Shown here in pieces: positions 1-64,000 of a stretch of 64,000 nt of DNA. The notes beneath the pieces are model-generated. The model saw only the letters and a program-made list of their open reading frames with translations. It had not been told where the DNA came from and did no database searches. The stretch's first letter is position 1; every line of letters starts with the position of its first letter. The position numbers were made by a program, and so were the translations under genes. The DNA is from Paenibacillus spongiae (GTDB taxonomy: Bacteria > Bacillota > Bacilli > Paenibacillales > Paenibacillaceae), in the NCBI RefSeq assembly GCF_024734895.1, contig NZ_CP091430.1:2746501-2810500 (forward strand), in the 5' to 3' direction.

Positions 1-583
1 TCGTTTTGCCTCCCGCTCGGAAGAAATCCATTTTAAAGTCGGCGTTCATTAGCCGCGCACGAATCATGCCGACACTTTTTTTCAGATTTTCGACCGTGCT
101 TTCATGAGGTCCATTAACGACCGGCTCCGTGATCGGTTCCGTCACTTGTCTCGACTCAACGGATATCGCGTTGAAGCTGAGTGCTTTATTCCATTTATCA
201 AAAAATATGACAACATGCCCGCTCATGACGTTTTGTTCTGCATCGCGGATTTGTTCGAGAACCTTCGCGGTATGAGCGGAAACGCCCTGACGTCCAAAGA
301 AGGAGATAATATGGTCGGGCGTAATCTCCAATGTTGACCCAAGTTCATGCGCCACAAGATCCTGCAGAGCCGATTTTAAGAAATTCACCTTCTGGTCCTG
401 CACAAGCGTTTCGCAATGAACAACCAGTGCGGAATGCACGAGATCGGGTCCATAATGATACGGATGAAACACGACATCCTTGCAATCCGCGAAAATCGTT
501 TCCATTCGCTGCTTGTTGGCCGACAGGTCGGGAGAGACCAGTTCCTTCTTATGCGATTGCGGGTTATTGCTAATCGGATTCAT
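1..583 (-). CDS. GerA-family spore germination protein, A subunit (C-terminal part off window)
   Basis: The reading frame starts at ATG 583 behind a GAGGAAGAG ribosome-binding site and runs off the left edge, leaving 194 codons. The visible part is the N-terminal cytoplasmic half of a GerAA/GerKA-type germinant receptor subunit: it contains an EPV-x-NGPHE segment followed by a stretch of basic and leucine residues, which matches the conserved V-x-GPR-E/D-x-F family motif. GerAA subunits sit in the spore inner membrane and form a receptor with a GerAB permease and a GerAC lipoprotein. It is the third gene of a minus-strand operon after the permease at 896-1996 and a small membrane protein at 615-848; a GerAC gene would be expected to the left. 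The NGPHE version of the motif is slightly off consensus (GPRE). Family membership is well supported; the germinant is unknown. Confidence 0.9.
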
Positions 584-614
584 CGTCTCTTCCTCTCTCT
601 CTCGCACGCTGCGG

Positions 615-848
615 TTACTCCGCTTTTTTAAGTATCATTTTTCCGATTGGCTCAAACACGATCTGAAGGGGGATGGTAGGACTCGGGATTTTTATTCCCG
701 CAATCAAGAGACATCCAATAATCGCTGCCAGTCCCATCAAGCCGAAGTATACGATGGTTTCCCTCTTCCGTCTTCGTTTGAAGAGGGATTTCATTTGAAT
801 AGAAGACAAAGTGATGATTACAAGCATGAACCCTGCAATTCCCCACAT
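615..848 (-). CDS. Small membrane protein in the germination operon
   Basis: A 77-residue protein starting at ATG 848 with GGAGGCG seven bases upstream. It has a short hydrophobic N-terminal segment (about residues 1-17), a basic stretch [11 protein letters not shown] (about 20-30), and a second hydrophobic segment (about 33-50), so two membrane passes with a positive loop between them are likely. It lies between the GerAB-like and GerAA-like genes in the same direction, 47 bases after the first and 31 before the second. Small two-helix proteins encoded inside ger operons (GerD-like or 'D subunit' proteins) are known in Bacillus and relatives and can modulate receptor function; that role is inferred here from position and topology only. 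I do not recognise the sequence itself. Confidence 0.75.
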
Positions 849-895
849 AACCGATCGCCTCCATGACCTGTATGAGTGGCCGAACCGATAACGAT

Positions 896-1996
896 CTAGA
901 CCTTTCCTTTGACGCGCATGGAATCGACAACCAATAGAGCCAATGGGATCAGAAAGTAGGTGATCCAGACCGTAATTGAAAGGGTATGGATGCTGAACTC
1001 CTGCATTTGCTCATAACCGGAAAATGACCAATAAACCTGCAGCACGGAAAGCACGCTGAGCGGAATGACGATGTCCCGATAGTCTTTCAAGCCGAACAGC
1101 CGGCTCACGCTATGGCAGAAGGCGTACAGAAATATGCTATTTTTAAGAAAATAGCCCGACAACCATACGAACGATATAATGATATCGATTCGCTCGAAAA
1201 AATCGCCGATGTTGATCATGCGGACAACGTTGTAAACCGGGTATGTCATTTCGGAAGTAAAAGGCCCAATTACGGTAAGCGTGTGTGCGGTAATGACGAC
1301 AAGCAGCAGTACGCTGAAACCGACCGAGTACAGGGAAATCGTCCGGCCTGCAGGCAACCGGCCCAAGAAAGGCAGGATAAATCCTAGCATCACAAAGCTC
1401 CCCTGCAAAATCCAAAAAGACGGCAACACCGTTCCTTGCAGAATCGGCAATATGTCATTTCCCAAGACGGGCTTTATCAGATCAGGCTTCATGTTCGGGA
1501 TCGAGAAACATAAAACGAGAACGATAAACAGCAGATTGATCGGGACGATTAGTTCGGCGCATCGTCCTTGAATTTCGATTCCGGCCAGCACGGCAATGGC
1601 GCATACGCTCATGAAGATGCCGGCAATGGCAAGGCTTGGCGTCTGCGGAAGCGAGTACTGCTTAACGAAGGATGTTAGCGATTTGAGATTCGTGGCAACA
1701 TTCAAAAACATGGAGTAGGATAAAAAGACCGCAAGAAGGAGTCCACCCCAGCTTCCAAGAATCCGGTATCCGATTTCCACGATAGACAATCCGGGATACC
1801 GATTTAACAGAGCGGTCATCAACATAACCATGAAGATCCCTGGCAGAATGGTAAGGGCCATGGATAACCAAGCGTCTTGTTTGGCAAACATGCTCGCGTG
1901 TCTGGGGGCGAACAGAATTTCCGAGGCGGTGACAACGACGATCATCAACAGGCCGAATTGCCATGCGCTGATTTTCTGCAGCGTCTTGTTCAACAA
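896..1996 (-). CDS. GerAB-type spore germination permease
   Basis: A 366-residue polytopic protein with about ten hydrophobic segments and typical length for the GerAB/GerKB family (APC superfamily, endospore germination permeases). It carries the expected N-terminal pattern, in which 'ISAWQFGLLMIVVVTASEILFAP' is split here only as the first helix followed by a charged loop. GerAB is the germinant-binding subunit of the GerA receptor. The start is TTG 1996 (codons TTG TTG AAC AAG) with an AAGGGGG ribosome-binding site about ten bases upstream; no ATG fits. It is the first gene of the minus-strand operon followed by the small membrane protein and the GerAA-like gene. Expression in the forespore under sigma-G is the rule for such operons, but I could not find a convincing sigma-G promoter upstream. 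Confidence 0.92.
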   Translation of the reverse strand: MLNKTLQKISAWQFGLLMIVVVTASEILFAPRHASMFAKQDAWLSMALTILPGIFMVMLMTALLNRYPGLSIVEIGYRILGSWGGLLLAVFLSYSMFLNVATNLKSLTSFVKQYSLPQTPSLAIAGIFMSVCAIAVLAGIEIQGRCAELIVPINLLFIVLVLCFSIPNMKPDLIKPVLGNDILPILQGTVLPSFWILQGSFVMLGFILPFLGRLPAGRTISLYSVGFSVLLLVVITAHTLTVIGPFTSEMTYPVYNVVRMINIGDFFERIDIIISFVWLSGYFLKNSIFLYAFCHSVSRLFGLKDYRDIVIPLSVLSVLQVYWSFSGYEQMQEFSIHTLSITVWITYFLIPLALLVVDSMRVKGKV

Positions 1997-2409
1997 TGAG
2001 AGCTACCCCCTTGCCGCTTATATGATTTTTTTAAATGCGACTTAATATGCTATCATTGGTTATTTTGCCTGAACCTTGCATGTTTATACTCGAGGGCTGC
2101 TTTGCTTCAAGAGCGGGAAAGCTGGTGTCGTTGTAGACGGAGACAGTAAGCGGGGTATGAGGGGGGAAATGCTGAAATCAACCATGTGATTGCGTCCGGG
2201 GGCAAGCTCACGATAGGATTCGCCTCCGGCGATTTCAGGTGCTTATTGTGCCGCGTCCGTGCCGTTATTATGGGGCAGGAAACCGGCTTCAGTAGCGGAC
2301 AGACATGGGGAGACTCCGGCCCGAAATAAATAAACGCCCTCCCGAATTCCGGTTAGGAATCGAGAAGGCGAATGCAGTTGGATTTCATCATATAGATAGC
2401 GGATGGATA
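1997..2409. other. Intergenic region, no gene seen
   Basis: About 410 bases between the start of the germination operon and the helD promoter. All six frames are broken and no tRNA-like or riboswitch-like fold stood out. It must contain the minus-strand promoter of the germination operon, which I could not pin down. Confidence 0.5.
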
Positions 2410-2438
2410 TTGAACTTTAGAGCGAGGTTTGATACAAT
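2410..2438 (+). promoter_or_regulatory. Sigma-A promoter of helD
   Basis: TTGAAC (2410-2415), a 17-base spacer, and TACAAT (2433-2438) preceded by TG, giving an extended -10. It would start transcription near 2446 and leave a leader of roughly 145 bases before helD. Confidence 0.65.
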
Positions 2439-2453
2439 AAGAAATGGTAAATA

Positions 2454-2478
2454 GATAATTCTTTTAAAGCGAATTATC
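2454..2478 (+). promoter_or_regulatory. Inverted repeat in the helD leader
   Basis: GATAATTC and GAATTATC form a perfect 8-base inverted repeat around a 9-base loop, just downstream of the predicted transcription start. It may be an operator or the 5' stem of an attenuator. Confidence 0.45.
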
Positions 2479-2514
2479 CCAAATTAATTATATCACAATG
2501 AATCGGAGCGTGTC

Positions 2515-2538
2515 AACAAGGGCATTCACCTTGTTTTT
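2515..2538 (+). terminator. Terminator-like hairpin inside the helD leader
   Basis: AACAAGG and CCTTGTT pair around a 7-base loop and are followed by a short T run, so this resembles an intrinsic terminator. It lies between the helD promoter and the helD start codon, not behind a gene, so it may act as an attenuator. A 24-codon frame from ATG 2498 to TAG 2570-2572 crosses it, but has no good ribosome-binding site. Confidence 0.5.
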
Positions 2539-2590
2539 CGTTACTTACCGATTTCAAGCATGCATATTATAGTGAGAGGAACGTTGTCGA

Positions 2591-4951
2591 ATGTCTGAAG
2601 CGACTCAAGAGTGGAAAAGTGAACAGCAGCGGGTCGATCAGGTTGTTCAGGAAATTGACAGCCGAACGGTTACACTGGAGCAGCAAACCTCCGAAGCCAG
2701 AAGCGAAATGGTTGAAATCCGTAAAAATTTCTGGGAAGACGTCACCGTCAACTTCGAGGATGCGGCAGAGATGGCCGAAACCGCCGCAAGCCTAAAGCAG
2801 CAGGCCGAGATGCTCTTCGACCGCGAGCACGCGCACCGTCAGAGCGACAAGCAGCTGCGGACGTTAAGAAAGCTCCGGCAGTCACCGTATTTCGGACGAA
2901 TCGATTTTGCCCTGGAAGGGGAGTCCGCGGCCGATCCCATCTATCTGGGCATCGCTTCGCTGCGGGATAGCAGCGATACTGACTACCTCATTTATGATTG
3001 GCGTGCGCCCGTCTCCAGCCTGTATTACGACTATCCGCCGGGACCGGCGCAGTACGAAACCCCCATGGGAATAATCGGCGGCGAATTGAAGCTGAAGCGC
3101 CAATTCGTCATACGGGACGGCGTCATTACCAGCGTATTCGATACCGGTGTTACGATCGGCGACGAGATGCTTCAGGAAGTGCTCGGCAAGCATTCGGATG
3201 CGCAGATGAAGAGTATCGTTGCCACTATTCAGCGCGAGCAAAATTTAATTATCCGTAATGACCGCAGCCGGCTTCTCGTTGTTCAGGGAGCGGCCGGGAG
3301 CGGCAAAACCTCGGCAGCGCTTCAGCGGGTCGCTTATTTGCTGTACCGGCATAGAGGAACCCTGAGTGCCGACCAGATTGTCCTCTTCTCGCCAAATCCG
3401 ATGTTCAATAGTTATGTATCGACCGTTCTGCCTGAGCTGGGCGAAGAGAATATGGAGCAGACGACCTTCCAGGACTATTTGCACTATCGGCTGAGCAAGT
3501 CGTTCCAATTGGAGAATCCGTACGAGCAGCTCGAATACGCTTTAGCCGCAACAGATGACTCTGGTTATGAGGCCCGGATGGAGAGCATCCGATACAAAGC
3601 ATCCCGTACGTTCGTGGAATTAATGGAGCGTTATCTAGCCTCTTTGAAGGAAGGCGGGCTTATCTTCCGAAACTTGTCCTTCCGCGGGGAGCCCTTCATT
3701 CACGCGAGGGATATACACGATTATTTCTACTCGCTTGATCGTTCGATTCCGATTCCGAACCGTCTTCGGCTCGTCGCCGAGCGGTTAATGGAGAAGGTAA
3801 AGGAGCGTCAGATAGCCGCGCTTGACGAGAGCTGGGTTGAAGATGAAATCGAGCTGCTGGATAAGGAAACCTATCTGAACATTTATCAGCAGTTAAGACG
3901 AAAGAAACGCTTCCATAAAGAATCCTTCGATGATTTCGATGCGGAGAAGGCCATGTTGGCTGAGTATGTCGTACGTGATCGGTTCAAGCCGCTTCGCGAG
4001 CGCGTCAAGCGGCTGAACTTTATTAATCTGAAGGCTGTGTACCGTCAGCTGTTTGCCGATCCGGCGTTTGCCGCGGCCTATCTGGAGGATGAGGATACGC
4101 TGCCCGCAAGCTGGGATGCCATCTGTGCCCGTACGTTGGAAAGGTTAGACGATGGCGCAATGGCCTATGAGGACGCCACTCCGTTTCTGTATGCCGTCGA
4201 GCGCATCCGCGGATTCCAGACGAATGTGTCGGTGCGTCATATCCTTATTGATGAAGCGCAGGATTATACGGCTTTTCAATTTGCATATCTGAAACGACTG
4301 TTCCCGCGGGCCAAAGTGACTGCGCTTGGCGATATGAATCAATCCATCAATGCGCACGCTTCTCTCGGCGGGAGCGGATTCTCAGCCATTGAAGCACTGT
4401 TCGATCCGGAGGAGACGGAGAAAGTGACGCTGATGCGCAGCTATCGTTCAACGCGTCCGATCGTCGAATTTACATCTCTTCTGATTCCTGGCGGAGAGGC
4501 GATCGAGCCGTTTAACCGGAGCGGCGATAAGCCGACGCTCACAGCCGTTCATAATATCACGGAGCTGAACAGCCGCATTGCAGCACGGATTGAAGCGCTC
4601 CAAGCGGAAGGCTATCGAACGATTGCCGTGATCTGCAAGACAGCGGCCGAAAGCCGAACGGCATATGAAGCACTTCAGGAGAACATCGATATTCGGCTGA
4701 TGGAGAGAGAGACGACCGATTTCGAACAGGGCGTTGTCGTCATTCCTTCTTACTTGGCCAAAGGCGTGGAGTTCGACGCCGTGATCGTATATGACGCTTC
4801 TGCTCGCTGTTACGGTAGAGAAAGCGAGCGAAAGCTGTTCTATACCGTTTGCACGCGCGCTATGCATGAGCTTCATCTGTATGGGGTTGGGGAGTGGAGC
4901 CCGTTTATGACGGACGAAGCCAAGCAGTGCTGCACGCTGGAAGAAGAGTAA
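2591..4951 (+). CDS. helD: HelD, UvrD-like helicase / RNA polymerase recycling factor
   Basis: A 786-residue superfamily 1 ATPase. HelD proteins pull stalled or idle RNA polymerase off DNA and nucleic acid, using a coiled-coil arm that enters the polymerase, and in some bacteria they give rifamycin tolerance. The N-terminal 90 residues are charged and helical, as expected for the arm; Walker A GAAGSGKT lies near residue 234 and a DEAQ Walker B box near residue 554; a C-terminal helicase domain with VCTRAMHEL near the end follows. The size fits Firmicutes HelD (about 775). ATG 2591 has GAGAGGA ten bases upstream. It is transcribed alone. The leader carries an inverted repeat and a terminator-like hairpin, which suggests regulated readthrough. 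Assignment is firm; the regulation is inference. Confidence 0.93.
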   Translation: MSEATQEWKSEQQRVDQVVQEIDSRTVTLEQQTSEARSEMVEIRKNFWEDVTVNFEDAAEMAETAASLKQQAEMLFDREHAHRQSDKQLRTLRKLRQSPYFGRIDFALEGESAADPIYLGIASLRDSSDTDYLIYDWRAPVSSLYYDYPPGPAQYETPMGIIGGELKLKRQFVIRDGVITSVFDTGVTIGDEMLQEVLGKHSDAQMKSIVATIQREQNLIIRNDRSRLLVVQGAAGSGKTSAALQRVAYLLYRHRGTLSADQIVLFSPNPMFNSYVSTVLPELGEENMEQTTFQDYLHYRLSKSFQLENPYEQLEYALAATDDSGYEARMESIRYKASRTFVELMERYLASLKEGGLIFRNLSFRGEPFIHARDIHDYFYSLDRSIPIPNRLRLVAERLMEKVKERQIAALDESWVEDEIELLDKETYLNIYQQLRRKKRFHKESFDDFDAEKAMLAEYVVRDRFKPLRERVKRLNFINLKAVYRQLFADPAFAAAYLEDEDTLPASWDAICARTLERLDDGAMAYEDATPFLYAVERIRGFQTNVSVRHILIDEAQDYTAFQFAYLKRLFPRAKVTALGDMNQSINAHASLGGSGFSAIEALFDPEETEKVTLMRSYRSTRPIVEFTSLLIPGGEAIEPFNRSGDKPTLTAVHNITELNSRIAARIEALQAEGYRTIAVICKTAAESRTAYEALQENIDIRLMERETTDFEQGVVVIPSYLAKGVEFDAVIVYDASARCYGRESERKLFYTVCTRAMHELHLYGVGEWSPFMTDEAKQCCTLEEE

Positions 4952-5139
4952 TCTAAATGTAGAAATGCACCGGAGCGCAAGAGGTCGAGGTGGATGAATA
5001 ACAACCACTTTAGACACAGCGGCAGCAGCAGCAGCCGCTCGCGAGGTGCATTCTTCATATTTGCGGCGTATTAACGAACGGGTCTGATGCGAGCTGAAGA
5101 ACGCATCGATTAAATGAGTAAAGAGGTGCTAGCTTACTT

Positions 5140-5373
5140 ATGAAGCTATTGTTTATTTGCAGCCGGAATAAGTGGCGGAGCTTAACGGCCGAGCATCTGT
5201 TTCATGGCCTTAACGGGTATGACGTTCGGTCTGCCGGGACGGAAGCGCAGGCGAGGTATCAGAGACAATCGAAGTACCGGAATAGCAAGCTAAATACAGA
5301 GGGGCTCTGGAACGATAAAGGTAATCGATCAGAAAAGCTTGGGTCAAGCAGCGGCTGTATCTCCGGCTCCTGA
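5140..5373 (+). pseudogene. Remnant of a small low-molecular-weight tyrosine phosphatase-like gene
   Basis: The first about 40 residues match small phosphatase-like proteins common in bacteria: the P-loop is CSRNKWR, which fits the CX5R signature, followed by SLTAEHLF and a VRSAGTEA segment. Family members of this kind are about 105-110 residues and continue with a WADLIFVME-type segment and a DIPD/Y-x-FMDP motif. Here the match stops near residue 44 and the remaining 33 residues are unrelated and low-complexity; none of the other frames up to 5400 restores the family. The gene is therefore probably truncated by a deletion or rearrangement. A GAGGTG element lies about 12 bases before the ATG. 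It could still yield a 77-residue protein, but without the catalytic aspartate. Confidence 0.6.
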
Positions 5374-5404
5374 ATGTTTTTTTTAATAAAACAGCGGTAA
5401 ATGT

Positions 5405-5433
5405 TTGCTTTATGAATTACGTTGTGTTATGAT
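5405..5433 (+). promoter_or_regulatory. Sigma-A promoter of the cold-shock gene
   Basis: TTGCTT (5405-5410), 17-base spacer, TATGAT (5428-5433). Transcription from about 5440 would give a leader of about 130 bases, the long leader typical of csp genes. Confidence 0.65.
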
Positions 5434-5462
5434 TCGGTTATAGCAAATCTTGACCTTGAATT

Positions 5463-5521
5463 CACATATTGAAAAAGGTGATCATTTGTGTAATGGTACC
5501 TTTCTCAATATGTGATTTTTT
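5463..5521 (+). terminator. Terminator-like hairpin in the csp leader
   Basis: A 17-base stem (5463-5479 with 5498-5514, one mismatch) around an 18-base loop, followed by ATTTTTT. By shape it is an intrinsic terminator, yet it sits downstream of the csp promoter and upstream of the csp start. It may end upstream transcription, or act as a temperature- or Csp-sensitive attenuator. Confidence 0.6.
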
Positions 5522-5571
5522 GTTTTAACTCAAAAAGTAACATGTTAATAAATTTGTGGAGGTTTTCTCAA

Positions 5572-5772
5572 ATGGAAACAGGAACAGTTAAATGGTTTAA
5601 CGCAGAAAAAGGATTTGGTTTCATCGAAGTTGAAGGCGGAAACGACGTATTCGTACACTTCTCCGCTATTCAAGGCGACGGCTTCAAGACGCTTGACGAA
5701 GGTCAACGCGTAGAATTCAACGTGGTACAAGGCAACCGCGGACCACAAGCTGAGAACGTTGTAAAACTGTAA
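5572..5772 (+). CDS. Cold-shock protein (CspA family)
   Basis: A 66-residue single-domain nucleic acid chaperone with the two RNA-binding motifs of the family: KGFGFIE (RNP1, about residues 13-19) and VFVHFSAI (RNP2, about 26-33). It binds single-stranded RNA and DNA and melts secondary structure. The real start is ATG 5572 with GGAGG at 5558-5562; an earlier in-frame ATG at 5512 lies inside a hairpin and would add 20 atypical residues. Csp proteins act as antiterminators, which makes the terminator-like hairpin in its own leader (5463-5514) a candidate for autoregulation. A strong terminator follows at 5786. Assignment is certain; whether it is cold-induced cannot be seen. Confidence 0.97.
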
Positions 5773-5785
5773 GTATCAGCAGCAG

Positions 5786-5823
5786 AAACTGCCCTTAACA
5801 TTTTGTTAAGGGCAGTTTTTTTA
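5786..5823 (+). terminator. Intrinsic terminator after csp
   Basis: AAACTGCCCTTAACA (5786-5800) pairs with TGTTAAGGGCAGTTT (5804-5818), followed by a T run. Confidence 0.92.
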
Positions 5824-5868
5824 TTATTTCAGCAGTGGGAAGAGGTTGTGATCAAGCGATCAGCCCTG

Positions 5869-7656
5869 CTATGTAAACCAGAGATCCTTAAACCGCACCC
5901 AGCCCAGCGATTCAAACGATATGCCGCGGATCGAAGGATGGAAGGCCGTCTTCAAATGCTTCCGGTATAGAAACAATAAGCTGTGCCTGTCCATCAGCAG
6001 CCTTTCGATCTTATACAGGATTTCCGTTCTGCGGCGGACATCCGGCTCCGATAAAAGCAGACGAATGCTGTGTTCTAGCGATTCACGCATATCCGAACGC
6101 CCATGCTGCTGCATGCTCTTGAAGAGATCGATCAGCCGCAGCTCGCGATGCTCATCGAGCATGATGGCAAAGAGCAGCAAATCCGCCGTCATGCGGTCCT
6201 GTCCCTTGAACTGCTCGGCGGGAATAAGATTGACCGATAGCGCGATGCCGGATGCAGCACAAACCTGTTGAATCAGCCTGGCATCGGCTTCATACTGAGG
6301 AATTGTCGCCAGAATAAGCGTTTCCCCCCGATACCCGGCCGCCTCCAATTTGCTTGCGGCCTCATTCGGGCTTCCCGGCGATCGATACCGCTCTGCGAGG
6401 TCGTCATATTGCGGCCAGAAGCTGCTGCCCTCCTCAATAACGTCGCCGGATAGCAAATCCACGAGGTGGTGACGGTCAATCGCGTAATCAATCGCTTCAC
6501 GCACGGCAATATCGCGAAGAGGGCCGTCCTTCGACTCGTTAACGGTCATAAATTTGCATGTCATGCCCGATTGCCGGATCTGCTGCCACCCTCCGGCGCT
6601 TTGATCGGTCAAGCGCACATTATGCATCACCTGAAAGGGCGGTAGAGGACTTGCGGCTTCGCTTGCGCTTGCTTCGGGCAGCGACCATACTTCAACCCGG
6701 TCAAGAAATCCTCTGCCTTGAAAATAACGGTCGAAGGCTTCCAGAATCCACACCCCTTGCTGCTGATCCGCCAAGCGGAAAGGACCGGTACCGACAGGCG
6801 TTATGCCGAATTGCGCACCATCGGTTTCGCACGCATCCTGCGGAACGATGGCAGCCCGGTTGGTCGTCAAGAATGCAAGGAAGGTTTCGTCCGGCTCAGC
6901 CAAATGAATATGAATCGTCGTATCGTCAGGCGATTCGATCGATGTTATTCCCGCATAGACCCAGCTGTACAATCCCCGCGAAGCAAGCCTCTTCAGCCGT
7001 TCCAAGGAATACTTCACATCGGATGACCGCATCTCGCGGCCATGATGGAACATGACCCCTTTGCGCAAATAGAACGTCCACTTGGTCCGGGTAGGATCGA
7101 TGTCCCAGGCGTGGGCGAGATGAGGCTGTATGGAAGCGCCCTTCGGATCCATACGAACCAATCCGTCGAACAGCTGATTCACGAGATGGGATTCTCCGGC
7201 ATAATGAATGGCAGCCGGATCTAACGTGTGAATCGTCTGCTGCAGCGGAAATCGCAGTGTGTCGGTCCGCCGTTTGCCCTGGAGCTCCGAATGAAAACCG
7301 AACCTTCCCGAAAGCCATTCCTGAAATTGCTCCTTCAGCGAAGCAGCTTGCTCCATCGATTGGATGAGCGCCAGAGCGGCTTGCAAGTCCTGCTTGGCGA
7401 CCAGCTCCTGCGCTTCCAAGAGCGCAATGTGATCCCGGCGGGCCAAGAAGAGCAGGGTGGAACGGTTGCCGCGTCCCTTTCTTGGCGTCCAGCTGATCCA
7501 CCCTTCCTGCTGCATTCGTTTCAACAGCAGCACCATGTTGCGGGGGGTGCAGTCCACCGGCATCGCGAGCTCCTCTACGGTTACCTCAAGCGGCGTTTCT
7601 TCCTGAACGTGAGGGAAGGAATGCCGCAGCGTCAAATAATGGCGCCGGAGTTTCAT
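5869..7656 (-). CDS. SgrR-family regulator (HTH plus solute-binding-protein domain)
   Basis: A 595-residue protein with an N-terminal winged helix-turn-helix of the SgrR type (about residues 1-110, including a PRNMVLLLKRMQQEGWI segment) and a C-terminal domain like the periplasmic oligopeptide-binding proteins of family 5 (about 150-595). It has no signal peptide, so it is a cytoplasmic regulator that uses a binding-protein fold to sense a small ligand. E. coli SgrR (about 550 residues) responds to sugar-phosphate stress; the ligand here is unknown. ATG 7656 is chosen because TCCTCC (GGAGGA on this strand) lies eight bases upstream; a farther upstream start at 7683 lacks a site. It is divergent from the DUF4173 gene. 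A perfect palindrome at 7681-7694 just upstream is a possible autoregulatory operator. Confidence 0.88.
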   Translation of the reverse strand: MKLRRHYLTLRHSFPHVQEETPLEVTVEELAMPVDCTPRNMVLLLKRMQQEGWISWTPRKGRGNRSTLLFLARRDHIALLEAQELVAKQDLQAALALIQSMEQAASLKEQFQEWLSGRFGFHSELQGKRRTDTLRFPLQQTIHTLDPAAIHYAGESHLVNQLFDGLVRMDPKGASIQPHLAHAWDIDPTRTKWTFYLRKGVMFHHGREMRSSDVKYSLERLKRLASRGLYSWVYAGITSIESPDDTTIHIHLAEPDETFLAFLTTNRAAIVPQDACETDGAQFGITPVGTGPFRLADQQQGVWILEAFDRYFQGRGFLDRVEVWSLPEASASEAASPLPPFQVMHNVRLTDQSAGGWQQIRQSGMTCKFMTVNESKDGPLRDIAVREAIDYAIDRHHLVDLLSGDVIEEGSSFWPQYDDLAERYRSPGSPNEAASKLEAAGYRGETLILATIPQYEADARLIQQVCAASGIALSVNLIPAEQFKGQDRMTADLLLFAIMLDEHRELRLIDLFKSMQQHGRSDMRESLEHSIRLLLSEPDVRRRTEILYKIERLLMDRHSLLFLYRKHLKTAFHPSIRGISFESLGWVRFKDLWFT

Positions 7657-7680
7657 AGCCAATATCCTCCTGTATAAAAA

Positions 7681-7694
7681 CATGAAATTTCATG
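7681..7694. promoter_or_regulatory. 14-bp perfect palindrome before the SgrR-like gene
   Basis: CATGAAATTTCATG, 25 bases upstream of the SgrR-like start codon and inside the divergent promoter region with the gene at 7791. It is a candidate operator. Confidence 0.45.
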
Positions 7695-7790
7695 GATCGA
7701 ATTTGCACTTTTTCTTCTTGTTTTCTAGGTTACAATAAAAAGGAGCCGTTAACAAATAAGACGTTGATATTATTTTGGGAGTGAAGCGAC

Positions 7791-9308
7791 TTGAGAGATC
7801 CGGCGCCTTGGCAAAAGAGGTATGAAAGGATGTGGATACTCGCTCTCCTATTAGGGCTGGCAGGCCAATACTTATTCGTTGGAAATGCCGCTGGAATATC
7901 GGTCGTTATATTCGTGCTCGGGTTCTATGGACTGTTCTTCTATGCGGTACAAGGAAGAATGGGCGGGTTTGACAAGTGGGAGGGACAGTCAGTCTCAGGC
8001 TGGCTTCTCTTGATTCCGATCGGCCTGCTTGCGATGACGTATGCTTTGTACGCCAACCGGTTCTTCCATCTGTTGAATGGCATGGCGATTACGATTATGA
8101 TCGCTGCGCAGACGATCATGCTCACACGCAGCAGCGCGCACCCCTGGTACAAGGCCGAATTTTTCCCGGATCTGATCCACCGATGCATAGTAAAGCCATT
8201 CAGCCATCTATCCGTACCGTTCGGGATTGTAAGCAATCTGGTGCTTCCCAGCGGTTCCGCCGGTCCGGCAAGCGGGAACCTGCGCAAAGTCGCGCTCGGC
8301 TTCGTGCTCGCGGCGCCGATTCTCGTCGTGGTGATTTCGCTGCTGGCCTCTGCGGACCAGATATTTCTATCCTGGCTGACCGAAATACCGGGCTTGTTCC
8401 AAGGACTTTCTGTCGGCGAAGGGTTCATTCGCATCATTACCGGGGGCGGAATTGCACTTTATTCGTTCTGCTACATATGGGGATTGCTGTTTCCTAGGCG
8501 GACGAATACGGCCAATGGCGCAGCAGCTGCGAACGGCGCGAGCCTCTTCGATGGCGGTGAAGCGGAGCGGAAGCCGCAGACGCAGATGGATCCTATTACG
8601 GCGTGCACATTGTTAATCAGCGTTAATGTTGTCTATTTCCTCTTTGCGCTTATTCAATTCTCGTACTTATTCGGCGCAGCGAACGGATTGCTGCCTGACG
8701 GAGCAGCTTATGCGGAATATGCGAGAAGAGGATTTACGGAGCTGGCGCTGGTCGCTCTGATCAACCTGTTGCTGCTGTTGAGCGGGCTGCACTTCGTACG
8801 TCGTGAAGGCGTATGGATGGAGCGGATCCGTAAAGTCTCGCTCAGCTTGCTCGTTGGGTGTACGGTCGTTATGCTGGTCTCTGCGTATAGCCGCCTTTCC
8901 TTGTACGAGGATGCTTATGGCTATACGCAAACCAGGCTGCTCGTTCATGGATTTATGCTGGTTGTCGGCATCTTGACGGTAACGGCATTCATTCGAATCT
9001 GGCAGGAGAGGCTATCGTTATCGAAAGCCTATATCTGCTGTGCGATCATCGCCTATCTGATCATGAATTATGTCAACTTGGATGCACGGATAGCTGCCAA
9101 TAATATTGCGCGGTATGAGCGAACAGGTATGATCGACATGGCCTACTTAGGTACGCTATCAGCTGATGCTGCGCCCGCTCTGCTCAAGCTGCAGGCTGAG
9201 CATCCCGAAATGGAATCCATAAGCGTGGCGATCGATCAGATTAAGGAGCGGTCCCGATTGAACGATAAGTGGCCCGCCTGGAATCTATCCAAGCAGCGGT
9301 TAAAATGA
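7791..9308 (+). CDS. DUF4173-family polytopic membrane protein
   Basis: A 505-residue protein with about eleven hydrophobic segments, ending in a soluble tail of about 60 residues rich in acidic and basic residues. The pattern of membrane segments, a central loop with charged residues (about 235-265), and a conserved LDARIAANNIARYE region near residue 430-445 match the DUF4153/DUF4173 family, whose members are often next to sensor or regulator genes but have no settled function. The start is TTG 7791, with GGGAGTGA seven bases upstream. It is divergent from the SgrR-like regulator, with a 134-base spacer, so co-regulation is plausible. A bidirectional terminator at 9346 separates it from the convergent fucosidase gene. 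Confidence 0.82.
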   Translation: MRDPAPWQKRYERMWILALLLGLAGQYLFVGNAAGISVVIFVLGFYGLFFYAVQGRMGGFDKWEGQSVSGWLLLIPIGLLAMTYALYANRFFHLLNGMAITIMIAAQTIMLTRSSAHPWYKAEFFPDLIHRCIVKPFSHLSVPFGIVSNLVLPSGSAGPASGNLRKVALGFVLAAPILVVVISLLASADQIFLSWLTEIPGLFQGLSVGEGFIRIITGGGIALYSFCYIWGLLFPRRTNTANGAAAANGASLFDGGEAERKPQTQMDPITACTLLISVNVVYFLFALIQFSYLFGAANGLLPDGAAYAEYARRGFTELALVALINLLLLLSGLHFVRREGVWMERIRKVSLSLLVGCTVVMLVSAYSRLSLYEDAYGYTQTRLLVHGFMLVVGILTVTAFIRIWQERLSLSKAYICCAIIAYLIMNYVNLDARIAANNIARYERTGMIDMAYLGTLSADAAPALLKLQAEHPEMESISVAIDQIKERSRLNDKWPAWNLSKQRLK

Positions 9309-9345
9309 AGCAGTCGGCTTCATAGCAATTGTCAGCATGAAAACA

Positions 9346-9375
9346 GGCGGTGCAGGAATAATCTCCTGCACCGCC
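9346..9375. terminator. Bidirectional terminator
   Basis: GGCGGTGCAGGA (9346-9357) pairs with TCCTGCACCGCC (9364-9375), between two convergent genes. The flanking A and T runs are weak. Confidence 0.75.
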
Positions 9376-9390
9376 ATTCATTATTCTACC

Positions 9391-10716
9391 TTATGAAAGC
9401 AATTCCAGCTCAATGACCGTATTCTTCTTGTCCGGCAGCGGATAGGTCAGGTGCTCGGGACGGGCGAAGCTGACAAAGGCATCCTCCTCGAATAGTGCCG
9501 CGCTCCAAGGCCGGTTCAGGAACAGCTCCGATCCGTCGGCGAGCAGGCGCGCCTTCTTGACCTTCCCGGCAAGCCCGACCAGGTTGACCGGTCCGATGCT
9601 TTCCTCAAAGACGTGCGCATAGAGAAGATTACCCCTTTGCGTGTAGCGTCCCCATTCCGGTTTGGGAAAATCGGCTTTGCCGCAGCCGTAGATGCTTGCC
9701 CCGTTCTGCTTTATCCATTGGCCGACTTCTGCCAGGATGTCGAGCGATTCTTGCGGAATTTCTCCTTTGGCTGTCGGACCGACGTTGAGCAGCATGTTTC
9801 CGTTCTTGCTGACGCATTCAACCAATTTGCGAATGACCGTCGTCGGCGTCTTATAGGAACGGTCGGCGGCCGCATAGCCCCAGTTATTGTTCAGCGTAAT
9901 GCAAGCTTCCCATGGAACAGGGTTGCCGTTCTCGTCGGTTACGCCTTCAGGAGGAATGATTTGCTCCGGCGAAGCGAAGTCACCGGCATAGACGGAAGGA
10001 TTGCTCGTATACAGGCTGCCGCCCTGCTCGCCGCTTCCTTCCAGACGGTTATCGATCAGAATATGCGGTTGAAGGGAGCGAATCATGGTCATCAGCTCGG
10101 TTGCTTTCCATGTCTCGCTGGCCATATTGTCATATGAGAAATCGAACCACATGATGTCCAGCTTCCCGTAATTGGTCAACAGCTCGCGAACCTGGCCGTG
10201 CATATAGTCGAGGTAACGGTGGAACGTCTCGGGATCCCGCTTATAGGCTTCATTATTCCTCATCGGATGATGCCGGTCCCCGTATGCGGGGTAATCCTCA
10301 TGATGCCAATCGATAATGGAATAGTAGAGGCCCACTTTAATGCCCTCTGCACGGAATGCTTCCAGAAATTCGGCAACGAGATCGCGGCCTGCTTTCGTAT
10401 TGGTCGCTTTATAATCGGTCAGCTTGCTGTCGAACAGACAGAAGCCGTCGTGATGCTTGGCCGTCAATACGGCATATTGCATGCCGGCATCCTTGGCCGC
10501 TTTCGCCCAAGCCTTGGGATCGTAACGGTCCGGATCGAACTGATCGAAGTAAGGCTGATAATCTTCTACGGTTATTTTCTCAAAGCTGCGTACCCACTCG
10601 CCTCTGGCAGGTATGGCATAGAGCCCCCAGTGGATAAACATCCCGAAGCGGTCGTGCTGGAACCAGCGTGTGCGTTCGGTTCGTTCTTGTATGAGATCTC
10701 GTTGAACGTTTTCCAT
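9391..10716 (-). CDS. GH29 alpha-L-fucosidase
   Basis: A 441-residue enzyme that releases terminal alpha-L-fucose from glycans. The N-terminal region carries the GH29 signature residues (RFGMFIHWGLYAIPARGEW) and LTAKHHDGFCLFDS; the likely catalytic nucleophile is Asp192 in IMWFDFSYDN. There is no signal peptide, so it probably acts in the cytoplasm on imported oligosaccharides. The start is ATG 10716 with GGAGG at 10724-10728; the longer frame up to 10929 adds 71 residues that do not belong to the family and run through the divergent promoter. The divergent AraC-type regulator at 10843 is the likely controller. The C-terminal beta-sandwich domain is short. Family assignment is firm; fucose linkage preference is unknown. 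Confidence 0.94.
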   Translation of the reverse strand: MENVQRDLIQERTERTRWFQHDRFGMFIHWGLYAIPARGEWVRSFEKITVEDYQPYFDQFDPDRYDPKAWAKAAKDAGMQYAVLTAKHHDGFCLFDSKLTDYKATNTKAGRDLVAEFLEAFRAEGIKVGLYYSIIDWHHEDYPAYGDRHHPMRNNEAYKRDPETFHRYLDYMHGQVRELLTNYGKLDIMWFDFSYDNMASETWKATELMTMIRSLQPHILIDNRLEGSGEQGGSLYTSNPSVYAGDFASPEQIIPPEGVTDENGNPVPWEACITLNNNWGYAAADRSYKTPTTVIRKLVECVSKNGNMLLNVGPTAKGEIPQESLDILAEVGQWIKQNGASIYGCGKADFPKPEWGRYTQRGNLLYAHVFEESIGPVNLVGLAGKVKKARLLADGSELFLNRPWSAALFEEDAFVSFARPEHLTYPLPDKKNTVIELELLS

Positions 10717-10775
10717 TAAATAACCTCCATATGAGTGGAATGCTTGTCTAACTGCAATAAAGTTTATCAATGATA

Positions 10776-10784
10776 TGCTATAAT
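10776..10784 (+). promoter_or_regulatory. Extended -10 promoter of the AraC regulator
   Basis: TGCTATAAT, an extended -10 element with consensus TATAAT; no good -35 is present at the right distance, fitting an activated or extended -10 promoter. Confidence 0.55.
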
Positions 10785-10842
10785 AAACAGATCCACTCTT
10801 AACCTTGACGGGTATAAAATTAACTTTAGCAGGTGATGAACA

Positions 10843-11679
10843 TTGAGCGCTAATTATGCCGACCGTACGAAACAGACAGCCATACATGATATCATTCGCA
10901 ATATGCAGGTTCACGTGCTGAACGCCCAATATACCCAGTGCTGGCCGGAGTGGAGAGAGCTGGATTATACGCCGGCTTACAGCAAGCTCTATTATATTAA
11001 GGAAGGGGAGGGTTGGCTAAAAATAAACGGACAATCGTTCTGGCCGACGCCGGGGCAGCTCTTCCTGATGCCGGCCCATGTCGAGCAATCCTATTCCGCG
11101 ATCAGCGACCGGCCCTTTCTTAAGTATTGGTGCCACTTCACCGCGACTGCGGGCGATCTGGATTTCTTCCAGTGGCTGGATGTTCCGTACCGCTACGACT
11201 CGCTGGATCCGGACATGATGACGGACTTGTTTCATGAGCTGTATCTGCTTCACCAAGAGGCATCCGTACCCGCACGACTGAAGGAGAAAGCGATTCTGCT
11301 CGATATATTATCGCAGCTGCTTACGGCATCGCCGCTTCAGATCCATCAGAGCCGGAAGCCGGAGATCGAGCGCCTGACGGTCATTCAGCAGTATATCGAC
11401 GCCCATCTTCACGATGAGGTGACGCTGGAGGCCATGGCGGCGCATCTGCACCTGCATCCCAACTACTTCATCAAATATTTCAAGAAGCATTTTGGCGTAT
11501 CCCCCCTCAAATATGTAATCCGCAAGAAGATGGAGAAGGCGAAGATTCTCCTCAAGACGACCTCGCTCAGCATCAAGGAGATCGGCGTCCGGACCGGCTT
11601 CGATGACGCAAATCATTTCTCCAAGACGTTCCGCCGGGAGATCGGCTACAGTCCGACCGAATACAGGACCAATTTGTAG
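10843..11679 (+). CDS. AraC-family regulator with cupin sensor domain
   Basis: A 278-residue cytoplasmic regulator. The N-terminal 150 residues form an AraC-type sugar-binding cupin fold (segment GQLFLMPAHVEQSY near residue 66-80) and the C-terminal about 100 residues are two helix-turn-helix motifs (TLEAMAAHLHLHPNYF about 195 and IKEIGVRTGFDDANHFSK about 245). AraC regulators of this build activate nearby sugar-use genes when their ligand binds. TTG 10843 follows AGGTGATG and is the best start. Its divergence from the GH29 gene over a 126-base spacer suggests that it controls the fucosidase, with fucose or a fucoside as possible inducer; this is inference. Confidence 0.92.
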   Translation: MSANYADRTKQTAIHDIIRNMQVHVLNAQYTQCWPEWRELDYTPAYSKLYYIKEGEGWLKINGQSFWPTPGQLFLMPAHVEQSYSAISDRPFLKYWCHFTATAGDLDFFQWLDVPYRYDSLDPDMMTDLFHELYLLHQEASVPARLKEKAILLDILSQLLTASPLQIHQSRKPEIERLTVIQQYIDAHLHDEVTLEAMAAHLHLHPNYFIKYFKKHFGVSPLKYVIRKKMEKAKILLKTTSLSIKEIGVRTGFDDANHFSKTFRREIGYSPTEYRTNL

Positions 11680-11791
11680 CGCTTCTCCCGAAGCCATCTT
11701 AATATTGTACAAAAACTAAATAGGATCGTGCATGTTAGGAACAGGCATGAATGTTCTATGATCAGGTGTAGGAATAAACAAGAATCATTTT

Positions 11792-11805
11792 TGAATGCGC
11801 TTACA
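11792..11805 (-). promoter_or_regulatory. CcpA binding site (cre) candidate
   Basis: On the minus strand the site reads TGTAAGCGCATTCA, with A before and A after, and fits the broad cre consensus WTGNAANCGNWNNCAW at every fixed position. It lies about 40 bases before the membrane AraC regulator of the sugar-import cluster, so catabolite repression of that regulator is plausible. Confidence 0.5.
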
Positions 11806-11844
11806 TTAACCTTTTTTGAATTTGCTTGTTAAGGGATGATTCCG

Positions 11845-14040
11845 ATGAATAGAACATGGCTGCGCAGAATGATCTGGTCTTATATTCCGATATTTTGCAT
11901 CATCTTCTCCTTTGTTTTCTTTATGTTCTTCCAAACCCTCGTGGAGCAAAACAATGAGAATACGAAGGAATCGAGCAAAGTGTTTACACGTCAGCTGCTT
12001 CAATCGATCGACGTCTCCTTGAAGTCGGTCGACTATATGATTATCCGCGAGATTATGAATAATAAGCTGTTCAGCGATTTTTTTGGCGAGAAGGACAGCA
12101 GCAACGTATATCTAAACTATCAGGTGGTCAAGAAGCTCGAAGCGCTGAAGCAGGAGGTCCCGTTCATCTCTTCCTACTATCTCGTCCGCAACAGCGACCG
12201 GCTCGTGTTCAGCGGCAATGTCATTCGAAACCTGGACGATTTCGAGGATGCCCCGTTCATACGGGACATGCAGAGCAGCGATTCGAAGTCGCCATGGACG
12301 GACCTGAGGATGTATCGGGAGTTTTCCTTTCAGAAGCAAAAAGAAGTCGTCAGCCTCGTACACAAAGTTCCCCTCAGTCAAGGTTCGGAAGGACTCTTCG
12401 TCGTCAATATCAGCGTAGCATCCTTGCAGGACAATATAATGGATATGTACGATCCGCAAACCGCCTTCGTCAATCTGTATGACCGGAACGGTAATACGCT
12501 GTTTAAGCAGGACGGCCTGCCGGAGGAAAGCGAAGTCCTGGCTCACGTGTCATCGGAATATACGAACTGGACGGCGGAGAGCGGCGTCTATAACGGGAAG
12601 CTCGTGAACGTCGTCTCGAACTTTTCCGGCGTCTGGCTGCTGTTCGGCCTGCTTGTGTTTGCTGCGGGCGTCGTATCGATCATTTATGTAACGCGCAAAA
12701 ATTATAAACCGCTGGAGGAGCTTGTCGTTCGCATTAACGACAATCTGTTTCAGGATAAGCATACGTTAGGAAGGGTGGCTGTTAACGAGTTTGCGTTTAT
12801 TGAATCTGCCATAAACAATTTTGCCGAACAATCGAAAGCATTCAAGAGAGAATCGGAGCTGGCTGCGCTTGAACGGAGAAGAACGTTCTTCACGCAATTA
12901 ATCAATGGCGAGAGCAGCTCATCTGAATTAACATTTCCTCCTCACAGCCTCATCCAAGTATTGATTATCGAAATCGACCAAGCGGAGCAATCCTTCAATC
13001 GTTATCAAACGCGGGATCAAGCTTTATTCAAGTTTGTGCTCAGCAGCGTAACCCATGAGATGATGTCCCGTCCCGAGGTTCACATCTGGCTGGAATGGAC
13101 CGCTTCGCTGCAGCTGACAGGCATCGTATTCCTGGAAGATCCCGCAGCCCGCTTGGACGAGGTATGTGAAGGGATTGTCTCCTGGTTGAATAAGAACCTG
13201 GCGTTCACGGCAACGATCGGAATCGGGGAGTCCACCGATTCGCGGCACGGTATATCCGAATCCTACAAGGAAGCGCTCGAATCCCTGAAATTCAAAGCCG
13301 TTATGGGCAATAACCGGATCATTCGGCTGCAGGAAGCCCGCAGCGTCTCGGATAAGGAGTCCAGCAAGCATCTGAAAGCAATCCACAATCTCGTGCAATC
13401 CTTCCGATGCAGCAATGATCTGGATTGGCGTGCGGATTATCTTCAATGGTTTGACGGTATACGCAAGTGCTGCTTGTCCAAGAGCGAGATCGTCGAGCAA
13501 GGACGTTATTTCATGGCACATATGGATCTTCATATGTCTCAGATCTCCAAAGATTATTATGAAATTTGGACGGCCTCCGCACTTCCGCAGGCAAGGCAGT
13601 CTATCGGGGAGTTCGATACGTTGGATGAACTGCAGCAAGCGCTCCTGGGCATATTGGAGAACTATTCCGAACGTATGGCCGTGCTTCGCGAAGAGAGGCA
13701 ATATCACAGCTCCATGAAGAAGGTACGCGAATATATTGAACGCCACTATGCGAACCCGGAGCTGTCGCTCGATTATTTGAGCGATCAATTCTCCATTAAC
13801 GCCAAATATTTAAGCCAGCTGTTCAAGGATGAATTCGGCGAAAATTTTCTGGATTTCCTTGCAGAGGTGCGCATTCGGCATGCGAAGCGATGGCTGCTGG
13901 AGCAATCAAGCTCCATACAGGATATCGGCGAACGTGTCGGGTATGTCAATGCCGCAACCTTCAGAAGAGTGTTTCGCCGGGTTGAGGGCGTCTCGCCGAT
14001 GGATTACCGCAAGCTTCATACAAGGGAGCAAACGGGCTAG
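11845..14040 (+). CDS. Membrane-anchored AraC-family regulator with extracellular sensor
   Basis: A 731-residue protein. A transmembrane helix at about residues 9-31 and a second at about 270-290 enclose an extracellular sensor domain of about 240 residues (Cache-like); after the second helix come a HAMP-like linker, a middle regulatory domain, and a C-terminal AraC pair of helix-turn-helix motifs (about 635-731). This single-chain architecture, common in Paenibacillus, couples extracellular sugar sensing to transcription without a kinase. ATG 11845 is preferred because AAGGGA lies eight bases upstream; an ATG at 11836 overlaps that site. It is directly followed by a binding-protein gene (61 bases) and then permeases, so it likely controls that importer. 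A cre candidate lies upstream. Confidence 0.9.
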   Translation: MNRTWLRRMIWSYIPIFCIIFSFVFFMFFQTLVEQNNENTKESSKVFTRQLLQSIDVSLKSVDYMIIREIMNNKLFSDFFGEKDSSNVYLNYQVVKKLEALKQEVPFISSYYLVRNSDRLVFSGNVIRNLDDFEDAPFIRDMQSSDSKSPWTDLRMYREFSFQKQKEVVSLVHKVPLSQGSEGLFVVNISVASLQDNIMDMYDPQTAFVNLYDRNGNTLFKQDGLPEESEVLAHVSSEYTNWTAESGVYNGKLVNVVSNFSGVWLLFGLLVFAAGVVSIIYVTRKNYKPLEELVVRINDNLFQDKHTLGRVAVNEFAFIESAINNFAEQSKAFKRESELAALERRRTFFTQLINGESSSSELTFPPHSLIQVLIIEIDQAEQSFNRYQTRDQALFKFVLSSVTHEMMSRPEVHIWLEWTASLQLTGIVFLEDPAARLDEVCEGIVSWLNKNLAFTATIGIGESTDSRHGISESYKEALESLKFKAVMGNNRIIRLQEARSVSDKESSKHLKAIHNLVQSFRCSNDLDWRADYLQWFDGIRKCCLSKSEIVEQGRYFMAHMDLHMSQISKDYYEIWTASALPQARQSIGEFDTLDELQQALLGILENYSERMAVLREERQYHSSMKKVREYIERHYANPELSLDYLSDQFSINAKYLSQLFKDEFGENFLDFLAEVRIRHAKRWLLEQSSSIQDIGERVGYVNAATFRRVFRRVEGVSPMDYRKLHTREQTG

Positions 14041-14101
14041 GCGTTCGCTGCCAGGGACCGCGTGAGGCGGTTCTTCTTGAACAAGAAAGGGGGAATGACT
14101 A

Positions 14102-15790
14102 TTGAAGGCAAGATGGATGAGAGGAATGATTCTGCTTGCTGCGGCGCTTGTCGTTACCGCTTGTTCCCAGCTCTTCGCAAATCCCGTGTTGAAGGATCGG
14201 GAGAAAGGGACGATCGAAGCGAACGTCGTACGTCCGGCTGGCGAATTCCCGATTGCGGACAAACGGATCAAGCTTCCCGTTTATGCCGTGCCTCCGGTGG
14301 AGGTCGAGGATATTCATACGAATAGGTTTACGAAATACATCGAAGACCGGCTTAATATTCAGTTCGAATTTATGACCGCAACGCCCGCAGCCAAGAAAGA
14401 ACGCAAGCAAATGCTGTTTGCAAGCGGAGAATATCCTGCGGTTATCATGAGCGGGGATTTTACGCCCGACGAGCAGATTAAATACGGGATGTCCGGTACT
14501 CTGCGGCCTCTCGACGATTTAATCGACCGGTACGGATTGAACATCAAGCGGATTTTAAGCGAAAATCCAAAACTGCGGCAGGCGATTACCGCCCCGGACA
14601 ATCACATCTATTCGCTGCCGGACATTAATGAATGCTTCCATTGCTGGTATTCGCAGAAGCTGTGGGTCAATACCGAATGGCTGGAGCGGCTTCAGCTCCC
14701 TATGCCCCGAACGACAGAGGACTTTTATCAGATGCTTAAAGCGTTCAAGACGCAGGATCCGAACGGGAACGGTCTTCAGGATGAGGTTCCGCTCTCGGGC
14801 GCGACAGACTCCTGGCATACCAAGATCACCGGATTTCTCATGAGCGCCTTTATCTACAATACGGACGAGAATTATTTCTATGTCGAGAATGGCGAAGTGG
14901 GGATGGCAGCCGCACAGCCGGAATGGAAGGAAGGACTGGCGTACATTCATCGGCTTTATCGAGAAGGCCTGATCGATCCCTCTTCATTCACCCAGACCTT
15001 GGACGGCATGATCCAGTTAGCCAGTAATGAAGATGCGAATATACTGGGCAGCGTATCGGCGGGTCATATACGCATGGCGTTCAGCGGGCTCGATAACGAG
15101 CGGCATAAACAATATGACACGATTGCACCGTTGATCGGTCCGGACGGGTATCAGGCCGCCGGTTATTTCAACCGGGTGGGAAACGGGCAGTTTGCCATAA
15201 CGGACAAAGCGACGGAGACCGAAGCGGCCGCCGCCATCCGGCTTGCGGATTTTCTGTATTCGGAGGAAGCGGCCATACGCAACGAGTTCGGACCTGAGAA
15301 TATTTGGTGGCAGAAGGGGAAGCAGGGGGATGTCGACGAGCATGGCAGACAGGCCAAATACAAGCTCAACCCTGAATACTGGGATCATCTGACGCAAAAC
15401 GATGGCTGGAGCCAGATGGGAATTCTCTATCGCAACCGGGACTTGCGCGAATCATGGGCTGTGCCGAAGGATGCTTATTCCAAGGATGGATATGAGCATC
15501 GTCTCTATTTAGAGACCGTTGAGAACTATATGGGCAAAGAACCGGCTGAAATTTTTCCGGAGAATGTCTATGTCGATCCGAAGGATGTACATGAAGCGGC
15601 GCGACTTCGCGTACAAATGAACGATTATATCGAATCCAATATGATCCAGTTTATTACCGGAGCGAAGCAGATCGATCGGGAATGGGGTTCCTATATCGAA
15701 GGGTTTCAACGATTGAAGCTGGACCGTTACTTGCAAATTTACCAGAATGCCTATGATAATTACACCCAAACGAACCAAGCTTCGCCGTAA
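14102..15790 (+). CDS. Sugar ABC transporter lipoprotein (LplA-like), copy 1
   Basis: A 562-residue binding protein with a lipoprotein signal peptide (hydrophobic segment about 7-20, lipobox VTAC with Cys about residue 21), so it is anchored to the outer face of the membrane. Its size and calcium-loop-like DPNGNG motif (about residues 219-224) match the large LplA family of oligosaccharide-binding proteins. The start is TTG 14102 after AGGGGG. It lies just behind the membrane AraC gene and in front of a strong terminator (15815), with its permeases beyond. It is a clear paralogue of the binding protein at 18186: both share NG-D-CFHCWYSQKLW-type and LYREGLID-type segments over their whole length. 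The divergence in the N-terminal region suggests a distinct ligand or affinity. Confidence 0.92.
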   Translation: MKARWMRGMILLAAALVVTACSQLFANPVLKDREKGTIEANVVRPAGEFPIADKRIKLPVYAVPPVEVEDIHTNRFTKYIEDRLNIQFEFMTATPAAKKERKQMLFASGEYPAVIMSGDFTPDEQIKYGMSGTLRPLDDLIDRYGLNIKRILSENPKLRQAITAPDNHIYSLPDINECFHCWYSQKLWVNTEWLERLQLPMPRTTEDFYQMLKAFKTQDPNGNGLQDEVPLSGATDSWHTKITGFLMSAFIYNTDENYFYVENGEVGMAAAQPEWKEGLAYIHRLYREGLIDPSSFTQTLDGMIQLASNEDANILGSVSAGHIRMAFSGLDNERHKQYDTIAPLIGPDGYQAAGYFNRVGNGQFAITDKATETEAAAAIRLADFLYSEEAAIRNEFGPENIWWQKGKQGDVDEHGRQAKYKLNPEYWDHLTQNDGWSQMGILYRNRDLRESWAVPKDAYSKDGYEHRLYLETVENYMGKEPAEIFPENVYVDPKDVHEAARLRVQMNDYIESNMIQFITGAKQIDREWGSYIEGFQRLKLDRYLQIYQNAYDNYTQTNQASP

Positions 15791-15814
15791 GCCAATATCG
15801 GTTGATATGAATAA

Positions 15815-15861
15815 GGGGTTGTCCGTCGTCATGAAGTTGACTGATGGACAACCCTTTTTTT
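15815..15861 (+). terminator. Intrinsic terminator between binding protein and permeases
   Basis: GGGTTGTCC (15816-15824) pairs with GGACAACCC (15846-15854), then seven T residues. It separates the regulator and binding protein from the permease genes. Confidence 0.9.
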
Positions 15862-15918
15862 AATTTGGCTGCTTTGCTTACGTTCGCAGGAGGTTTGGTT
15901 TGCGGTCGAAGCGGGTTG

Positions 15919-16079
15919 ACGGAATATTGTGCGCTCACGGAAAATTGCGCGCCAGGCGGTTTTTCTGGAAAAGTAAGCGGTTACGGAATATTGTCTCCTG
16001 GTTGAATACTGATCGTTGACCCTCCTCCCCGTATTCCTTTATCGTTATCAGCAATCCGTCAGTGATCACCGAATATTGG
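15919..16079 (+). repeat. Four copies of a 12-bp element upstream of the permeases
   Basis: ACGGAATATTGT at 15919-15930, ACGGAAAATTGC at 15937-15948, ACGGAATATTGT at 15983-15994, and ACCGAATATTGG at 16068-16079. All are direct repeats in a gene-free stretch after the terminator. They may be regulator binding sites, for example of the membrane AraC protein. The rest of the 310-base gap holds no gene. Confidence 0.55.
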
Positions 16080-16100
16080 AAAGGAAGTGAGTTTTCGCGC

Positions 16101-17069
16101 ATGCAGTCAACAGGGGTGCTTGAAGCCAAGAAGAAGCGGGCGGACAGCAGCAAGCCGCTTCTCATGAAAGGTCCGGCCAAAAAGATGAAGCGGCATTGGC
16201 AGCTGTATTTGCTCATCCTGCTTCCGCTCGCGTACATCATTATTTTTAAGTACATTCCTATGTACGGGGCGCAAATCGCTTTTCGCGATTTTAGTCCGGT
16301 AAGGGGGTTTACCGGGAGCGAGTGGGTCGGGCTGAAGAACTTCTCCGATTTCTTCAACTCTCCGAATTTCTGGATCCTTATTAAGAACACGTTGATTATT
16401 AGCTTATACTCGCTCGCTGTCGGATTCCCGGCACCGATCATTCTGGCGCTCGCCTTGAATGAAATTCGCAGCATGAGATTCAAGAAAGTGGTTCAGATGG
16501 TCACGTTCGCTCCCTATTTCATCTCGACCGTCGTCATGGTCTCGATGATCATTCTGTTCCTGTCTCCGCGCCTTGGCTTCGTGGATCTGATTGTCAGGAT
16601 GCTCGGGATGGAATCGATCAATTTCATGGGGATACCGAGCTACTTCAGCAGCATATTCGTGCTTTCCAATGTATGGCAGGGAATTGGCTACGGCGCCGTT
16701 ATCTATCTCGCTGCGCTTGCCGGCGTCAATTCGGAGCTCTATGAAGCAGCCAAGGTTGACGGGGCATCGCGATTTCAGAAGGTCATTAACATCGATATTC
16801 CGGGTATTATGCCGGCGGCTATTATACTTCTTATTCTCAACGTCGGACAAATTATGAATGTCGGTTTCGAGAAAATCTATTTGATGCAAAATCCGCTTAA
16901 CACCAGTACGTCGGAAGTCATCTCGACCTATGTGTACAAAATCGGACTTTTGGGCGCAAACTTCAGTTTCTCCGCAGCCGTCGATTTATTTAATTCGGTC
17001 ATCAATCTCATTCTGCTTCTGTCCGTCAATTATTTCGCCAGACGCGTCTCGGACAGCAGCCTATGGTAG
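16101..17069 (+). CDS. Sugar ABC transporter permease (LplB-like)
   Basis: A 322-residue inner-membrane permease with six predicted membrane helices. The EAA loop that docks to the ATPase is seen as EAAKVDGASRFQKVINIDIPG near residue 213 (given only as the start EAAKVDGA). Together with the permease at 17089 it forms the channel for the oligosaccharide importer; an ATPase is not encoded nearby, as usual in this group where one MsmX-type ATPase serves many importers. ATG 16101 follows AGGAAGTGAG; an upstream in-frame ATG at 16062 overlaps a repeat element and lacks a site. The N-terminal 30 residues are basic and cytoplasmic. Confidence 0.92.
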   Translation: MQSTGVLEAKKKRADSSKPLLMKGPAKKMKRHWQLYLLILLPLAYIIIFKYIPMYGAQIAFRDFSPVRGFTGSEWVGLKNFSDFFNSPNFWILIKNTLIISLYSLAVGFPAPIILALALNEIRSMRFKKVVQMVTFAPYFISTVVMVSMIILFLSPRLGFVDLIVRMLGMESINFMGIPSYFSSIFVLSNVWQGIGYGAVIYLAALAGVNSELYEAAKVDGASRFQKVINIDIPGIMPAAIILLILNVGQIMNVGFEKIYLMQNPLNTSTSEVISTYVYKIGLLGANFSFSAAVDLFNSVINLILLLSVNYFARRVSDSSLW

Positions 17070-17088
17070 CGGAAGGTAGGGGGACGTT

Positions 17089-17988
17089 ATGAATAAATCG
17101 ATAGCGATCAGAGAGTCGCTTGGCGACAGACTATTTCTTTTCCTTGTGTATGCCTTTCTGGCGGTCGTTCTCATCATTGTACTCTACCCGCTCATCTACA
17201 TTGTGAGCTCGTCCTTCAGCTCTCCGCGAGCCGTCATCAGCGGCAAGGTATGGCTGTTCCCGGTGGAACCAAGCTTGGCGGGGTATAAGGCGATTTTCTC
17301 CAATCCGCAAATCTTGACTGGATACGCCAATTCCTTGTTCTATACCTTCTTCGGCGTCTTGATTAATGTATCCATGACCGTTATGCTCGCCTATCCGCTG
17401 TCCAAAAGCACGTTCTACGGTCGCGGATTCATTATGCTGCTGCTTGTCATTACGATGATGTTTAGCGGAGGGTTGATTCCCTATTATTTGACGGTCAAGT
17501 CGCTCGGAATATTGGACACCAGATGGGCGATGCTGCTGCCCGGCGCTTTGGCGGTATGGCAGGTCATTATCGCCCGCACATTCTTTCAGTCGACCATTCC
17601 GAAGGAGCTCGGAGAAGCATCCGAATTGGATGGCTGCAGCGATTTCGGATTTTTATGGCGGATCGTGCTTCCCTTGTCGAAGCCGATTCTGGCCGTACTC
17701 GTTCTGATGTATGCGGTGGGGCACTGGAATGCCTACTTCGATGCGCTCATCTTTCTGAAGTCGCAGGAATTGTTCCCTCTTCAAATTATTTTGCGCAACA
17801 TTCTCATCTTGAATTCAATCGATGCGAGCATGATGGTCGACGCCAATCAAATGGCGGCGATGCAAGGGCTTCGGGACCTGTTGAAATTCTCGTTGATCGT
17901 CGTTGCGACGCTGCCTGTACTAGCGCTTTATCCGTTCGTGCAGAAATATTTTGTCCAAGGCATTATGATCGGATCGCTTAAGGGCTGA
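17089..17988 (+). CDS. Sugar ABC transporter permease (LplC-like)
   Basis: A 299-residue permease with six membrane helices, 19 bases behind the first permease. The EAA loop reads GEASELDGCSDFGF near residues 178-191, slightly altered from the usual EAARIDGA pattern. It pairs with the LplB-like subunit to move sugars bound by one or both of the flanking lipoproteins. An AGGTAGGGGG ribosome-binding site is present just before ATG 17089. Typical length for the family. The gene is followed by a hairpin (17989-18014) and then by the second binding-protein gene. Confidence 0.92.
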   Translation: MNKSIAIRESLGDRLFLFLVYAFLAVVLIIVLYPLIYIVSSSFSSPRAVISGKVWLFPVEPSLAGYKAIFSNPQILTGYANSLFYTFFGVLINVSMTVMLAYPLSKSTFYGRGFIMLLLVITMMFSGGLIPYYLTVKSLGILDTRWAMLLPGALAVWQVIIARTFFQSTIPKELGEASELDGCSDFGFLWRIVLPLSKPILAVLVLMYAVGHWNAYFDALIFLKSQELFPLQIILRNILILNSIDASMMVDANQMAAMQGLRDLLKFSLIVVATLPVLALYPFVQKYFVQGIMIGSLKG

Positions 17989-18014
17989 CCGCTTTGGAAT
18001 ATGAGCCAAAGCGG
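17989..18014 (+). other. Intercistronic hairpin
   Basis: CCGCTTTGG (17989-17997) pairs perfectly with CCAAAGCGG (18006-18014), starting one base after the permease stop codon; there is no T run. It could protect the 3' end of the permease transcript or set different levels of the binding protein downstream. Confidence 0.5.
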
Positions 18015-18185
18015 CCGGGAAGAGAGTAAGTGCTTCTTAGATCGGCAGGATGCCGGGGTTCCCCTGAAGAGAGTTGTGCTGATTGATACCAAGCCAGGAG
18101 GTGATCGGGGGATTTTGGTTGTCCGGAAGATGAAGCAGATTACTTCACCGCAATCCTGTACGCAAAATTAAAGGAGGAGTCGGCA

Positions 18186-19838
18186 TTGAAGAAAAAGAAG
18201 AGAAAGATCCTGATCGCGATGGTTCTCACATTATCCATGCTGTTATCGGCATGCAGCAGCGGTAGCGATTCGGGCGGAAGCAGCGGGAATGAAGGGAACG
18301 ACGGCGGCGAGAACAATGATGCCGTTACGATTAACGCTTACATTGTCGTCCCGCCACGGATCGAGGATATCAGCACGAATACGGTAACGAAATTCATTGA
18401 AGAACGAATGAACATCAAATTTAAGTTTGATGCAACCCCGCAAGCCAATGCGGCCGATAAGAAGAAGCTGATTATGGCAAGCGGAGATTATCCCAATGTA
18501 TTTCTATCGGGGGGATTCACGCAGGCGGAACAAATCGATTACGGCAAGCAGGGTATTCTAATTCCGTTGAACGACCTTATTGACAAATACGGGAATGAAA
18601 TCAAGAAGGCATTCGACGAGGATCCCGATCTGAGGGCGGCCATTACGGCACCGGACGGCAATATCTACGCGCTTCCTCACATCAATGATTGCTTCCACTG
18701 CTGGTACTCGCAGAAGCTGTGGATTAACAAGGAATGGCTGAAAAAATTAAATCTTGAAATGCCGACCACGACGGATGAGTACTACGAAGTACTGAAGAAA
18801 TTCAAGACGATGGATCCCAATGGCAACGGGCAAGCGGATGAGGTACCGTTATCGGGAGCATTCAATACTTGGCACGGTCTTCCGTCCAACTTCTTAATGA
18901 ACGCCTTCATTTACGATAACGACGAGGATTTCTTCTATATGAAGGACGGCAAAGTCCAACTGGCTGCGAATCAGCCCGAATGGCGTCAAGGCCTGGAGTA
19001 TGTGAATAAGCTGTATAGCGAAGGGCTGATCGATAAAGAAGCGTTCACGCAAAATAACGATCAGATGATGCAGGTCGGGAATAAAGAGGGCGACAATATA
19101 ACGGGAAGCGTTACAGCCGGACATATCGGCATGTACTTCAGCATGGTGGAGGGGCAGAACCGGCATAAAGAATACATTACCGTTCCGCCTCTCAAAGGAC
19201 CGAACGGAGTCGCATATTCCGGCTATTATAAAGCTTATGGCAGCGGGCAATTCGCCATTACGAACAAAGCTTCTGAGAAAGAAGCGATTGCGGCGATCAA
19301 GCTCGCGGACTACTTGTATTCCGAGGAGCATGCGATCACGAACGAGTACGGCCTTGAAGGGAAGTATTGGGAGAAAGCCAAGGAAGGCGAGAAGGACGTG
19401 CATGGCAATCAAGCCAAATACAGCCTGAAATCCGCTTATTGGGATATCGGCACGACGTTCAACGATACATGGGATCAGATGGGCATTACCCGCAGAACGC
19501 GGGAAATCCGCGAGTCCTGGGCCGTACCGGAGGATCCGTTCTCGCAAGTCGGCTATGAATACCGTCTGTATATGGAGACGGCGAACAATTATGAGAACAA
19601 GCAGCCGGAAGAAACATTCCCTCTGACGATCTTCATGGACGCGAATGACGCGAAGGAAGCCAACCAGCTGCGCACCCAAATCAACGAATATGTCAGGTCG
19701 AACATGGCTCAATTTATTACTGGTTCCAAGAAGCTCAATGACAGCGAATGGGACAAATACGTGAAGGGCTTCGACGGGCTGAACCTGAGCCGTTATCTGG
19801 AAATTTATCAAGCGGCTTATGCTAATCAGAAAAAGTAA
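18186..19838 (+). CDS. Sugar ABC transporter lipoprotein (LplA-like), copy 2
   Basis: A 550-residue lipoprotein with a basic N-terminus, hydrophobic segment and lipobox LSAC (Cys about residue 22), followed by a Gly/Ser/Asn-rich linker. Domain content and length match the LplA-type binding protein, including DPNGNG (about residues 213-218). It is paralogous to copy 1 (14102), which precedes the permeases, and its position behind them makes a sandwich. TTG 18186 has a strong AGGAGG nine bases upstream. The long 197-base leader, with an intercistronic hairpin, suggests separate control of its expression. A good terminator follows at 19871. The ligand is not determinable; the importer type usually handles complex oligosaccharides. 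Confidence 0.92.
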   Translation: MKKKKRKILIAMVLTLSMLLSACSSGSDSGGSSGNEGNDGGENNDAVTINAYIVVPPRIEDISTNTVTKFIEERMNIKFKFDATPQANAADKKKLIMASGDYPNVFLSGGFTQAEQIDYGKQGILIPLNDLIDKYGNEIKKAFDEDPDLRAAITAPDGNIYALPHINDCFHCWYSQKLWINKEWLKKLNLEMPTTTDEYYEVLKKFKTMDPNGNGQADEVPLSGAFNTWHGLPSNFLMNAFIYDNDEDFFYMKDGKVQLAANQPEWRQGLEYVNKLYSEGLIDKEAFTQNNDQMMQVGNKEGDNITGSVTAGHIGMYFSMVEGQNRHKEYITVPPLKGPNGVAYSGYYKAYGSGQFAITNKASEKEAIAAIKLADYLYSEEHAITNEYGLEGKYWEKAKEGEKDVHGNQAKYSLKSAYWDIGTTFNDTWDQMGITRRTREIRESWAVPEDPFSQVGYEYRLYMETANNYENKQPEETFPLTIFMDANDAKEANQLRTQINEYVRSNMAQFITGSKKLNDSEWDKYVKGFDGLNLSRYLEIYQAAYANQKK

Positions 19839-19870
19839 GAAAGTGAAATAAAGGTTCTGAATTCCGGTTA

Positions 19871-19918
19871 AGCCTGAGCCACCCTCCTGCAGCTGAAGGA
19901 GGGCGGCTCAGGCTTTTG
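19871..19918 (+). terminator. Intrinsic terminator after the importer cluster
   Basis: AGCCTGAGCC-x-CCCTCC (19871 onward) pairs with GGAGGG-x-GGCTCAGGCT (to 19914), then TTTT. Confidence 0.9.
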
Positions 19919-19964
19919 TCGGTTTGAATGTCTCTGGTAATCGCAACCGAATGGAAGGGGGCAC

Positions 19965-19993
19965 TTGACGAACGATAGAAATCAATTTATAGT
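19965..19993 (+). promoter_or_regulatory. Sigma-A promoter of the sulfurtransferase operon
   Basis: TTGACG (19965-19970), 17-base spacer, TATAGT (19988-19993): a strong promoter. The CstR-type operator starts six bases after the -10 box, so bound repressor would block it. Confidence 0.75.
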
Positions 19994-19999
19994 ATCTAT

Positions 20000-20015
20000 A
20001 TACCCATACGGGTAT
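20000..20015. promoter_or_regulatory. CstR/CsoR-type operator 1
   Basis: ATACCC-ATAC-GGGTAT, the G/C-flanked A/T palindrome recognised by CsoR-family repressors. A near-identical copy lies before the cstR-like gene (23784-23799). Confidence 0.8.
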
Positions 20016-20071
20016 GTGTATTAACGAAATCGACTGATTAATTGAACAAGAAATAACAGGAGGTTATGCAG

Positions 20072-20641
20072 ATGTCGATCCGTGTTGATAAAACAGTGGA
20101 TGCGAAGGGGCTTGCCTGCCCGATGCCGATTGTCCGAACGAAGAAAGCCATTGAAGAATTGGAGGCCGGACAAGTTCTGGTGCTGCAGGCTACGGATAAA
20201 GGATCTCTGGCGGATATACAAAGCTGGGCGAAAACAACCGGACATCAATATTTGGGCTCTACACAAGAAGAGAATGTTCTGCATCATTACTTGCGCAAAT
20301 CAAGTCCGAGTGAAGTCAAGGAAGCGCAATCGCATCCCTACACGATATCGAACGATGAAGTGAAGCAAATGCTGTTAGGCGGTTCCGCTCCCGTCATCAT
20401 CGATGTGCGCGAGCCTGCGGAATATGCGTTCAACCGGATACCCGGCGCGGTATCCATCCCGTTTGGCGAGCTGGAGCAGCAGATCGGCAGGCTGGATCCT
20501 GAGCAGGAGCTTTATCTGATATGCCGGACGGGAAGCCGCAGCGATATGGCTGCTCAGCTGCTGGCGCAGAAGGGCTTCCGCAGCGTGAAGAACGTAATTC
20601 CCGGCATGTCGGAATGGAATGGCCCGACAGAAAACAATTAA
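20072..20641 (+). CDS. TusA-rhodanese fusion sulfurtransferase
   Basis: A 189-residue cytoplasmic protein with an N-terminal TusA domain (about 1-75; persulfide-carrying Cys16 in GLACPMP) and a C-terminal rhodanese domain (about 88-186; active-site Cys151 in CRTGSRS). Such proteins pass sulfane sulfur between carriers during sulfide and persulfide detoxification. ATG 20072 is the start because AGGAGG at 20058-20063 is at the right distance; an in-frame ATG at 20066 is too close. It is the first gene of an operon behind a CstR-type operator, followed by an MBL protein and a TusA protein. The similar S. aureus protein CstA also combines rhodanese and TusA modules, which supports the role. Confidence 0.92.
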   Translation: MSIRVDKTVDAKGLACPMPIVRTKKAIEELEAGQVLVLQATDKGSLADIQSWAKTTGHQYLGSTQEENVLHHYLRKSSPSEVKEAQSHPYTISNDEVKQMLLGGSAPVIIDVREPAEYAFNRIPGAVSIPFGELEQQIGRLDPEQELYLICRTGSRSDMAAQLLAQKGFRSVKNVIPGMSEWNGPTENN

Positions 20642-20714
20642 TTCTATTCATGGATAGTGCCGATTACGCTGACGTTTCGCTGACAGACTAATTACATCAG
20701 GGAGAGTGAAATCG

Positions 20715-21860
20715 ATGAATCAGACCGGGCTTAAAGGCATGGCCGCCGGAGAATTGGCCGCGAAGGTACTGAGCGAGGAGCCGATATTTATATTGGACGT
20801 CAGGAATGAGTCCGACTTCCAGGATTGGAAGATAGAAGGCAAGCAAGTGCAAATCCTGAATAAGCCGTATTTCGAGTTGCTCGACGGCGTTGAGGAAATC
20901 ATCGGCCAAATTCCGGACGACCGTGAAGTATTGGTTGTCTGTGCGAAAGAGGGTTCGTCCCAATTTGTTGCCGAGCAGCTCATTGAACAAGGAAAACGCC
21001 AGGTTGCCTACCTGCTGGGCGGCATGAAAGCTTGGAGCGAGCATCTCGAGCCGGTCAAAATCGGCGATCTGAAGGACGGAGGCTCGATCTATCAATTTGT
21101 CCGCCTTGGCAAAGGCTGCCTGTCCTATATGGTGTTCTCCGGTGGCGAAGCGGCTGTTATCGACACGCTGCGGATGACGGAGCAATTCGAACGCTTTGCA
21201 GCCGCGCATCATGCGGTGATCAAGCATACGCTGGATACGCATCTCCACGCGGATCATATCTCCGGCGGGCGCAAGCTGGCTGAAGATGCCGGCGCGAAAT
21301 ACTGGCTGCCGCCTAAAGATGCGGATGAAGTCGTGTTCGACTATAACCCGCTTATGGAAGGGGCAGACATCACCGTCGGCCAAACGCGAATCGCCATTCA
21401 GCCGCTATACTCCCCGGGGCATACGATCGGCAGCACGTCGCTAATCGTAGACGGGACGTACTTGCTCTCGGGCGACATTCTATTCGTGGCATCGATCGGG
21501 CGCCCGGACTTGGCCGGGAAAGCGGAGGATTGGGTTAGCGATCTTCGCGAAACATTGTACGAGCGTTATAAGCAGCTGCCTGAAGATTTGATTGTGCTTC
21601 CCGCACACTTCGGCAGCATGTCCGAACTAAGCAAGGATGGAAGCGTATCGGCACGGCTCGCAGACCTGTACCGCGATAATCCGGGGTTGAATATGGCAAG
21701 CGCAGCCGAATTTAGAAGCACGGTTACGGAGAAGCTGCCGCCGCAGCCGAATGCGTATCAGAAGATTCGCCAGACGAACATGGGGAAGATTATGCCCGAT
21801 TCCGATGAGCAGCGCGAAATGGAAATCGGACCTAACCGCTGTGCGGTTCACGACAGATAA
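20715..21860 (+). CDS. Rhodanese-metallo-beta-lactamase fusion (persulfide dioxygenase-like)
   Basis: A 381-residue fusion. An N-terminal rhodanese domain (about 1-110, Cys76 in VVCAKEGSS) precedes a metallo-beta-lactamase domain whose metal motif is T-H-L-H-A-D-H (His176, His178, Asp180, His181) with a later SPGHT and LSGDI, as in glyoxalase II-like persulfide dioxygenases (ETHE1/CstB type). The expected reaction is oxidation of persulfide sulfur to sulfite, or thiosulfate after transfer by the rhodanese. In S. aureus CstB the order is the reverse (dioxygenase first). ATG 20715 follows AGGGAG; GTG 20706 is possible but lies inside that site. It is 73 bases after the TusA-rhodanese gene and 20 before the TusA gene. 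Confidence 0.88.
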
Positions 21861-21880
21861 TTTTGAGGAGGATATGACCA

Positions 21881-22108
21881 ATGGAGATTACGAAAGTAGT
21901 GGATACGAAGGGAATGGCTTGCCCAATGCCGATCGTCAAAGCAAAGAAAGCGCTCGACGCGCTGGAATCCGGTCAGGTGATGGAGGTATTGTCGACGGAC
22001 AAAGGATCGCTGAATGATTTTCAGGCGTGGGTGAAGCAAACGAATCATGAGCTGGTGAAGCATGAAGAGGACCAGGGCGTGTACAAATTTTATGTAAGAA
22101 AGAAATAG
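21881..22108 (+). CDS. TusA-family sulfur carrier protein
   Basis: A 75-residue sulfurtransferase with the family Cys14 in GMACPMP. It carries a persulfide between enzymes. A GAGGAGG site lies nine bases before ATG 21881. It closely resembles the TusA half of the first operon protein, suggesting duplication of a carrier module. It ends the operon headed by the promoter at 19965. Confidence 0.93.
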   Translation: MEITKVVDTKGMACPMPIVKAKKALDALESGQVMEVLSTDKGSLNDFQAWVKQTNHELVKHEEDQGVYKFYVRKK

Positions 22109-22142
22109 GCTGGAAATAACGCGGGCGCCTGTCGTGCCCGCA

Positions 22143-22316
22143 TTATTTCAAATCGCGATATACGATCCGGACGCCCAGGTGGCTGTAGGTTTCTTCCCGA
22201 TAATGTCCATGAGAGCATGTCTTCACATAGCCAAGATGATGATCGCTATGCGAAAGAGAATGGCTGCAGGACGGGCACTCATTCGTGAGGAGAAGCCGTT
22301 TCATGAGAGCAAGCAA
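22143..22316 (-). CDS. Possible small zinc-ribbon-like protein
   Basis: A minus-strand frame of 57 residues (from TTG 22316, behind AGGGGTGA) with an ordered CPSC ... HSDHHLGYVKTCSHGH pattern, in which four or more Cys/His residues could hold a metal. A GTG at 22325 is another start. It runs opposite to its neighbours between the TusA and TauE genes and ends 34 bases from the TusA stop. I do not recognise a family. The regular Cys/His spacing and the ribosome-binding site argue for a real gene; its short size and lack of context argue against. Confidence 0.45.
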   Translation of the reverse strand: MLALMKRLLLTNECPSCSHSLSHSDHHLGYVKTCSHGHYREETYSHLGVRIVYRDLK

Positions 22317-22450
22317 TAATATCACCCCTATATCCTATTAAAATACTTGGTATTAATATTATATTCATTTTTTGGTCATTTGCAACTGGTTTATAGGACC
22401 GCCGGGATGCAATCGTAGCTCCATAACTTTAGCGGGATAAGGAGGTTGTT

Positions 22451-23254
22451 ATGGACTGGATGCTATATCTGGTGATGGTTCTGCTGGGCTTTGTCGGCTC
22501 ATTCTTCTCCGGTTTACTCGGCATAGGCGGGGCTATCATCAATTATCCGATGCTTCTGCTGATCCCTTCCGGGCTATCGCTGGCAGATTTTACGGGTCAG
22601 CAGGTGTCTTCGATCAGTATGTTTCAAGTGTTCTTCGCTTCATTGGCGGGAATGCTGGCGTTCCAGCGGCGCAAGAAGACGGATCCGAAATCAGGGACAT
22701 TCATTCACCGGGGACTCGTCGTCTATATGGGCAGCAGCATCTTGGCCGGGAGCCTGCTGGGCGGTATTGTATCCAAGTTTATGTCCGGCGATACCATCAA
22801 TGTGGTGTATGGCGTACTTGCGATATTAGCCGTTATCTTAATGCTCATACCGAATAAAGGACAGGAGCAGCGGTTGAATGCCGACATTGCGTTTAGCAAA
22901 TTCATTGCCATTCTATCGGCGTTCATCGTCGGCATCGTTTCCGGCATCGTCGGTGCGGGCGGGGCATTCATTCTCATTCCGATCATGCTCACCGTACTCA
23001 AAATACCGACGCGCACCACGATAGCGTCATCCTTAGCGATTGTTTTTATATCCGCCATAGGAGGCATCATCGGCAAAATAACAGCAGGGCATATACCGAT
23101 TATGCCAACGTTATTTACGGTCATCGGCAGTCTGCTGGGCGCGCCGCTTGGATCCCGAATGAGCGCTAAGCTGAACGTTCGCATGCTGCGCTACGCTTTG
23201 ATTGTACTCATCGCCGGAACGGCGATTAAGATATGGATCTCAATATTAGGATAA
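22451..23254 (+). CDS. TauE/SafE-family sulfite exporter
   Basis: A 267-residue integral membrane protein with about eight helices and two repeated halves, each with a G-x-G-G-A motif (GIGGAIINYP about residue 25, GAGGAFILIPI about 170), which are the family hallmarks. It is expected to export sulfite or organosulfonates; in CstR regulons its likely task is to expel sulfite made by the persulfide dioxygenase. AAGGAGG precedes ATG 22451. It is followed 14 bases later by the DsrE-like gene, so the two are co-transcribed. Confidence 0.93.
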   Translation: MDWMLYLVMVLLGFVGSFFSGLLGIGGAIINYPMLLLIPSGLSLADFTGQQVSSISMFQVFFASLAGMLAFQRRKKTDPKSGTFIHRGLVVYMGSSILAGSLLGGIVSKFMSGDTINVVYGVLAILAVILMLIPNKGQEQRLNADIAFSKFIAILSAFIVGIVSGIVGAGGAFILIPIMLTVLKIPTRTTIASSLAIVFISAIGGIIGKITAGHIPIMPTLFTVIGSLLGAPLGSRMSAKLNVRMLRYALIVLIAGTAIKIWISILG

Positions 23255-23268
23255 GGAGAGGGTAACGA

Positions 23269-23751
23269 ATGACGGAGAAAAAAGAAAAAACGACGATTGT
23301 GCTCTTCAGCGGCGATATGGACAAAGCGATTGCGGCCTTCATCATTGCTAACGGCGCTGCCGCGTACGACCACGATGTCACGATCTTCTTCACGTTCTGG
23401 GGGTTGAATACGATGCGCCGGGATGAAGTCGTAAAAGTGAAGAAGGGCTTCCTGGAGAAGGCGTTCGGATGGATGATGCCGCGCGGAGCGAAGAAGCTGG
23501 GCCTCTCCAACATGAACTTTATGGGAATGGGTCCCAAGATGATTAAGCATGTCATGAAGAAGCATAATGCGCTCACGCTACCTCAACTGATCGAGCTTGC
23601 TCAGGAGCAGGGCGTCAAGCTCGTCGCGTGCACCATGACGATGGATCTGCTGGGCCTCCAACAGGAAGAACTCATCCCGGGGATGGAATATGCAGGGGTT
23701 GCCGGTTATCTCGGCGATGCTGTGGATGCCAAAGTCAACTTGTTCATCTAA
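23269..23751 (+). CDS. DsrE/DsrF/DrsH-like protein
   Basis: A 160-residue soluble protein of the DsrE/F/H-like fold (peroxiredoxin-like family in some annotations). The N-terminal FSGDMDKAIAAFIIANGAAA and FFTFWGLN segments match the family, which is thought to carry or transfer sulfur. A conserved Cys lies in VACTMTM (about residue 123). It has no membrane segment. It is part of the TauE cluster and ends just before the second CstR-type promoter. AAGGAGAGGG precedes ATG 23269. Function as a sulfur carrier is inferred from family and context. Confidence 0.9.
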   Translation: MTEKKEKTTIVLFSGDMDKAIAAFIIANGAAAYDHDVTIFFTFWGLNTMRRDEVVKVKKGFLEKAFGWMMPRGAKKLGLSNMNFMGMGPKMIKHVMKKHNALTLPQLIELAQEQGVKLVACTMTMDLLGLQQEELIPGMEYAGVAGYLGDAVDAKVNLFI

Positions 23752-23753
23752 AC

Positions 23754-23799
23754 TTGTCCGGCCATTATTTTTTGGTGTACATTATACCTATACAGGTAT
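23754..23799 (+). promoter_or_regulatory. Promoter and CstR-type operator 2
   Basis: TTGTCC (23754-23759), 18-base spacer, TACATT (23778-23783), then the palindrome ATACCT-ATAC-AGGTAT (23784-23799) directly against the -10 box. This fits autoregulation of the CstR-like gene. Confidence 0.72.
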
Positions 23800-23894
23800 A
23801 GGAATTGTAAGCAGCCACACTTCCGATATCGTTATGCTAAGAGGCATCCGGTCATAATAGGCTTTAGACAACTTTGAGGAAGAAGGGTTCGGTT

Positions 23895-24161
23895 ATGAGC
23901 TACAACTACACGGAGGATATCAAAAAACGGCTTCGACGGATCGAAGGGCAGGTTCGCGGCGTGCTCCGTCTGATGGAAGAGGAGAAATCCTGCAAGGATG
24001 TCGTCAGTCAGCTGTCGGCCGTCCGCAATGCCGCAGATAAGGCAATCGCACAGATCGTGGCCGAAAATTTGCAGCAGTGCATTCTGGAGGAGCAGGCCGC
24101 CGGAAGAGATTCGAGCAAGCTGGTGAAGGAAGCCATCGAGCTGCTGGTGAAGAGCCGCTAA
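23895..24161 (+). CDS. cstR: CstR-type persulfide-sensing repressor
   Basis: An 88-residue CsoR-family repressor. Cysteines are Cys33 (SCKDV) and Cys62 (NLQQC). Copper-sensing CsoR needs a histidine four residues before the second cysteine (HLxxC); here Asn58 stands in its place, as in the persulfide sensor CstR of S. aureus, so it should sense sulfane sulfur by forming di- to tetrasulfide links rather than bind copper. ATG 23895 is chosen; a longer TTG start at 23874 adds seven unlikely residues. The operators at 20000 and 23784 and the sulfur genes around it support this. Next gene is a rhodanese 21 bases on. Confidence 0.9.
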   Translation: MSYNYTEDIKKRLRRIEGQVRGVLRLMEEEKSCKDVVSQLSAVRNAADKAIAQIVAENLQQCILEEQAAGRDSSKLVKEAIELLVKSR

Positions 24162-24182
24162 CATGGAAGCAGGAGGGAATTC

Positions 24183-24569
24183 ATGGACGCTAATCAATGG
24201 ATTACCGTGATCGTTGTCGCGGCTCTGGTATGGTTCATCTATTCGAGGATGGCACCCGTTAAAGGGTTAAATAATGTGAATGCAGCTGCTTTCCAGCAGG
24301 AACTGTCGGACTGCGCCGACAAGCTGCTGGTGGACGTCCGCGAGAAGAACGAATACAAGACGGGCTTTATCCCGGGAGCGATCAACATTCCTTTATCGCA
24401 AATCCAGAGCCAAGCGGCGGAAATCCCGAAGGACCGGCAGATTTTCTTGTACTGCCGGAGCGGGATGAGGAGCAGGCAGGCTGCCGCCGTGCTGAAGAAG
24501 AACGGATTTACGAAAATAACGAATCTTCAGGGCGGCATTCTATCCTGGAAGGGCAAGCTGTCGAAATAG
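24183..24569 (+). CDS. Membrane-anchored rhodanese
   Basis: A 128-residue protein with an N-terminal transmembrane helix (about 6-20, ITVIVVAALVWFIYS) and a rhodanese domain with Cys91 in YCRSGMRS. The helix tethers a sulfurtransferase domain at the membrane, on the inside by the following basic region. It is downstream of the CstR-like gene and very likely shares its operator. The reaction would be transfer of sulfane sulfur to acceptors near the membrane. Start ATG 24183 follows AGGAGG. Confidence 0.92.
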   Translation: MDANQWITVIVVAALVWFIYSRMAPVKGLNNVNAAAFQQELSDCADKLLVDVREKNEYKTGFIPGAINIPLSQIQSQAAEIPKDRQIFLYCRSGMRSRQAAAVLKKNGFTKITNLQGGILSWKGKLSK

Positions 24570-24788
24570 CCGCCTGGCTCGTTATCAGATCTTGATAAAG
24601 AAGCCAGATCACATACGGGGATTGCCGGAAGAAGGATATGCCACACAATCGCCGCTTCATCTGAGGGCAGAATAGTTAGCATGGTGAGCTGCTGCGTCAG
24701 CCATTACCGGCACTCGATAGGATCATGCAGTTCGTGCGGACGGAGTTGGTTAATGTTTCGATGTCATCAGCATAAGGAGGGAAGGCAG

Positions 24789-25178
24789 ATGCTGGAGCAT
24801 TATACGGTAGAAACGGCTCAATCGGTGGATGAAGCCATCAAGGTGCTTGACCGGAACTTAAAGGAGGCCGGGTTCGGAATTCTTTGGCAGATGGACATTC
24901 CGTCGAAGCTTCAAGAGAAAGGCGTGAATTCATACACGAATCCATACCGGATCCTGGAGGTATGCAATCCAAGGGAGGCAGCGCGCGTACTGAACCATAA
25001 TGAGCTGGCAGGTTATTTTCTCCCTTGCAAAATTACGGTATACAAGTCAGGTGAGGTAACGAAAATCGGCTTGATTAAGCCGTCTGCATTCATGCGCATG
25101 CTGGATGATCCGGAATTGACGGCAACGGCACAGGAGATTGAAGCTGTATTGATTCAAGTGCTGGACCAATCCAAATAA
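24789..25178 (+). CDS. DUF302-family protein
   Basis: A 129-residue protein of the DUF302 family: it carries the YTVETAQSVDEAIKVLDRNL opening, the ILEVCNP segment with a Cys (residue 58) and the KITVYKSGEVTKIGLIKP central strand. DUF302 proteins have an ACT-like fold and often occur with sulfur or thiol genes, though no activity is settled. ATG 24789 follows AAGGAGGGA; a longer upstream frame from 24681 is unsupported. The gene lies 219 bases from the rhodanese gene, so it may have its own promoter. Confidence 0.82.
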   Translation: MLEHYTVETAQSVDEAIKVLDRNLKEAGFGILWQMDIPSKLQEKGVNSYTNPYRILEVCNPREAARVLNHNELAGYFLPCKITVYKSGEVTKIGLIKPSAFMRMLDDPELTATAQEIEAVLIQVLDQSK

Positions 25179-25220
25179 TAACGGTTAAAGGGCACTCCAA
25201 AAAAGGGAGCTTTTCGTATT

Positions 25221-25256
25221 AAGGTCAGCCATAATGATCCGGTTGGCCTTTTTTTT
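25221..25256 (+). terminator. Intrinsic terminator after DUF302
   Basis: AAGGTCAGCC (25221-25230) pairs with GGTTGGCCTT (25241-25250) with two G-T pairs, followed by a T run. Confidence 0.8.
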
Positions 25257-25365
25257 ATGGGCGATCGCGCCATCATCCACCGATCGGCTCACGCATAATT
25301 AACCTTGGAGGGGCAGATAATTGTTCAGAGTCGATTTATTCAATTAACCAAGGAGGCTGGCAGGT

Positions 25366-25533
25366 ATGAGCAATAAGATTGAAGCGATCCGCGCGGACCA
25401 TCAAAATTTTCTGGACGAAACGGAAGACGAGGTTAAGGAAGTGGCACAGAGCACTCAGGGCGGCGAGGCTGTAGAAGCGATAACGGCTCACATCAATAAG
25501 TACGACGAACCCGAGGAAGCGGAAAAGGGGTAA
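25366..25533 (+). CDS. Small acidic protein of unknown function
   Basis: A 55-residue protein from ATG 25366, with AGGAGG at 25351-25356. It is very charged and helical in character (EAIRADHQNFLDETEDEVKE type), with a coiled-coil-like N-terminus and no membrane segment. It stands 47 bases before another small unknown gene, likely in the same transcript. I do not recognise a family. It is reported because of its clear ribosome-binding site and codon usage like its neighbours. Confidence 0.65.
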   Translation: MSNKIEAIRADHQNFLDETEDEVKEVAQSTQGGEAVEAITAHINKYDEPEEAEKG

Positions 25534-25580
25534 CGCCGGAAGGCGAGAACGTCCATTTGACGACGAAAGAAGGTCTCGAT

Positions 25581-25916
25581 ATGGAAAACATGGATGCCGG
25601 CTTGAACCCTTCTGCGAAGACGCGATCCGATACAGAGTATCCGGCCTCGGGTGAGACGCTCATTGAACGGTTCAAGCGCTACTATTGGAGCTATCGCCAG
25701 ACGTCGGACACAGATGCCAGCTTTAATTTCGCCTACCAAGCGCTGCTGCTGTCCCTGCTGGACGGGGTTAGCCGTTTCGCTGATGATGGCGATCTGGACG
25801 GTATCCGCAATCTGATGCGCGAGATCGACGAGATCCGTCATTCCGTTCAAGGAAGCAACGATTCCGTCAAAGAACGGTTCGAGGCGGAATACCGTCAGCA
25901 GTATCCGGTTTCTTAA
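25581..25916 (+). CDS. Small protein of unknown function
   Basis: A 111-residue soluble protein starting at ATG 25581 after AAGAAGG; a TTG at 25557 is a weaker alternative. Predicted mostly helical, with a mid segment rich in leucine and tyrosine (YYWSYRQTSDTD, LLLSLLDGVSRFADDG) and acidic ends. It lies 47 bases after the 55-residue gene and just before a strong terminator. No family was recognised and no catalytic motif stands out. Confidence 0.65.
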   Translation: MENMDAGLNPSAKTRSDTEYPASGETLIERFKRYYWSYRQTSDTDASFNFAYQALLLSLLDGVSRFADDGDLDGIRNLMREIDEIRHSVQGSNDSVKERFEAEYRQQYPVS

Positions 25917-25946
25917 GTTTGCGACGCTTTACCGGACATATGAAAT

Positions 25947-25998
25947 AGCCCGTCAACCGGCCCTTCTCGCTAATCGTCCGGCTTGATCGGGCTTTTTT
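25947..25998 (+). terminator. Intrinsic terminator
   Basis: AGCCCG ... CCGG (25947-25960) pairs with CCGG ... CGGGCT (to 25993), ending in a T run. Confidence 0.78.
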
Positions 25999-26097
25999 GC
26001 GTTGATCGCACAAAGCGCTTTACTAATAAGAAGATAAGGTTAATAATGGTAGGGCAGAGTAATCGAATAGTTATAGATTCCTATGGAGGTGTATACG

Positions 26098-26859
26098 ATG
26101 AAATTATCCAACATCGCTGCCCAGCTGTACACGTTAAGAGATTATTGCAAGACGGCGGAGGACTTGAAGCAGTCGCTGCACAAAGTAAGGGAGATCGGAT
26201 ACGAAGCGATTCAGCTGTCAGGCATTGGCCCGATCGACCCGAAGACGGTCAAGGAGATTGCCGATGAAGCCGGATTAACGATATGTGCGACGCATATCAG
26301 CTATGACGATATGAAGAATAATATCGAAAGCGTGGTTGAGCAGCACAAGTTGTGGAACAGCTCGTATGTCGGCCTTGGAGGTATTCCGGGCGAATATCGG
26401 ACAAGCGGCGAGGGTTATGCGGCTTTCGCCAAGGAAGCCTCCGAGGTTGGAAGACGCTTGAAGGAATACGGCCTGCAGTTCATCTATCATAACCACAAAT
26501 TCGAATTTGAAAAGTACAACGGCAAGAGCGGCATGGAAATTTTGCGGGACGAGAGCGATCCCGAGGCGTTCGGGTTTGAACTGGATACCTATTGGGTTCA
26601 AGCCGGGGGAGCGGATCCGGTGGAATGGATCCATCACGTGAAAGGGCGCATGGGCGTCATTCACTTGAAGGATATGGCCATTGTCAATGATGCGCAGGTG
26701 TTTGCGGAAATCGGCGAAGGCAGCATGAACTTCAAGAACATTATTCAGGCTTGCCGCGATACAGGCGTCGAATGGTATGTCGTCGAGCAGGATCTCTGCC
26801 GCCGCGATCCGTTCGAAAGTCTTGCGATCAGCCTGCAGAATTTGAAGCAATTATTATAA
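26098..26859 (+). CDS. Sugar phosphate isomerase/epimerase (TIM barrel)
   Basis: A 253-residue protein of the AP endonuclease 2-like TIM barrel family, the group that includes xylose-isomerase-like and hydroxypyruvate isomerases. Metal-ligand positions are visible: His near FIYHNHKF (about 133-140), Glu in GFELDTYWVQAGG (about 160) and HLKDMA (about 190), Glu near GEGSMNFKN (about 205). It probably isomerises or epimerises a keto-sugar or inositol derivative. ATG 26098 has GGAGGTG at 26085-26091. It is monocistronic with a terminator behind. The substrate cannot be told. Confidence 0.88.
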   Translation: MKLSNIAAQLYTLRDYCKTAEDLKQSLHKVREIGYEAIQLSGIGPIDPKTVKEIADEAGLTICATHISYDDMKNNIESVVEQHKLWNSSYVGLGGIPGEYRTSGEGYAAFAKEASEVGRRLKEYGLQFIYHNHKFEFEKYNGKSGMEILRDESDPEAFGFELDTYWVQAGGADPVEWIHHVKGRMGVIHLKDMAIVNDAQVFAEIGEGSMNFKNIIQACRDTGVEWYVVEQDLCRRDPFESLAISLQNLKQLL

Positions 26860-26880
26860 CGATTCTTAATGAACGCACCA

Positions 26881-26919
26881 AACAAGCCGAAGCCCCGTAC
26901 AGAAGGGCTCCGGCTTGTT
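26881..26919. terminator. Bidirectional terminator
   Basis: AACAAGCC-x-AGCCC pairs with GGGCT-x-GGCTTGTT between convergent genes (isomerase and MATE pump). Confidence 0.8.
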
Positions 26920-26929
26920 GTGCGCCAGT

Positions 26930-28288
26930 CTATCGCGATTCCGGTAAGGGCCTCTTCTGAATCATCCGCAGGCGAATGAAGAAGCCGATCGTGGCGAAGG
27001 TCAGCCCGGCTGTAATGCCGACCCAGAAGCCGTACGGGCCTAAGCTTGTGTAGGCGGACAGTGCGTAACCGGAGGGAATCCCGATAATCCAATAGGAGAC
27101 GAAGGCGACGATAAACGGTATCGTCACATCTTTATACCCTCTGAGCACGCCCTGAAGGGTAGCTTGCGATGAATCCGACAGCTGGAAGAAGATGGCGAAC
27201 AATAAGAAGATCTTGATCATCTCGATTACATCCGCATTCTCGGAATACAGCCAGGCTACAGGTCCGCGCAAGAAGAACAGCAGTATGGCCAGCATCCCCA
27301 TGAGACCTACGGCCATGCTCACGCCAAGGACGCCGTATTGCTTGGCATGCTCCCTGCGCCCGGCGCCGACTTCATAGGAAACCAGTATCGTCAGCGCCAT
27401 GGACATACTGAGCGGGATCATGAAGAGCAGGGAAGTGAAGTTCAATGTCGCTTGATGCGCCGCGATCGTCGCGGTATTGAACATAACGCCCATGAATAAC
27501 GTGACGACCGCAAAGATGCTTGCTTCAAAAAAAGTGGATAGACCCATCGGAATGCCGATCGACAGCTGTTCTTTCCATTTGGCTAAGGAAGGCTTGTACC
27601 AGCGGACGAACAACTTATGCTGCCGAATTTCTTTCTTCCTGAAAGTCATCCATACGCTAGCTATTAATATGAACCAGTATGTTATCGAGGTGGCATAACC
27701 GGATCCGATTCCGCCTAAGCGCGGAAATCCGAAATGGCCGAAAATTAGCCCATAGTTTAACAATCCGTTAATCGGGACCGCAACCAGCATAATTTTCATC
27801 GTGGTGCGGGGGAAGCCTTGCGCCTCGAAGAAATATCGGATGACGTAGCTGGCAAACAGCGGGATGAACCCAAACGATAATGCGATCAGGTAGTGCCTGG
27901 CGATGTAGCTGACGTTCGGATCCAGCTCCATTGCCGTTAAGATGGGATCAAGGGTGAACACACCGACGACAATGGTCAGGACGGCCATTACGATGGATAA
28001 ATAGATGGCCTGAGTGGCGGGATTCGCAATCTTGTCGCGGTTTCCTCGGCCGATCAGATGTCCGATAATCGGCGTGACGGCAAGCAGGATGGCGTTGATC
28101 CCCGTCATAAGCGGCATCCAGAGACTGGACCCGACCGCGACCCCCGCTAAATCATCCGTTCCAGCCCGGCCTGACATCATCGTGTCCAGGACGTTCATCG
28201 CGATATAGCTGATTTGGGTGACGACGATGGGGCCGAGAATCGATAAGAACAAGAACAGCTTCTGTTTCATCGTTTGTGCATGATACAT
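26930..28288 (-). CDS. MATE-family efflux transporter
   Basis: A 452-residue inner-membrane protein with twelve helices in two homologous halves, typical of the MATE multidrug/toxin exporters of the NorM/DinF type, which use a sodium or proton gradient. MATE hallmark residues are seen at both halves, including the first-helix GPIVVTQISYIAMNVLDTMM segment. ATG 28288 has GGAGG twelve bases upstream; a later ATG at 28270 is possible. It is convergent with the isomerase gene and divergent from the PLP enzyme at 28482. Substrate unknown. Confidence 0.9.
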   Translation of the reverse strand: MYHAQTMKQKLFLFLSILGPIVVTQISYIAMNVLDTMMSGRAGTDDLAGVAVGSSLWMPLMTGINAILLAVTPIIGHLIGRGNRDKIANPATQAIYLSIVMAVLTIVVGVFTLDPILTAMELDPNVSYIARHYLIALSFGFIPLFASYVIRYFFEAQGFPRTTMKIMLVAVPINGLLNYGLIFGHFGFPRLGGIGSGYATSITYWFILIASVWMTFRKKEIRQHKLFVRWYKPSLAKWKEQLSIGIPMGLSTFFEASIFAVVTLFMGVMFNTATIAAHQATLNFTSLLFMIPLSMSMALTILVSYEVGAGRREHAKQYGVLGVSMAVGLMGMLAILLFFLRGPVAWLYSENADVIEMIKIFLLFAIFFQLSDSSQATLQGVLRGYKDVTIPFIVAFVSYWIIGIPSGYALSAYTSLGPYGFWVGITAGLTFATIGFFIRLRMIQKRPLPESR

Positions 28289-28416
28289 AATTAAAAATTT
28301 CCTCCAGTGGAGCCGGTGACAGCGGAACTGCAGCTAACAGGTTGACTGTGCTTGCTCAATTATCTTTCGTCTATCCTTCATACGTACAGGTAAGTTTTCT
28401 TATTGTATCACAACCG

Positions 28417-28444
28417 TTCCACTTCTCGTCAGTCTTGTTATAAT
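28417..28444 (+). promoter_or_regulatory. Promoter of the PLP enzyme
   Basis: TTCCAC (28417-28422), 16-base spacer, TATAAT (28439-28444); consensus -10, weak -35. Confidence 0.45.
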
Positions 28445-28481
28445 ATCGTATTGATCAGCATGTTAATGGAGGTATTACGGA

Positions 28482-29654
28482 GTGAAGAGAGACGAACAGT
28501 CGAAATCGAAACAAACGCTAGTCGTCCATGATGGGCATGATGAACGCCATCATGGTGCGGTAACCTTCCCGATTTATCAGAACAGTTTGTTTACCTTTTC
28601 CAGCGTTGCGGAATATGAACAGGCGACAGCCGATCATGTGAACCGGCATCTCTACACAAGAGGGAACAATCCGACCGTGAACGAGCTGGAGAAGAAGCTG
28701 GCGCAGCTCGAGGGCGCCGAGAAAGCCAGATGCTTCGCCTCCGGTATGGCTGCGATAAGCGCTGCGATATTATCCGCGGTCCAAAGCGGCGATCACATCC
28801 TATGCATCGATCAGGCGTACGGACCGGCAAGATCATTCATGAGCACCTATTTGCGCAAGTTTGGCATTGAAACAACGTTCGTGGACGGCACGTCGCTGGA
28901 ATCAATACGCACGGCTATTCGTCCGAATACGTCGCTGCTCTACCTGGAAAGCCCGTCCAGCATGTTCTTCCAGCTTCAGGATATAACCGAATGCGCAAGA
29001 ATCGCGCATGAAGCGGGCGTTCTCGTGCTGATCGATAACACGTGGTCGACGCCGATCTGCCAGAACCCGCTTCAGCTTGGAGCCGATCTGGTCATTCATT
29101 CGATTTCCAAATACATCTCGGGTCATAGCGATGCGCTCGGCGGCTTCATTGCCGGCAGAGCGGAGCTGATGGACCGGATTTTTCACAATGAATTCAGCTT
29201 AATCGGAGGGATCATGACGGCACAAACAGCCGCGCTTGTCATGAGGGGCTTAAGGACGCTGCCGGTGCGCTTGAAACAGCAGCAGGAGAGCGGACTTGCG
29301 ATTGCCCGGTTCCTGGAACGGCTGCCGTTTATCCGACGGGTGAATCATCCGGGCCTTCCTTCGCATCCCCAGCATGAGCTTGCGCGGAAGCAAATGAGCG
29401 GTTACAGCAGTCTGTTGTCATTCGAAGCGGATTTGGCGCCGGAACAAATGAAGGAGTGGGCGAGCCACCTGGCCCTGTTCCGGATTGGCGTAAGCTGGGG
29501 AGGGTACGAGAGCTTGGTGCTTGTTCAAGCGATGGCGCCGAAGGAAGGTTCTTCATACGTAAGGCTATATATCGGATTGGAAGAACCGGATGATATAACG
29601 GCAGATATGACGGCGGCATTCGAAGCGATCGGCGCGTACGACGATAAGGGTTAA
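28482..29654 (+). CDS. Cys/Met metabolism PLP-dependent enzyme (cystathionine gamma-synthase/lyase type)
   Basis: A 390-residue PLP enzyme of the trans-sulfuration family. It carries an RxxNPT motif (YTRGNNPT about residue 58), the glycine-rich phosphate-binding segment GMAAISAA (about 87), the D-x-T aspartate region (LIDNTW about 187) and the PLP lysine in ISKYISGH (about 209). Members make or split cystathionine, methionine or homocysteine derivatives; the exact reaction is not settled by sequence. Start GTG 28482 follows GGAGG at 28468. It is transcribed alone. It could also act as an O-acetylhomoserine sulfhydrylase, tying it to the nearby sulfur genes only by theme. Confidence 0.9.
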   Translation: MKRDEQSKSKQTLVVHDGHDERHHGAVTFPIYQNSLFTFSSVAEYEQATADHVNRHLYTRGNNPTVNELEKKLAQLEGAEKARCFASGMAAISAAILSAVQSGDHILCIDQAYGPARSFMSTYLRKFGIETTFVDGTSLESIRTAIRPNTSLLYLESPSSMFFQLQDITECARIAHEAGVLVLIDNTWSTPICQNPLQLGADLVIHSISKYISGHSDALGGFIAGRAELMDRIFHNEFSLIGGIMTAQTAALVMRGLRTLPVRLKQQQESGLAIARFLERLPFIRRVNHPGLPSHPQHELARKQMSGYSSLLSFEADLAPEQMKEWASHLALFRIGVSWGGYESLVLVQAMAPKEGSSYVRLYIGLEEPDDITADMTAAFEAIGAYDDKG

Positions 29655-29684
29655 GTGGAATGAAGAGGCAGGGAGAGGGGCGTT

Positions 29685-30164
29685 CTAGCGCTTCTCTCTC
29701 TGAATTTCATGCTCTTCTATATAGTTTCGATATGTACCGCCGGCATAATAATCGAGAATATCTTGCGTAATTTCGGGATACAGCCGGATGCTGTTTAACT
29801 GGGCAAGGGGAATCCATTTCACGCCGGTCTGATGGGAATCCGGACGATCGGGCTGTCTTGGCACCGAGCCTTCCTTCCGTTTACACGCAAATGTAATTCC
29901 GACCGAGTGAACATCCCCATAGATGTAATGATTTTTAGCGGGTTGATATTCATAAACAAAAGCAACGGGTCCGACCTCGATTTCTACGGAAGCTTCTTCC
30001 TTAGCCTCTCTTATCGCAGCCTCCACCAAAGTTTCACCGGGCTCGACCCCGCCGGCCGGCAAATTGTAATGCACTCCTTCTTCCTCATCGTTGTTATATT
30101 CCACAAGCAGTATAGCTTCATTCTCAATGATGAGCGCAGCAGCCCGCAGCCGGATTTTCTCCAT
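29685..30164 (-). CDS. NUDIX hydrolase
   Basis: A 159-residue hydrolase with the Nudix box GGVEPGETLVEAAIREAKEE (about residues 38-57), in which the glutamates bind catalytic magnesium. It splits a nucleoside diphosphate linked to a variable group. The stop lies 30 bases from that of the PLP enzyme on the other strand. ATG 30164 is supported by AGGAAGAGGAG upstream. The substrate is unknown; size fits the ADP-ribose pyrophosphatase or housecleaning type. Confidence 0.92.
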   Translation of the reverse strand: MEKIRLRAAALIIENEAILLVEYNNDEEEGVHYNLPAGGVEPGETLVEAAIREAKEEASVEIEVGPVAFVYEYQPAKNHYIYGDVHSVGITFACKRKEGSVPRQPDRPDSHQTGVKWIPLAQLNSIRLYPEITQDILDYYAGGTYRNYIEEHEIQREKR

Positions 30165-30374
30165 CTTGACTCAACTCCTCTTCCTTGTATGAATGCGTCC
30201 ATCTATCATTTCTTTTGCTCATTCTACCTAGTATAGGATGAAATCTATGATTTGGAAAATAGTACCCGTAAGCCAGTAAATTATGCCCGGTAACAGGACT
30301 TGCGCCGCTTATTCGACAGAGGATCGTCCTATTGAATTTCCCGGCTGTACGTATCATGGAGTCCGGAAGCCGTT

Positions 30375-30382
30375 CATATACT
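30375..30382 (+). promoter_or_regulatory. Sigma-E-like -10 element of the mmg operon (weak)
   Basis: CATATACT matches the sigma-E -10 pattern CATAYAHT about 76 bases before the first mmg-type gene; the -35 is poor. B. subtilis mmg is sigma-E dependent in the mother cell, which is why this was searched for. The rest of 30165-30458 shows no gene. Confidence 0.25.
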
Positions 30383-30458
30383 AGGATACGCGCGGATATC
30401 GTCGAACTTTGTCCACCCGCTCCGAGCCGCTCAATTCAATGGTTGAGGAGGGATGGAG

Positions 30459-31622
30459 ATGCATTTTCATTGTTCCGAGGAACTAACGTTAACCCGGACC
30501 ATGGTATCGGAGTTTGCAGCGAACAGAATCGCGCCGGGAGCGGGGCGGCGCGACGAAGACGGACGGTTCGACCGGAGACTGTTCGAAGAGATCGGCCTGC
30601 TGGGCCTGGCAGGCATCCCTTGGCCGGAGCGGTACGGCGGAGCGGGCAGCGATATGCTTACCTATTCGGTGGCATTGGAAGAAATATCGAAGGCATGCGC
30701 ATCGACCGGGGCTGTCTTGTCTGCGCATGTCGCCCTCTCGGCATGGCCGGTCTACATGTTCGGCTCCGAAGAGCTGAAGCAGGCGTACCTAGGCGCGATG
30801 GCAAGCGGTACGGTGCTGGGGGCGTGCTGTTTTCCCGTTTCCGGCTCTGGCGCTAATGGTTCCGGCAGCGGAATTACAGTTGGCTCGGAAGATGACGTAT
30901 TTATCCTGAATGGGAGCAGTTCCGATGTCGTGAATGCGGAGAACGCGGATATTTTCGTTGTATTCGCGCAAGAACAATCAGGCAGGCGGGGCAGAAGACG
31001 CAGCGCTTTCGTCGTGGAACGGGGAACGCCCGGACTTGCGCAGGGGAGGAACATCCAGGCTCTGGGCCTTCGATCATGCGGAGCGGGCGAAATCCGATTC
31101 ACTCAATGCCGAATACCGAAGCGAAACCTGCTTGGCAAAGCCGGGCAGGGAGGCAAGATTGCGGCATCCGTTCTGGATCTCGCTCATCTGAGCGCCTCGG
31201 CCCAAGCAGTCGGCATCGCGCAGGGGGCGCTGGATGCCGCCGCAGCTTATGCCAAGGAACGGAAGCAATTCGGCCAGCTGATCGGCCGTCATCAGGGGAT
31301 TATGTTTAAACTGGCGGACATGGCTGTCCAAATCGATGCTGCGCGGCTGCTTGCCCGCCAGGCGGCTTGGCGGCATCCAGCAGGCTTATCGCTGCGTAAG
31401 GAAGCCGCGCTCTCCTGGCAGTTTGCTTCTCGGACGGCGGTCGGCGTCACGATTGAAGCGGTTCAAGTGCTTGGCGGTTATGGCTACATGCAGGAATATC
31501 AGGTCGAGAGGCACATGAGGGATGCGAAGTGTCTGGAAGCCGGTTACGGAACGGGAGGAGGACTGGCGGGGCTTGCGGATGCGGCTCGGTGGATGCTTGC
31601 CGATTCCGAATCCGATTCATAA
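30459..31622 (+). CDS. Acyl-CoA dehydrogenase, divergent
   Basis: A 387-residue flavoprotein of the acyl-CoA dehydrogenase family, first gene of the mmg-type operon. The N-terminal helical domain, the beta-domain and the C-terminal ERKQFGQLIGRHQGIMFKLA segment are recognisable. The usual C-terminal Y-E-G-T-x-E-I motif that supplies the catalytic glutamate is replaced by AKCLEAGYGTGGG, with a tyrosine where the glutamate should be. The protein may be inactive, use a different base as in isovaleryl-CoA dehydrogenase, or act on an unusual substrate. The start is ATG 30459 after GAGGAGGG; an ATG at 30453 is too close to that site. A canonical paralogue lies at 33754. Confidence 0.85.
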   Translation: MHFHCSEELTLTRTMVSEFAANRIAPGAGRRDEDGRFDRRLFEEIGLLGLAGIPWPERYGGAGSDMLTYSVALEEISKACASTGAVLSAHVALSAWPVYMFGSEELKQAYLGAMASGTVLGACCFPVSGSGANGSGSGITVGSEDDVFILNGSSSDVVNAENADIFVVFAQEQSGRRGRRRSAFVVERGTPGLAQGRNIQALGLRSCGAGEIRFTQCRIPKRNLLGKAGQGGKIAASVLDLAHLSASAQAVGIAQGALDAAAAYAKERKQFGQLIGRHQGIMFKLADMAVQIDAARLLARQAAWRHPAGLSLRKEAALSWQFASRTAVGVTIEAVQVLGGYGYMQEYQVERHMRDAKCLEAGYGTGGGLAGLADAARWMLADSESDS

Positions 31623-31668
31623 GCTGGATTCGGCTCTCTAGCAGCATCCGATACCAGGAGGCGATGCC

Positions 31669-32844
31669 ATGCGCGAGACGGTTATTGTAAGCGGAGCAAG
31701 AACGGCATTCGGCAAATTCGGCGGGGTGTTCAAGGGCGTGAGTGCCGTACAGCTTGGGGCGGCGGCCATCGAAGGCGCGCTCCTGCGGGCCGGTGCCGAT
31801 TCCGCCAAAGTCGACGGCGTTCTGATGGGGATGGTTCTGCAGGCGAGCGCCGGTCAGATTCCGTCCAGGCAGTCTGCACGGCTAGCCGGCTTGGACTGGA
31901 ACGTCAAGACGGAAACGATTAATAAAGTTTGCGCTTCTGGCCTCAGGGCGATCACGCTGGCAGATCAAATCATCCGGGCTGGCGATGCGGATCTCATTGC
32001 CGCCGGCGGGATGGAAAGCATGAGCAGTACGCCATACGCCGTCCCTTCGGCCCGATGGGGCAGCCGGATGGGGGATGCCGGCCTGATGGATCTAATGATC
32101 CATGACGGCTTATGGTGCGCGTTCGAGAATGTGCATATGGCCGTTCATGGCAGCCGCAGCGCCGCAAAGCACGGAATCAGCCGGGAGGAACAGGACGAAT
32201 GGGCGCTGAGAAGCCATGTGCGCGCAGCGGCTGCCATGCGGCAGGGCATGTTCAAGGATGAGATCACTCCCTTCACTATCGCTGCACGCGCAGCGGTAAT
32301 CGATACCGACGAATGTCCCCGTTCCGATACGGATGCCGGCAAGCTTGCTTCACTGAAGCCGATCTTCGAGCCGAACGGGACGATAACCGCAGGCAATGCG
32401 CCCGGCGTGAACGATGGCGCGGCTGCTCTCATCGTCATGTCGAAGGATGCGGCGATGCAGGGCGGCCGCGAGCCGATGGCGTCCATTATCGGCCATGCGG
32501 CTATCGGCACCGAAGCGTCTGAGCTGGCCGATACGCCGGCGCTAGCGATCCGCAAGCTGCTGCAGCAAACCGGCTTCGCCTTGGAAGACATCGATCTGTT
32601 CGAGGTGAACGAAGCCTTCGCAGCGGTTGTTCTCATAACCGGACGACTGCTGGGATGGGACGAAGAGAAGGTAAACATCCATGGCGGGGCCATCGCATTA
32701 GGGCATCCCATCGGAGCCAGCGGCGCGCGAATCGTGCTTGGCTTGATCCACGCGCTCAGGCGCCGCGGAGGGGGACTCGGCATTGCAGCCATATGCAGCG
32801 GGGGTGCGCAAGGCGATGCCATATTGATCAGGGTGGATCCCTAG
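31669..32844 (+). CDS. mmgA: Acetyl-CoA acetyltransferase (thiolase, MmgA type)
   Basis: A 391-residue thiolase. The three catalytic sites are intact: Cys88 in KVCASGLRA, His near 350 in [13 protein letters not shown], and the C-terminal Cys near 380 in CSGGAQGD. It either condenses two acetyl-CoA to acetoacetyl-CoA or cleaves it; in the mmg operon it handles short-chain acyl-CoA. ATG 31669 has AGGAGGCG seven bases upstream. It lies 46 bases behind the first acyl-CoA dehydrogenase and 18 before the 3-hydroxybutyryl-CoA dehydrogenase, matching mmgA-mmgB-mmgC order of B. subtilis with an additional dehydrogenase in front. Confidence 0.92.
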
Positions 32845-32862
32845 CTTAAGGCCGAGGTGAGG

Positions 32863-33717
32863 ATGGTGAACATTCGAGCATTGACGATCGTTGGTGCCGG
32901 ACAAATGGGCAGCGGTATTGCCCAGACGGCTGCGCAGAGCGGCATATCGGTTATGTTATACGACTCCGATCCGGAAGCCGGGAAGCGGGGGCTGGCTTCC
33001 ATCGGCCATCAATTATCCCGTTCCGTTGACAAAGGGCGCATGACCAAGGATGAGATGGAGCGAACGCTGGCTCTCGTCCGGTTATCTGCGAAGCTGGAGG
33101 ATGCCCGTCCTTCAGACATGGTCATTGAGGCGGCGCCTGAGGACAGGGCGATCAAACGGTCCATATTCCGGGAGCTGGACCGCATCTGCTTGCCGCAAAC
33201 CATCTTGGCGACGAACACATCGTCGCTGCCGATTACCGATCTTGCGGCGGCGACACATCGGCCGGAACGGGTAATCGGCATGCATTTCATGAACCCCGTT
33301 CCGGTCATGCCGCTTGTCGAAATTATCCGGGGACTGGCGACTTCATCCGATGTGCTGGCAAGCGTCCGCGCATTGGCGCAAGCGATGGGGAAAACCGCGG
33401 TGGAGGTGCGCGACTTCCCCGGCTTCGTATCCAACCGCATTCTGATGCCGATGATTAATGAAGCGGTCTATACCGTCTACGAAGGGGTAGCGTCACCCGA
33501 AGCGGTAGACCAAGTAATGAGGCTGGGCATGAATCATCCGATGGGGCCGCTTGCGCTCGCCGACTTCATTGGATTGGACACGTGTCTTGCGATCATGGAG
33601 ACGCTGCATGAAGGCTTCGGCGACTCGAAGTACAGACCGTGCCCGCTGCTGCGCCAATATGTCAGGGGCGGCTGGCTGGGACGCAAGACAGGACGGGGCT
33701 TCTATGTATACGAGTAA
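32863..33717 (+). CDS. mmgB: 3-hydroxybutyryl-CoA dehydrogenase (MmgB type)
   Basis: A 284-residue NAD-dependent dehydrogenase. The N-terminal Rossmann motif GAGQMGSGIAQTAA (about residues 10-23), the HFMNPVPVMPLVEI catalytic His segment (about 145) and the C-terminal GWLGRKTGRGFYVYE ending are characteristic. It interconverts acetoacetyl-CoA and 3-hydroxybutyryl-CoA. The start is uncertain: ATG 32863 is given, but GTG 32857 or GTG 32866 are possible because GAGGTGAGG overlaps this region. It sits between the thiolase and the second acyl-CoA dehydrogenase in the same operon. Confidence 0.9.
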   Translation: MVNIRALTIVGAGQMGSGIAQTAAQSGISVMLYDSDPEAGKRGLASIGHQLSRSVDKGRMTKDEMERTLALVRLSAKLEDARPSDMVIEAAPEDRAIKRSIFRELDRICLPQTILATNTSSLPITDLAAATHRPERVIGMHFMNPVPVMPLVEIIRGLATSSDVLASVRALAQAMGKTAVEVRDFPGFVSNRILMPMINEAVYTVYEGVASPEAVDQVMRLGMNHPMGPLALADFIGLDTCLAIMETLHEGFGDSKYRPCPLLRQYVRGGWLGRKTGRGFYVYE

Positions 33718-33753
33718 TGGGGGAAGCGGACAGACGAAAAGGAGTGTCGGACG

Positions 33754-34920
33754 TTGGAGCTCCGGTTGACGAAGGATCAGGAGGCGCTGCGGCGGGCGGT
33801 TCGGCAATTCGCGAAGAAGGAGATCGCCCCTGCCGTGTCCCGGATGGAATCCGAGGGCGAATTCCCCGGCGAGCTCATTCGGGCGATGGCGCAGAGCGGC
33901 TTGATGGGTATTCCCATCTCCCGGGAGTTGGGCGGCGCAGGCGCGGATTTCATCTCGTATATCGCCGCGATTCATGAAATCTCGATCGTAAGCGCAGCGG
34001 TCGGCGTGATTCTGTCCGTCCATACTTCGGTCGGCACGCTGCCGATTCTGCAGTACGGCACGGATGAACAGCGGTCGGTTTATGGTCGCATGCTGGCTTC
34101 CGGCAAAGGGCTGGGCGCATTCGCCTTGACCGAGCCGCATGCGGGCTCGGATGCCGCCTCGATACGCACGACGGCGGTCCGCAGCGGACAGGAGTATCTG
34201 TTGAACGGAACGAAAATGTTCATTTCGAATGCGGGCGCAGCAGATACTTATATCGCTTTTGCCGTGACGGATCCTAGGAAGGGCTCCCGCGGCATTACAG
34301 CTTTTATTATCGATAAGGATACGGAGGGGCTCCGGATCGGCAGAAGGGAGAAGAAGATGGGGCTCCACGGATCGAATACATGCGAGCTGATCTTTGATCA
34401 AATGGCCGTTCCCGCAAGCCGCAGGCTGGGGGGCGAGGGCGAGGGATTCGCGATTGCGAAGGGAACGCTCGACGGCGGCAGAATCGGCATCGCCGCTCAA
34501 GCGCTCGGGATCGCGGAAGCGGCCCTAATGGAAGCGAAGAACTGGATGCTGCCGAAGACAGCATTGTCATCGCCGGCGAAGCAGCCGCTAGGCAAGCGGC
34601 AAATGAGACAGACATCTGATCGAGAGCGGCTGGCGGAAATGGCCGCCCAGGTTGAGGCTGCGCGGCTGCTCGTCTACCGCGCGGCGTGGATGCGTCAAGC
34701 AGGGATGCCCTGTACGAAGGAGGCATCGATGGCTAAGATGTTCGCTTCGGATACGGCGGTTGCGGTTTCGGGGGAAGCGGTACGGCTGCTGGGTCAGCGG
34801 GGATGCTCCAAGGAGCTTCCGGCCGAACGATTCTACCGGGATGCCAAAGTGACGCAGATTTATGAGGGCACGAACGAAATACACCGGATTGTCATTGGGA
34901 ACAAGCTGCTTAGCGAGTGA
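33754..34920 (+). CDS. mmgC: Acyl-CoA dehydrogenase (MmgC type)
   Basis: A 388-residue flavoprotein with the canonical catalytic end motif: [21 protein letters not shown]. The glutamate of YEGT is the base that abstracts the alpha-proton. An unusual charged insertion replaces the normal QFGKPI-x-FQ dimer-contact segment (about residues 268-290, [12 protein letters not shown]-type). It oxidises short-chain acyl-CoA. Start TTG 33754 follows AAAAGGAG. It follows mmgB by 36 bases and precedes methylisocitrate lyase by 20, with the same layout as the B. subtilis operon. Confidence 0.9.
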
Positions 34921-34940
34921 TCGATAAAGGCGGTGATGAT

Positions 34941-35831
34941 ATGAATCAATCTCCGGGCAAGCGGTTTCGCGAGGCATTAGAGGAAGAAAAGCCGCTTCAG
35001 GTGGCGGGCACGATCAATGCTTATACGGCCATTATGGCGGAGCGCGTCGGGTTTCGCGCCCTGTATATTTCCGGCGCAGGTGTCGCGAACGCTTCATATG
35101 GTCTTCCGGATCTCGGGATAACTACCCTGCAGGATGTGCTGGAGGATGTCCGCCGCATTACGAGCGTTACGGAGCTGCCGGTGCTTGTGGATGCGGATAC
35201 CGGATTCGGCGGAGCCCTGCAGATTGCGCGCACGATCCGGCAGATGAGCAGGGCGGGAGCGGCGGGCGTCCATATTGAGGATCAGGTGATGGCCAAGCGC
35301 TGCGGACACCGGCCGAATAAGGCGATCGTCGGCAAAGGGGAGATGGTCGACCGGATTAAAGCGGCGGCGGATGCGAGGGACGAACCGCAGTTCGTCATCA
35401 TGGCCCGTACCGATGCGCTGGCCGTGGAAGGGATGGAAGCGGCCATCGACAGGGCTTGCGCCTGCGTCGAAGCGGGGGCCGATATGATTTTTCCGGAGGC
35501 GGTTCTCAATCTGGAGCAGTATAGGCGCTTTACCGAGGCCGTGGGCGTACCGGTGCTGGCGAATATAACGGAATTCGGGAAGACGCCGTTATTTACGGTG
35601 GAGGAACTGGGGGGCGTAGGCGTCCGGATAGCGCTGTATCCATTGTCGGCTTACCGTGCCATGTGCGCGGCTGCTCTGCAGGTATACCGTCTCGTCCGAT
35701 GGGAAGGAACGCAGAAGAATGCCGTCGGGCTTATGCAGACGCGGGATGAGCTGTACGACTTCCTGCATTATTACGATTACGAGCAGAAGCTGGATCAGCT
35801 GTTCGGGGCGGATCGGAGGGATCTGCCGTGA
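34941..35831 (+). CDS. prpB: Methylisocitrate lyase
   Basis: A 296-residue enzyme of the isocitrate lyase/PEP mutase family. It carries the catalytic KRCGH loop (about residues 115-119), the metal residues in DADTGFGG (about 75-82) and MARTDA (about 152). It splits 2-methylisocitrate to pyruvate and succinate, the last step of the methylcitrate cycle for propionyl-CoA. ATG 34941 (AAAGGCGGTGAT upstream) is preferred over GTG 34917, which overlaps the dehydrogenase stop. It overlaps the methylcitrate synthase start by four bases, so the two are translationally coupled. Confidence 0.93.
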
Positions 35832-36946
35832 CGAATAACAGAACCGGCGGGCTCGCTGACGTGATTGCCGGGCAAACCGGGATTTCAACAGTCGGCAAAC
35901 TTGGCAGAGGCCTTACTTACCGCGGTTATTCCATCCATGATTTGGCGGCTAACGCAGCATTTGAAGAGACCGCGTACTTGCTTATCTACGGCAAGCTGCC
36001 CAATGAAACGGAGCTGCGGCTGTACCGGTCCAAGCTCGCCGGTTTGAGGGCATTGCCGGACAGTTTGCGCGTCATATTGGAACGGCTCCCGGACACAACC
36101 CATCCGATGGATGTGCTGCGAACCGGCATATCCGCCCTTGGAGCCTTCGAGCCGGAAGAGGGGCGAACGCAAGCCGATATCGCCGATCGGCTAATGGCTT
36201 GCTGCGGGGCGATACTGCTGTATTGGCATCATTATCATACGAACGGAACACGAATCGATACGGAAGCGGGCGGCGACAGCATCGCCGGCCATTTCCTGCA
36301 TCTGCTTCACGGTTCCCGGGCAAGCGAGCTTCATGAGAAGGCGATGGACGTTTCGTTGACCCTCTACGCGGAGCATGAATTCAATGCATCGACTTTCGCG
36401 GCTCGCGTAACGGCATCGACGTTATCCGACTTTTACTCGGCCATTGCGACCGGCATCGGGACGCTCCGGGGACCGCTGCATGGAGGTGCGAACGAAGCGG
36501 CGATGGAGCTTATCGACGCCTTCCATAATCCCGACGACGCCGAGCATGCAATCCTTCGGATGCTGGCGTCAAAGCAGCGGATCATGGGCTTCGGTCACCG
36601 GGTCTACACGGTTTCGGATCCGAGATCCGATATTATTAAGGAATGGTCCAGTCGGCTCTCCTCGGATGCCGGGGATATGAGATTGTATGTCGTATCCGAA
36701 CGGATCGAGCAGGTCATGCGGCAGGAGAAGCAGCTTTTTGCGAATTTGGACTTTTACAGCGCTTCAGCTTACCGGTTCATGGGCATACCGACCAAATTCT
36801 TTACGCCGGTCTTCGTCCTCGCTCGTCTCAGCGGATGGTCTGCCCATATTATGGAGCAGCGAGCAGCCAACCGGCTTATCCGGCCAAGTGCCTCTTATTC
36901 CGGTCCTGAGCCGAGAAGCTGGCTTCCGATTGATCAGCGTACCTGA
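35828..36946 (+). CDS. mmgD: 2-methylcitrate synthase
   Basis: A 372-residue citrate synthase-fold enzyme. The active-site histidines are visible in [10 protein letters not shown] (about residue 218) and GFGHRVYT (about 258), with an Asp near [14 protein letters not shown] (about 305). It condenses propionyl-CoA and oxaloacetate to methylcitrate. The start is GTG 35828, whose last two bases and following A form the prpB stop (GTGA). The usual C-terminal RPxA-x-Y-x-GP-x-R ending is present. It is followed by a 101-base gap with a hairpin and then PrpD. Confidence 0.92.
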
Positions 36947-36968
36947 TCGCTCTTGATGCCGGCGATAA

Positions 36969-36995
36969 TTGCGGCAAAGCCAAGATAGGCCGCAA
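36969..36995 (+). other. Intercistronic hairpin between mmgD and mmgE
   Basis: TTGCGGC (36969-36975) and GCCGCAA (36989-36995) pair around a 13-base loop; no T run. It may stabilise or partly end the transcript. Confidence 0.35.
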
Positions 36996-37047
36996 ACAAG
37001 AACTCAGCAAATTCTAGCTGCGCATAACGTTAGGAAGGAGTTCCCTC

Positions 37048-38490
37048 ATGACGATGCCGATCAGCAACGACAGGCCGGAGCCCGATCAGCTGCTTGCGGC
37101 GATTGCCGCATACGTTGCGGAACGTGAGATTGTGAGCCCGGAAGCATATGAGACAGCGCGTTTATGCCTGATGGATACGCTCGGCTGCGGGCTGCTTGCG
37201 CTCCGCTTTCCCGAATGCGCCAAGCATCTGGGTCCGATTGTGCCGGGAACCATCGTACCTGACGGGCCACGCGTGCCCGGTACGATGATTCAGACGGATC
37301 CGGTCACCGCGGCATTCAGCATCGGCTGCATGATCCGTTGGCTTGATTACAACGATACATGGCTGGCTGCCGAGTGGGGGCATCCGTCCGATAATTTGGG
37401 CGGTATTCTTGCCGCTGCCGATTACGTGAGCAGGAAGAACGTGAATGAAGGCAGGTCCCCGCTTACGATGCAGGATGTTCTGACGGCGATGATCAAGGCT
37501 CACGAAATTCAAGGCGTCCTCGCGCTCGACAACAGCTTTAACCGTGTCGGGCTCGACCATGTCATTCTGGTGAAGGTCGCCACGACGGCTGTCGTAACCG
37601 GGCTGCTCGGCGGTACGAAAGAAGAAATCGCGAATGCCGTCTCGCATGCCTGGATCGACGGTCATCCGCTGCGCACCTACCGGCATGCGCCGAACACGGG
37701 CCCGCGCAAGTCCTGGGCTGCGGGCGATGCGACAAGCCGGGGGGTCAGGCTGGCTATTATGGCGATAAAGGGGGAAGCCGGCTATCCTTCCGCATTGACG
37801 GCACCGGCCTGGGGCTTCCAGGATGCGCTGTTCCAGGGCAAACCGTTGGCTGTGAGCCGGCCATTCGGAACCTATGTGATGGAGAACGTGCTGTTCAAGG
37901 TTTCTTTTCCTGCGGAATTTCATGCTCAGACGGCTGTCGAATGCGCCCTGCAGCTGCATCCGCTTGTGAAGGACCGGCTGGCGGATATCGACCGCATTCT
38001 GCTTATGACCCATGAATCCGCATTGCGGATTATCGATAAGACAGGACCGCTTCACAATCCGGCGGATCGCGATCACTGCCTGCAGTATATGGTAGCCGTC
38101 GCGCTGCTCTACGGTACGTTGACGGCGGATCATTATGAGGATTCCGCCGCAGGCGATCCTCGGATCGATGAGCTTAGGAAGCGGATGGTCACAGCCGAAG
38201 AAAAGCGCTATTCCGTCGATTACCTGGATGAGACGAAGCGCTCGATTGCGAATGCGATCCAAGTGATGTTCCAGGACGGCACGGCGACGGATAAGATCGA
38301 AGTGGAGTATCCGCTCGGGCACCGGCGCAGACGTATGGAGGCCATTCCGCTGCTGGAGGAGAAATTCGAAACGAATCTGAGAAGCCGTCTGCCGGCCAAA
38401 CAAGCGGGCCAAGTTCTGGAGCTCATCGCTAGCGGCGACCGACTGGCAAGGATGCCGGTTCATGCATTTACCGATCTGTTTGCGATCTAA
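37048..38490 (+). CDS. mmgE: 2-methylcitrate dehydratase (MmgE/PrpD)
   Basis: A 480-residue MmgE/PrpD-family enzyme, typical in length. It shows the [11 protein letters not shown]-terminal motif (about residue 44), the [20 protein letters not shown] substrate loop (about 101) and the [14 protein letters not shown] motif (about 292). It removes water from 2-methylcitrate to give 2-methylaconitate, or performs both steps to methylisocitrate. ATG 37048 has AGGAAGGAG ten bases upstream. It is 56 bases before the E1-alpha fusion gene. Confidence 0.94.
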
Positions 38491-38546
38491 GTGAGGGGCT
38501 GTTCGTTTGATGATACAACCAGATCTAAAGTGAAGGTGGGCTTCGC

Positions 38547-40451
38547 ATGTCCAACCAGACGAATCCCCCGAAGCACCGGCTGCTCGGGTTAACGGACGAT
38601 CAGGCGCTGGCTATGTACCGCTGCATGCTGCTAGCCCGTAAATTGGACGAACGGCTTCACCTGCTGCAGCGGGCGGGCAAGATCAACTTTCACGTATCCG
38701 GCATCGGACAGGAAACGGCGCAAGCTGCAGCGGCCTTCGCGCTTGGGGAAGAGATGAACTATTACTTGCCTTATTACCGCGATTACGCGTTCGTCTTGGC
38801 TGTCGGGATGACGACCAAGGAGCTTATGCTCTTCGCCTTCTCCAAGGCGGAGGATCCGAACAGCGGCGGCAGGCAAATGACCGGACATTTCGGCAGCAAG
38901 CGGCTCCGTATCGTAACGAGCTCCAGTCCTGTGGGCACGCAGCTGCCTCACGCGGCGGGTATCGCCCTGACGATGAAGATGAAGCGGCAGGAACGGTTAA
39001 CCTTCGTTACCTTCGGCGAAGGCGCCAGCAGCCAGGGGGATGTGCACGAGACGTTTAATTTCGCGGGCATCAACCGGCTGCCGGTTATATTCATGTGCGA
39101 GAACAATCAATACTCGATTTCGATTCCTGCACGCAAGCAGGTTGCCGGCAGTGTATCCGGACGCGCCGCAGGATACGGTTTTCCGGGCATTCTCGTCGAC
39201 GGAAGCGATGCGCTTGAGGTCTACCGTGTAACGAAGGAGGCCAAGGAGCGGGCGCTGCGGGGCGAGGGGCCAACCTTGATCGAAGCGAAAATGTACCGGA
39301 TATCGCCGCATTCCACGTCGGACGACGATATGGTCTACCGATCGAAGGAAGAGGTGGAGCTGAACAAGAAGAACGATGGCATCCTGAAGCTTCGCAGCTA
39401 TCTGATGGAATTAGGCATTCTGAATGAGGAGCTTGAACGCTCGTATGCCGAAGCCATTATGAACGAGTTAAACGAGTCTACCCGATATGCGGAGAAGGCG
39501 GCCTATCCGAAGCCCGAGGATGCGCTTCTTCATGTCTACGACAGCAAGGAGCCTCTGCCGAAGCCGAGCGGCGCAATGATCGATCGGAAGGTTCAAGAGG
39601 CTGGAGACGAAGTGATCCCGTATTACTCGCCGGCTGTAATGCGCCTTGCCGCCGCAAACGGACTCGATCTGCGAACCTTTAAGGGGAGCGGTCTGAACGG
39701 CCGCGTAACGAGGAAGGATGTACGTGGCGAGATCCGCGTTCGTGAAGCTAAGACCGCATCGAATGCCAACGAACAGGCAAAGACGATACTAGGGACAGAT
39801 ATAGTATCTCCCCGGCCGGTTCGGACCGCAGCCGGCAAGGATTCAGCGACCATGCTGGTCGAGGCGGATGTCACCAATCTGGTTCAGCTGCTGCGAAAAC
39901 ATGAAGAAGGCTTCTCGCGTAAGGAAGGCGTGAAGCTGACTTATGTCCCCTTCTACTTGAAGGCGGTCGTGAATGGTTTGAAGGAATGTCCGGCTATGAA
40001 CGCAGTCTGGGAAGCCGGTTCAATCGCGATGAAGAAAGAGATTCATATCACGCTCGTATCGGATACCGGGGTGTCGACGGTCATGGAACATGCGGATGGA
40101 AGGAGCGTTGCAGGATTCGCGATCGAGCTAGGGAGAGAGACGAACGGGAAGAGTTGCGTAAATCCTCGCCAAGCGGCGGATAGGAGCGGAACCTTCGCCC
40201 TCCATGCCGCAGGTTCAGATGGAGCGGTGACCGCCCATCCGTCCATCCCAGATTCGCATACGGCTGTTCTATATATCGGTCCGGTTGTCCAAAGGCCGGT
40301 AATCAAGCAGGATACGATTGGCGGACGATCTATCGTTCATCTTTGTTTAACGCTGAATCAGCAAGCAGCCGGTCATTCTGTCTGCACTGCGTTTCTGAAC
40401 AGCGTGAAGCAAACGCTGGAACGGTATGATTCGAGTACGCTGCTCTATTAA
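38547..40451 (+). CDS. Fusion of 2-oxoacid dehydrogenase E1-alpha with subunit-binding and degenerate E2 domains
   Basis: A 634-residue protein. Residues 1 to about 330 are E1-alpha of branched-chain 2-oxoacid or pyruvate dehydrogenase type: the thiamine diphosphate/Mg motif is GEGASSQGD (about 156), with FMCENNQYSIS following, and the regulated loop HSTSDDD (about 254-260) is of the branched-chain type. Residues about 356-396 are a peripheral subunit-binding domain (YSPAVMRLAAANG ... GLNGRVTRKDV). Residues about 430-634 resemble an E2 acyltransferase domain, but the catalytic DHRxxDG is replaced by NQQAAGH (604-610), the opening helix is missing and the GTFTITNIG core is GTFALHAAG. No lipoyl domain and no E1-beta are present here or in the neighbouring genes. 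It probably arose by deletion within a bkd-like operon. Whether it makes an active enzyme is unclear. Confidence 0.85.
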   Translation: MSNQTNPPKHRLLGLTDDQALAMYRCMLLARKLDERLHLLQRAGKINFHVSGIGQETAQAAAAFALGEEMNYYLPYYRDYAFVLAVGMTTKELMLFAFSKAEDPNSGGRQMTGHFGSKRLRIVTSSSPVGTQLPHAAGIALTMKMKRQERLTFVTFGEGASSQGDVHETFNFAGINRLPVIFMCENNQYSISIPARKQVAGSVSGRAAGYGFPGILVDGSDALEVYRVTKEAKERALRGEGPTLIEAKMYRISPHSTSDDDMVYRSKEEVELNKKNDGILKLRSYLMELGILNEELERSYAEAIMNELNESTRYAEKAAYPKPEDALLHVYDSKEPLPKPSGAMIDRKVQEAGDEVIPYYSPAVMRLAAANGLDLRTFKGSGLNGRVTRKDVRGEIRVREAKTASNANEQAKTILGTDIVSPRPVRTAAGKDSATMLVEADVTNLVQLLRKHEEGFSRKEGVKLTYVPFYLKAVVNGLKECPAMNAVWEAGSIAMKKEIHITLVSDTGVSTVMEHADGRSVAGFAIELGRETNGKSCVNPRQAADRSGTFALHAAGSDGAVTAHPSIPDSHTAVLYIGPVVQRPVIKQDTIGGRSIVHLCLTLNQQAAGHSVCTAFLNSVKQTLERYDSSTLLY

Positions 40452-40502
40452 TCGGCAGATGGATATGAACCGTCAACTCTCAAGAATAGCATAAGACAGA
40501 AT

Positions 40503-40540
40503 GAACAGCTCACGAGGCGCTGCAGCTTAGGGAGCTGTTC
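40503..40540 (+). terminator. Terminator-like hairpin after the operon
   Basis: GAACAGCTC (40503-40511) pairs with GAGCTGTTC (40532-40540), then TTCTATATTT. The T run is weak. Confidence 0.6.
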
Positions 40541-40636
40541 TTCTATATTTGGATCATGCCGGTTGTAATCGATTTTTCTGCATCGTATCCATCTATTATG
40601 CTGTAAAAGGATATGTTCAACCCTCTGTCGATATAT

Positions 40637-40665
40637 TATAATACAAGTTAGATACAGGTATCTAA
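40637..40665 (+). promoter_or_regulatory. Promoter -10 and operator of the DegT gene
   Basis: TATAAT at 40637-40642, followed by an 18-bp palindrome TTAGATAC-AG-GTATCTAA (40648-40665) at the expected transcription start. The element TACAAGTTAGATAC (40642-40655) recurs before the gene at 43593 as TACAAGTATGATAC. Confidence 0.6.
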
Positions 40666-40693
40666 ATCATACATTTCATCTGCAGGAGGTGGT

Positions 40694-41941
40694 ATGCTCA
40701 TGGATGATCATCTGCTTGCCATGCATGGCGGGCCGCGAAGCAAAACCGTTCCGTTCGGTACGGGACGTAGGTTCGGAGACGAGGAACTGCTGGAGCTGAA
40801 GGAAGCGCTCGAACAGAATACGCTGTTCTATCATTACGGCCAGAAGGTCAAGACCTTCCTGACCCGATTTAATGAGCTGTATGGCGTTCCTTACAGCGTC
40901 GCTGCATCATCGGGAACGGCTGCGATTCATATCGCGCTCGGCGCAGCCGGAGTCAGTGTCGGCGATGAGGTGATTACGAGTCCGATAACGGATCAAGGCA
41001 CGGTCGTAGGCATCCTGTACCAGAATGCGATCCCGGTATTCGCCGATTTGGACCCGCACACGTATAACATGGACCCGGTATCGATCGAATCGCGGATCAC
41101 CTCCCGGACGAAAGCGATCGTTGCGGTTCACCTGGCCGGGAATCCGTGCGAAATGGATCCGATTATGGATATCGCACGCAAATACGGCTTGAAAGTGATC
41201 GAAGATTGCGCGCAAAGCTACTTGACGCGATATCGAGGCAGGCTGGCCGGTACGATCGGGGATTACGGCTGCTTCAGCACGAATGACTTTAAGCACATCT
41301 CGACCGGTGACGGCGGCATCGTAACGGTTAATTCCGGCCGCGAAGCAGACTATCATACCGCACATGCCTTCGCGGACAAAAACTATCGCCGGCTCGGCCA
41401 AGACGTCATCCGCGATTTGCACGGAATAGCGCCGAATTACCGGATGACGGAGCTTCAAGGCGCAGTCGGCATCGCGCAATTGAGCAAGCTTCCGGGAATT
41501 TGCAGCTCGCGGAGCCATCACGGGCAGCGGCTGACATGGGCGATCGCGGGGCTGAACGGGATAACCGCCCCCCAGGTCAATGCGGGTAACGAAAGCACCT
41601 ATTGGTTCTATATGCTGCGAGTGGATGAAGGAGTTCTGGGCGCTTCAAGGGAGGAATTTAGCGAGGCGCTGGCGCAAGAAGGCATTCCTAACGTTCCCGG
41701 TTATATTCCGGAGGTCGTCTACATGCAGCCGTTGTTCCAGAAGCGCGAAGCCTATGCAGGCTCTCACTTTCCGTTCGATCTGACGGGAATCACATACGAA
41801 AGAGGGATCTGCCCGACTGCGGAGGGAATTTTACGTACGGCGGTGAGACTATCGATCAGCGAGTTTTATACGGATCAGGATATCGACGAGATGGGAGCGG
41901 GGATCCGCAAGGTAGCAAATTACTTCTATAGCCGGAAGTAG
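40694..41941 (+). CDS. DegT/DnrJ/EryC1/StrS-family aminotransferase
   Basis: A 415-residue PLP aminotransferase of the sugar aminotransferase family. The PLP lysine is in STNDFKHISTGDGG (about residue 200); the Asp of EDCAQSY (about 172) holds the pyridine ring. It transfers an amino group, usually from glutamate, to a keto-sugar or keto-inositol. ATG 40694 has AGGAGGTGG close upstream; ATG 40700 is an alternative. It starts behind a palindromic operator. Its neighbour is the convergent GntR regulator at 42000. The absence of partner sugar-nucleotide genes suggests use in sugar or inositol catabolism rather than in surface polysaccharide synthesis, which is inference. Confidence 0.88.
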   Translation: MLMDDHLLAMHGGPRSKTVPFGTGRRFGDEELLELKEALEQNTLFYHYGQKVKTFLTRFNELYGVPYSVAASSGTAAIHIALGAAGVSVGDEVITSPITDQGTVVGILYQNAIPVFADLDPHTYNMDPVSIESRITSRTKAIVAVHLAGNPCEMDPIMDIARKYGLKVIEDCAQSYLTRYRGRLAGTIGDYGCFSTNDFKHISTGDGGIVTVNSGREADYHTAHAFADKNYRRLGQDVIRDLHGIAPNYRMTELQGAVGIAQLSKLPGICSSRSHHGQRLTWAIAGLNGITAPQVNAGNESTYWFYMLRVDEGVLGASREEFSEALAQEGIPNVPGYIPEVVYMQPLFQKREAYAGSHFPFDLTGITYERGICPTAEGILRTAVRLSISEFYTDQDIDEMGAGIRKVANYFYSRK

Positions 41942-41999
41942 ATAGAGAGGGGCTGCGAAGAAAATCCTCCGCAGCCCGTACCTTCATCAGGCTGCCGAG

Positions 42000-43382
42000 T
42001 CAAGGCTGCGCATGAAGCAGGTCCAGAATTCGATTCGTCGTCGCTTCGGCGGACTCCAGTCCGAGCCAGAACAAACCCATCTCGATATCCATTTCTTCCA
42101 TGAGATCGAAGTCCGCGAATACCTCCGACAAGAAATAGCTGTTCTCGAATCTTTCGTTGGCGATATGGAGCGAATCGAGCGTCGGTTTGTCCCACATGCG
42201 AGCATTGACCGCTTGCTGGACCGAGAGAAAGCGCCGATCCCTGCTTATTGCCTCCTGAAGCGAATCGCCGAGCGTAAATTGGAGAAACTGCAGCGCAAGT
42301 TCCCGGTCGCCGCAGTCTGCGGGAACCATGAAAGCATTCGCGATGATCAGCGTCGATTTGTTATCCCCGAATGGAAGCGCGGCAACCTGGGGCTCGAAAT
42401 CCATCCCTTCGTTCAGCCAGCCGGCCAGCTCAATGGAGGTGGTGAGCACCATCCCTGCCTTCCCGTGAATGAATCCTTCCGACGAAGGGCGGTGGATGGG
42501 AGACAGCTTGGCGATCCGGTAGCGGTACAGCAGATCATGAAGAAAGGTCAGCGTTCTTAAGACAGCCTGGCGGTCGGCCGCTCCTTCAAAGCTGACGCCG
42601 TTCTGCAGGGCGAACACCGTCCACCGGCTGAAGGCAGAGGACAGGGATAGTCCGTATTGATCCGTGATGCCGTCTCCATCCGTATCGACGGTCAGCTTCT
42701 GTGCTGCCCGGATGAAATCTTCCCGGGTCCAGTCCGGCTTCGGAGCGGATAATCCATACTTCTCGAATAGCCCCGGATTATAAGCCAAATACACGGGCGA
42801 GAAGGTAACCGGGGCAGCGATGATCGAATCCTCGCGGCGAAAGGCGTTCATAATCCGGGGATATTGCTTGGCGAAGCTGCTTGCGAGCGGTTCTCGCAGA
42901 TCGAGGAATGACTCGGGATGTTCAACCTCGAAGCACTGCCGGTCGGATATGAAGATAAGGTCAGGCTGAAGACCCAGCTCCGTGCTTGCCTGAACCGAAT
43001 CCCAGAAATCGAGGACAGGCAGGCTTAAATATTTCACTTCGATCTGGGGATTCTCCAGCTCATAGGCTTGAATCATCATCTGCATGCAGTGATCCGCAAA
43101 GTATGAAGGGGCAGTGCCCACGATGCGAAGCGTCCGGCGAGGGTTGTGCGGAACCAGAACATCGGGGGAGACGATCGTGCCTTGTCCCATTTTCTTCACG
43201 ATCAGGCCTTCCTGCAGCAATCGGTCCAATGACTTGCGGACCGAGGTACGGCTCATTCCGTAATGCTTGCACAGCTCATTCTCGGATAACAGATATTGGC
43301 CGGGCTTGATGTAGCCCGATAAGATTTGTTCGCGTAAAATATTCGCTAATTTGGAATACCGGAATTCGTTCTCTCTTCTCAT
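42000..43382 (-). CDS. GntR-family regulator fused to an ABC solute-binding-protein domain
   Basis: A 460-residue cytoplasmic protein. Residues 1-75 form a GntR winged helix-turn-helix (LSENELCKHYGMSRTSVRKS, then GLIVKKMGQGTIVSP). Residues about 85-455 resemble a type 1 extracellular sugar-binding protein (SBP_bac_1), with no signal peptide. It also has DTDGDGITDQYGL (about 217-229), a loop typical of sugar-binding lipoproteins. This makes a repressor whose effector sensor is a captured binding protein, comparable in logic to SgrR and AraR but from different families. It is divergent from the gene at 43593 and convergent with the DegT gene. A shared 14-bp element before both suggests its operator. 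ATG 43382 is the start, with the HTH beginning at once. Confidence 0.87.
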   Translation of the reverse strand: MRRENEFRYSKLANILREQILSGYIKPGQYLLSENELCKHYGMSRTSVRKSLDRLLQEGLIVKKMGQGTIVSPDVLVPHNPRRTLRIVGTAPSYFADHCMQMMIQAYELENPQIEVKYLSLPVLDFWDSVQASTELGLQPDLIFISDRQCFEVEHPESFLDLREPLASSFAKQYPRIMNAFRREDSIIAAPVTFSPVYLAYNPGLFEKYGLSAPKPDWTREDFIRAAQKLTVDTDGDGITDQYGLSLSSAFSRWTVFALQNGVSFEGAADRQAVLRTLTFLHDLLYRYRIAKLSPIHRPSSEGFIHGKAGMVLTTSIELAGWLNEGMDFEPQVAALPFGDNKSTLIIANAFMVPADCGDRELALQFLQFTLGDSLQEAISRDRRFLSVQQAVNARMWDKPTLDSLHIANERFENSYFLSEVFADFDLMEEMDIEMGLFWLGLESAEATTNRILDLLHAQP

Positions 43383-43524
43383 TCTTCATTCATCCAATCA
43401 CGCTAGTAGTCGTTGAATCCATGAATTGAACAAAACCCGCCGTGCATGCATACTGTTCGGACGAACGGTTAGCCGCACCGCATACATCGTTCCTATTATA
43501 TAGCAGCTCGCTGGACGATAAAAG

Positions 43525-43538
43525 TACAAGTATGATAC
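43525..43538 (+). promoter_or_regulatory. Putative GntR operator upstream of the GATase/deacetylase-like gene
   Basis: TACAAGTATGATAC, matching TACAAGTTAGATAC before the DegT gene at 12 of 14 positions. It overlaps TATGAT (43531-43536), which may be the -10 of this promoter. Confidence 0.5.
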
Positions 43539-43592
43539 CTATTACGGACCGACCGCGGAACAATCCCGGTACGCGAAAGGATGAAGCATGAA

Positions 43593-45293
43593 ATGAGAAT
43601 GGCTCATGTTGGCGTTCTGCTCGACCGAAAGGCCGCAGAGCGCCGTTGGCAATACGGACTGAACTCGTTTGAATACTATATGGAAGAAGTGCTGCGGCAT
43701 GCAGGAGTTCCGTTCGAACGTCTGGAACATATCGAACTCCTCCCCGAGCGTTCCTACGATATCGTCATTGCGGCACTCGCTCCCAACGATGCGGCTGCGG
43801 CTTCCCTGCTGTGGTCATACGCCGAACAGGGGGGAACTGTTATCGCCTGTGCCGGACTGAATGCGATGGCCGCAAGGCTCGGTGCCGTTCCGCACCGGTC
43901 GTCCGGCCCGGGTTATGCGTCGTTCGTGGATTGGCGAGCCATCCCGGTTCGTTATTCGCAAGCGGCACCATGGAAGACGGAACCCGGCAATCCCAATTTG
44001 ATTCAAGAAACCGGCATGCTGATGAAGGATCATCCTGCGGGAGCCGCTCAGGGACCGGCACGGCAGACGTTCCGGATCGGCAAGGGGCTGCTGGAACGAT
44101 GGGCCATCGATATATGCGGCACGATCGTTGAACTGCAGCAGGGGACGGGTCCGGTATTGGACGACGGTGAACCGGCACCGGATGGAACGGCGGCGGTTAA
44201 CGAAGGGATATTGAAGGCCGATGACCGGATTGCGATGGATTGGGAGCACGACAGGCTTCTGACGGAAACAGGTTCGCCATACTTCGCTTATCCCTACGCC
44301 GATTATTGGCGTGATCTGTTCATCGGACATCTGCTGCAGTCGGTCCTGTCTCTGGAGCTGACGCTGCCTGTCGTAGGCTGCTGGCCAGATGGCATAGAAC
44401 GGGTCGCCATGATATCCCATGACAGCGACCTTAATCAGGATATCCATGCCGAGTCGGCGCTGGAGCAGCTGGGCGAATGCGGCATCCGCTCCACCTGGTG
44501 CATGATTGAGCCGGGTTATTCTCCGGGCATTTATGACCTTGTGAAGGCGGCCGGCCATGAGCTTGCCTTCCATTACAATGCGCTGGATGAGCAGAACGGG
44601 AGGTGGGCAGAGGACGAGTTCGAGAGACAGCTCGACTGGCTGAAGCAAGCGGCTAACCTGCCAGCCGTTACCTCGAACAAGAATCACTACACCCGTTTCG
44701 AAGGCTGGGGGGAGCTGTTCGAATGGTGCGAGAAGGGCGGCGTGCAGAGCGATCAGACAAGAGGTCCGAGCAAGAAAGGGAATGTCGGATTTATATTCGG
44801 AACGTGCCGTCCTTACTTTCCGATCGCCTGGGCGGGAGAGAACAACCGGATGTACGATGTGCTCGAAATCGGATTTCTGACGCAGGATCTGGATTTGACG
44901 ACACAATGGTCGGACAGCAGCGTAATCAACCCTTTCCTGGATGAGGTCGCCCGGATGAACGGTGTCGCTCACTTTCTGTTTCACCAGGTTCATATTCACA
45001 ACTCGGCGTCCGTGCGCGCTGCTCTGCGGCGGGTGGTAGAGGAAGCGCGGAGCCGCGGCTTCACCTTCTGGACCGGGGAGCAAATCAACCGTTGGGAGCG
45101 CAGCCGGCGCAACATATCGCTTGACATGGCAGCGGACGGTACGGTCATCGTATCAGGGGAAGCGCCGGAAGGCGCAGTCATATGGATACCGGTTCCTGAT
45201 GGATATGAACCGTCTGAAGACGAGGAGCTGGCTGATCAATACGGCGTGTCTTGCCGTAAGGAGTCGGCGTCAGGACGGGTCAAGCAAGCTTGA
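43593..45293 (+). CDS. Large protein with glutamine amidotransferase-like and polysaccharide deacetylase-like domains
   Basis: A 566-residue cytoplasmic protein. The N-terminal part (about 1-110) has alternating strands and helices and a GGTVIACAG turn like class I glutamine amidotransferase-like proteins. The middle (about 270-480) resembles a NodB-type deacetylase: MISHDSDLNQD (Asp pair, His), HELAFHYN (His pair) and NKNHYTRFEGW (His) could bind a metal. A C-terminal about 60 residues look like a small beta domain. I cannot name a substrate; a role in sugar or amino-sugar modification fits the DegT aminotransferase nearby. The start is uncertain: ATG 43593 follows AAAGG by 12 bases, while ATG 43581 sits directly on it and ATG 43599 is also possible. 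Shares an operator-like element with the DegT gene. Confidence 0.65.
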   Translation: MRMAHVGVLLDRKAAERRWQYGLNSFEYYMEEVLRHAGVPFERLEHIELLPERSYDIVIAALAPNDAAAASLLWSYAEQGGTVIACAGLNAMAARLGAVPHRSSGPGYASFVDWRAIPVRYSQAAPWKTEPGNPNLIQETGMLMKDHPAGAAQGPARQTFRIGKGLLERWAIDICGTIVELQQGTGPVLDDGEPAPDGTAAVNEGILKADDRIAMDWEHDRLLTETGSPYFAYPYADYWRDLFIGHLLQSVLSLELTLPVVGCWPDGIERVAMISHDSDLNQDIHAESALEQLGECGIRSTWCMIEPGYSPGIYDLVKAAGHELAFHYNALDEQNGRWAEDEFERQLDWLKQAANLPAVTSNKNHYTRFEGWGELFEWCEKGGVQSDQTRGPSKKGNVGFIFGTCRPYFPIAWAGENNRMYDVLEIGFLTQDLDLTTQWSDSSVINPFLDEVARMNGVAHFLFHQVHIHNSASVRAALRRVVEEARSRGFTFWTGEQINRWERSRRNISLDMAADGTVIVSGEAPEGAVIWIPVPDGYEPSEDEELADQYGVSCRKESASGRVKQA

Positions 45294-45632
45294 GAGTTCC
45301 CTGCGAAGCAGGGAGATGGGCTCCGGAGGAGCGCTGGCGGTCTGCGCAGAAAGAACTGCGACCGGAAGACCTTCTATTCTGCTGAGCAGATGATGCGACC
45401 GGACCTTGGCAGCGACAGCGACTCCGGCCGGCTGGCGATATCGGCTCGAATCACGGCTCGAATCTCGACATGCCCCTGCCGGTCAGTCTGTATTAACGGG
45501 CCGGGACACGCATGAGATCGTGGAAGGGATAATCAAAGTATGGAAGTCTGCCGTTTCCTTGATTGCCGCAGAGGACGCTATGATGAAGCGAAAGTAGTGC
45601 GAGTAGCCGCCGCGTAGGCGGGGAAATGTTCC
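45294..45632. other. Intergenic region without a supported gene
   Basis: A 12-bp period tandem repeat (CGGCTCGAATC at 45442-45452 and 45454-45464) lies here. A 64-codon frame (45406-45597) has no ribosome-binding site and no clear family; its end faintly resembles the C-terminus of Gfo/Idh oxidoreductases, too weak to name. Confidence 0.4.
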
Positions 45633-45680
45633 AAATCGCTGCCGCCGGCGGATAATTTCATCCGTTGGGGCGGCGATTTT
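45633..45680 (+). terminator. Terminator-like hairpin
   Basis: AAATCGC-t-GCCGCC (45633-45646) pairs with GGCGGCGATTT (45669-45679) with a bulge, followed by TTTGTGTT. Likely the end of transcripts from the left. Confidence 0.55.
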
Positions 45681-45729
45681 GTGTTAGAATGAGTAAAACC
45701 TCATTCGGCCGACAAAGGAATGCTCAACG

Positions 45730-47457
45730 ATGATGAAGCTGCGATTCACTTCCCTATGGCGAAAGCTGCGACTGCCTTATAAGCTTGGACTCGTCTATAC
45801 GCCTCTTATCCTTCTTCCTGCGCTCGCAGGGATCTACTATGTCACCGACAGCTATACCGTCGCTTCCAAAACGAGCACGGCCAAGTATGCGACGGATTTA
45901 CTCAGCCTCATGGGGCAAAAAATCGACGATCGCATGCGCAGCTACCAGCTGCTCAGCAAACAAATTATGACCGACGGCGACCTCATCAGGGCCATTCAAT
46001 CCGATCCGGTCTCGAGCTATGAACGGTTCCGGCTGGAAGGGATCATTAACGAGAAGCTTAATGTCTTATGGCTGGGCGCCGATCAGAACGAGTACATCCG
46101 ATCGATTATAGTGGAAACGCCTTCAAGCCTGTTTACGTACGGAAAATCGGATTACGGACACTACGGTGTTGACGATAGCGGGTACCGAAGTCAGGTCCGG
46201 GAAATGAAAGGGGCCGCCCGCTGGTTTGAACCGGAAATCTATGATGACGGTTACAATGCCGTACATGCTTTCCGTCTTGGCCGAACGATCCGGGATGCCA
46301 AGCTGAATGAGCTCGGCACGCTAACGATTGTGATTCAAGTGGAAGCGTTTGCGGATATTTTCAGCCAGACCCACTTTCAAGAAGACGCCGCGCTCAAGCT
46401 GCTCTCGGAGTACGGCACCGTACTTGTCGATAACGGTGTCGAGATCGGTCCGGGGGAGAAGCAGCTGCTGTCCTTCTCGGAGGACAAGCTTCAGAACGGA
46501 TGGAAGCTGTCCGCGCAGCTCCCCCTCCAGAATCTGTATGAGCCGATCTACAATAACGTCCGGCTGGCCGTCTATTTCGTCTTTGTATGCATCGCATTGG
46601 GCCTGATTGTGACCCATCTGCTGGCATTGGATTTGGTCATACCGATCCGGCGATTGATGATGAACATGAAGCTGGGAATCAAGGGCGTCCGACCCGGCCA
46701 ATTGAAGCACTTCAAAGGTGCCGTGGAGGTCGTGGAGATGAACGATACGTTCATCTCGGTCATGTATGAAATCGAGCATCTGATCGAAGAAGTCGCCAAG
46801 CAGGAGAAGAAGAAGAAGGATGCCGAAATTCGGGTGCTGCAGAATCAGCTGTCACCGCATTTCTTATACAATACGTTGAATTCGATCCGTTGGATGGCGA
46901 TGATTCAGAAGCAGGACAACATCAAGGAGATGGTAGATTCGCTAAATCAGCTGCTGACCTATGCGCTTCGAAGGTCGGGAGATCCCGTTACGTTAGCGGA
47001 TGAAATCGCCATCCTGCATAATTATGCGGCGATCCAAAAGGTGCGCTATCAGCATTTTGGCTTCGCGACGACGATTCCGTCCTCGCTGGAGAATGTGCTT
47101 GTGCTTAAGTTCATGCTTCAGCCGCTGATCGAGAATGCGCTGATCCACGGTTTGTCGCCATCCGATCATCCCGGCGAAATTCGAATCGAGGCTTGGGAGG
47201 AAGACGGAAAACTGATGATCGCAGTAAACGATAACGGGATCGGCATGACGCCGGACCGATTGAAGGAAGTGACGGGCGGATTAGTAAATCCGGAGCAGCA
47301 CTTTGGACTGCACAGCGTTCATGAACGGATTCAGCTTCATTACGGACGGCATTATGGGCTGACGATAGAGAGTGAAGCGGACATCGGCACAAGGATTACG
47401 GTGATGGTTCCGCTGACTCGGGCAGAAGAAAGCGGGGGGAAAACATACCATGCGTAA
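45730..47457 (+). CDS. YesM-family sensor histidine kinase
   Basis: A 575-residue membrane kinase. Transmembrane helices at about 21-41 and 277-297 enclose an extracellular Cache-type sensor; a HAMP linker follows. The His-kinase region has His377 in LSPHFLYNTLNSIRW, the N-box NALIHG at about 469 and glycine boxes NDNGIGM and FGLHSV. It likely senses a sugar or oligosaccharide outside the cell and phosphorylates the response regulator gene that overlaps it by eight bases. ATG 45730 is the start (no better upstream start). Its partner importer and rhamnosidase follow. Confidence 0.93.
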   Translation: MMKLRFTSLWRKLRLPYKLGLVYTPLILLPALAGIYYVTDSYTVASKTSTAKYATDLLSLMGQKIDDRMRSYQLLSKQIMTDGDLIRAIQSDPVSSYERFRLEGIINEKLNVLWLGADQNEYIRSIIVETPSSLFTYGKSDYGHYGVDDSGYRSQVREMKGAARWFEPEIYDDGYNAVHAFRLGRTIRDAKLNELGTLTIVIQVEAFADIFSQTHFQEDAALKLLSEYGTVLVDNGVEIGPGEKQLLSFSEDKLQNGWKLSAQLPLQNLYEPIYNNVRLAVYFVFVCIALGLIVTHLLALDLVIPIRRLMMNMKLGIKGVRPGQLKHFKGAVEVVEMNDTFISVMYEIEHLIEEVAKQEKKKKDAEIRVLQNQLSPHFLYNTLNSIRWMAMIQKQDNIKEMVDSLNQLLTYALRRSGDPVTLADEIAILHNYAAIQKVRYQHFGFATTIPSSLENVLVLKFMLQPLIENALIHGLSPSDHPGEIRIEAWEEDGKLMIAVNDNGIGMTPDRLKEVTGGLVNPEQHFGLHSVHERIQLHYGRHYGLTIESEADIGTRITVMVPLTRAEESGGKTYHA

Positions 47458-49042
47458 AGTTATGATCGTCGATGACGAGTCGCTCGTCCGGATCGGGCTG
47501 CAGTCGATTATCGAATGGGAGCCGCGCGGCTATCTGATTGCCGGCGTATTTAAGAACGGAGAGGAAGCGCTTGCTGCCGCAAGGCTGCAGAGCTTCGATG
47601 TCGTGCTGACGGATATCCGGATGCCCGGCATGGACGGGCTGGCCCTAATCAGGGAGCTGAAGCTGCTCGACCCGCAGCTCAAATTTATCATTCTGAGCAG
47701 TTATAACGATTTCGATTATATGCGTCAGGCTATTCAATTGGGCGTGAAGGACTATATTTCGAAGTATGAAATGGAACCGGAGGAACTGCTGCGGGTGCTC
47801 GATTCGCTTCAATTTACCGAACCGTCTTCGTCCGCAGGCGAATCCGTCAAGGAAAACTTGCCTGTGCAAGGGGCAGTGGAGAGGCTGCTGGAAGAGAAGC
47901 GGCAGCTGCTGAAACAGACCGCCGGGGAAAGGTTCGGCGCTTCAGAGACGAACTTCCCGGCGATCCGCAGCCGGTTTGGGCAGCAGGGTGAAACGGTCAG
48001 ATGGATTTGCCTCCGCCCTGTTCCAAGAGAGAGCGGGTATTCGCAAGCCGAGCAGAAGGCCATGACGCTGCAAGCTGAAGAGATATTCCGCCGATTAAAG
48101 CATATGGAGTTTATCGGAGAGGACGCAGGCTGCATTCACGGCATAGGTGTTATTGCGGAGGAAGCGGCTCCAGCAGAAGGCTTGCGGGAAATGCGGCAGA
48201 TGGCGGAGGAGCTGACGGCGGCCTGGGCCAAAAATCTGAATATCGGACTAATCGCGGGCATCAGCTCAAGCTCGCATCTTGCCCATATCGGACAGCTGAG
48301 ACTAGAGGCGGAGGAAGCGGCATCGCTTTCTTTCTATCAAGGCGCCGGCATCTATGTCAGAGACGAATACGAGCTTGCCATGATTGCCGATCAAGATTGG
48401 CTGGAATGGTATAAGCATGTCAAGAGCCGGATTCAACACCTGCGCTTCAAGGAGCTGATCGATGAGCTCGATGACCGTATCGATCGAACGGGAACCCGGT
48501 TCTATCCTTCGGAATGGCTCCGTCTGGGTGAAACCGTCGCCGTACAGCTAACGGACCTGCTAATTGAACGTTACGATCTGGATGTCGACCGGATCCGCAG
48601 CCGGTTCGGCTCCTTGTGGCCGCTTCCGGCTGCGGTCAAGCGTGCCCGCAGCCGTACCGAATTTATGGCGGTATTGCATGAGTTGACAGCCAAGACTCAG
48701 GATACGGTCTCCGCGATGCAAGTAAGCCGGGGATGGGTGCTCCAGGTCAAGAAACACGTGGAGAGCTCATATGGAGAGCCGATCCGATTGGAGGATATGG
48801 CGGAGAAGGTAAATTTCAGCCCCAATCACTTCAGCCAGCGGTTTCGCCAGGAGACCGGGGAGGCATTCTCGGACTATGTAGTGCGGATCCGGATCCGCGA
48901 AGCCATACGCATGTATCGCGAGACAGACTTTTCGACCGATGAAATCGCGGTAAGGGTCGGTTATACCAATCCGAATTACTTTATTAAAGTATTCAAGAAG
49001 GTGACCGGACAGACGGTCAAACAATTCAAGCAGCGCTTCTAG
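47450..49042 (+). CDS. YesN-family response regulator (AraC output)
   Basis: A 530-residue protein with a receiver domain (Asp55 as phosphoacceptor in LTDIRMPGMDG, Lys near 105 in KDYISKYE), a long middle domain, and a C-terminal pair of AraC helix-turn-helix motifs (VNFSPNHFSQRFRQETGE about 460 and IAVRVGYTNPNYFIKVFKK about 500). It is the phosphorylation target of the YesM-type kinase, whose gene it overlaps, and probably activates the transporter operon starting at 49230. ATG 47450 is clear. Confidence 0.94.
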   Translation: MRKVMIVDDESLVRIGLQSIIEWEPRGYLIAGVFKNGEEALAAARLQSFDVVLTDIRMPGMDGLALIRELKLLDPQLKFIILSSYNDFDYMRQAIQLGVKDYISKYEMEPEELLRVLDSLQFTEPSSSAGESVKENLPVQGAVERLLEEKRQLLKQTAGERFGASETNFPAIRSRFGQQGETVRWICLRPVPRESGYSQAEQKAMTLQAEEIFRRLKHMEFIGEDAGCIHGIGVIAEEAAPAEGLREMRQMAEELTAAWAKNLNIGLIAGISSSSHLAHIGQLRLEAEEAASLSFYQGAGIYVRDEYELAMIADQDWLEWYKHVKSRIQHLRFKELIDELDDRIDRTGTRFYPSEWLRLGETVAVQLTDLLIERYDLDVDRIRSRFGSLWPLPAAVKRARSRTEFMAVLHELTAKTQDTVSAMQVSRGWVLQVKKHVESSYGEPIRLEDMAEKVNFSPNHFSQRFRQETGEAFSDYVVRIRIREAIRMYRETDFSTDEIAVRVGYTNPNYFIKVFKKVTGQTVKQFKQRF

Positions 49043-49088
49043 GTCGTAAGGATTGGAATGAGGATCGTAAGATATGGAACATGGGCCC

Positions 49089-49117
49089 GGAAGACAGCGA
49101 TGTCTTCCATTTCTTTT
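49089..49117 (+). terminator. Terminator-like hairpin after the response regulator
   Basis: GGAAGACA (49089-49096) and TGTCTTCC (49101-49108) pair around GCGA and are followed by ATTTCTTTT. It separates the regulators from the transporter operon. Confidence 0.6.
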
Positions 49118-49155
49118 GGCATCTTTTCCATACCATCCTGCATGGGTCTCTCGGA

Positions 49156-49171
49156 GGATATCGCTTACAAT
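49156..49171 (-). promoter_or_regulatory. cre-like site overlapping a -10 box
   Basis: On the minus strand TGTAAGCGATATCC (49156-49169) matches the cre pattern except near its end. It overlaps TACAAT (49166-49171, plus strand), a likely -10 of the transporter operon, so CcpA repression is possible. Confidence 0.4.
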
Positions 49172-49229
49172 GGTATTGATCGCGATCGCAAGTGGATGTT
49201 AACGACTGTGAATATTGGAGGGGTTATGT

Positions 49230-50540
49230 GTGAAGCTGCGAAGATTCGTACTCATACTGGCGCTTGTCGCCATGTTCGGAGCGCTGCTGCAGGGCTGCGG
49301 CGGCGGCAATAACGGAAATACCGGCACGAAGGAGCCGGCCGGGAACGCGGACAACAAGGGCGGCACGGGCGATAAGCAAGTCACGCTCAAGGTTTGGGGC
49401 GATCTGGGCAACCAGGGAACGCTTGAAGAGTCGTTCAAAAAGATAAATGCGGCTTTCCAAGACAAGCATCCGAACATTAAGCTCGAATATGACTTTGCGC
49501 AGAACGATCAAAGCTTGAACGTCGCTCTGCAGGCAAACGAGCTGCCGGATCTGTTCTGGGTGCAGGGCGACAAAACATCGAAGATGAGCGAAATGGTCAA
49601 GAACGGATTCATCAAAGATTTGACCTCGTACAACATGGATCTGTCCCGGTTCTCCGACGCCGAGAAGGCATACTGCACGATCGACGGCAAGCTGTATTGC
49701 TCGCTTCCATCGTTCTTCGATACGAACGTTGTGTATTACAACAAGGATCTGTTCGATAAGAACGGCATTCAAGCCCCGGCTAACTGGGACGAATTCGTCC
49801 AAGGGCTCGATAAGCTGAAGGCTGCAGGCGTTACGCCGATCGCGCTGGCCGGCAAGAGCGAATGGGACCGCGCATGGCCGATCTTCGCCCTGGCACCTGC
49901 CTTGTCCAATGAAGCGCTTGTCAAAGCGCAGAAAGGCGAAGGCAAGCTGACCGATCCGGCGATTGCGGAGATGCTGCAAACGTTCCGCGATTTCACGGAT
50001 AAAGGCTACTTCGGCAAAGACTTCCTGGCACAGGATTACGCGGCTGCGCAGCTGGCCTTCACGAACGGCAAAGCTGCCGCCATCATCGACGGGACATGGG
50101 CGAATGCGACGTATGTCGATTCCGGCCTGAACCTCGGCCGCTTCCCGATTCCGAACAAGGAAGGCAAGAAGATCGTACAATCCAGCTACAGCAACTTCAT
50201 GACATATGCGATCTCGAATGATTCCAAGCATCCGGATGAAGCGGTCAAATATTTGGAATTCCTGAATTCGCTGGAAGCCCAGCAAATCTTGGAAGATTCC
50301 GTAGGACTGGTACCGACGATTAAAGACATCACGCCAAAGGACGAAGGCATTAAAGAGCTGGCCGTATTCGACGAAGCCGGCGTGAACATCTACTCGGTGC
50401 TGACGGCGCTCTCCACACCGGAATCCAATACCGCCGACATCCTGATGAAGGATGTTATTCCGAAGCTGATGACTTCGGCCACGACGGGCGAGGAAGCAGC
50501 AGCCGTCCTCGACAAGGCGGCTAACTACCCGGCGAAATAA
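49230..50540 (+). CDS. Sugar ABC transporter binding lipoprotein (family 1)
   Basis: A 436-residue lipoprotein with lipobox LQGC (Cys about 21) after a hydrophobic segment, and then a Gly/Asn/Lys-rich linker. The core (about 45-436) is an SBP_bac_1 fold, the size of maltose/multiple-sugar-binding proteins. GTG 49230 has GGAGGGG nine bases upstream and starts exactly before the basic N-region; a TTG 49215 lies inside that site. First gene of the operon with two permeases and a rhamnosidase, so it likely brings in rhamnose-containing oligosaccharides, for example of plant or algal origin. Confidence 0.93.
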   Translation: MKLRRFVLILALVAMFGALLQGCGGGNNGNTGTKEPAGNADNKGGTGDKQVTLKVWGDLGNQGTLEESFKKINAAFQDKHPNIKLEYDFAQNDQSLNVALQANELPDLFWVQGDKTSKMSEMVKNGFIKDLTSYNMDLSRFSDAEKAYCTIDGKLYCSLPSFFDTNVVYYNKDLFDKNGIQAPANWDEFVQGLDKLKAAGVTPIALAGKSEWDRAWPIFALAPALSNEALVKAQKGEGKLTDPAIAEMLQTFRDFTDKGYFGKDFLAQDYAAAQLAFTNGKAAAIIDGTWANATYVDSGLNLGRFPIPNKEGKKIVQSSYSNFMTYAISNDSKHPDEAVKYLEFLNSLEAQQILEDSVGLVPTIKDITPKDEGIKELAVFDEAGVNIYSVLTALSTPESNTADILMKDVIPKLMTSATTGEEAAAVLDKAANYPAK

Positions 50541-50621
50541 ACAGCTGAAGCAGATTATGAAGGAACGGTCAAGAGACGCGATGCTGACGTCGCTTGGCCG
50601 TTTCGACTAGCAAAGAGGTGC

Positions 50622-51548
50622 ATGAGGTTGACTTGGATGAGAAAACGACCGTTTCTGTGGTTTATATTGCCTGGATTTGTCTTGTATACCCTTTTTTCCG
50701 TCTATCCGATCTTTTCGGCGCTGCAAATCAGCTTTAACCGGTGGGATGGGATCGGCGAGAAAACGTTCGTGGGGTTCGACAACTATATCGAGCTGTTTAC
50801 GAATAAAGAGCTGTTCGGCCAGCTAACCGGCGCGTTCCGCAACAGTGTTACGCTGTTTCTGCTCAATGCGCTGGCCGTCCTTCCGGCCCAGCTGTATATG
50901 GCCTACCTGCTCTACAGCGGAATACGGGGGCACCGCTTCTTCCAAGCGATGATCTTCTCCCCGCAATTTATTGCTACGCCGGTGATCGTGTTCATGGGCA
51001 CGCTGATCTTCGACGGCAATATCGGCGTCTTTAACAAGCTGCTGGAGACAGTAGGGCTGGAGGCATGGACCCGGCCATGGCTCGGTTTGCCGGAGCTGGG
51101 GATCTTCGTCGTATGGGTGATGGTCGCCTGGTCGGGGATCGGAGTCGGCATGATCTTCTTCCTGGGCGCCATGAAGATGATCTCGCACGAAGTCATGGAA
51201 GCCGCCTATTTGGAGGGCGCGTCTTACTGGCGCAGATTCTTCAGCATCGTACTGCCGCAAATTAAAACAACGGTCTTGAATATGCTCATTCTGACCTATA
51301 TTTTCGCCATGACGATGTTCGATTTCAGCTTTATATTGGGCGGCGTTTCCGGCGGCATCAACCGCAGCGTCGACGTGATGGCCTTGTTCTTCTACCGGAT
51401 CGCTTTCGGAGATAACAGCGCCGTCGGGGGAACCATGAATGTGAATGCAATGGGAATGGGTACGACGATAGCCTGCGTGATGTTCGCCGTAATCTTTATC
51501 GTGGCGCTTATCCAGGTGGTTCTCACCTACCGCCGGACGGAGGACTGA
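50622..51548 (+). CDS. Sugar ABC transporter permease (UgpA/MsmF type)
   Basis: A 308-residue permease with six membrane helices; the EAA loop EAAYLEGASYWRRFFSIVLP is near residue 194 (20 residues). It forms the transport channel with the next gene. The start is not fixed: ATG 50622 is close to AAGAGGTG, while ATG 50637 is nine bases behind GAGG and equally possible. It is 81 bases after the binding-protein gene and directly before the second permease (two bases between). Confidence 0.93.
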   Translation: MRLTWMRKRPFLWFILPGFVLYTLFSVYPIFSALQISFNRWDGIGEKTFVGFDNYIELFTNKELFGQLTGAFRNSVTLFLLNALAVLPAQLYMAYLLYSGIRGHRFFQAMIFSPQFIATPVIVFMGTLIFDGNIGVFNKLLETVGLEAWTRPWLGLPELGIFVVWVMVAWSGIGVGMIFFLGAMKMISHEVMEAAYLEGASYWRRFFSIVLPQIKTTVLNMLILTYIFAMTMFDFSFILGGVSGGINRSVDVMALFFYRIAFGDNSAVGGTMNVNAMGMGTTIACVMFAVIFIVALIQVVLTYRRTED

Positions 51549-51550
51549 AC

Positions 51551-52375
51551 ATGAATTTGAGACCGAAGAGAACTTATGTAAGCTCGACTATCTTATGGGT
51601 TTATTCATCATTTACTTTATTCCTGCTTGCCTATATGACCTATCAGGCGTTCCGTTCCAAGAAGGAGCTGCTGTCGAATACGTTCGGCTTGCCGGATACG
51701 TTTAATTTCGCCAATTATAAGAAGCTGTTCGTCGAGGCGGACTTTCTGCAGTATTTTCTAAACAGCACCTGGATTCTGGTCGCGACGCTCATCATCGTGA
51801 TCCTGCTCGCTTCGACGGTTGCATACGGTATCGGACGCTATCAATTCCGTCTGAAAAGCGTCGTATTGCTCTACTTCTTGATCGGACTTATGTTCCCGGT
51901 TCAGCTCGGAATCGTGCCGATCTTCCTGCTTATCCGCGACATGGGGCTGCTGAACTCCCAGTGGGGGGTTGTGCTCGTGCTGGGATCGGGCTTGTCGCTT
52001 CCGGTGTTTCTGCTGACCACCTTCTTCGAGAAGCTGCCGAAGGACTTATATGAATCAGCCAAAATCGACGGAGCAAGCGAATGGACCACCTTCTTACGGG
52101 TGATGTTCCCGCTGGCTAGCCCGGTTATATACAGCATCTGCATCATTATGTCGGTTCAAATATGGAATCAATTCTTCGTTCCGCTTATTATGCTGCAGAG
52201 CGACAGCAACAGGACGATTCCGCTCATGATTATGAAATTCACGAACAATCTGATGTTTAACCTAGATCTGGCTATGGCTGGTTCGGTGATGGCGACGGTG
52301 CCGATTCTCATCCTGTTCTTCATCTTCTCCGGCAAGGTGCTCGAAGGGGTCGCATCCGGCGGCGTAAAAGGATAA
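51551..52375 (+). CDS. Sugar ABC transporter permease (UgpE/MsmG type)
   Basis: A 274-residue permease with six helices; EAA loop ESAKIDGASEWTTFLRVMFP near residue 175 (20 residues). It pairs with the gene at 50622. ATG 51551 is only two bases after the previous stop, so translation is coupled; GGAC-like GGAGGACTG serves as the ribosome-binding site within the upstream gene. No ATPase is encoded in the operon, as is usual for this transporter class. Confidence 0.93.
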   Translation: MNLRPKRTYVSSTILWVYSSFTLFLLAYMTYQAFRSKKELLSNTFGLPDTFNFANYKKLFVEADFLQYFLNSTWILVATLIIVILLASTVAYGIGRYQFRLKSVVLLYFLIGLMFPVQLGIVPIFLLIRDMGLLNSQWGVVLVLGSGLSLPVFLLTTFFEKLPKDLYESAKIDGASEWTTFLRVMFPLASPVIYSICIIMSVQIWNQFFVPLIMLQSDSNRTIPLMIMKFTNNLMFNLDLAMAGSVMATVPILILFFIFSGKVLEGVASGGVKG

Positions 52376-52470
52376 GAAAGTCTTCGCATCTAACGTGGTT
52401 CACGATGCAATGAAGCATGTAGCTCGGTTCACCACCGAAGGAATGTTTATGTACGAATGGAGGAGCAGAT

Positions 52471-55200
52471 TTGGAATTATTAACGGCAGGGCGGCTGCGT
52501 ACCGAATATTTGGACGATCCGCTGGGGATCGATTCGGCCGCCCCACGATTAGGCTGGATCGCGCTTGCGGACCGGCGCGGTGCGAAGCAGACCGCTTACC
52601 GGCTCTTGGTTGCGACCAGCATAGAGCTGCTTGATCGTGACGAAGGAAACCTGTGGGACAGCGGGAGGGTAGCTTCTGAAGAATCGCAGCATATTGCCTA
52701 TGAAGGCTTGGAGCTTGTATCCGGTCAACTTGCATATTGGAAAGTACGGCTGTGGGATGAAGTCGGCAACGCCGGAAATTGGAGCGGCACAGCATGGTGG
52801 TCGATGGGGCTTCTCGAGCGCGATCAATGGCAGGGCCAATGGATCGGATGGAAGAACGACCATAAGCCGACGAAGGAGCAGCCGAAGCCTTCGATCTATT
52901 TGAGGCGCGGCTTCCAAGTAGGAAAGGGCGTGAAGCGGGCAACCGCATATGCGACCGCTCTTGGGTTATACCGGCTGTACTTGAACGGGCGCCGTGTCGG
53001 CAGCGATGTGTTCTCGCCGGAGTGGACCGATTATCATGTCCGGACTCAGTATCAGACCTATGATGTGACCGGCCTTCTGGAAGAAGGCGATAATGCTGCG
53101 GGAGCCATATTGGGGCAAGGCTGGTATGCCGGTTATATCGGGATGTACGGATACCAGAAGTACGGCATGGATCCGTCGTTCCTGCTGCAGCTGAACATCG
53201 AATATGAGGACGGAACGACCGACCGTCTCATGACCGACGGCGATTGGAAAGCTTCGCACGGGCCGATCGTATCGTCGGATCTGCAGATGGGCGAGACCAT
53301 CGATGCCCGCAAGGAGATGCCGGGCTGGAATATACAGTCCTTCGACGACTCGTCCTGGACTCCGGTCGATATCATGTACGATTACCGCGGATGGCTCGTT
53401 TCGCAGATGTCCCGCACGATCCGGGTGACGGAACGGCGGCAGCCTGCCGAAATCCGGCCGCTCCCGGATGGAAGGGTCATCATCGACATGGGACAGAATA
53501 TGGCGGGCTGGATTGCCGTAACGCTGACCGGCGAGGCCGGTGCGCGATGTACGTTCAGATTCGGCGAAGTGCTGGACGACAGCGGGCAGCTGTATACGGA
53601 TAATCTGCGCCTGGCCCGGCAGACCGATACGTATGTTTGCAAGGGAGGAGAGGAAGAAACCTTCGAACCGTCGTTCACCTATCATGGATTTCGTTATGTG
53701 GAAGCGAGCGGAACCGGATTTGCGATTAAATCGGTTACGGGTATCGTCGTTCATTCCGATTTGCCTATGACCGGCGAGCTGGAAACGTCGAACCCGCTCG
53801 TTAATCAGCTGATCTCCAACATCCGCTGGACCCAGCGCGCGAACTTCATGAGCGTGCCGACCGACTGCCCGCAGCGGGACGAACGGCATGGATGGACAGG
53901 CGACGCGCAGATTTTCGCTTCCACCGCGGCTTATAATATGGATGTCGCGGCCTTCTTCGCGAAGTGGCTCGTCGATCTGGAAGACGCGCAGCAGCCGACG
54001 GGCGCGTTTACGGATTTTGCCCCGTTCATCTTCGGGCCGAAGACCGAATTCGATAATGATTTTACGTATACGCATACGGCATCGTCCGGCTGGGCCGACG
54101 CTCCGATTATCGTGGCTTGGTCGATGTATGAAACTTATGGCGACAAGAAGATTTTGAGCAAGCATTACGAAGCGATGAAGAAGTGGGTGGCGTTCAACTG
54201 GAGGCAGTTCCCGGACGGTATCCGCCGAGACGTTCCACAATACGGGGATTGGCTATCGGTGAACGAGAGGCCCTTCGACGAGGTTATCGCCGAATTCGGC
54301 CGGATGGTGAGCCACCATTCGACGACGCCCTATGATATTTTCTCCACCGCCTACATGGCCTTTAATGCGAAGCTGCTGTCGGATATAGCCGGGGTGCTTG
54401 GCAAGAAGGAAGACAGCGAATTATACGCGGGCCGATTTGCCGCAATCCGGAAGTCGTTCATTGAGCATTTCGTCGATGAGCAGGGCCATATCAAGGGGGA
54501 TACGCAAACGGCCTATGCAATGGCCCTCGAGATGGATTTGCTGCCGGAACAATTGCGTCCTATCGTCCTCGAGCGTCTGGTCTCCAAGATCGAGCAGGCT
54601 GGGGACATGGCGACAACCGGCTTTCACGGTACCAAGTTTCTCATGAGCGTCCTGACGAAGAACGGTCATGAGGCGCTTGCCTACCGGCTGCTCCTGCGGG
54701 AATCGTATCCGTCCTGGCTGTATTCGGTCAACCAAGGAGCGACAACGATCTGGGAACGGTGGGATGGCTGGACGAAGGAAGGCGGCTTCCAGGACCCCGG
54801 GATGAACTCGTTCTCGCACTTCGCCTTCGGTTCGGTTGGGGAATGGCTGTACCGGAATGCCGGAGGCATCGGCCGCGATCCTTCCGAGCCGGGCTACCGC
54901 AAGCTTCTCATTCGTCCGCGGATCCGAGGAGGGTTAACCTCGGCACGCTGCAGCTATGATTCCCTGTACGGCCTTGTCAAGACGGATTGGAAGCTCGTAA
55001 ACGGAGAACTTCATCTCGGCATAACCGTACCGGCGAATGTGTCGGCAACGGTATACGTCCCATCGGTAGAAGGCTCGGATGTGCTGGAGGTCGCTTCCCC
55101 GGCTGCCGCTGCAAAGGATGTCGAGCTGCTGGGCCGCGAGGACGGCTGCTGCGTTTACCGCATCGGATCGGGGAGATACTGTTTCATTTCCGTTTATTGA
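52471..55200 (+). CDS. GH78 alpha-L-rhamnosidase
   Basis: A 909-residue glycoside hydrolase family 78 enzyme that removes alpha-L-rhamnose from glycosides or polysaccharides. It shows the N-terminal EYLDDPLGIDSAAPRLGW signature (about 11-28), and in the catalytic (alpha/alpha)6 barrel the DCPQRDERHGWTGDAQIF segment (about 464-481), which contains the conserved acidic residues. The C-terminal Gly/His-rich part and beta-sandwich tail (about 780-909) fit. No signal peptide is present, so it acts inside the cell on imported sugars. TTG 52471 has GGAGGAG nine bases upstream. Ends the transporter operon. Confidence 0.95.
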   Translation: MELLTAGRLRTEYLDDPLGIDSAAPRLGWIALADRRGAKQTAYRLLVATSIELLDRDEGNLWDSGRVASEESQHIAYEGLELVSGQLAYWKVRLWDEVGNAGNWSGTAWWSMGLLERDQWQGQWIGWKNDHKPTKEQPKPSIYLRRGFQVGKGVKRATAYATALGLYRLYLNGRRVGSDVFSPEWTDYHVRTQYQTYDVTGLLEEGDNAAGAILGQGWYAGYIGMYGYQKYGMDPSFLLQLNIEYEDGTTDRLMTDGDWKASHGPIVSSDLQMGETIDARKEMPGWNIQSFDDSSWTPVDIMYDYRGWLVSQMSRTIRVTERRQPAEIRPLPDGRVIIDMGQNMAGWIAVTLTGEAGARCTFRFGEVLDDSGQLYTDNLRLARQTDTYVCKGGEEETFEPSFTYHGFRYVEASGTGFAIKSVTGIVVHSDLPMTGELETSNPLVNQLISNIRWTQRANFMSVPTDCPQRDERHGWTGDAQIFASTAAYNMDVAAFFAKWLVDLEDAQQPTGAFTDFAPFIFGPKTEFDNDFTYTHTASSGWADAPIIVAWSMYETYGDKKILSKHYEAMKKWVAFNWRQFPDGIRRDVPQYGDWLSVNERPFDEVIAEFGRMVSHHSTTPYDIFSTAYMAFNAKLLSDIAGVLGKKEDSELYAGRFAAIRKSFIEHFVDEQGHIKGDTQTAYAMALEMDLLPEQLRPIVLERLVSKIEQAGDMATTGFHGTKFLMSVLTKNGHEALAYRLLLRESYPSWLYSVNQGATTIWERWDGWTKEGGFQDPGMNSFSHFAFGSVGEWLYRNAGGIGRDPSEPGYRKLLIRPRIRGGLTSARCSYDSLYGLVKTDWKLVNGELHLGITVPANVSATVYVPSVEGSDVLEVASPAAAAKDVELLGREDGCCVYRIGSGRYCFISVY

Positions 55201-55231
55201 GTTGAGATGAAGATGTCGCCCAGACAGGTAG

Positions 55232-55275
55232 AACCTGATTTCGCTTCGCGCGGAATCAGGTTTTTATTTTTTATT
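55232..55275 (+). terminator. Intrinsic terminator after the rhamnosidase
   Basis: AACCTGATT (55232-55240) pairs with AATCAGGTT (55254-55262), then a T-rich run with one A. Confidence 0.85.
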
Positions 55276-55286
55276 TGATGGAGAGG

Positions 55287-55315
55287 GGAACTAATTGGCC
55301 GAAGGCATTGTCTAA
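55287..55315 (+). promoter_or_regulatory. Likely ECF-type promoter of the sigma/anti-sigma operon
   Basis: GGAACTA (55287-55293), 16-base spacer, GTCTAA (55310-55315). This follows the ECF -35/-10 pattern (GGAAC and GTC) and lies just before an ECF sigma gene, as expected for autoregulation. Predicted start is close to the ribosome-binding site, so the leader would be extremely short. Confidence 0.5.
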
Positions 55316-55330
55316 TCAATGGAGGTGATG

Positions 55331-55891
55331 ATGTTGGAGCTGAAGCCGGAGGAATCCCATTGGAAGCACTTAACGAACCTGGACGCGGGGCTCTTGCGAA
55401 GCCTGATGGAGCAATACGGGCAGGATGTGTGGAGCTTGGCTTATATATTGACGAAGCGTCATGATTTGGCTGATGACGTCGCGCAGGATGTGTTCTTGAA
55501 CGCATACCGGAATATTCAATCATTTCGCGGCGAATCCGCCATTAAGACATGGCTGCTCTCCATGACGCGCAATACGGCGATCAATTATACGCGCACGGCT
55601 TTTATGCGGCGGGTGACGCTTACGGCCTGGATCACAAGCAAAGCGACGAGCCCCTCGGCGGAGCATGAAGCGATGGAACTGGAGCTGTCGGACGACATCT
55701 GGCGAACGGTCCTGAAGCTGCCGCTGAAATTTAGAGAGGTGCTTATTCTGCACGGCAAGTATGATTTATCGGTCAAGGAAATAGCGGAAACGCTCGGAAT
55801 CTCGGAAGGCACGGTAAAGTCCCGATTGTCGCGCGCACGCCATAAGGTATCGGCTTACTGGAAGGAGGAAACCGCATATGAACGACTTTGA
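55331..55891 (+). CDS. ECF-type RNA polymerase sigma factor
   Basis: A 186-residue sigma factor of the extracytoplasmic function type (region 2 and region 4). Region 2 has LTKRHDLADDVAQDVFLNAY (about 42-61); region 4 ends with VKEIAETLGISEGTVKSRL (about 150-168), a helix-turn-helix that recognises the -35. It directs transcription of a stress-response set. The start is given as ATG 55331 after GGAGGTGATG; ATG 55328 and TTG 55334 are alternatives. It overlaps the downstream gene by 14 bases, so the two are coupled. Confidence 0.93.
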   Translation: MLELKPEESHWKHLTNLDAGLLRSLMEQYGQDVWSLAYILTKRHDLADDVAQDVFLNAYRNIQSFRGESAIKTWLLSMTRNTAINYTRTAFMRRVTLTAWITSKATSPSAEHEAMELELSDDIWRTVLKLPLKFREVLILHGKYDLSVKEIAETLGISEGTVKSRLSRARHKVSAYWKEETAYERL

Positions 55892-57017
55892 ACCGGAATG
55901 GTACGCGAAGCTGAAGTCCGGTCCGCATAAGCAGCGAACATTCACCGCCGCCAAGATGCAGGCAATCGAGAAGGAGGCGTCAAGGATAACCGGCAAGCAA
56001 GGCAGGAAGAAGCTGCGCTGGATCCCCGCTGCGTGCGCATGCATCGCTGTTAGTATCGTTGTTATGGGCCTACTGCCGCAGGGGTCATACACGGGTTGGA
56101 TTCGGAGCCTGATCGATCGCACTTCCGAGCCTATGGTACCGACGAAGCCGGAACCGGCACCGACGCCTGAGCCGCCCGTGGACGACCCGCAGCCGGAGGA
56201 TGATGCTCCGCTGACGGGATATCTCAAGGATCAGCTGCCGTTCAACACGGAAAGCACTGCCTTAACATTATCGGTGCACGATAGTTTGAACAATAAGGAC
56301 ATTGAGATCCCTTCCGAAAGGCAGTATGTGATCCTGCAGAACTTTAATTGGCTGGAGCTGGAGAAATCCAAAGCCGCTGAACTGGATTCCGCCGCGGACG
56401 GCCTCCGTTCGGATCGGAGCGTTACGATTCGTATTCAGGAGAACGACGAAACCTATGAAATCCCATACTGGCCGAATACGAATACATTCGAATGGCGGGG
56501 CTCTCACTTCTATGCGGACAGTCAGGTGCTTCGAATGATGAGCGGGCTGCTTGAGCCGGATTCCCAGCTTGGCCGGATCGATCGGATCGAAGAGCAAGCG
56601 CGTATGGAGATGGAGCAGCATGGGGCGGTCAATCACGAAACCGTTTATAAGAGCGACCGCTTAGAGGTGAACGGCAAGGATATCAACGGCTGGGAATCTG
56701 AACTAATGAAGCAGCAGACCGGACGCCAGAGCGGCTTGAAGTATTATGACGACAGCTTGCGGAAGATCGCCGATGTCCGGGAAATGAACGAGGATATCAT
56801 TGCGTTCGGTGGCGCGGTGTTCTTCTACAGTGACCGATATGCAACGAAGGGCGGGGTTAAGGTTGGCTTAACGCAGGCCGAAGTGCTTGATAAGCTGGGC
56901 GAACCCAACAGCAAGACGACGAGCAAGTGGAGCTACCGGATCGGCGATTATTTGAAATTCCATCTCTACTTCGATCAGGGCAAGGTTGTTTATATCTCGC
57001 TGCTGTTGCCGTTATAA
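55878..57017 (+). CDS. Membrane protein, probable anti-sigma factor
   Basis: A 379-residue single-pass protein. A short cytoplasmic N-terminus (about 1-50, basic) should hold the sigma factor; a membrane helix follows at about 51-68; then a proline-rich linker (about 92-112), and an extracellular domain of about 270 residues. The N-terminus has no HxxxCxxC zinc motif, so it is not a classical ZAS anti-sigma. Near the C-terminus GGVKVGLTQAEVLDKLGEP is like the SmpA/OmlA (BamE) repeat found in lipoproteins. It overlaps the sigma gene by 14 bases (ATG 55878). Anti-sigma role is inferred from the gene pair and topology. A terminator follows at 57040. Confidence 0.75.
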   Translation: MNDFEPEWYAKLKSGPHKQRTFTAAKMQAIEKEASRITGKQGRKKLRWIPAACACIAVSIVVMGLLPQGSYTGWIRSLIDRTSEPMVPTKPEPAPTPEPPVDDPQPEDDAPLTGYLKDQLPFNTESTALTLSVHDSLNNKDIEIPSERQYVILQNFNWLELEKSKAAELDSAADGLRSDRSVTIRIQENDETYEIPYWPNTNTFEWRGSHFYADSQVLRMMSGLLEPDSQLGRIDRIEEQARMEMEQHGAVNHETVYKSDRLEVNGKDINGWESELMKQQTGRQSGLKYYDDSLRKIADVREMNEDIIAFGGAVFFYSDRYATKGGVKVGLTQAEVLDKLGEPNSKTTSKWSYRIGDYLKFHLYFDQGKVVYISLLLPL

Positions 57018-57039
57018 TCGGAATTGAGATGCAATTGGA

Positions 57040-57073
57040 AAGACAGGCTAAAGTGAAGGCCTGTCTTTTTTTG
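57040..57073 (+). terminator. Intrinsic terminator
   Basis: AAAGACAGGC (57040-57049) pairs with GCCTGTCTTT (57060-57069), T run. The following 57074-57297 shows no gene; a small hairpin GTCCC-TTAGCA-GGGAC lies near its end. Confidence 0.9.
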
Positions 57074-57297
57074 CGTTTTTGTGTATTCTTTTTAGTAGTA
57101 CATTGAAGGAATTGTGACCGGAGCAGGAAAAACGAATAGCCGGGGCGAAATGGATTTAAGTGTGAATCGTTATGGATTGCCCGCTTTCGAATACGAGAGG
57201 GTCCGAATCCGAAAGTCCCTTAGCAGGGACGCTGTCGAAAGTAGAGATGAACCTGCTTCACGATAATAATGGATCAAATTAAAAAGGAGAATCGATC

Positions 57298-58128
57298 ATG
57301 AGTTCATTCAAATTTTCATTAAATGCTTCTACGCTGTTTCCATTCAAGCTGTCCGTACTGGATCAAATACGGATCGCCGGCGAGGCCGGCTACGACGGCA
57401 TCGAGCTGTGGGTAGGCGATATCCAGCAATTCTTGAAGAGCGGCGGCACGCCCGAGCAGTTGAGAACCGAATTGCGGAAAGCCCGGGTTGTATTTGCCAA
57501 TGCCATCGCATTCTTCAAATGGGCGGATGCCGACGCGGATGTGAGAGAAGAGGGATTCCGACAGGCGGAGGAAGAGATGCGCATGCTCAAGGATCTTGGC
57601 TGCCTGGCTGTCGCCGCACCTCCTTTCGGTCAAGTGAAGGACGTCTCTATCGAATCGATGGGCGACGCTTACCATAGACTGGTTCAGCTTGGCCGTTCGA
57701 TCGGAATCGAGCCCTATCTCGAATTCTGGGGCAGAGCGGAGCAGCTGTCCACGCTGGAGACCGCGCTGGCAGTCGCCGAAGCAAGCGGCATCCGCGATTC
57801 GCAAATTCTGTTAGATCCCTTCCACATGTATACGGGAGGCACCGAATGGACCTCATTGGAGCAATTAACGGGGAACCGGATCGGCATCGTCCATATCAAT
57901 GACTATCCGGAGATTCCATCCAGGGCGGATATCGCCGACCGTGACCGGCTATTCCCCGGCGATGGCATCGCTCCTCTGGAACGCCTTAGAGACCTATTGG
58001 AACAGGCTAATTACAGCGGTTATTTGTCTCTGGAGCTCTTCATCGAGGACTATCAAGGACAGAGCGCCTTGGAGGTCGCCATACACGGATATCGGAAGAT
58101 GGCCGATATCTTCAGAAAGAATAGGTGA
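57298..58128 (+). CDS. Sugar phosphate isomerase/epimerase (TIM barrel)
   Basis: A 276-residue AP endonuclease 2-like TIM barrel protein. Metal-ligand residues are seen in YLEFWGRAEQ (about 142), LLDPFHMYTGG (about 176), HINDYPE (about 200) and LELFIEDYQ (about 247). It likely isomerises a keto-sugar, inositol derivative or similar; it is only distantly similar to the protein at 26098. ATG 57298 has AAGGAG nine bases upstream. It is followed by a GNAT gene overlapping or adjoining its stop. Confidence 0.9.
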   Translation: MSSFKFSLNASTLFPFKLSVLDQIRIAGEAGYDGIELWVGDIQQFLKSGGTPEQLRTELRKARVVFANAIAFFKWADADADVREEGFRQAEEEMRMLKDLGCLAVAAPPFGQVKDVSIESMGDAYHRLVQLGRSIGIEPYLEFWGRAEQLSTLETALAVAEASGIRDSQILLDPFHMYTGGTEWTSLEQLTGNRIGIVHINDYPEIPSRADIADRDRLFPGDGIAPLERLRDLLEQANYSGYLSLELFIEDYQGQSALEVAIHGYRKMADIFRKNR

Positions 58129-58136
58129 ATGAATCC

Positions 58137-58763
58137 ATGAGCCATAACGCTGGGCAAGATTTGCCGGATCAGCCTCCCGCTACCCAGCTTGTCATGATCA
58201 GAGAGGATTTAGCGTCCATTCCGCACCTGGAGCTCCCTGACGGTTATCATGCGCGCAGCCTTCGGGCGGGTACGACCGATGAACAGGGCTGGGAGCATAT
58301 CATACGCGAATCGTTCGGCTTGAAGGATATTTCCTTTAAGAAGCATATGGAAGCCGATGAGCCTTACAAGCCGGAGCGCGTCTTATTCATCTGCGACGAG
58401 GCGGGTGTGTCCGCTGCTACGGCATCGGCATGGTATAGGCCGCAATGGAATGAGGATACCGGTTATCTGCATATGGTCGGCATTGTTCCGGAGCAAGGCG
58501 GGAAGAAGCTGGGATATTATGCGAGCCTTGCCGCCCTGCACCAGATGCTTCGTGAGGGCAGAACGCGTGCCGTTCTGAATACGGATGATTTTCGCGTTGC
58601 GGCGGTCAAGACCTATCTGAACCTGGGGTTCCTTCCGCAGCTGGATGCTCCCGATCATCTGGAACGCTGGAGCAAGCTTGCCACACTCCTTAACCGTCGC
58701 TTAATAGCAGTGGATCCTTCGGGAAACGAAGTCGTGCTTGATCCATCGGAGTCGGTTGAATAG
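58137..58763 (+). CDS. GNAT-family N-acetyltransferase
   Basis: A 208-residue acetyltransferase. The acetyl-CoA motif region is GIVPEQGGKKLGYYASLAAL (about 121-140) with the R/Q-x-x-G-x-G/A pattern in a slightly changed form, and the end has ALKTYLNLGF-like AAVKTYLNLGFLP (about 158-170). The substrate is unknown. ATG 58137 follows AGGTGA by nine bases; GTG 58125 overlaps the isomerase stop and is an alternative. It is likely co-transcribed with that isomerase gene. Confidence 0.88.
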   Translation: MSHNAGQDLPDQPPATQLVMIREDLASIPHLELPDGYHARSLRAGTTDEQGWEHIIRESFGLKDISFKKHMEADEPYKPERVLFICDEAGVSAATASAWYRPQWNEDTGYLHMVGIVPEQGGKKLGYYASLAALHQMLREGRTRAVLNTDDFRVAAVKTYLNLGFLPQLDAPDHLERWSKLATLLNRRLIAVDPSGNEVVLDPSESVE

Positions 58764-58882
58764 CGTTGTTTTTCTGTAAGATCTCTTTGACCATTTTTAT
58801 CAGCCAGCCGGTCAACATAAATTTTTGTCGATTGAGAAACAATATGCCGGTTGAATGAATTTGATTTCGAAGGGAAGCGGAC

Positions 58883-59494
58883 ATGATGAGCAATGTAAAA
58901 TTGGCAATTGTGTATTATAGCATGACGGGGACGAACTACAAGCTGGCGCAGATGGCAGCCGAAGGCGCTGCGCAGTTCGGTGCCGAAGCGAAAATTTTCA
59001 AGGTCCCGGAGCTGGCGCCGGAAGCTGTTATTGCCTCAAATCCGGCTTGGAAGGCTCACGTCGATGCGACCGCGAACGTGCCTGCTGTTACGACGGACGA
59101 CATCGTTTGGGCGGATGCGATCATTTTCAGCACGCCGACGCGGTTCGGCAATATGGCTTCTCAGATGAAGCAGTTTCTCGATACAACCGGCGGCATCTGG
59201 TTCCAAGGCAAGACAGTTAATAAAGTGGTGACCGCGATGACTTCCGCGCAGAATGCGCACGGCGGGCAAGAGGCGACGATACTCTCGTTATACACGTCGA
59301 TGTATCATTGGGGGGCGATCGTCGTAGCGCCGGGCTATACCGATAATTCGATCTATTCAGCAGGCGGCAACCCGTACGGGACCAGCGTTTCCGTCGATCA
59401 AGACGGTAACTTGAAGGAAGATGTGAAGGGAGCCGTCATTCACCAAACCAAACGGTTGCTTTCCGTTGCAGAGATGGTGAAGAAAGGTCAGTAA
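58883..59494 (+). CDS. wrbA: NAD(P)H:quinone oxidoreductase WrbA
   Basis: A 203-residue flavodoxin-like protein of the WrbA family. It has the FMN loop YSMTGTNYKLAQMAAEG (about 11-27), a TPTRFGNMASQMKQFLD segment (about 77-93) and a TSAQNAHGGQEATILSLY segment (about 114-131), all typical. It reduces quinones by two electrons with NADH or NADPH, protecting from oxidative stress. ATG 58883 or 58886 can start it (AAGGGA upstream). It is monocistronic with a terminator behind. Confidence 0.94.
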   Translation: MMSNVKLAIVYYSMTGTNYKLAQMAAEGAAQFGAEAKIFKVPELAPEAVIASNPAWKAHVDATANVPAVTTDDIVWADAIIFSTPTRFGNMASQMKQFLDTTGGIWFQGKTVNKVVTAMTSAQNAHGGQEATILSLYTSMYHWGAIVVAPGYTDNSIYSAGGNPYGTSVSVDQDGNLKEDVKGAVIHQTKRLLSVAEMVKKGQ

Positions 59495-59525
59495 TACCGT
59501 GATATTAAGCACGGTTATACCCGAT

Positions 59526-59558
59526 AAAGGCCGTCAGCCAAGAGCTGACGGCCTTTTT
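59526..59558 (+). terminator. Intrinsic terminator after wrbA
   Basis: AAAGGCCGTCAGC (59526-59538) pairs with GCTGACGGCCTTT (59544-59556), then T's. Confidence 0.93.
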
Positions 59559-59568
59559 GCCATGATGG

Positions 59569-59582
59569 GAACGTATACGTTC
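59569..59582. promoter_or_regulatory. 14-bp perfect palindrome upstream of the glucan synthase gene
   Basis: GAACGTATACGTTC, in the 291-base gap before the cyclic glucan synthase gene. It is a candidate operator; no known family consensus could be assigned. Confidence 0.4.
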
Positions 59583-59648
59583 TACTCTAATCTGATCATA
59601 TTCAGGGGAAGAAACTTAACGAATTCACTGAGGACGGGAAAAGCCAAT

Positions 59649-59668
59649 ATAGTCGCTAATAGTCGCTA
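59649..59668 (+). repeat. Tandem 10-bp repeat (two copies)
   Basis: ATAGTCGCTA twice in direct succession, in the same gap before the glucan synthase gene. Confidence 0.4.
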
Positions 59669-59785
59669 TTAAAACCGGTGAGAGAATGGGTAAATCCGCC
59701 TTCGATCGAATAAAAGCGCCTCATACGGGAAACAATCAAGCAGACTGCTTAATTTTTCCTAAAACAATATTCATCGGAGGCTCCT

Positions 59786-62700
59786 ATGGTTTCTTATAAC
59801 GAACAACTCTGTCAAAAGGCGAGAGAACAAGCGCTGGAATATATCCCCGCTCAGCATAAGAAAGTCGCGAGAACGCTGCTCGGCGTGTTTGACGAGGACA
59901 TGAACCGTCTGCAATCGTTCGTGCGCTTGCTGCAGGAAAGCCCGCCGGGATGTTCTCAGAATGCCGAAGAGTGGCTGCTTGACAATGCCGAGTTTCTGGA
60001 GGAGCAGGCATACGGCATCAAGGACGAGCTAATCGATCTTGATCTGAGCCGCTATCCTGTGCTCCGCAGCAAGAACGGGACGATGCTGCGCGTGGAATCG
60101 GTAAGCGGGTCATACCTGGAAGCGGCTGACGATATTTTTAATGAGCAGACCTTTGTCAGCTATATGAACGCTTACCAGGAGGTATCGGTTCTGTCATTGG
60201 CTGAAACCTGGTCGCTCCCGCTTATGCTGCGTATTTCTATGATCCGGCAATTGGCCGAGATTATGGCGATGGTTCGGGAACGCAGGGAAGCATGCATGGA
60301 GGTCGACCGTTTATTGAAACGGCTCGATTCGGCCGCCATGAATCCGGATACGGTCCGAGGCGCGTTGGAGGAAGCGGGGCAGCAAGCGCCGATATCCGGT
60401 CCTTGGATCGTTCATCTGATCGGTCATCTGCGCGAACGTGCGGAGGATTCCTCTGCTGTACATGAGTGGTTAACGTGCCGGCTTGAGAACGGCACCGACG
60501 ACCTGAACCGGATTATAACCTACGAGAGGCAGCTCCAGGCCGGTTATCAAACGAAGGCAGGCCATTTGATAACGGGTCTGCGGCTCGTCGAACGGCTGGA
60601 TTGGAGCGAGCTGCTGGGACGGATCAGCCTGGTCGAGCAGACGCTCCTCCAGGATGGGACGGGAATCTACCCGATGCTGGACGGGTCAAGCCGGGATCAG
60701 ATAAGAAAGCGGGTCGAGCGGGCTGCGCGGCGGATGCATGTACCGGAATCGCTCGTGGCGAAGCAGGCCGATAAGCTTGCGCAGGACGTACAGGCTATGC
60801 AGGCTGTTCAGGCACAGAATAAGGCAGCTAAGGTATCGGAAGACGTTCTCGAACGGGGAGCTGGCGCTCCCGAGCCTCTTCCGCGAGAAGCGTTCCTGGC
60901 CTATTACGTTAGTGAACCGGCCGGGCTGAAGAAGCTGCAGCAAGCACTTCATACATGCAGCAGTCCGCGGCAATTGCGGGGAGCCGCCTTCTCTTCGCAG
61001 GCAGCCGGCACCTATCTCTCCCTACTTACGGTCCTCACTGTTCTAGCCGTAGTCATCTTCGCCGCCTGGATAGGCAGCGGAATGGGTTATACGCTGGCAG
61101 GAGGCTTGGTTGTCCTGGTCGCACTGCTCCTGCCTGCAAGCGAATGGGCGGTTACTTGGCTGCACTATGCCATCGGCTGCGTGACACGTCCAAGGCCGCT
61201 GCTCCGATATGACTTTTCGGCTGGAATACCGTCTGATGCCGTGACCATGGTGGTTATACCGATCATATGGTCAAGCATCGAGGATGTGCAGGAAACGGTT
61301 GACCGGCTTGAGCTGCATTATTTGGCCAACCGGGATGCTCATCTTCAGTTCGCCATACTGGGCGATTACAAGGACGCACATGAAGCCGTCATGCCCGGCG
61401 ACGAGCTGCTGTTCGAAGGTGCCAAGAAAAGAATCGGGGCGCTCAACGCCGCCTATCCGAGCGAAGGGAAGCCGATCTTTCATCTGTTCATGCGGAGGCG
61501 GCAGCATAACAGCTCCGAAGGCGTATATATGGGCTGGGAACGGAAACGCGGGAAGCTGGTTGAATTCGTCGAGCTGCTTAAAGGAAGCACGGCGACGAGC
61601 TACCATTACCGGTCAGCAAACGATACGGAGCTTGCCGATATCCGGTATGTCATTACGTTAGATGCGGATACGCAGCTTCCGATCGGAAGCGCTCAGCGAA
61701 TGATCGGGACGATGCATCTTCCCTACAACCGGCCGAGACTGAATCAATCGCGAACCCGGATTACGGAAGGATACGGCATGCTACAGCCCCGGATCGCCAT
61801 GAGCTACGAGGGAGCCATGCAGTCCCGTCTGACCAAATTATGGTCGGGCATACCGGGTATCGATCCGTACGCGTTCGCCGTATCCGATCCTTATCAGGAT
61901 GCGCTCGGTCACGGGATATTTACGGGCAAAGGCATCTTCGATGTCGATACGTTCGCCAAGCTGCTCTGTGACCGCATACCAGAGAACCGCGTCCTTAGCC
62001 ACGACTTGTTAGAAGGCGGTTTTCTGCGGACCGGCTTATTGTCCGATATTGAGCTGATCGACGATCATCCGGCCAAATTCAGCACGTATCAGAAAAGACA
62101 GCATCGCTGGGTCCGTGGCGACTGGCAGCTGTTATGCTGGCTGCTGCCGAAGGTATGCGACCGCCAAGGCACGCCGCAGCCGGTCGATTTGTCCGTCGTT
62201 TCCCGTTGGCAAATGATCGATAATTTGCGCCGCAGCCTTCTTCCCGTTGCCTATTTTGTCCTGCTTGCTCTCGGGCTGACTGTCCTCCCTGGATCGCCGG
62301 GTCGATGGCTGACGCTCATCCTCCTGTCATTCCTGCTGCCGGTCATCCGTCAATTGGCCGAAGCGCCGAGGGGCGCTTGGCAAACGCGTCACCTGACAGC
62401 AAGCCTGTCTCATGTGCTGGTTTCGTTCTGGACGCTTCCGTTCCAGTCCGTCATGCTCGCCGATGCGATCGGAAGGACGCTCTATCGGCTGTTTATTAGC
62501 AAACGCAAGCTATTGGAATGGGTCAGTTCAGCGGATATCGAGCGGCATAATCGGAGGTCGGGATATCCGGCGATGCTGGGAATGCCCGGCGGATATACAT
62601 TGATTGCGGCTTTTGCTCTTCTGGTCACCCTTCAGGATAACGCCGGATGGCGCTTGACCGGGTGGGCGCTATGCCTCGTATGGGCACTGGCCCCTCTATG

Positions 62701-64000
62701 CGCGAGATGGCTGGATCAGCCGATCGTTCAAGAGGAACGGGCGATTGCTCCCGGGAATAAGGAGAAGCTGCATCGATTAGCGCGGCGGATCTGGCAGTTC
62801 TATGCCGATTATGCCGGGCCAGCCGATCATTATTTGCCGCCTGACAACGTACAGCTCGATCCGCCTAACGGCGTTGCTCACCGTACGTCTCCGACCAATA
62901 TCGGCTTCTTAATGACGGCGATCTTAAGTGCGCGCGACTTTGGCTTCATTGACACGCCAGAGCTTATTGACCGTCTGGAGAAGACGGTCGGCACGATTGA
63001 AAGAATGGAGAAGTGGAACGGCAACCTGTACAACTGGTATGATACGGTCACGTTGGAGCCCCTTCCGCCGCGCTACGTATCGACGGTGGATTCCGGCAAT
63101 TTTGTGGCAAGCCTGATCGCGGTGAAGCAGGGCTTGCTGGACTGGATGGGAACTGCGTTTGCCGGAGAGGCTGCACCGATTCGGGGTCTTGCGAATGCGG
63201 AATTTGCCGTGGAGCTGACTCACGGACGGGCACAAGCCGCTGAGTTTCCGCAAGCCTATTTGAAGAAGCGCGCGGATAATCTGGTCGCGCGTATCGAGTC
63301 GCTGATTGTCGGTACGGATTTCCGCCCTCTCTATGACGACAAAGCAAAGCTGTTCGTACTGGGATATAACGGGGATTCAAACAGACGCGACGATATACTG
63401 TACGATCTGCTCGCCTCGGAAGCGAGACAGACCAGCTTCGTCGCTATCGCGCTGGGTCAAATTTCCGTTTCCCACTGGTTCCGGCTGGGACGCTCCGTAA
63501 TAAAGCAGGGGACGCACGCCACGCTTCTCTCATGGTCAGGCACGATGTTTGAATATTTGATGCCGTGGCTTCTTATGCGCACGTACAAGGATACGATATG
63601 GGATACCACGTATCAGGGCGTCGTGATGCGCCAGATCGATTATGCCCGCGAACGCGGGGTGCCGTATGGCATCTCGGAATCCGGCTATTATGCTTTCGAT
63701 CACCAGATGAATTATCAATACCAGGCTTTCGGCGTACCTGGTCTTGGATACAAACGCGGATTGGAAGAAGATTTGGTCGTAGCTCCGTATGCGGCGGTCA
63801 TGTCGCTCCCCTTTGCCATGGAACAGGGCATGGATGCCTTGAAAGATATGGAGGACATTGGAGCGCTTGGCGAATACGGCTTCTATGAAGCGATTGACTT
63901 CACGCCGGAACGGCTGCCGGAAGGCCAGCACTTCATGATGGTTCGCAGTTATATGGCGCATCATCAAGGGATGAGCCTGCTGACGCTTGCCAATCTGCTG
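59786..64000 (+). CDS. Cyclic beta-1,2-glucan synthase-like protein (C-terminal part off window)
   Basis: An open frame of 1405 codons running off the right edge, starting at ATG 59786 with GGAGG at 59776-59780. Full-length members have about 2800 residues, so about half is seen. An N-terminal soluble region (about 1-400) is followed by membrane helices (about 407-455), a GT84 glycosyltransferase domain with DADTQLP (about 626) and QKRQHRWVRGDW (about 771-782), further membrane helices (about 815-960), and the glycoamylase-like, cyclising GH189-type domain (about 1000-1405). The missing C-terminus would hold the GH94-type phosphorylase domain. It makes beta-1,2-glucan chains from UDP-glucose and closes them into rings, best known from Rhizobiales and Brucella. 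Function of the Gram-positive version is inferred. Confidence 0.9.
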   Translation, partial: MVSYNEQLCQKAREQALEYIPAQHKKVARTLLGVFDEDMNRLQSFVRLLQESPPGCSQNAEEWLLDNAEFLEEQAYGIKDELIDLDLSRYPVLRSKNGTMLRVESVSGSYLEAADDIFNEQTFVSYMNAYQEVSVLSLAETWSLPLMLRISMIRQLAEIMAMVRERREACMEVDRLLKRLDSAAMNPDTVRGALEEAGQQAPISGPWIVHLIGHLRERAEDSSAVHEWLTCRLENGTDDLNRIITYERQLQAGYQTKAGHLITGLRLVERLDWSELLGRISLVEQTLLQDGTGIYPMLDGSSRDQIRKRVERAARRMHVPESLVAKQADKLAQDVQAMQAVQAQNKAAKVSEDVLERGAGAPEPLPREAFLAYYVSEPAGLKKLQQALHTCSSPRQLRGAAFSSQAAGTYLSLLTVLTVLAVVIFAAWIGSGMGYTLAGGLVVLVALLLPASEWAVTWLHYAIGCVTRPRPLLRYDFSAGIPSDAVTMVVIPIIWSSIEDVQETVDRLELHYLANRDAHLQFAILGDYKDAHEAVMPGDELLFEGAKKRIGALNAAYPSEGKPIFHLFMRRRQHNSSEGVYMGWERKRGKLVEFVELLKGSTATSYHYRSANDTELADIRYVITLDADTQLPIGSAQRMIGTMHLPYNRPRLNQSRTRITEGYGMLQPRIAMSYEGAMQSRLTKLWSGIPGIDPYAFAVSDPYQDALGHGIFTGKGIFDVDTFAKLLCDRIPENRVLSHDLLEGGFLRTGLLSDIELIDDHPAKFSTYQKRQHRWVRGDWQLLCWLLPKVCDRQGTPQPVDLSVVSRWQMIDNLRRSLLPVAYFVLLALGLTVLPGSPGRWLTLILLSFLLPVIRQLAEAPRGAWQTRHLTASLSHVLVSFWTLPFQSVMLADAIGRTLYRLFISKRKLLEWVSSADIERHNRRSGYPAMLGMPGGYTLIAAFALLVTLQDNAGWRLTGWALCLVWALAPLCARWLDQPIVQEERAIAPGNKEKLHRLARRIWQFYADYAGPADHYLPPDNVQLDPPNGVAHRTSPTNIGFLMTAILSARDFGFIDTPELIDRLEKTVGTIERMEKWNGNLYNWYDTVTLEPLPPRYVSTVDSGNFVASLIAVKQGLLDWMGTAFAGEAAPIRGLANAEFAVELTHGRAQAAEFPQAYLKKRADNLVARIESLIVGTDFRPLYDDKAKLFVLGYNGDSNRRDDILYDLLASEARQTSFVAIALGQISVSHWFRLGRSVIKQGTHATLLSWSGTMFEYLMPWLLMRTYKDTIWDTTYQGVVMRQIDYARERGVPYGISESGYYAFDHQMNYQYQAFGVPGLGYKRGLEEDLVVAPYAAVMSLPFAMEQGMDALKDMEDIGALGEYGFYEAIDFTPERLPEGQHFMMVRSYMAHHQGMSLLTLANLL

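Follow-up and report, generated by a model that had tools for sequence, protein, structure and literature searches.

A Paenibacillus methylcitrate operon ends in a fusion of E1-alpha with a catalytically dead E2 core, a possible accessory subunit of BCKDH

At the end of an operon for the methylcitrate cycle, the 64-kb stretch of Paenibacillus spongiae DNA analyzed here (the window) carries a gene that joins two parts of the branched-chain 2-oxoacid dehydrogenase (BCKDH), an E1-alpha and an E2 core without its catalytic motif, on one chain. This raises the question of what role such a protein could have beside methylcitrate-cycle genes. A preliminary description of the locus had seen in it either a decaying relic of a bkd operon, joined in frame by deletion, or a new scaffold protein coupled to propionyl-CoA metabolism.

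The open reading frame is uninterrupted and encodes 634 aa. The features of the gene and its flanks are the following.

38520..38546, + strand: leader and ribosome-binding site (GTGAAGGTGGG) ahead of the fusion start codon
38547..40451, + strand: fusion gene (634 aa), E1-alpha, peripheral-subunit-binding domain and catalytically dead E2 core
38568..39548, + strand: E1-alpha domain, residues 8-334 (motifs, Pfam, AlphaFold2 model)
39618..39725, + strand: peripheral-subunit-binding domain (PSBD; E3_binding), residues 358-393 (Pfam PF02817, 2.7e-11)
39837..40448, + strand: dead E2 core (CAT-fold) domain, residues 431-634 (Pfam, motif alignment, structure match)
40498..40545, + strand: possible terminator hairpin 3' of the fusion (consensus match only; not above shuffle background)

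Pfam matched E1_dh at residues 24-324 (4e-87), E3_binding at 358-393 (3e-11; 2.7e-11 for PF02817) and 2-oxoacid_dh at 434-628 (1e-22), which confirms the order of E1-alpha, binding domain and E2 domain given in the preliminary description; there was no Pfam match to a lipoyl domain (Biotin_lipoyl) in the protein. The first part has what defines a branched-chain E1-alpha, namely the E1_dh fold, the TPP/Mg motif (GEGASSQGD, 157-165) and the catalytic His (His255) on the HSTSDD loop (HSTSDDD, 255-261), together with ENNQYSIS at 185-192. The E2 part has a predicted CAT-type core fold and neither the DHRxxDG motif nor the N-terminal lipoyl domain of a functional E2: NQQAAGH replaces DHRxxDG at 604-610, a loss already noticed in the first reading, and TFALHAAG is found where TFTxNNTG is expected. 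The C-terminal tail TLLY is retained. The promoter and terminator scan around the fusion yielded nothing above shuffle background.

The fusion is the last gene of a same-strand run and starts 56 bases past the PrpD stop. The genes upstream of it, named by sequence resemblance, are listed below.

30453-31622, + strand: ACAD1 (acyl-CoA dehydrogenase)
31669-32844, + strand: thiolase
32857-33717, + strand: 3-hydroxyacyl-CoA dehydrogenase (HBD)
33754-34920, + strand: ACAD2
34917-35831, + strand: PrpB
35828-36946, + strand: PrpC
37048-38490, + strand: PrpD

This gene order (30453..38490) is kept in Paenibacillus mendelii, P. prosopidis and 30-odd more genomes of the family. Propionyl-CoA arises from the breakdown of valine and isoleucine, and the link to propionyl-CoA metabolism that had been suggested for the fusion is supported. 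When E1-beta, E3, full BkdB and IcmF were searched by tblastn against the window, no further complex component was obtained, in agreement with the earlier statement that E1-beta, a lipoyl domain and E3 are all missing from the window. Past the fusion, at 40694-45293, there are genes for an aminotransferase of the DegT/DnrJ type and for a protein of 570 aa that includes a polysaccharide-deacetylase-like stretch, and between them one for a divergent GntR-like/solute-binding regulator (names by resemblance); these three genes are conserved in P. mendelii and not in P. prosopidis.

The same fusion was found in P. mendelii (L037), with 73% identity over the full length and at the same operon end, and in P. 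prosopidis (L038), with about 55% identity and again at the end of the same operon, which in all three species reads ACAD-thiolase-HBD-ACAD-prpB-prpC-prpD. These three fusions were the only ones among the 396 Paenibacillaceae genomes searched, and an evenly drawn order-level sample contained no additional fusion. The equivalents of DHRxxDG are NHHMHDP in P. mendelii and DQRILDE in P. prosopidis. The preliminary description had allowed for a sequencing assembly error and for a fusion confined to this strain. The former was rejected, because the same frame recurs, intact, in independent assemblies of two further species, and the latter is contradicted by the same two relatives. Owing to the fast evolution of the E2 half, a query with the C-terminal half at an E-value of 1e-50 matched nothing beyond the window and P. 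mendelii; the whole-protein search and operon context recovered the fusion of P. prosopidis and the solo genes described below.

We also used PrpC as a marker of this operon type, which was present in 48 of the 396 family genomes, and then read the region past PrpD. Downstream of PrpD, three genomes have the fusion, three have a lone E2-core gene and 40 have neither; in two (G033 and G332) the contig ends there, and these were left out, so that 46 operons were readable. The solo dead-E2 (dE2) genes encode proteins of 226 aa (L147), 220 aa (L149) and 205 aa (L153), in which DRRAVYE, DSRLLNE and DARVQNE replace DHRxxDG. None of them has an E1-alpha, and L147, the one that was scanned with Pfam, is also without a PSBD and a lipoyl domain. 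Pfam found the PSBD in the fusions of the window and P. mendelii, and did not detect it in the P. prosopidis fusion. In the tree of dE2 domains, the solo and fused forms join (97/89), and the fusion of P. prosopidis has L147 and L149 as its sisters (94/84); the placement of L153, on a long branch, is uncertain. This last gene (reverse strand, genome G012), a lone dE2 past PrpD, is far more diverged than the other dE2s and may have a separate origin or be nearer to decay.

The sequence AAGGTGGG precedes the start codon in all three fusions and in solo L147 and L149, and was missing past PrpD from the ten dE2-less operons compared. The P. prosopidis fusion and L147 have a common leader, GCCAAAGGTGGGRATyrCC, ahead of the start codon, and the first codons of L147 and L149 encode MSD, as do those of the P. 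mendelii fusion. The ribosome-binding site and start codon of the fusion are thus shared by these two solo genes, and the simplest reading is that in L147 and L149 an in-frame excision would have removed E1-alpha from a fusion. Given that dE2 also occurs alone at the same spot in three genomes, the dE2 domain, rather than E1-alpha, is the common denominator of the six genomes. With the PSBD apparently lost in P. prosopidis and E1-alpha lost in the solo forms, no part but dE2 is indispensable.

An AlphaFold2 model of the fusion (mean pLDDT 73) matched BCKDH E1-alpha 1umb_A with a Z of 36.0 (rmsd 2.9, 319 aligned), and its residues 432-634 matched the Listeria BCKDH E2 core 3mae_B with a Z of 25.9 (rmsd 2.4, 200 aligned). 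The model of the solo L147 dE2 (pLDDT 81, pTM 0.81) matched 3mae_B (Z 27.0, rmsd 5.7, 212 aligned) and many E2 cores, and its matches also contained the E3BP model 6h60 (Z 23.6, rmsd 2.8, 202 aligned), with the dE2 fold predicted in both models being partly imposed, because both alignments included E2 homologues.

Whether the fusion frame is conserved under purifying selection had been posed as a check in the preliminary description, and the Nei-Gojobori dN/dS between the window and P. mendelii, rounded to 0.07 for E1-alpha and 0.23 for E2, was purifying: it was 0.072 for E1-alpha, 0.093 for the PSBD and 0.233 for the E2 domain, compared with 0.04-0.18 for the upstream neighbor genes, so that the E2 half evolves faster than its neighbors. 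Beyond this pair, only pN and pS are given because dS was saturated; for the E2 domain of more distant pairs, pN was 0.30-0.48 versus a pS of 0.68-0.87. When neutral evolution of the E2 part was simulated over the same synonymous distance as observed, there were on average 7.5 stops, none of 2000 runs was stop-free, and amino-acid identity was at most 25%, versus the 62% observed. Judged from these substitution patterns, both fusion halves are under purifying selection. The frames are intact in all six dE2 genes (three fusions and three solo genes). The reading as a ‘decaying relic’ is not supported, since three species share the fusion and both of its halves are under purifying selection.

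The two halves have kept their conserved residues to different degrees. Of 129 near-invariant E1-alpha positions, the three fusions keep 122, 121 and 126; of 121 such positions in E2, they keep 63, 66 and 64, whereas the ordinary E2s tested keep 115-121. In E2, the losses concentrate at three places. Two are the active-site stretches, and the third is the N-terminal segment TPxRxxIAxxMxxSxxEIPH; the window and P. mendelii lack this segment, and P. prosopidis has it in degraded form. All six dE2 domains retain the C-terminal tail, in which hydrophobic residues are followed by Tyr.

In other Paenibacillaceae, related operons contain IcmF and then separate genes for E1a', E1b' and lipoyl-E2' (with DHRILDG), together with thiolase and 3-hydroxyacyl-CoA dehydrogenase. 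Such a second BCKDH, embedded in the operon, was seen at L045, L051, L058, L066, L072, L079, L086 and L098; IcmF itself (Pfam MM_CoA_mutase, MeaB and B12-binding) was directly read in L045, L058 and L066 only. In a maximum-likelihood tree of 97 E1-alpha sequences, the branch separating canonical bkd from the fusions and IcmF-type copies had an SH-aLRT of 98 (quick search). In the E2-core tree, canonical bkd was likewise set apart from the fusions and IcmF-type copies (100/99), and the three fusions grouped together (99/95). Therefore, both fusion halves derive from the operon-embedded second BCKDH, and an origin in the canonical bkd operon was rejected by both trees, although raw BLAST identity opposes them by putting canonical E1a ahead by a point or two. 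Of the earlier proposal that a bkd operon was the starting point, the in-frame joining of a three-gene E1a-E1b-E2 set remains probable, but its source was not canonical bkd. An mmg-adjacent canonical bkd operon, which had been invoked for this purpose, does not fit, as bkd is intact elsewhere in the genome and the trees point to the second BCKDH near IcmF.

The second BCKDH beside IcmF (L058 from P. sedimenti, L045, L066 and others) thus holds the nearest relatives of both fusion halves, in a similar operon with ACAD, thiolase, HBD and sometimes prpCDB. It differs in having three intact genes, an active-looking E2 (DHRILDG), a lipoyl domain and IcmF, whereas the fusion lineage has lost E1-beta and the lipoyl domain, and IcmF is absent from P. 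mendelii and was not found by a search of the window genome. The most economical history would be that E1b', the lipoyl part of E2' and IcmF were lost, and that E1a' was joined in frame to the remaining E2'. In P. contaminans (L052:4714-8993), PrpB-PrpC-PrpD-IcmF is followed by an orphan E1a' with no E1b' or E2' adjoining, and a complete bkd operon lies on a separate contig; this arrangement would fit the pairing of such an E1-alpha in trans.

We also analyzed the rest of the host genome, a single contig of 7.6 Mb. It has a complete canonical bkd locus at 2.41 Mb, consisting of LpdV, E1a, E1b and lipoyl-E2 with DHRILDG, and two PDH-like sets. The sole copy of a BCKDH-type E1-beta is that of the canonical bkd operon. 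A second E1-beta for a private complex was accordingly rejected, the others in the genome being the two PDH-like ones. In G000 and G008, the bkd E1-beta is the only one of BCKDH type, and a canonical bkd locus is present in all six genomes with a dE2 domain. Canonical BkdAA and BkdB belong to the same families as the fusion, whose E1-alpha is 64% identical to its own BkdAA and whose E2 part is 32-39% identical to its own BkdB. However, the canonical proteins come from separate genes with E1-beta, a lipoyl domain and an active E2, and the fusion falls outside the canonical clade in both trees.

Reasoning from sequence, we propose, with a probability of roughly 0.45, that the fusion is a pseudo-E2 anchor, accessory to the canonical BCKDH, and that its E1-alpha pairs with BkdAB in trans. 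The protein would be expressed together with the methylcitrate-cycle genes as an accessory subunit of the canonical complex. Its dE2 would enter or cap the BkdB E2 core by the usual trimer or C-terminal-tail contacts and would act there as a non-catalytic, E3BP-like anchor, and the fused E1-alpha with BkdAB would form a hybrid E1, from which acyl groups may be passed to BkdB lipoyl domains in trans. As an outcome, BCKDH activity or substrate range would be tuned while propionyl-CoA from valine and isoleucine is burned; in the solo forms, in which E1-alpha would have been lost later, the core-modifying role alone would remain. Such tuning would be plausible next to methylcitrate-cycle genes, given that propionyl-CoA is a product of valine and isoleucine breakdown. 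It is also in keeping with the toxicity of 2-methylcitrate build-up in B. thuringiensis (PMC12891235).

The accessory-subunit reading is supported by the same fusion at the same place in three species, by both trees, by the purifying dN/dS and by the counts of near-invariant positions kept in the two halves. It is also supported by the solo dE2 at the same spot, the C-terminal Tyr that is kept, the canonical bkd in six of six genomes, the bkd E1-beta as the sole one of BCKDH type, and the orphan E1a' of P. contaminans. The rarity of these genes (3 fusions in 396 genomes and 3 solo genes in 46 readable operons) and the fast E2 half count against it. In addition, the N-terminal core segment near the subunit-exchanged strand is missing or degraded, so that co-trimerization of dE2 is not assured. 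The apparent loss of the PSBD in P. prosopidis, the loss of E1-alpha in the solo forms and the E2 homologues that bias the fold evidence also weigh against this reading.

Slow decay is one alternative, which we consider unlikely. A second, redundant BCKDH would then be eroding from three genes to a fusion or orphan E1a, to a dE2 remnant and to nothing, and the fusion would be a step on this path, each product being near-useless and the frames being left intact by chance or by a recent loss of constraint. All of these stages do exist: the full set (L058, L045), orphan E1a' (L052), fusion (window, L037, L038), E2 only (L147, L149, L153) and nothing (40 of the 46 readable operons), and about half of the near-invariant E2 positions are gone. 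However, six frames are intact, the E1-alpha dN/dS of 0.07 equals that of the core neighbors, pN in E2 is far under pS even for forms that are 31-54% identical, and the neutral simulation reproduced neither the open frames (0/2000) nor the identity (at most 25% versus 62%). That selection has kept the fusion or the lone dE2 intact in each of six species suggests that this is a building block without catalysis, and not a dying gene.

Such a building block could also be a brake, which we regard as rather unlikely. A dE2, alone or fused, would insert into BkdB cores and lower BCKDH output, thereby limiting the formation of propionyl-CoA and 2-methylcitrate, and the fused E1-alpha would also sequester E1-beta. 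The domain has kept its fold and tail without the acyltransfer residues, it always lies beside prpD in a genome with intact bkd, and its outlasting of E1-alpha and the PSBD suits a role that needs no catalysis; the toxicity of 2-methylcitrate in B. thuringiensis (PMC12891235) is in keeping with this. Nevertheless, all catalytic motifs persist in the E1-alpha of the fusions, under strong constraint, and a pure sink would have no use for them. An independent scaffold or ligand-binding protein, whose CAT-fold domain binds acyl-CoA or PrpC/PrpD with no contact to BCKDH, would agree with the strict prpD linkage, the altered active-site and N-terminal segments and the dispensable PSBD, but it is improbable, since the residues retained by all six include those of the C-terminal tail and E2 core helices and there is no sign of a new conserved pocket.

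Among known systems, the accessory-subunit reading most readily recalls the E3-binding protein (E3BP; protein X, PDHX) of the eukaryotic PDH complex, an E2 paralogue with an inactive CAT-type core and a PSBD. E3BP is believed to be located in or on the core of E2, and the reason for its inactivity is still described as unclear (PMC10156792). The fusion shares the inactive E2-homologous core, but not the E2-like topology with a lipoyl domain: E1-alpha stands in place of the latter, the PSBD goes undetected in one fusion and in solo L147, the complex is a bacterial BCKDH and not PDH, and incorporation into the core is putative. The actinobacterial E2o-E1o fusion OdhA/KGD also combines E1 with an E2 core in a single chain that has no lipoyl domain, and OdhA relies on lipoyl groups that a different complex supplies in trans (PMC10415282). 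It is, however, defined by an N-terminal active E2o and a full-length E1o, whereas our fusion has the reverse order, contains the alpha half alone from a heterotetrameric E1, has a dead E2 and arose independently from BCKDH. The fusion belongs to neither class, and it would work most like E3BP, loosely. No E1-alpha/E2 fusion or bacterial dead-E2 paralogue was found in the open literature, which is weak evidence of absence.

A wider and tentative picture is that of a methylcitrate-operon pseudo-E2 born by E1-alpha fusion, with hybrid or braked BCKDH cores that match branched-chain breakdown to propionyl-CoA removal. If this is true, bacteria would have evolved their own counterpart of E3BP independently, and the case would show that an inactive core domain can outlive the enzyme to which it was once fused. 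A bacterial lineage appears to have arrived at a dead E2 independently, one that would have been fused to E1-alpha at first and freed later. Given that ancestor, intermediate and derived states are all sequenced, a non-catalytic core subunit becomes testable in tractable Paenibacillus, and branched-chain oxidation would be tied to the methylcitrate cycle through gene linkage.

Several observations on the related loci were made in passing. The operons at L058 (14-13987), L066, L045, L086 and L098 comprise ACAD, (prpC, prpD, prpB), IcmF, a second complete BCKDH, thiolase and HBD, and those at L058 and L066 also have a gene resembling cobalamin adenosyltransferase. Operons of the L058 type look like a dedicated route from 2-oxoisovalerate through isobutyryl-CoA to butyryl-CoA, apart from bkd. 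At L122 (G097) and L127 (G078), the E1-alpha frames run on for ~700 codons with one internal TAA, and E1-alpha may be in frame with the sequence after it across that stop. Finally, the contigs of L084 and L101, titled Bacillus sp. FJAT-28004 and FJAT-26390, group within the Paenibacillus bkd clade, and these names are probably wrong.
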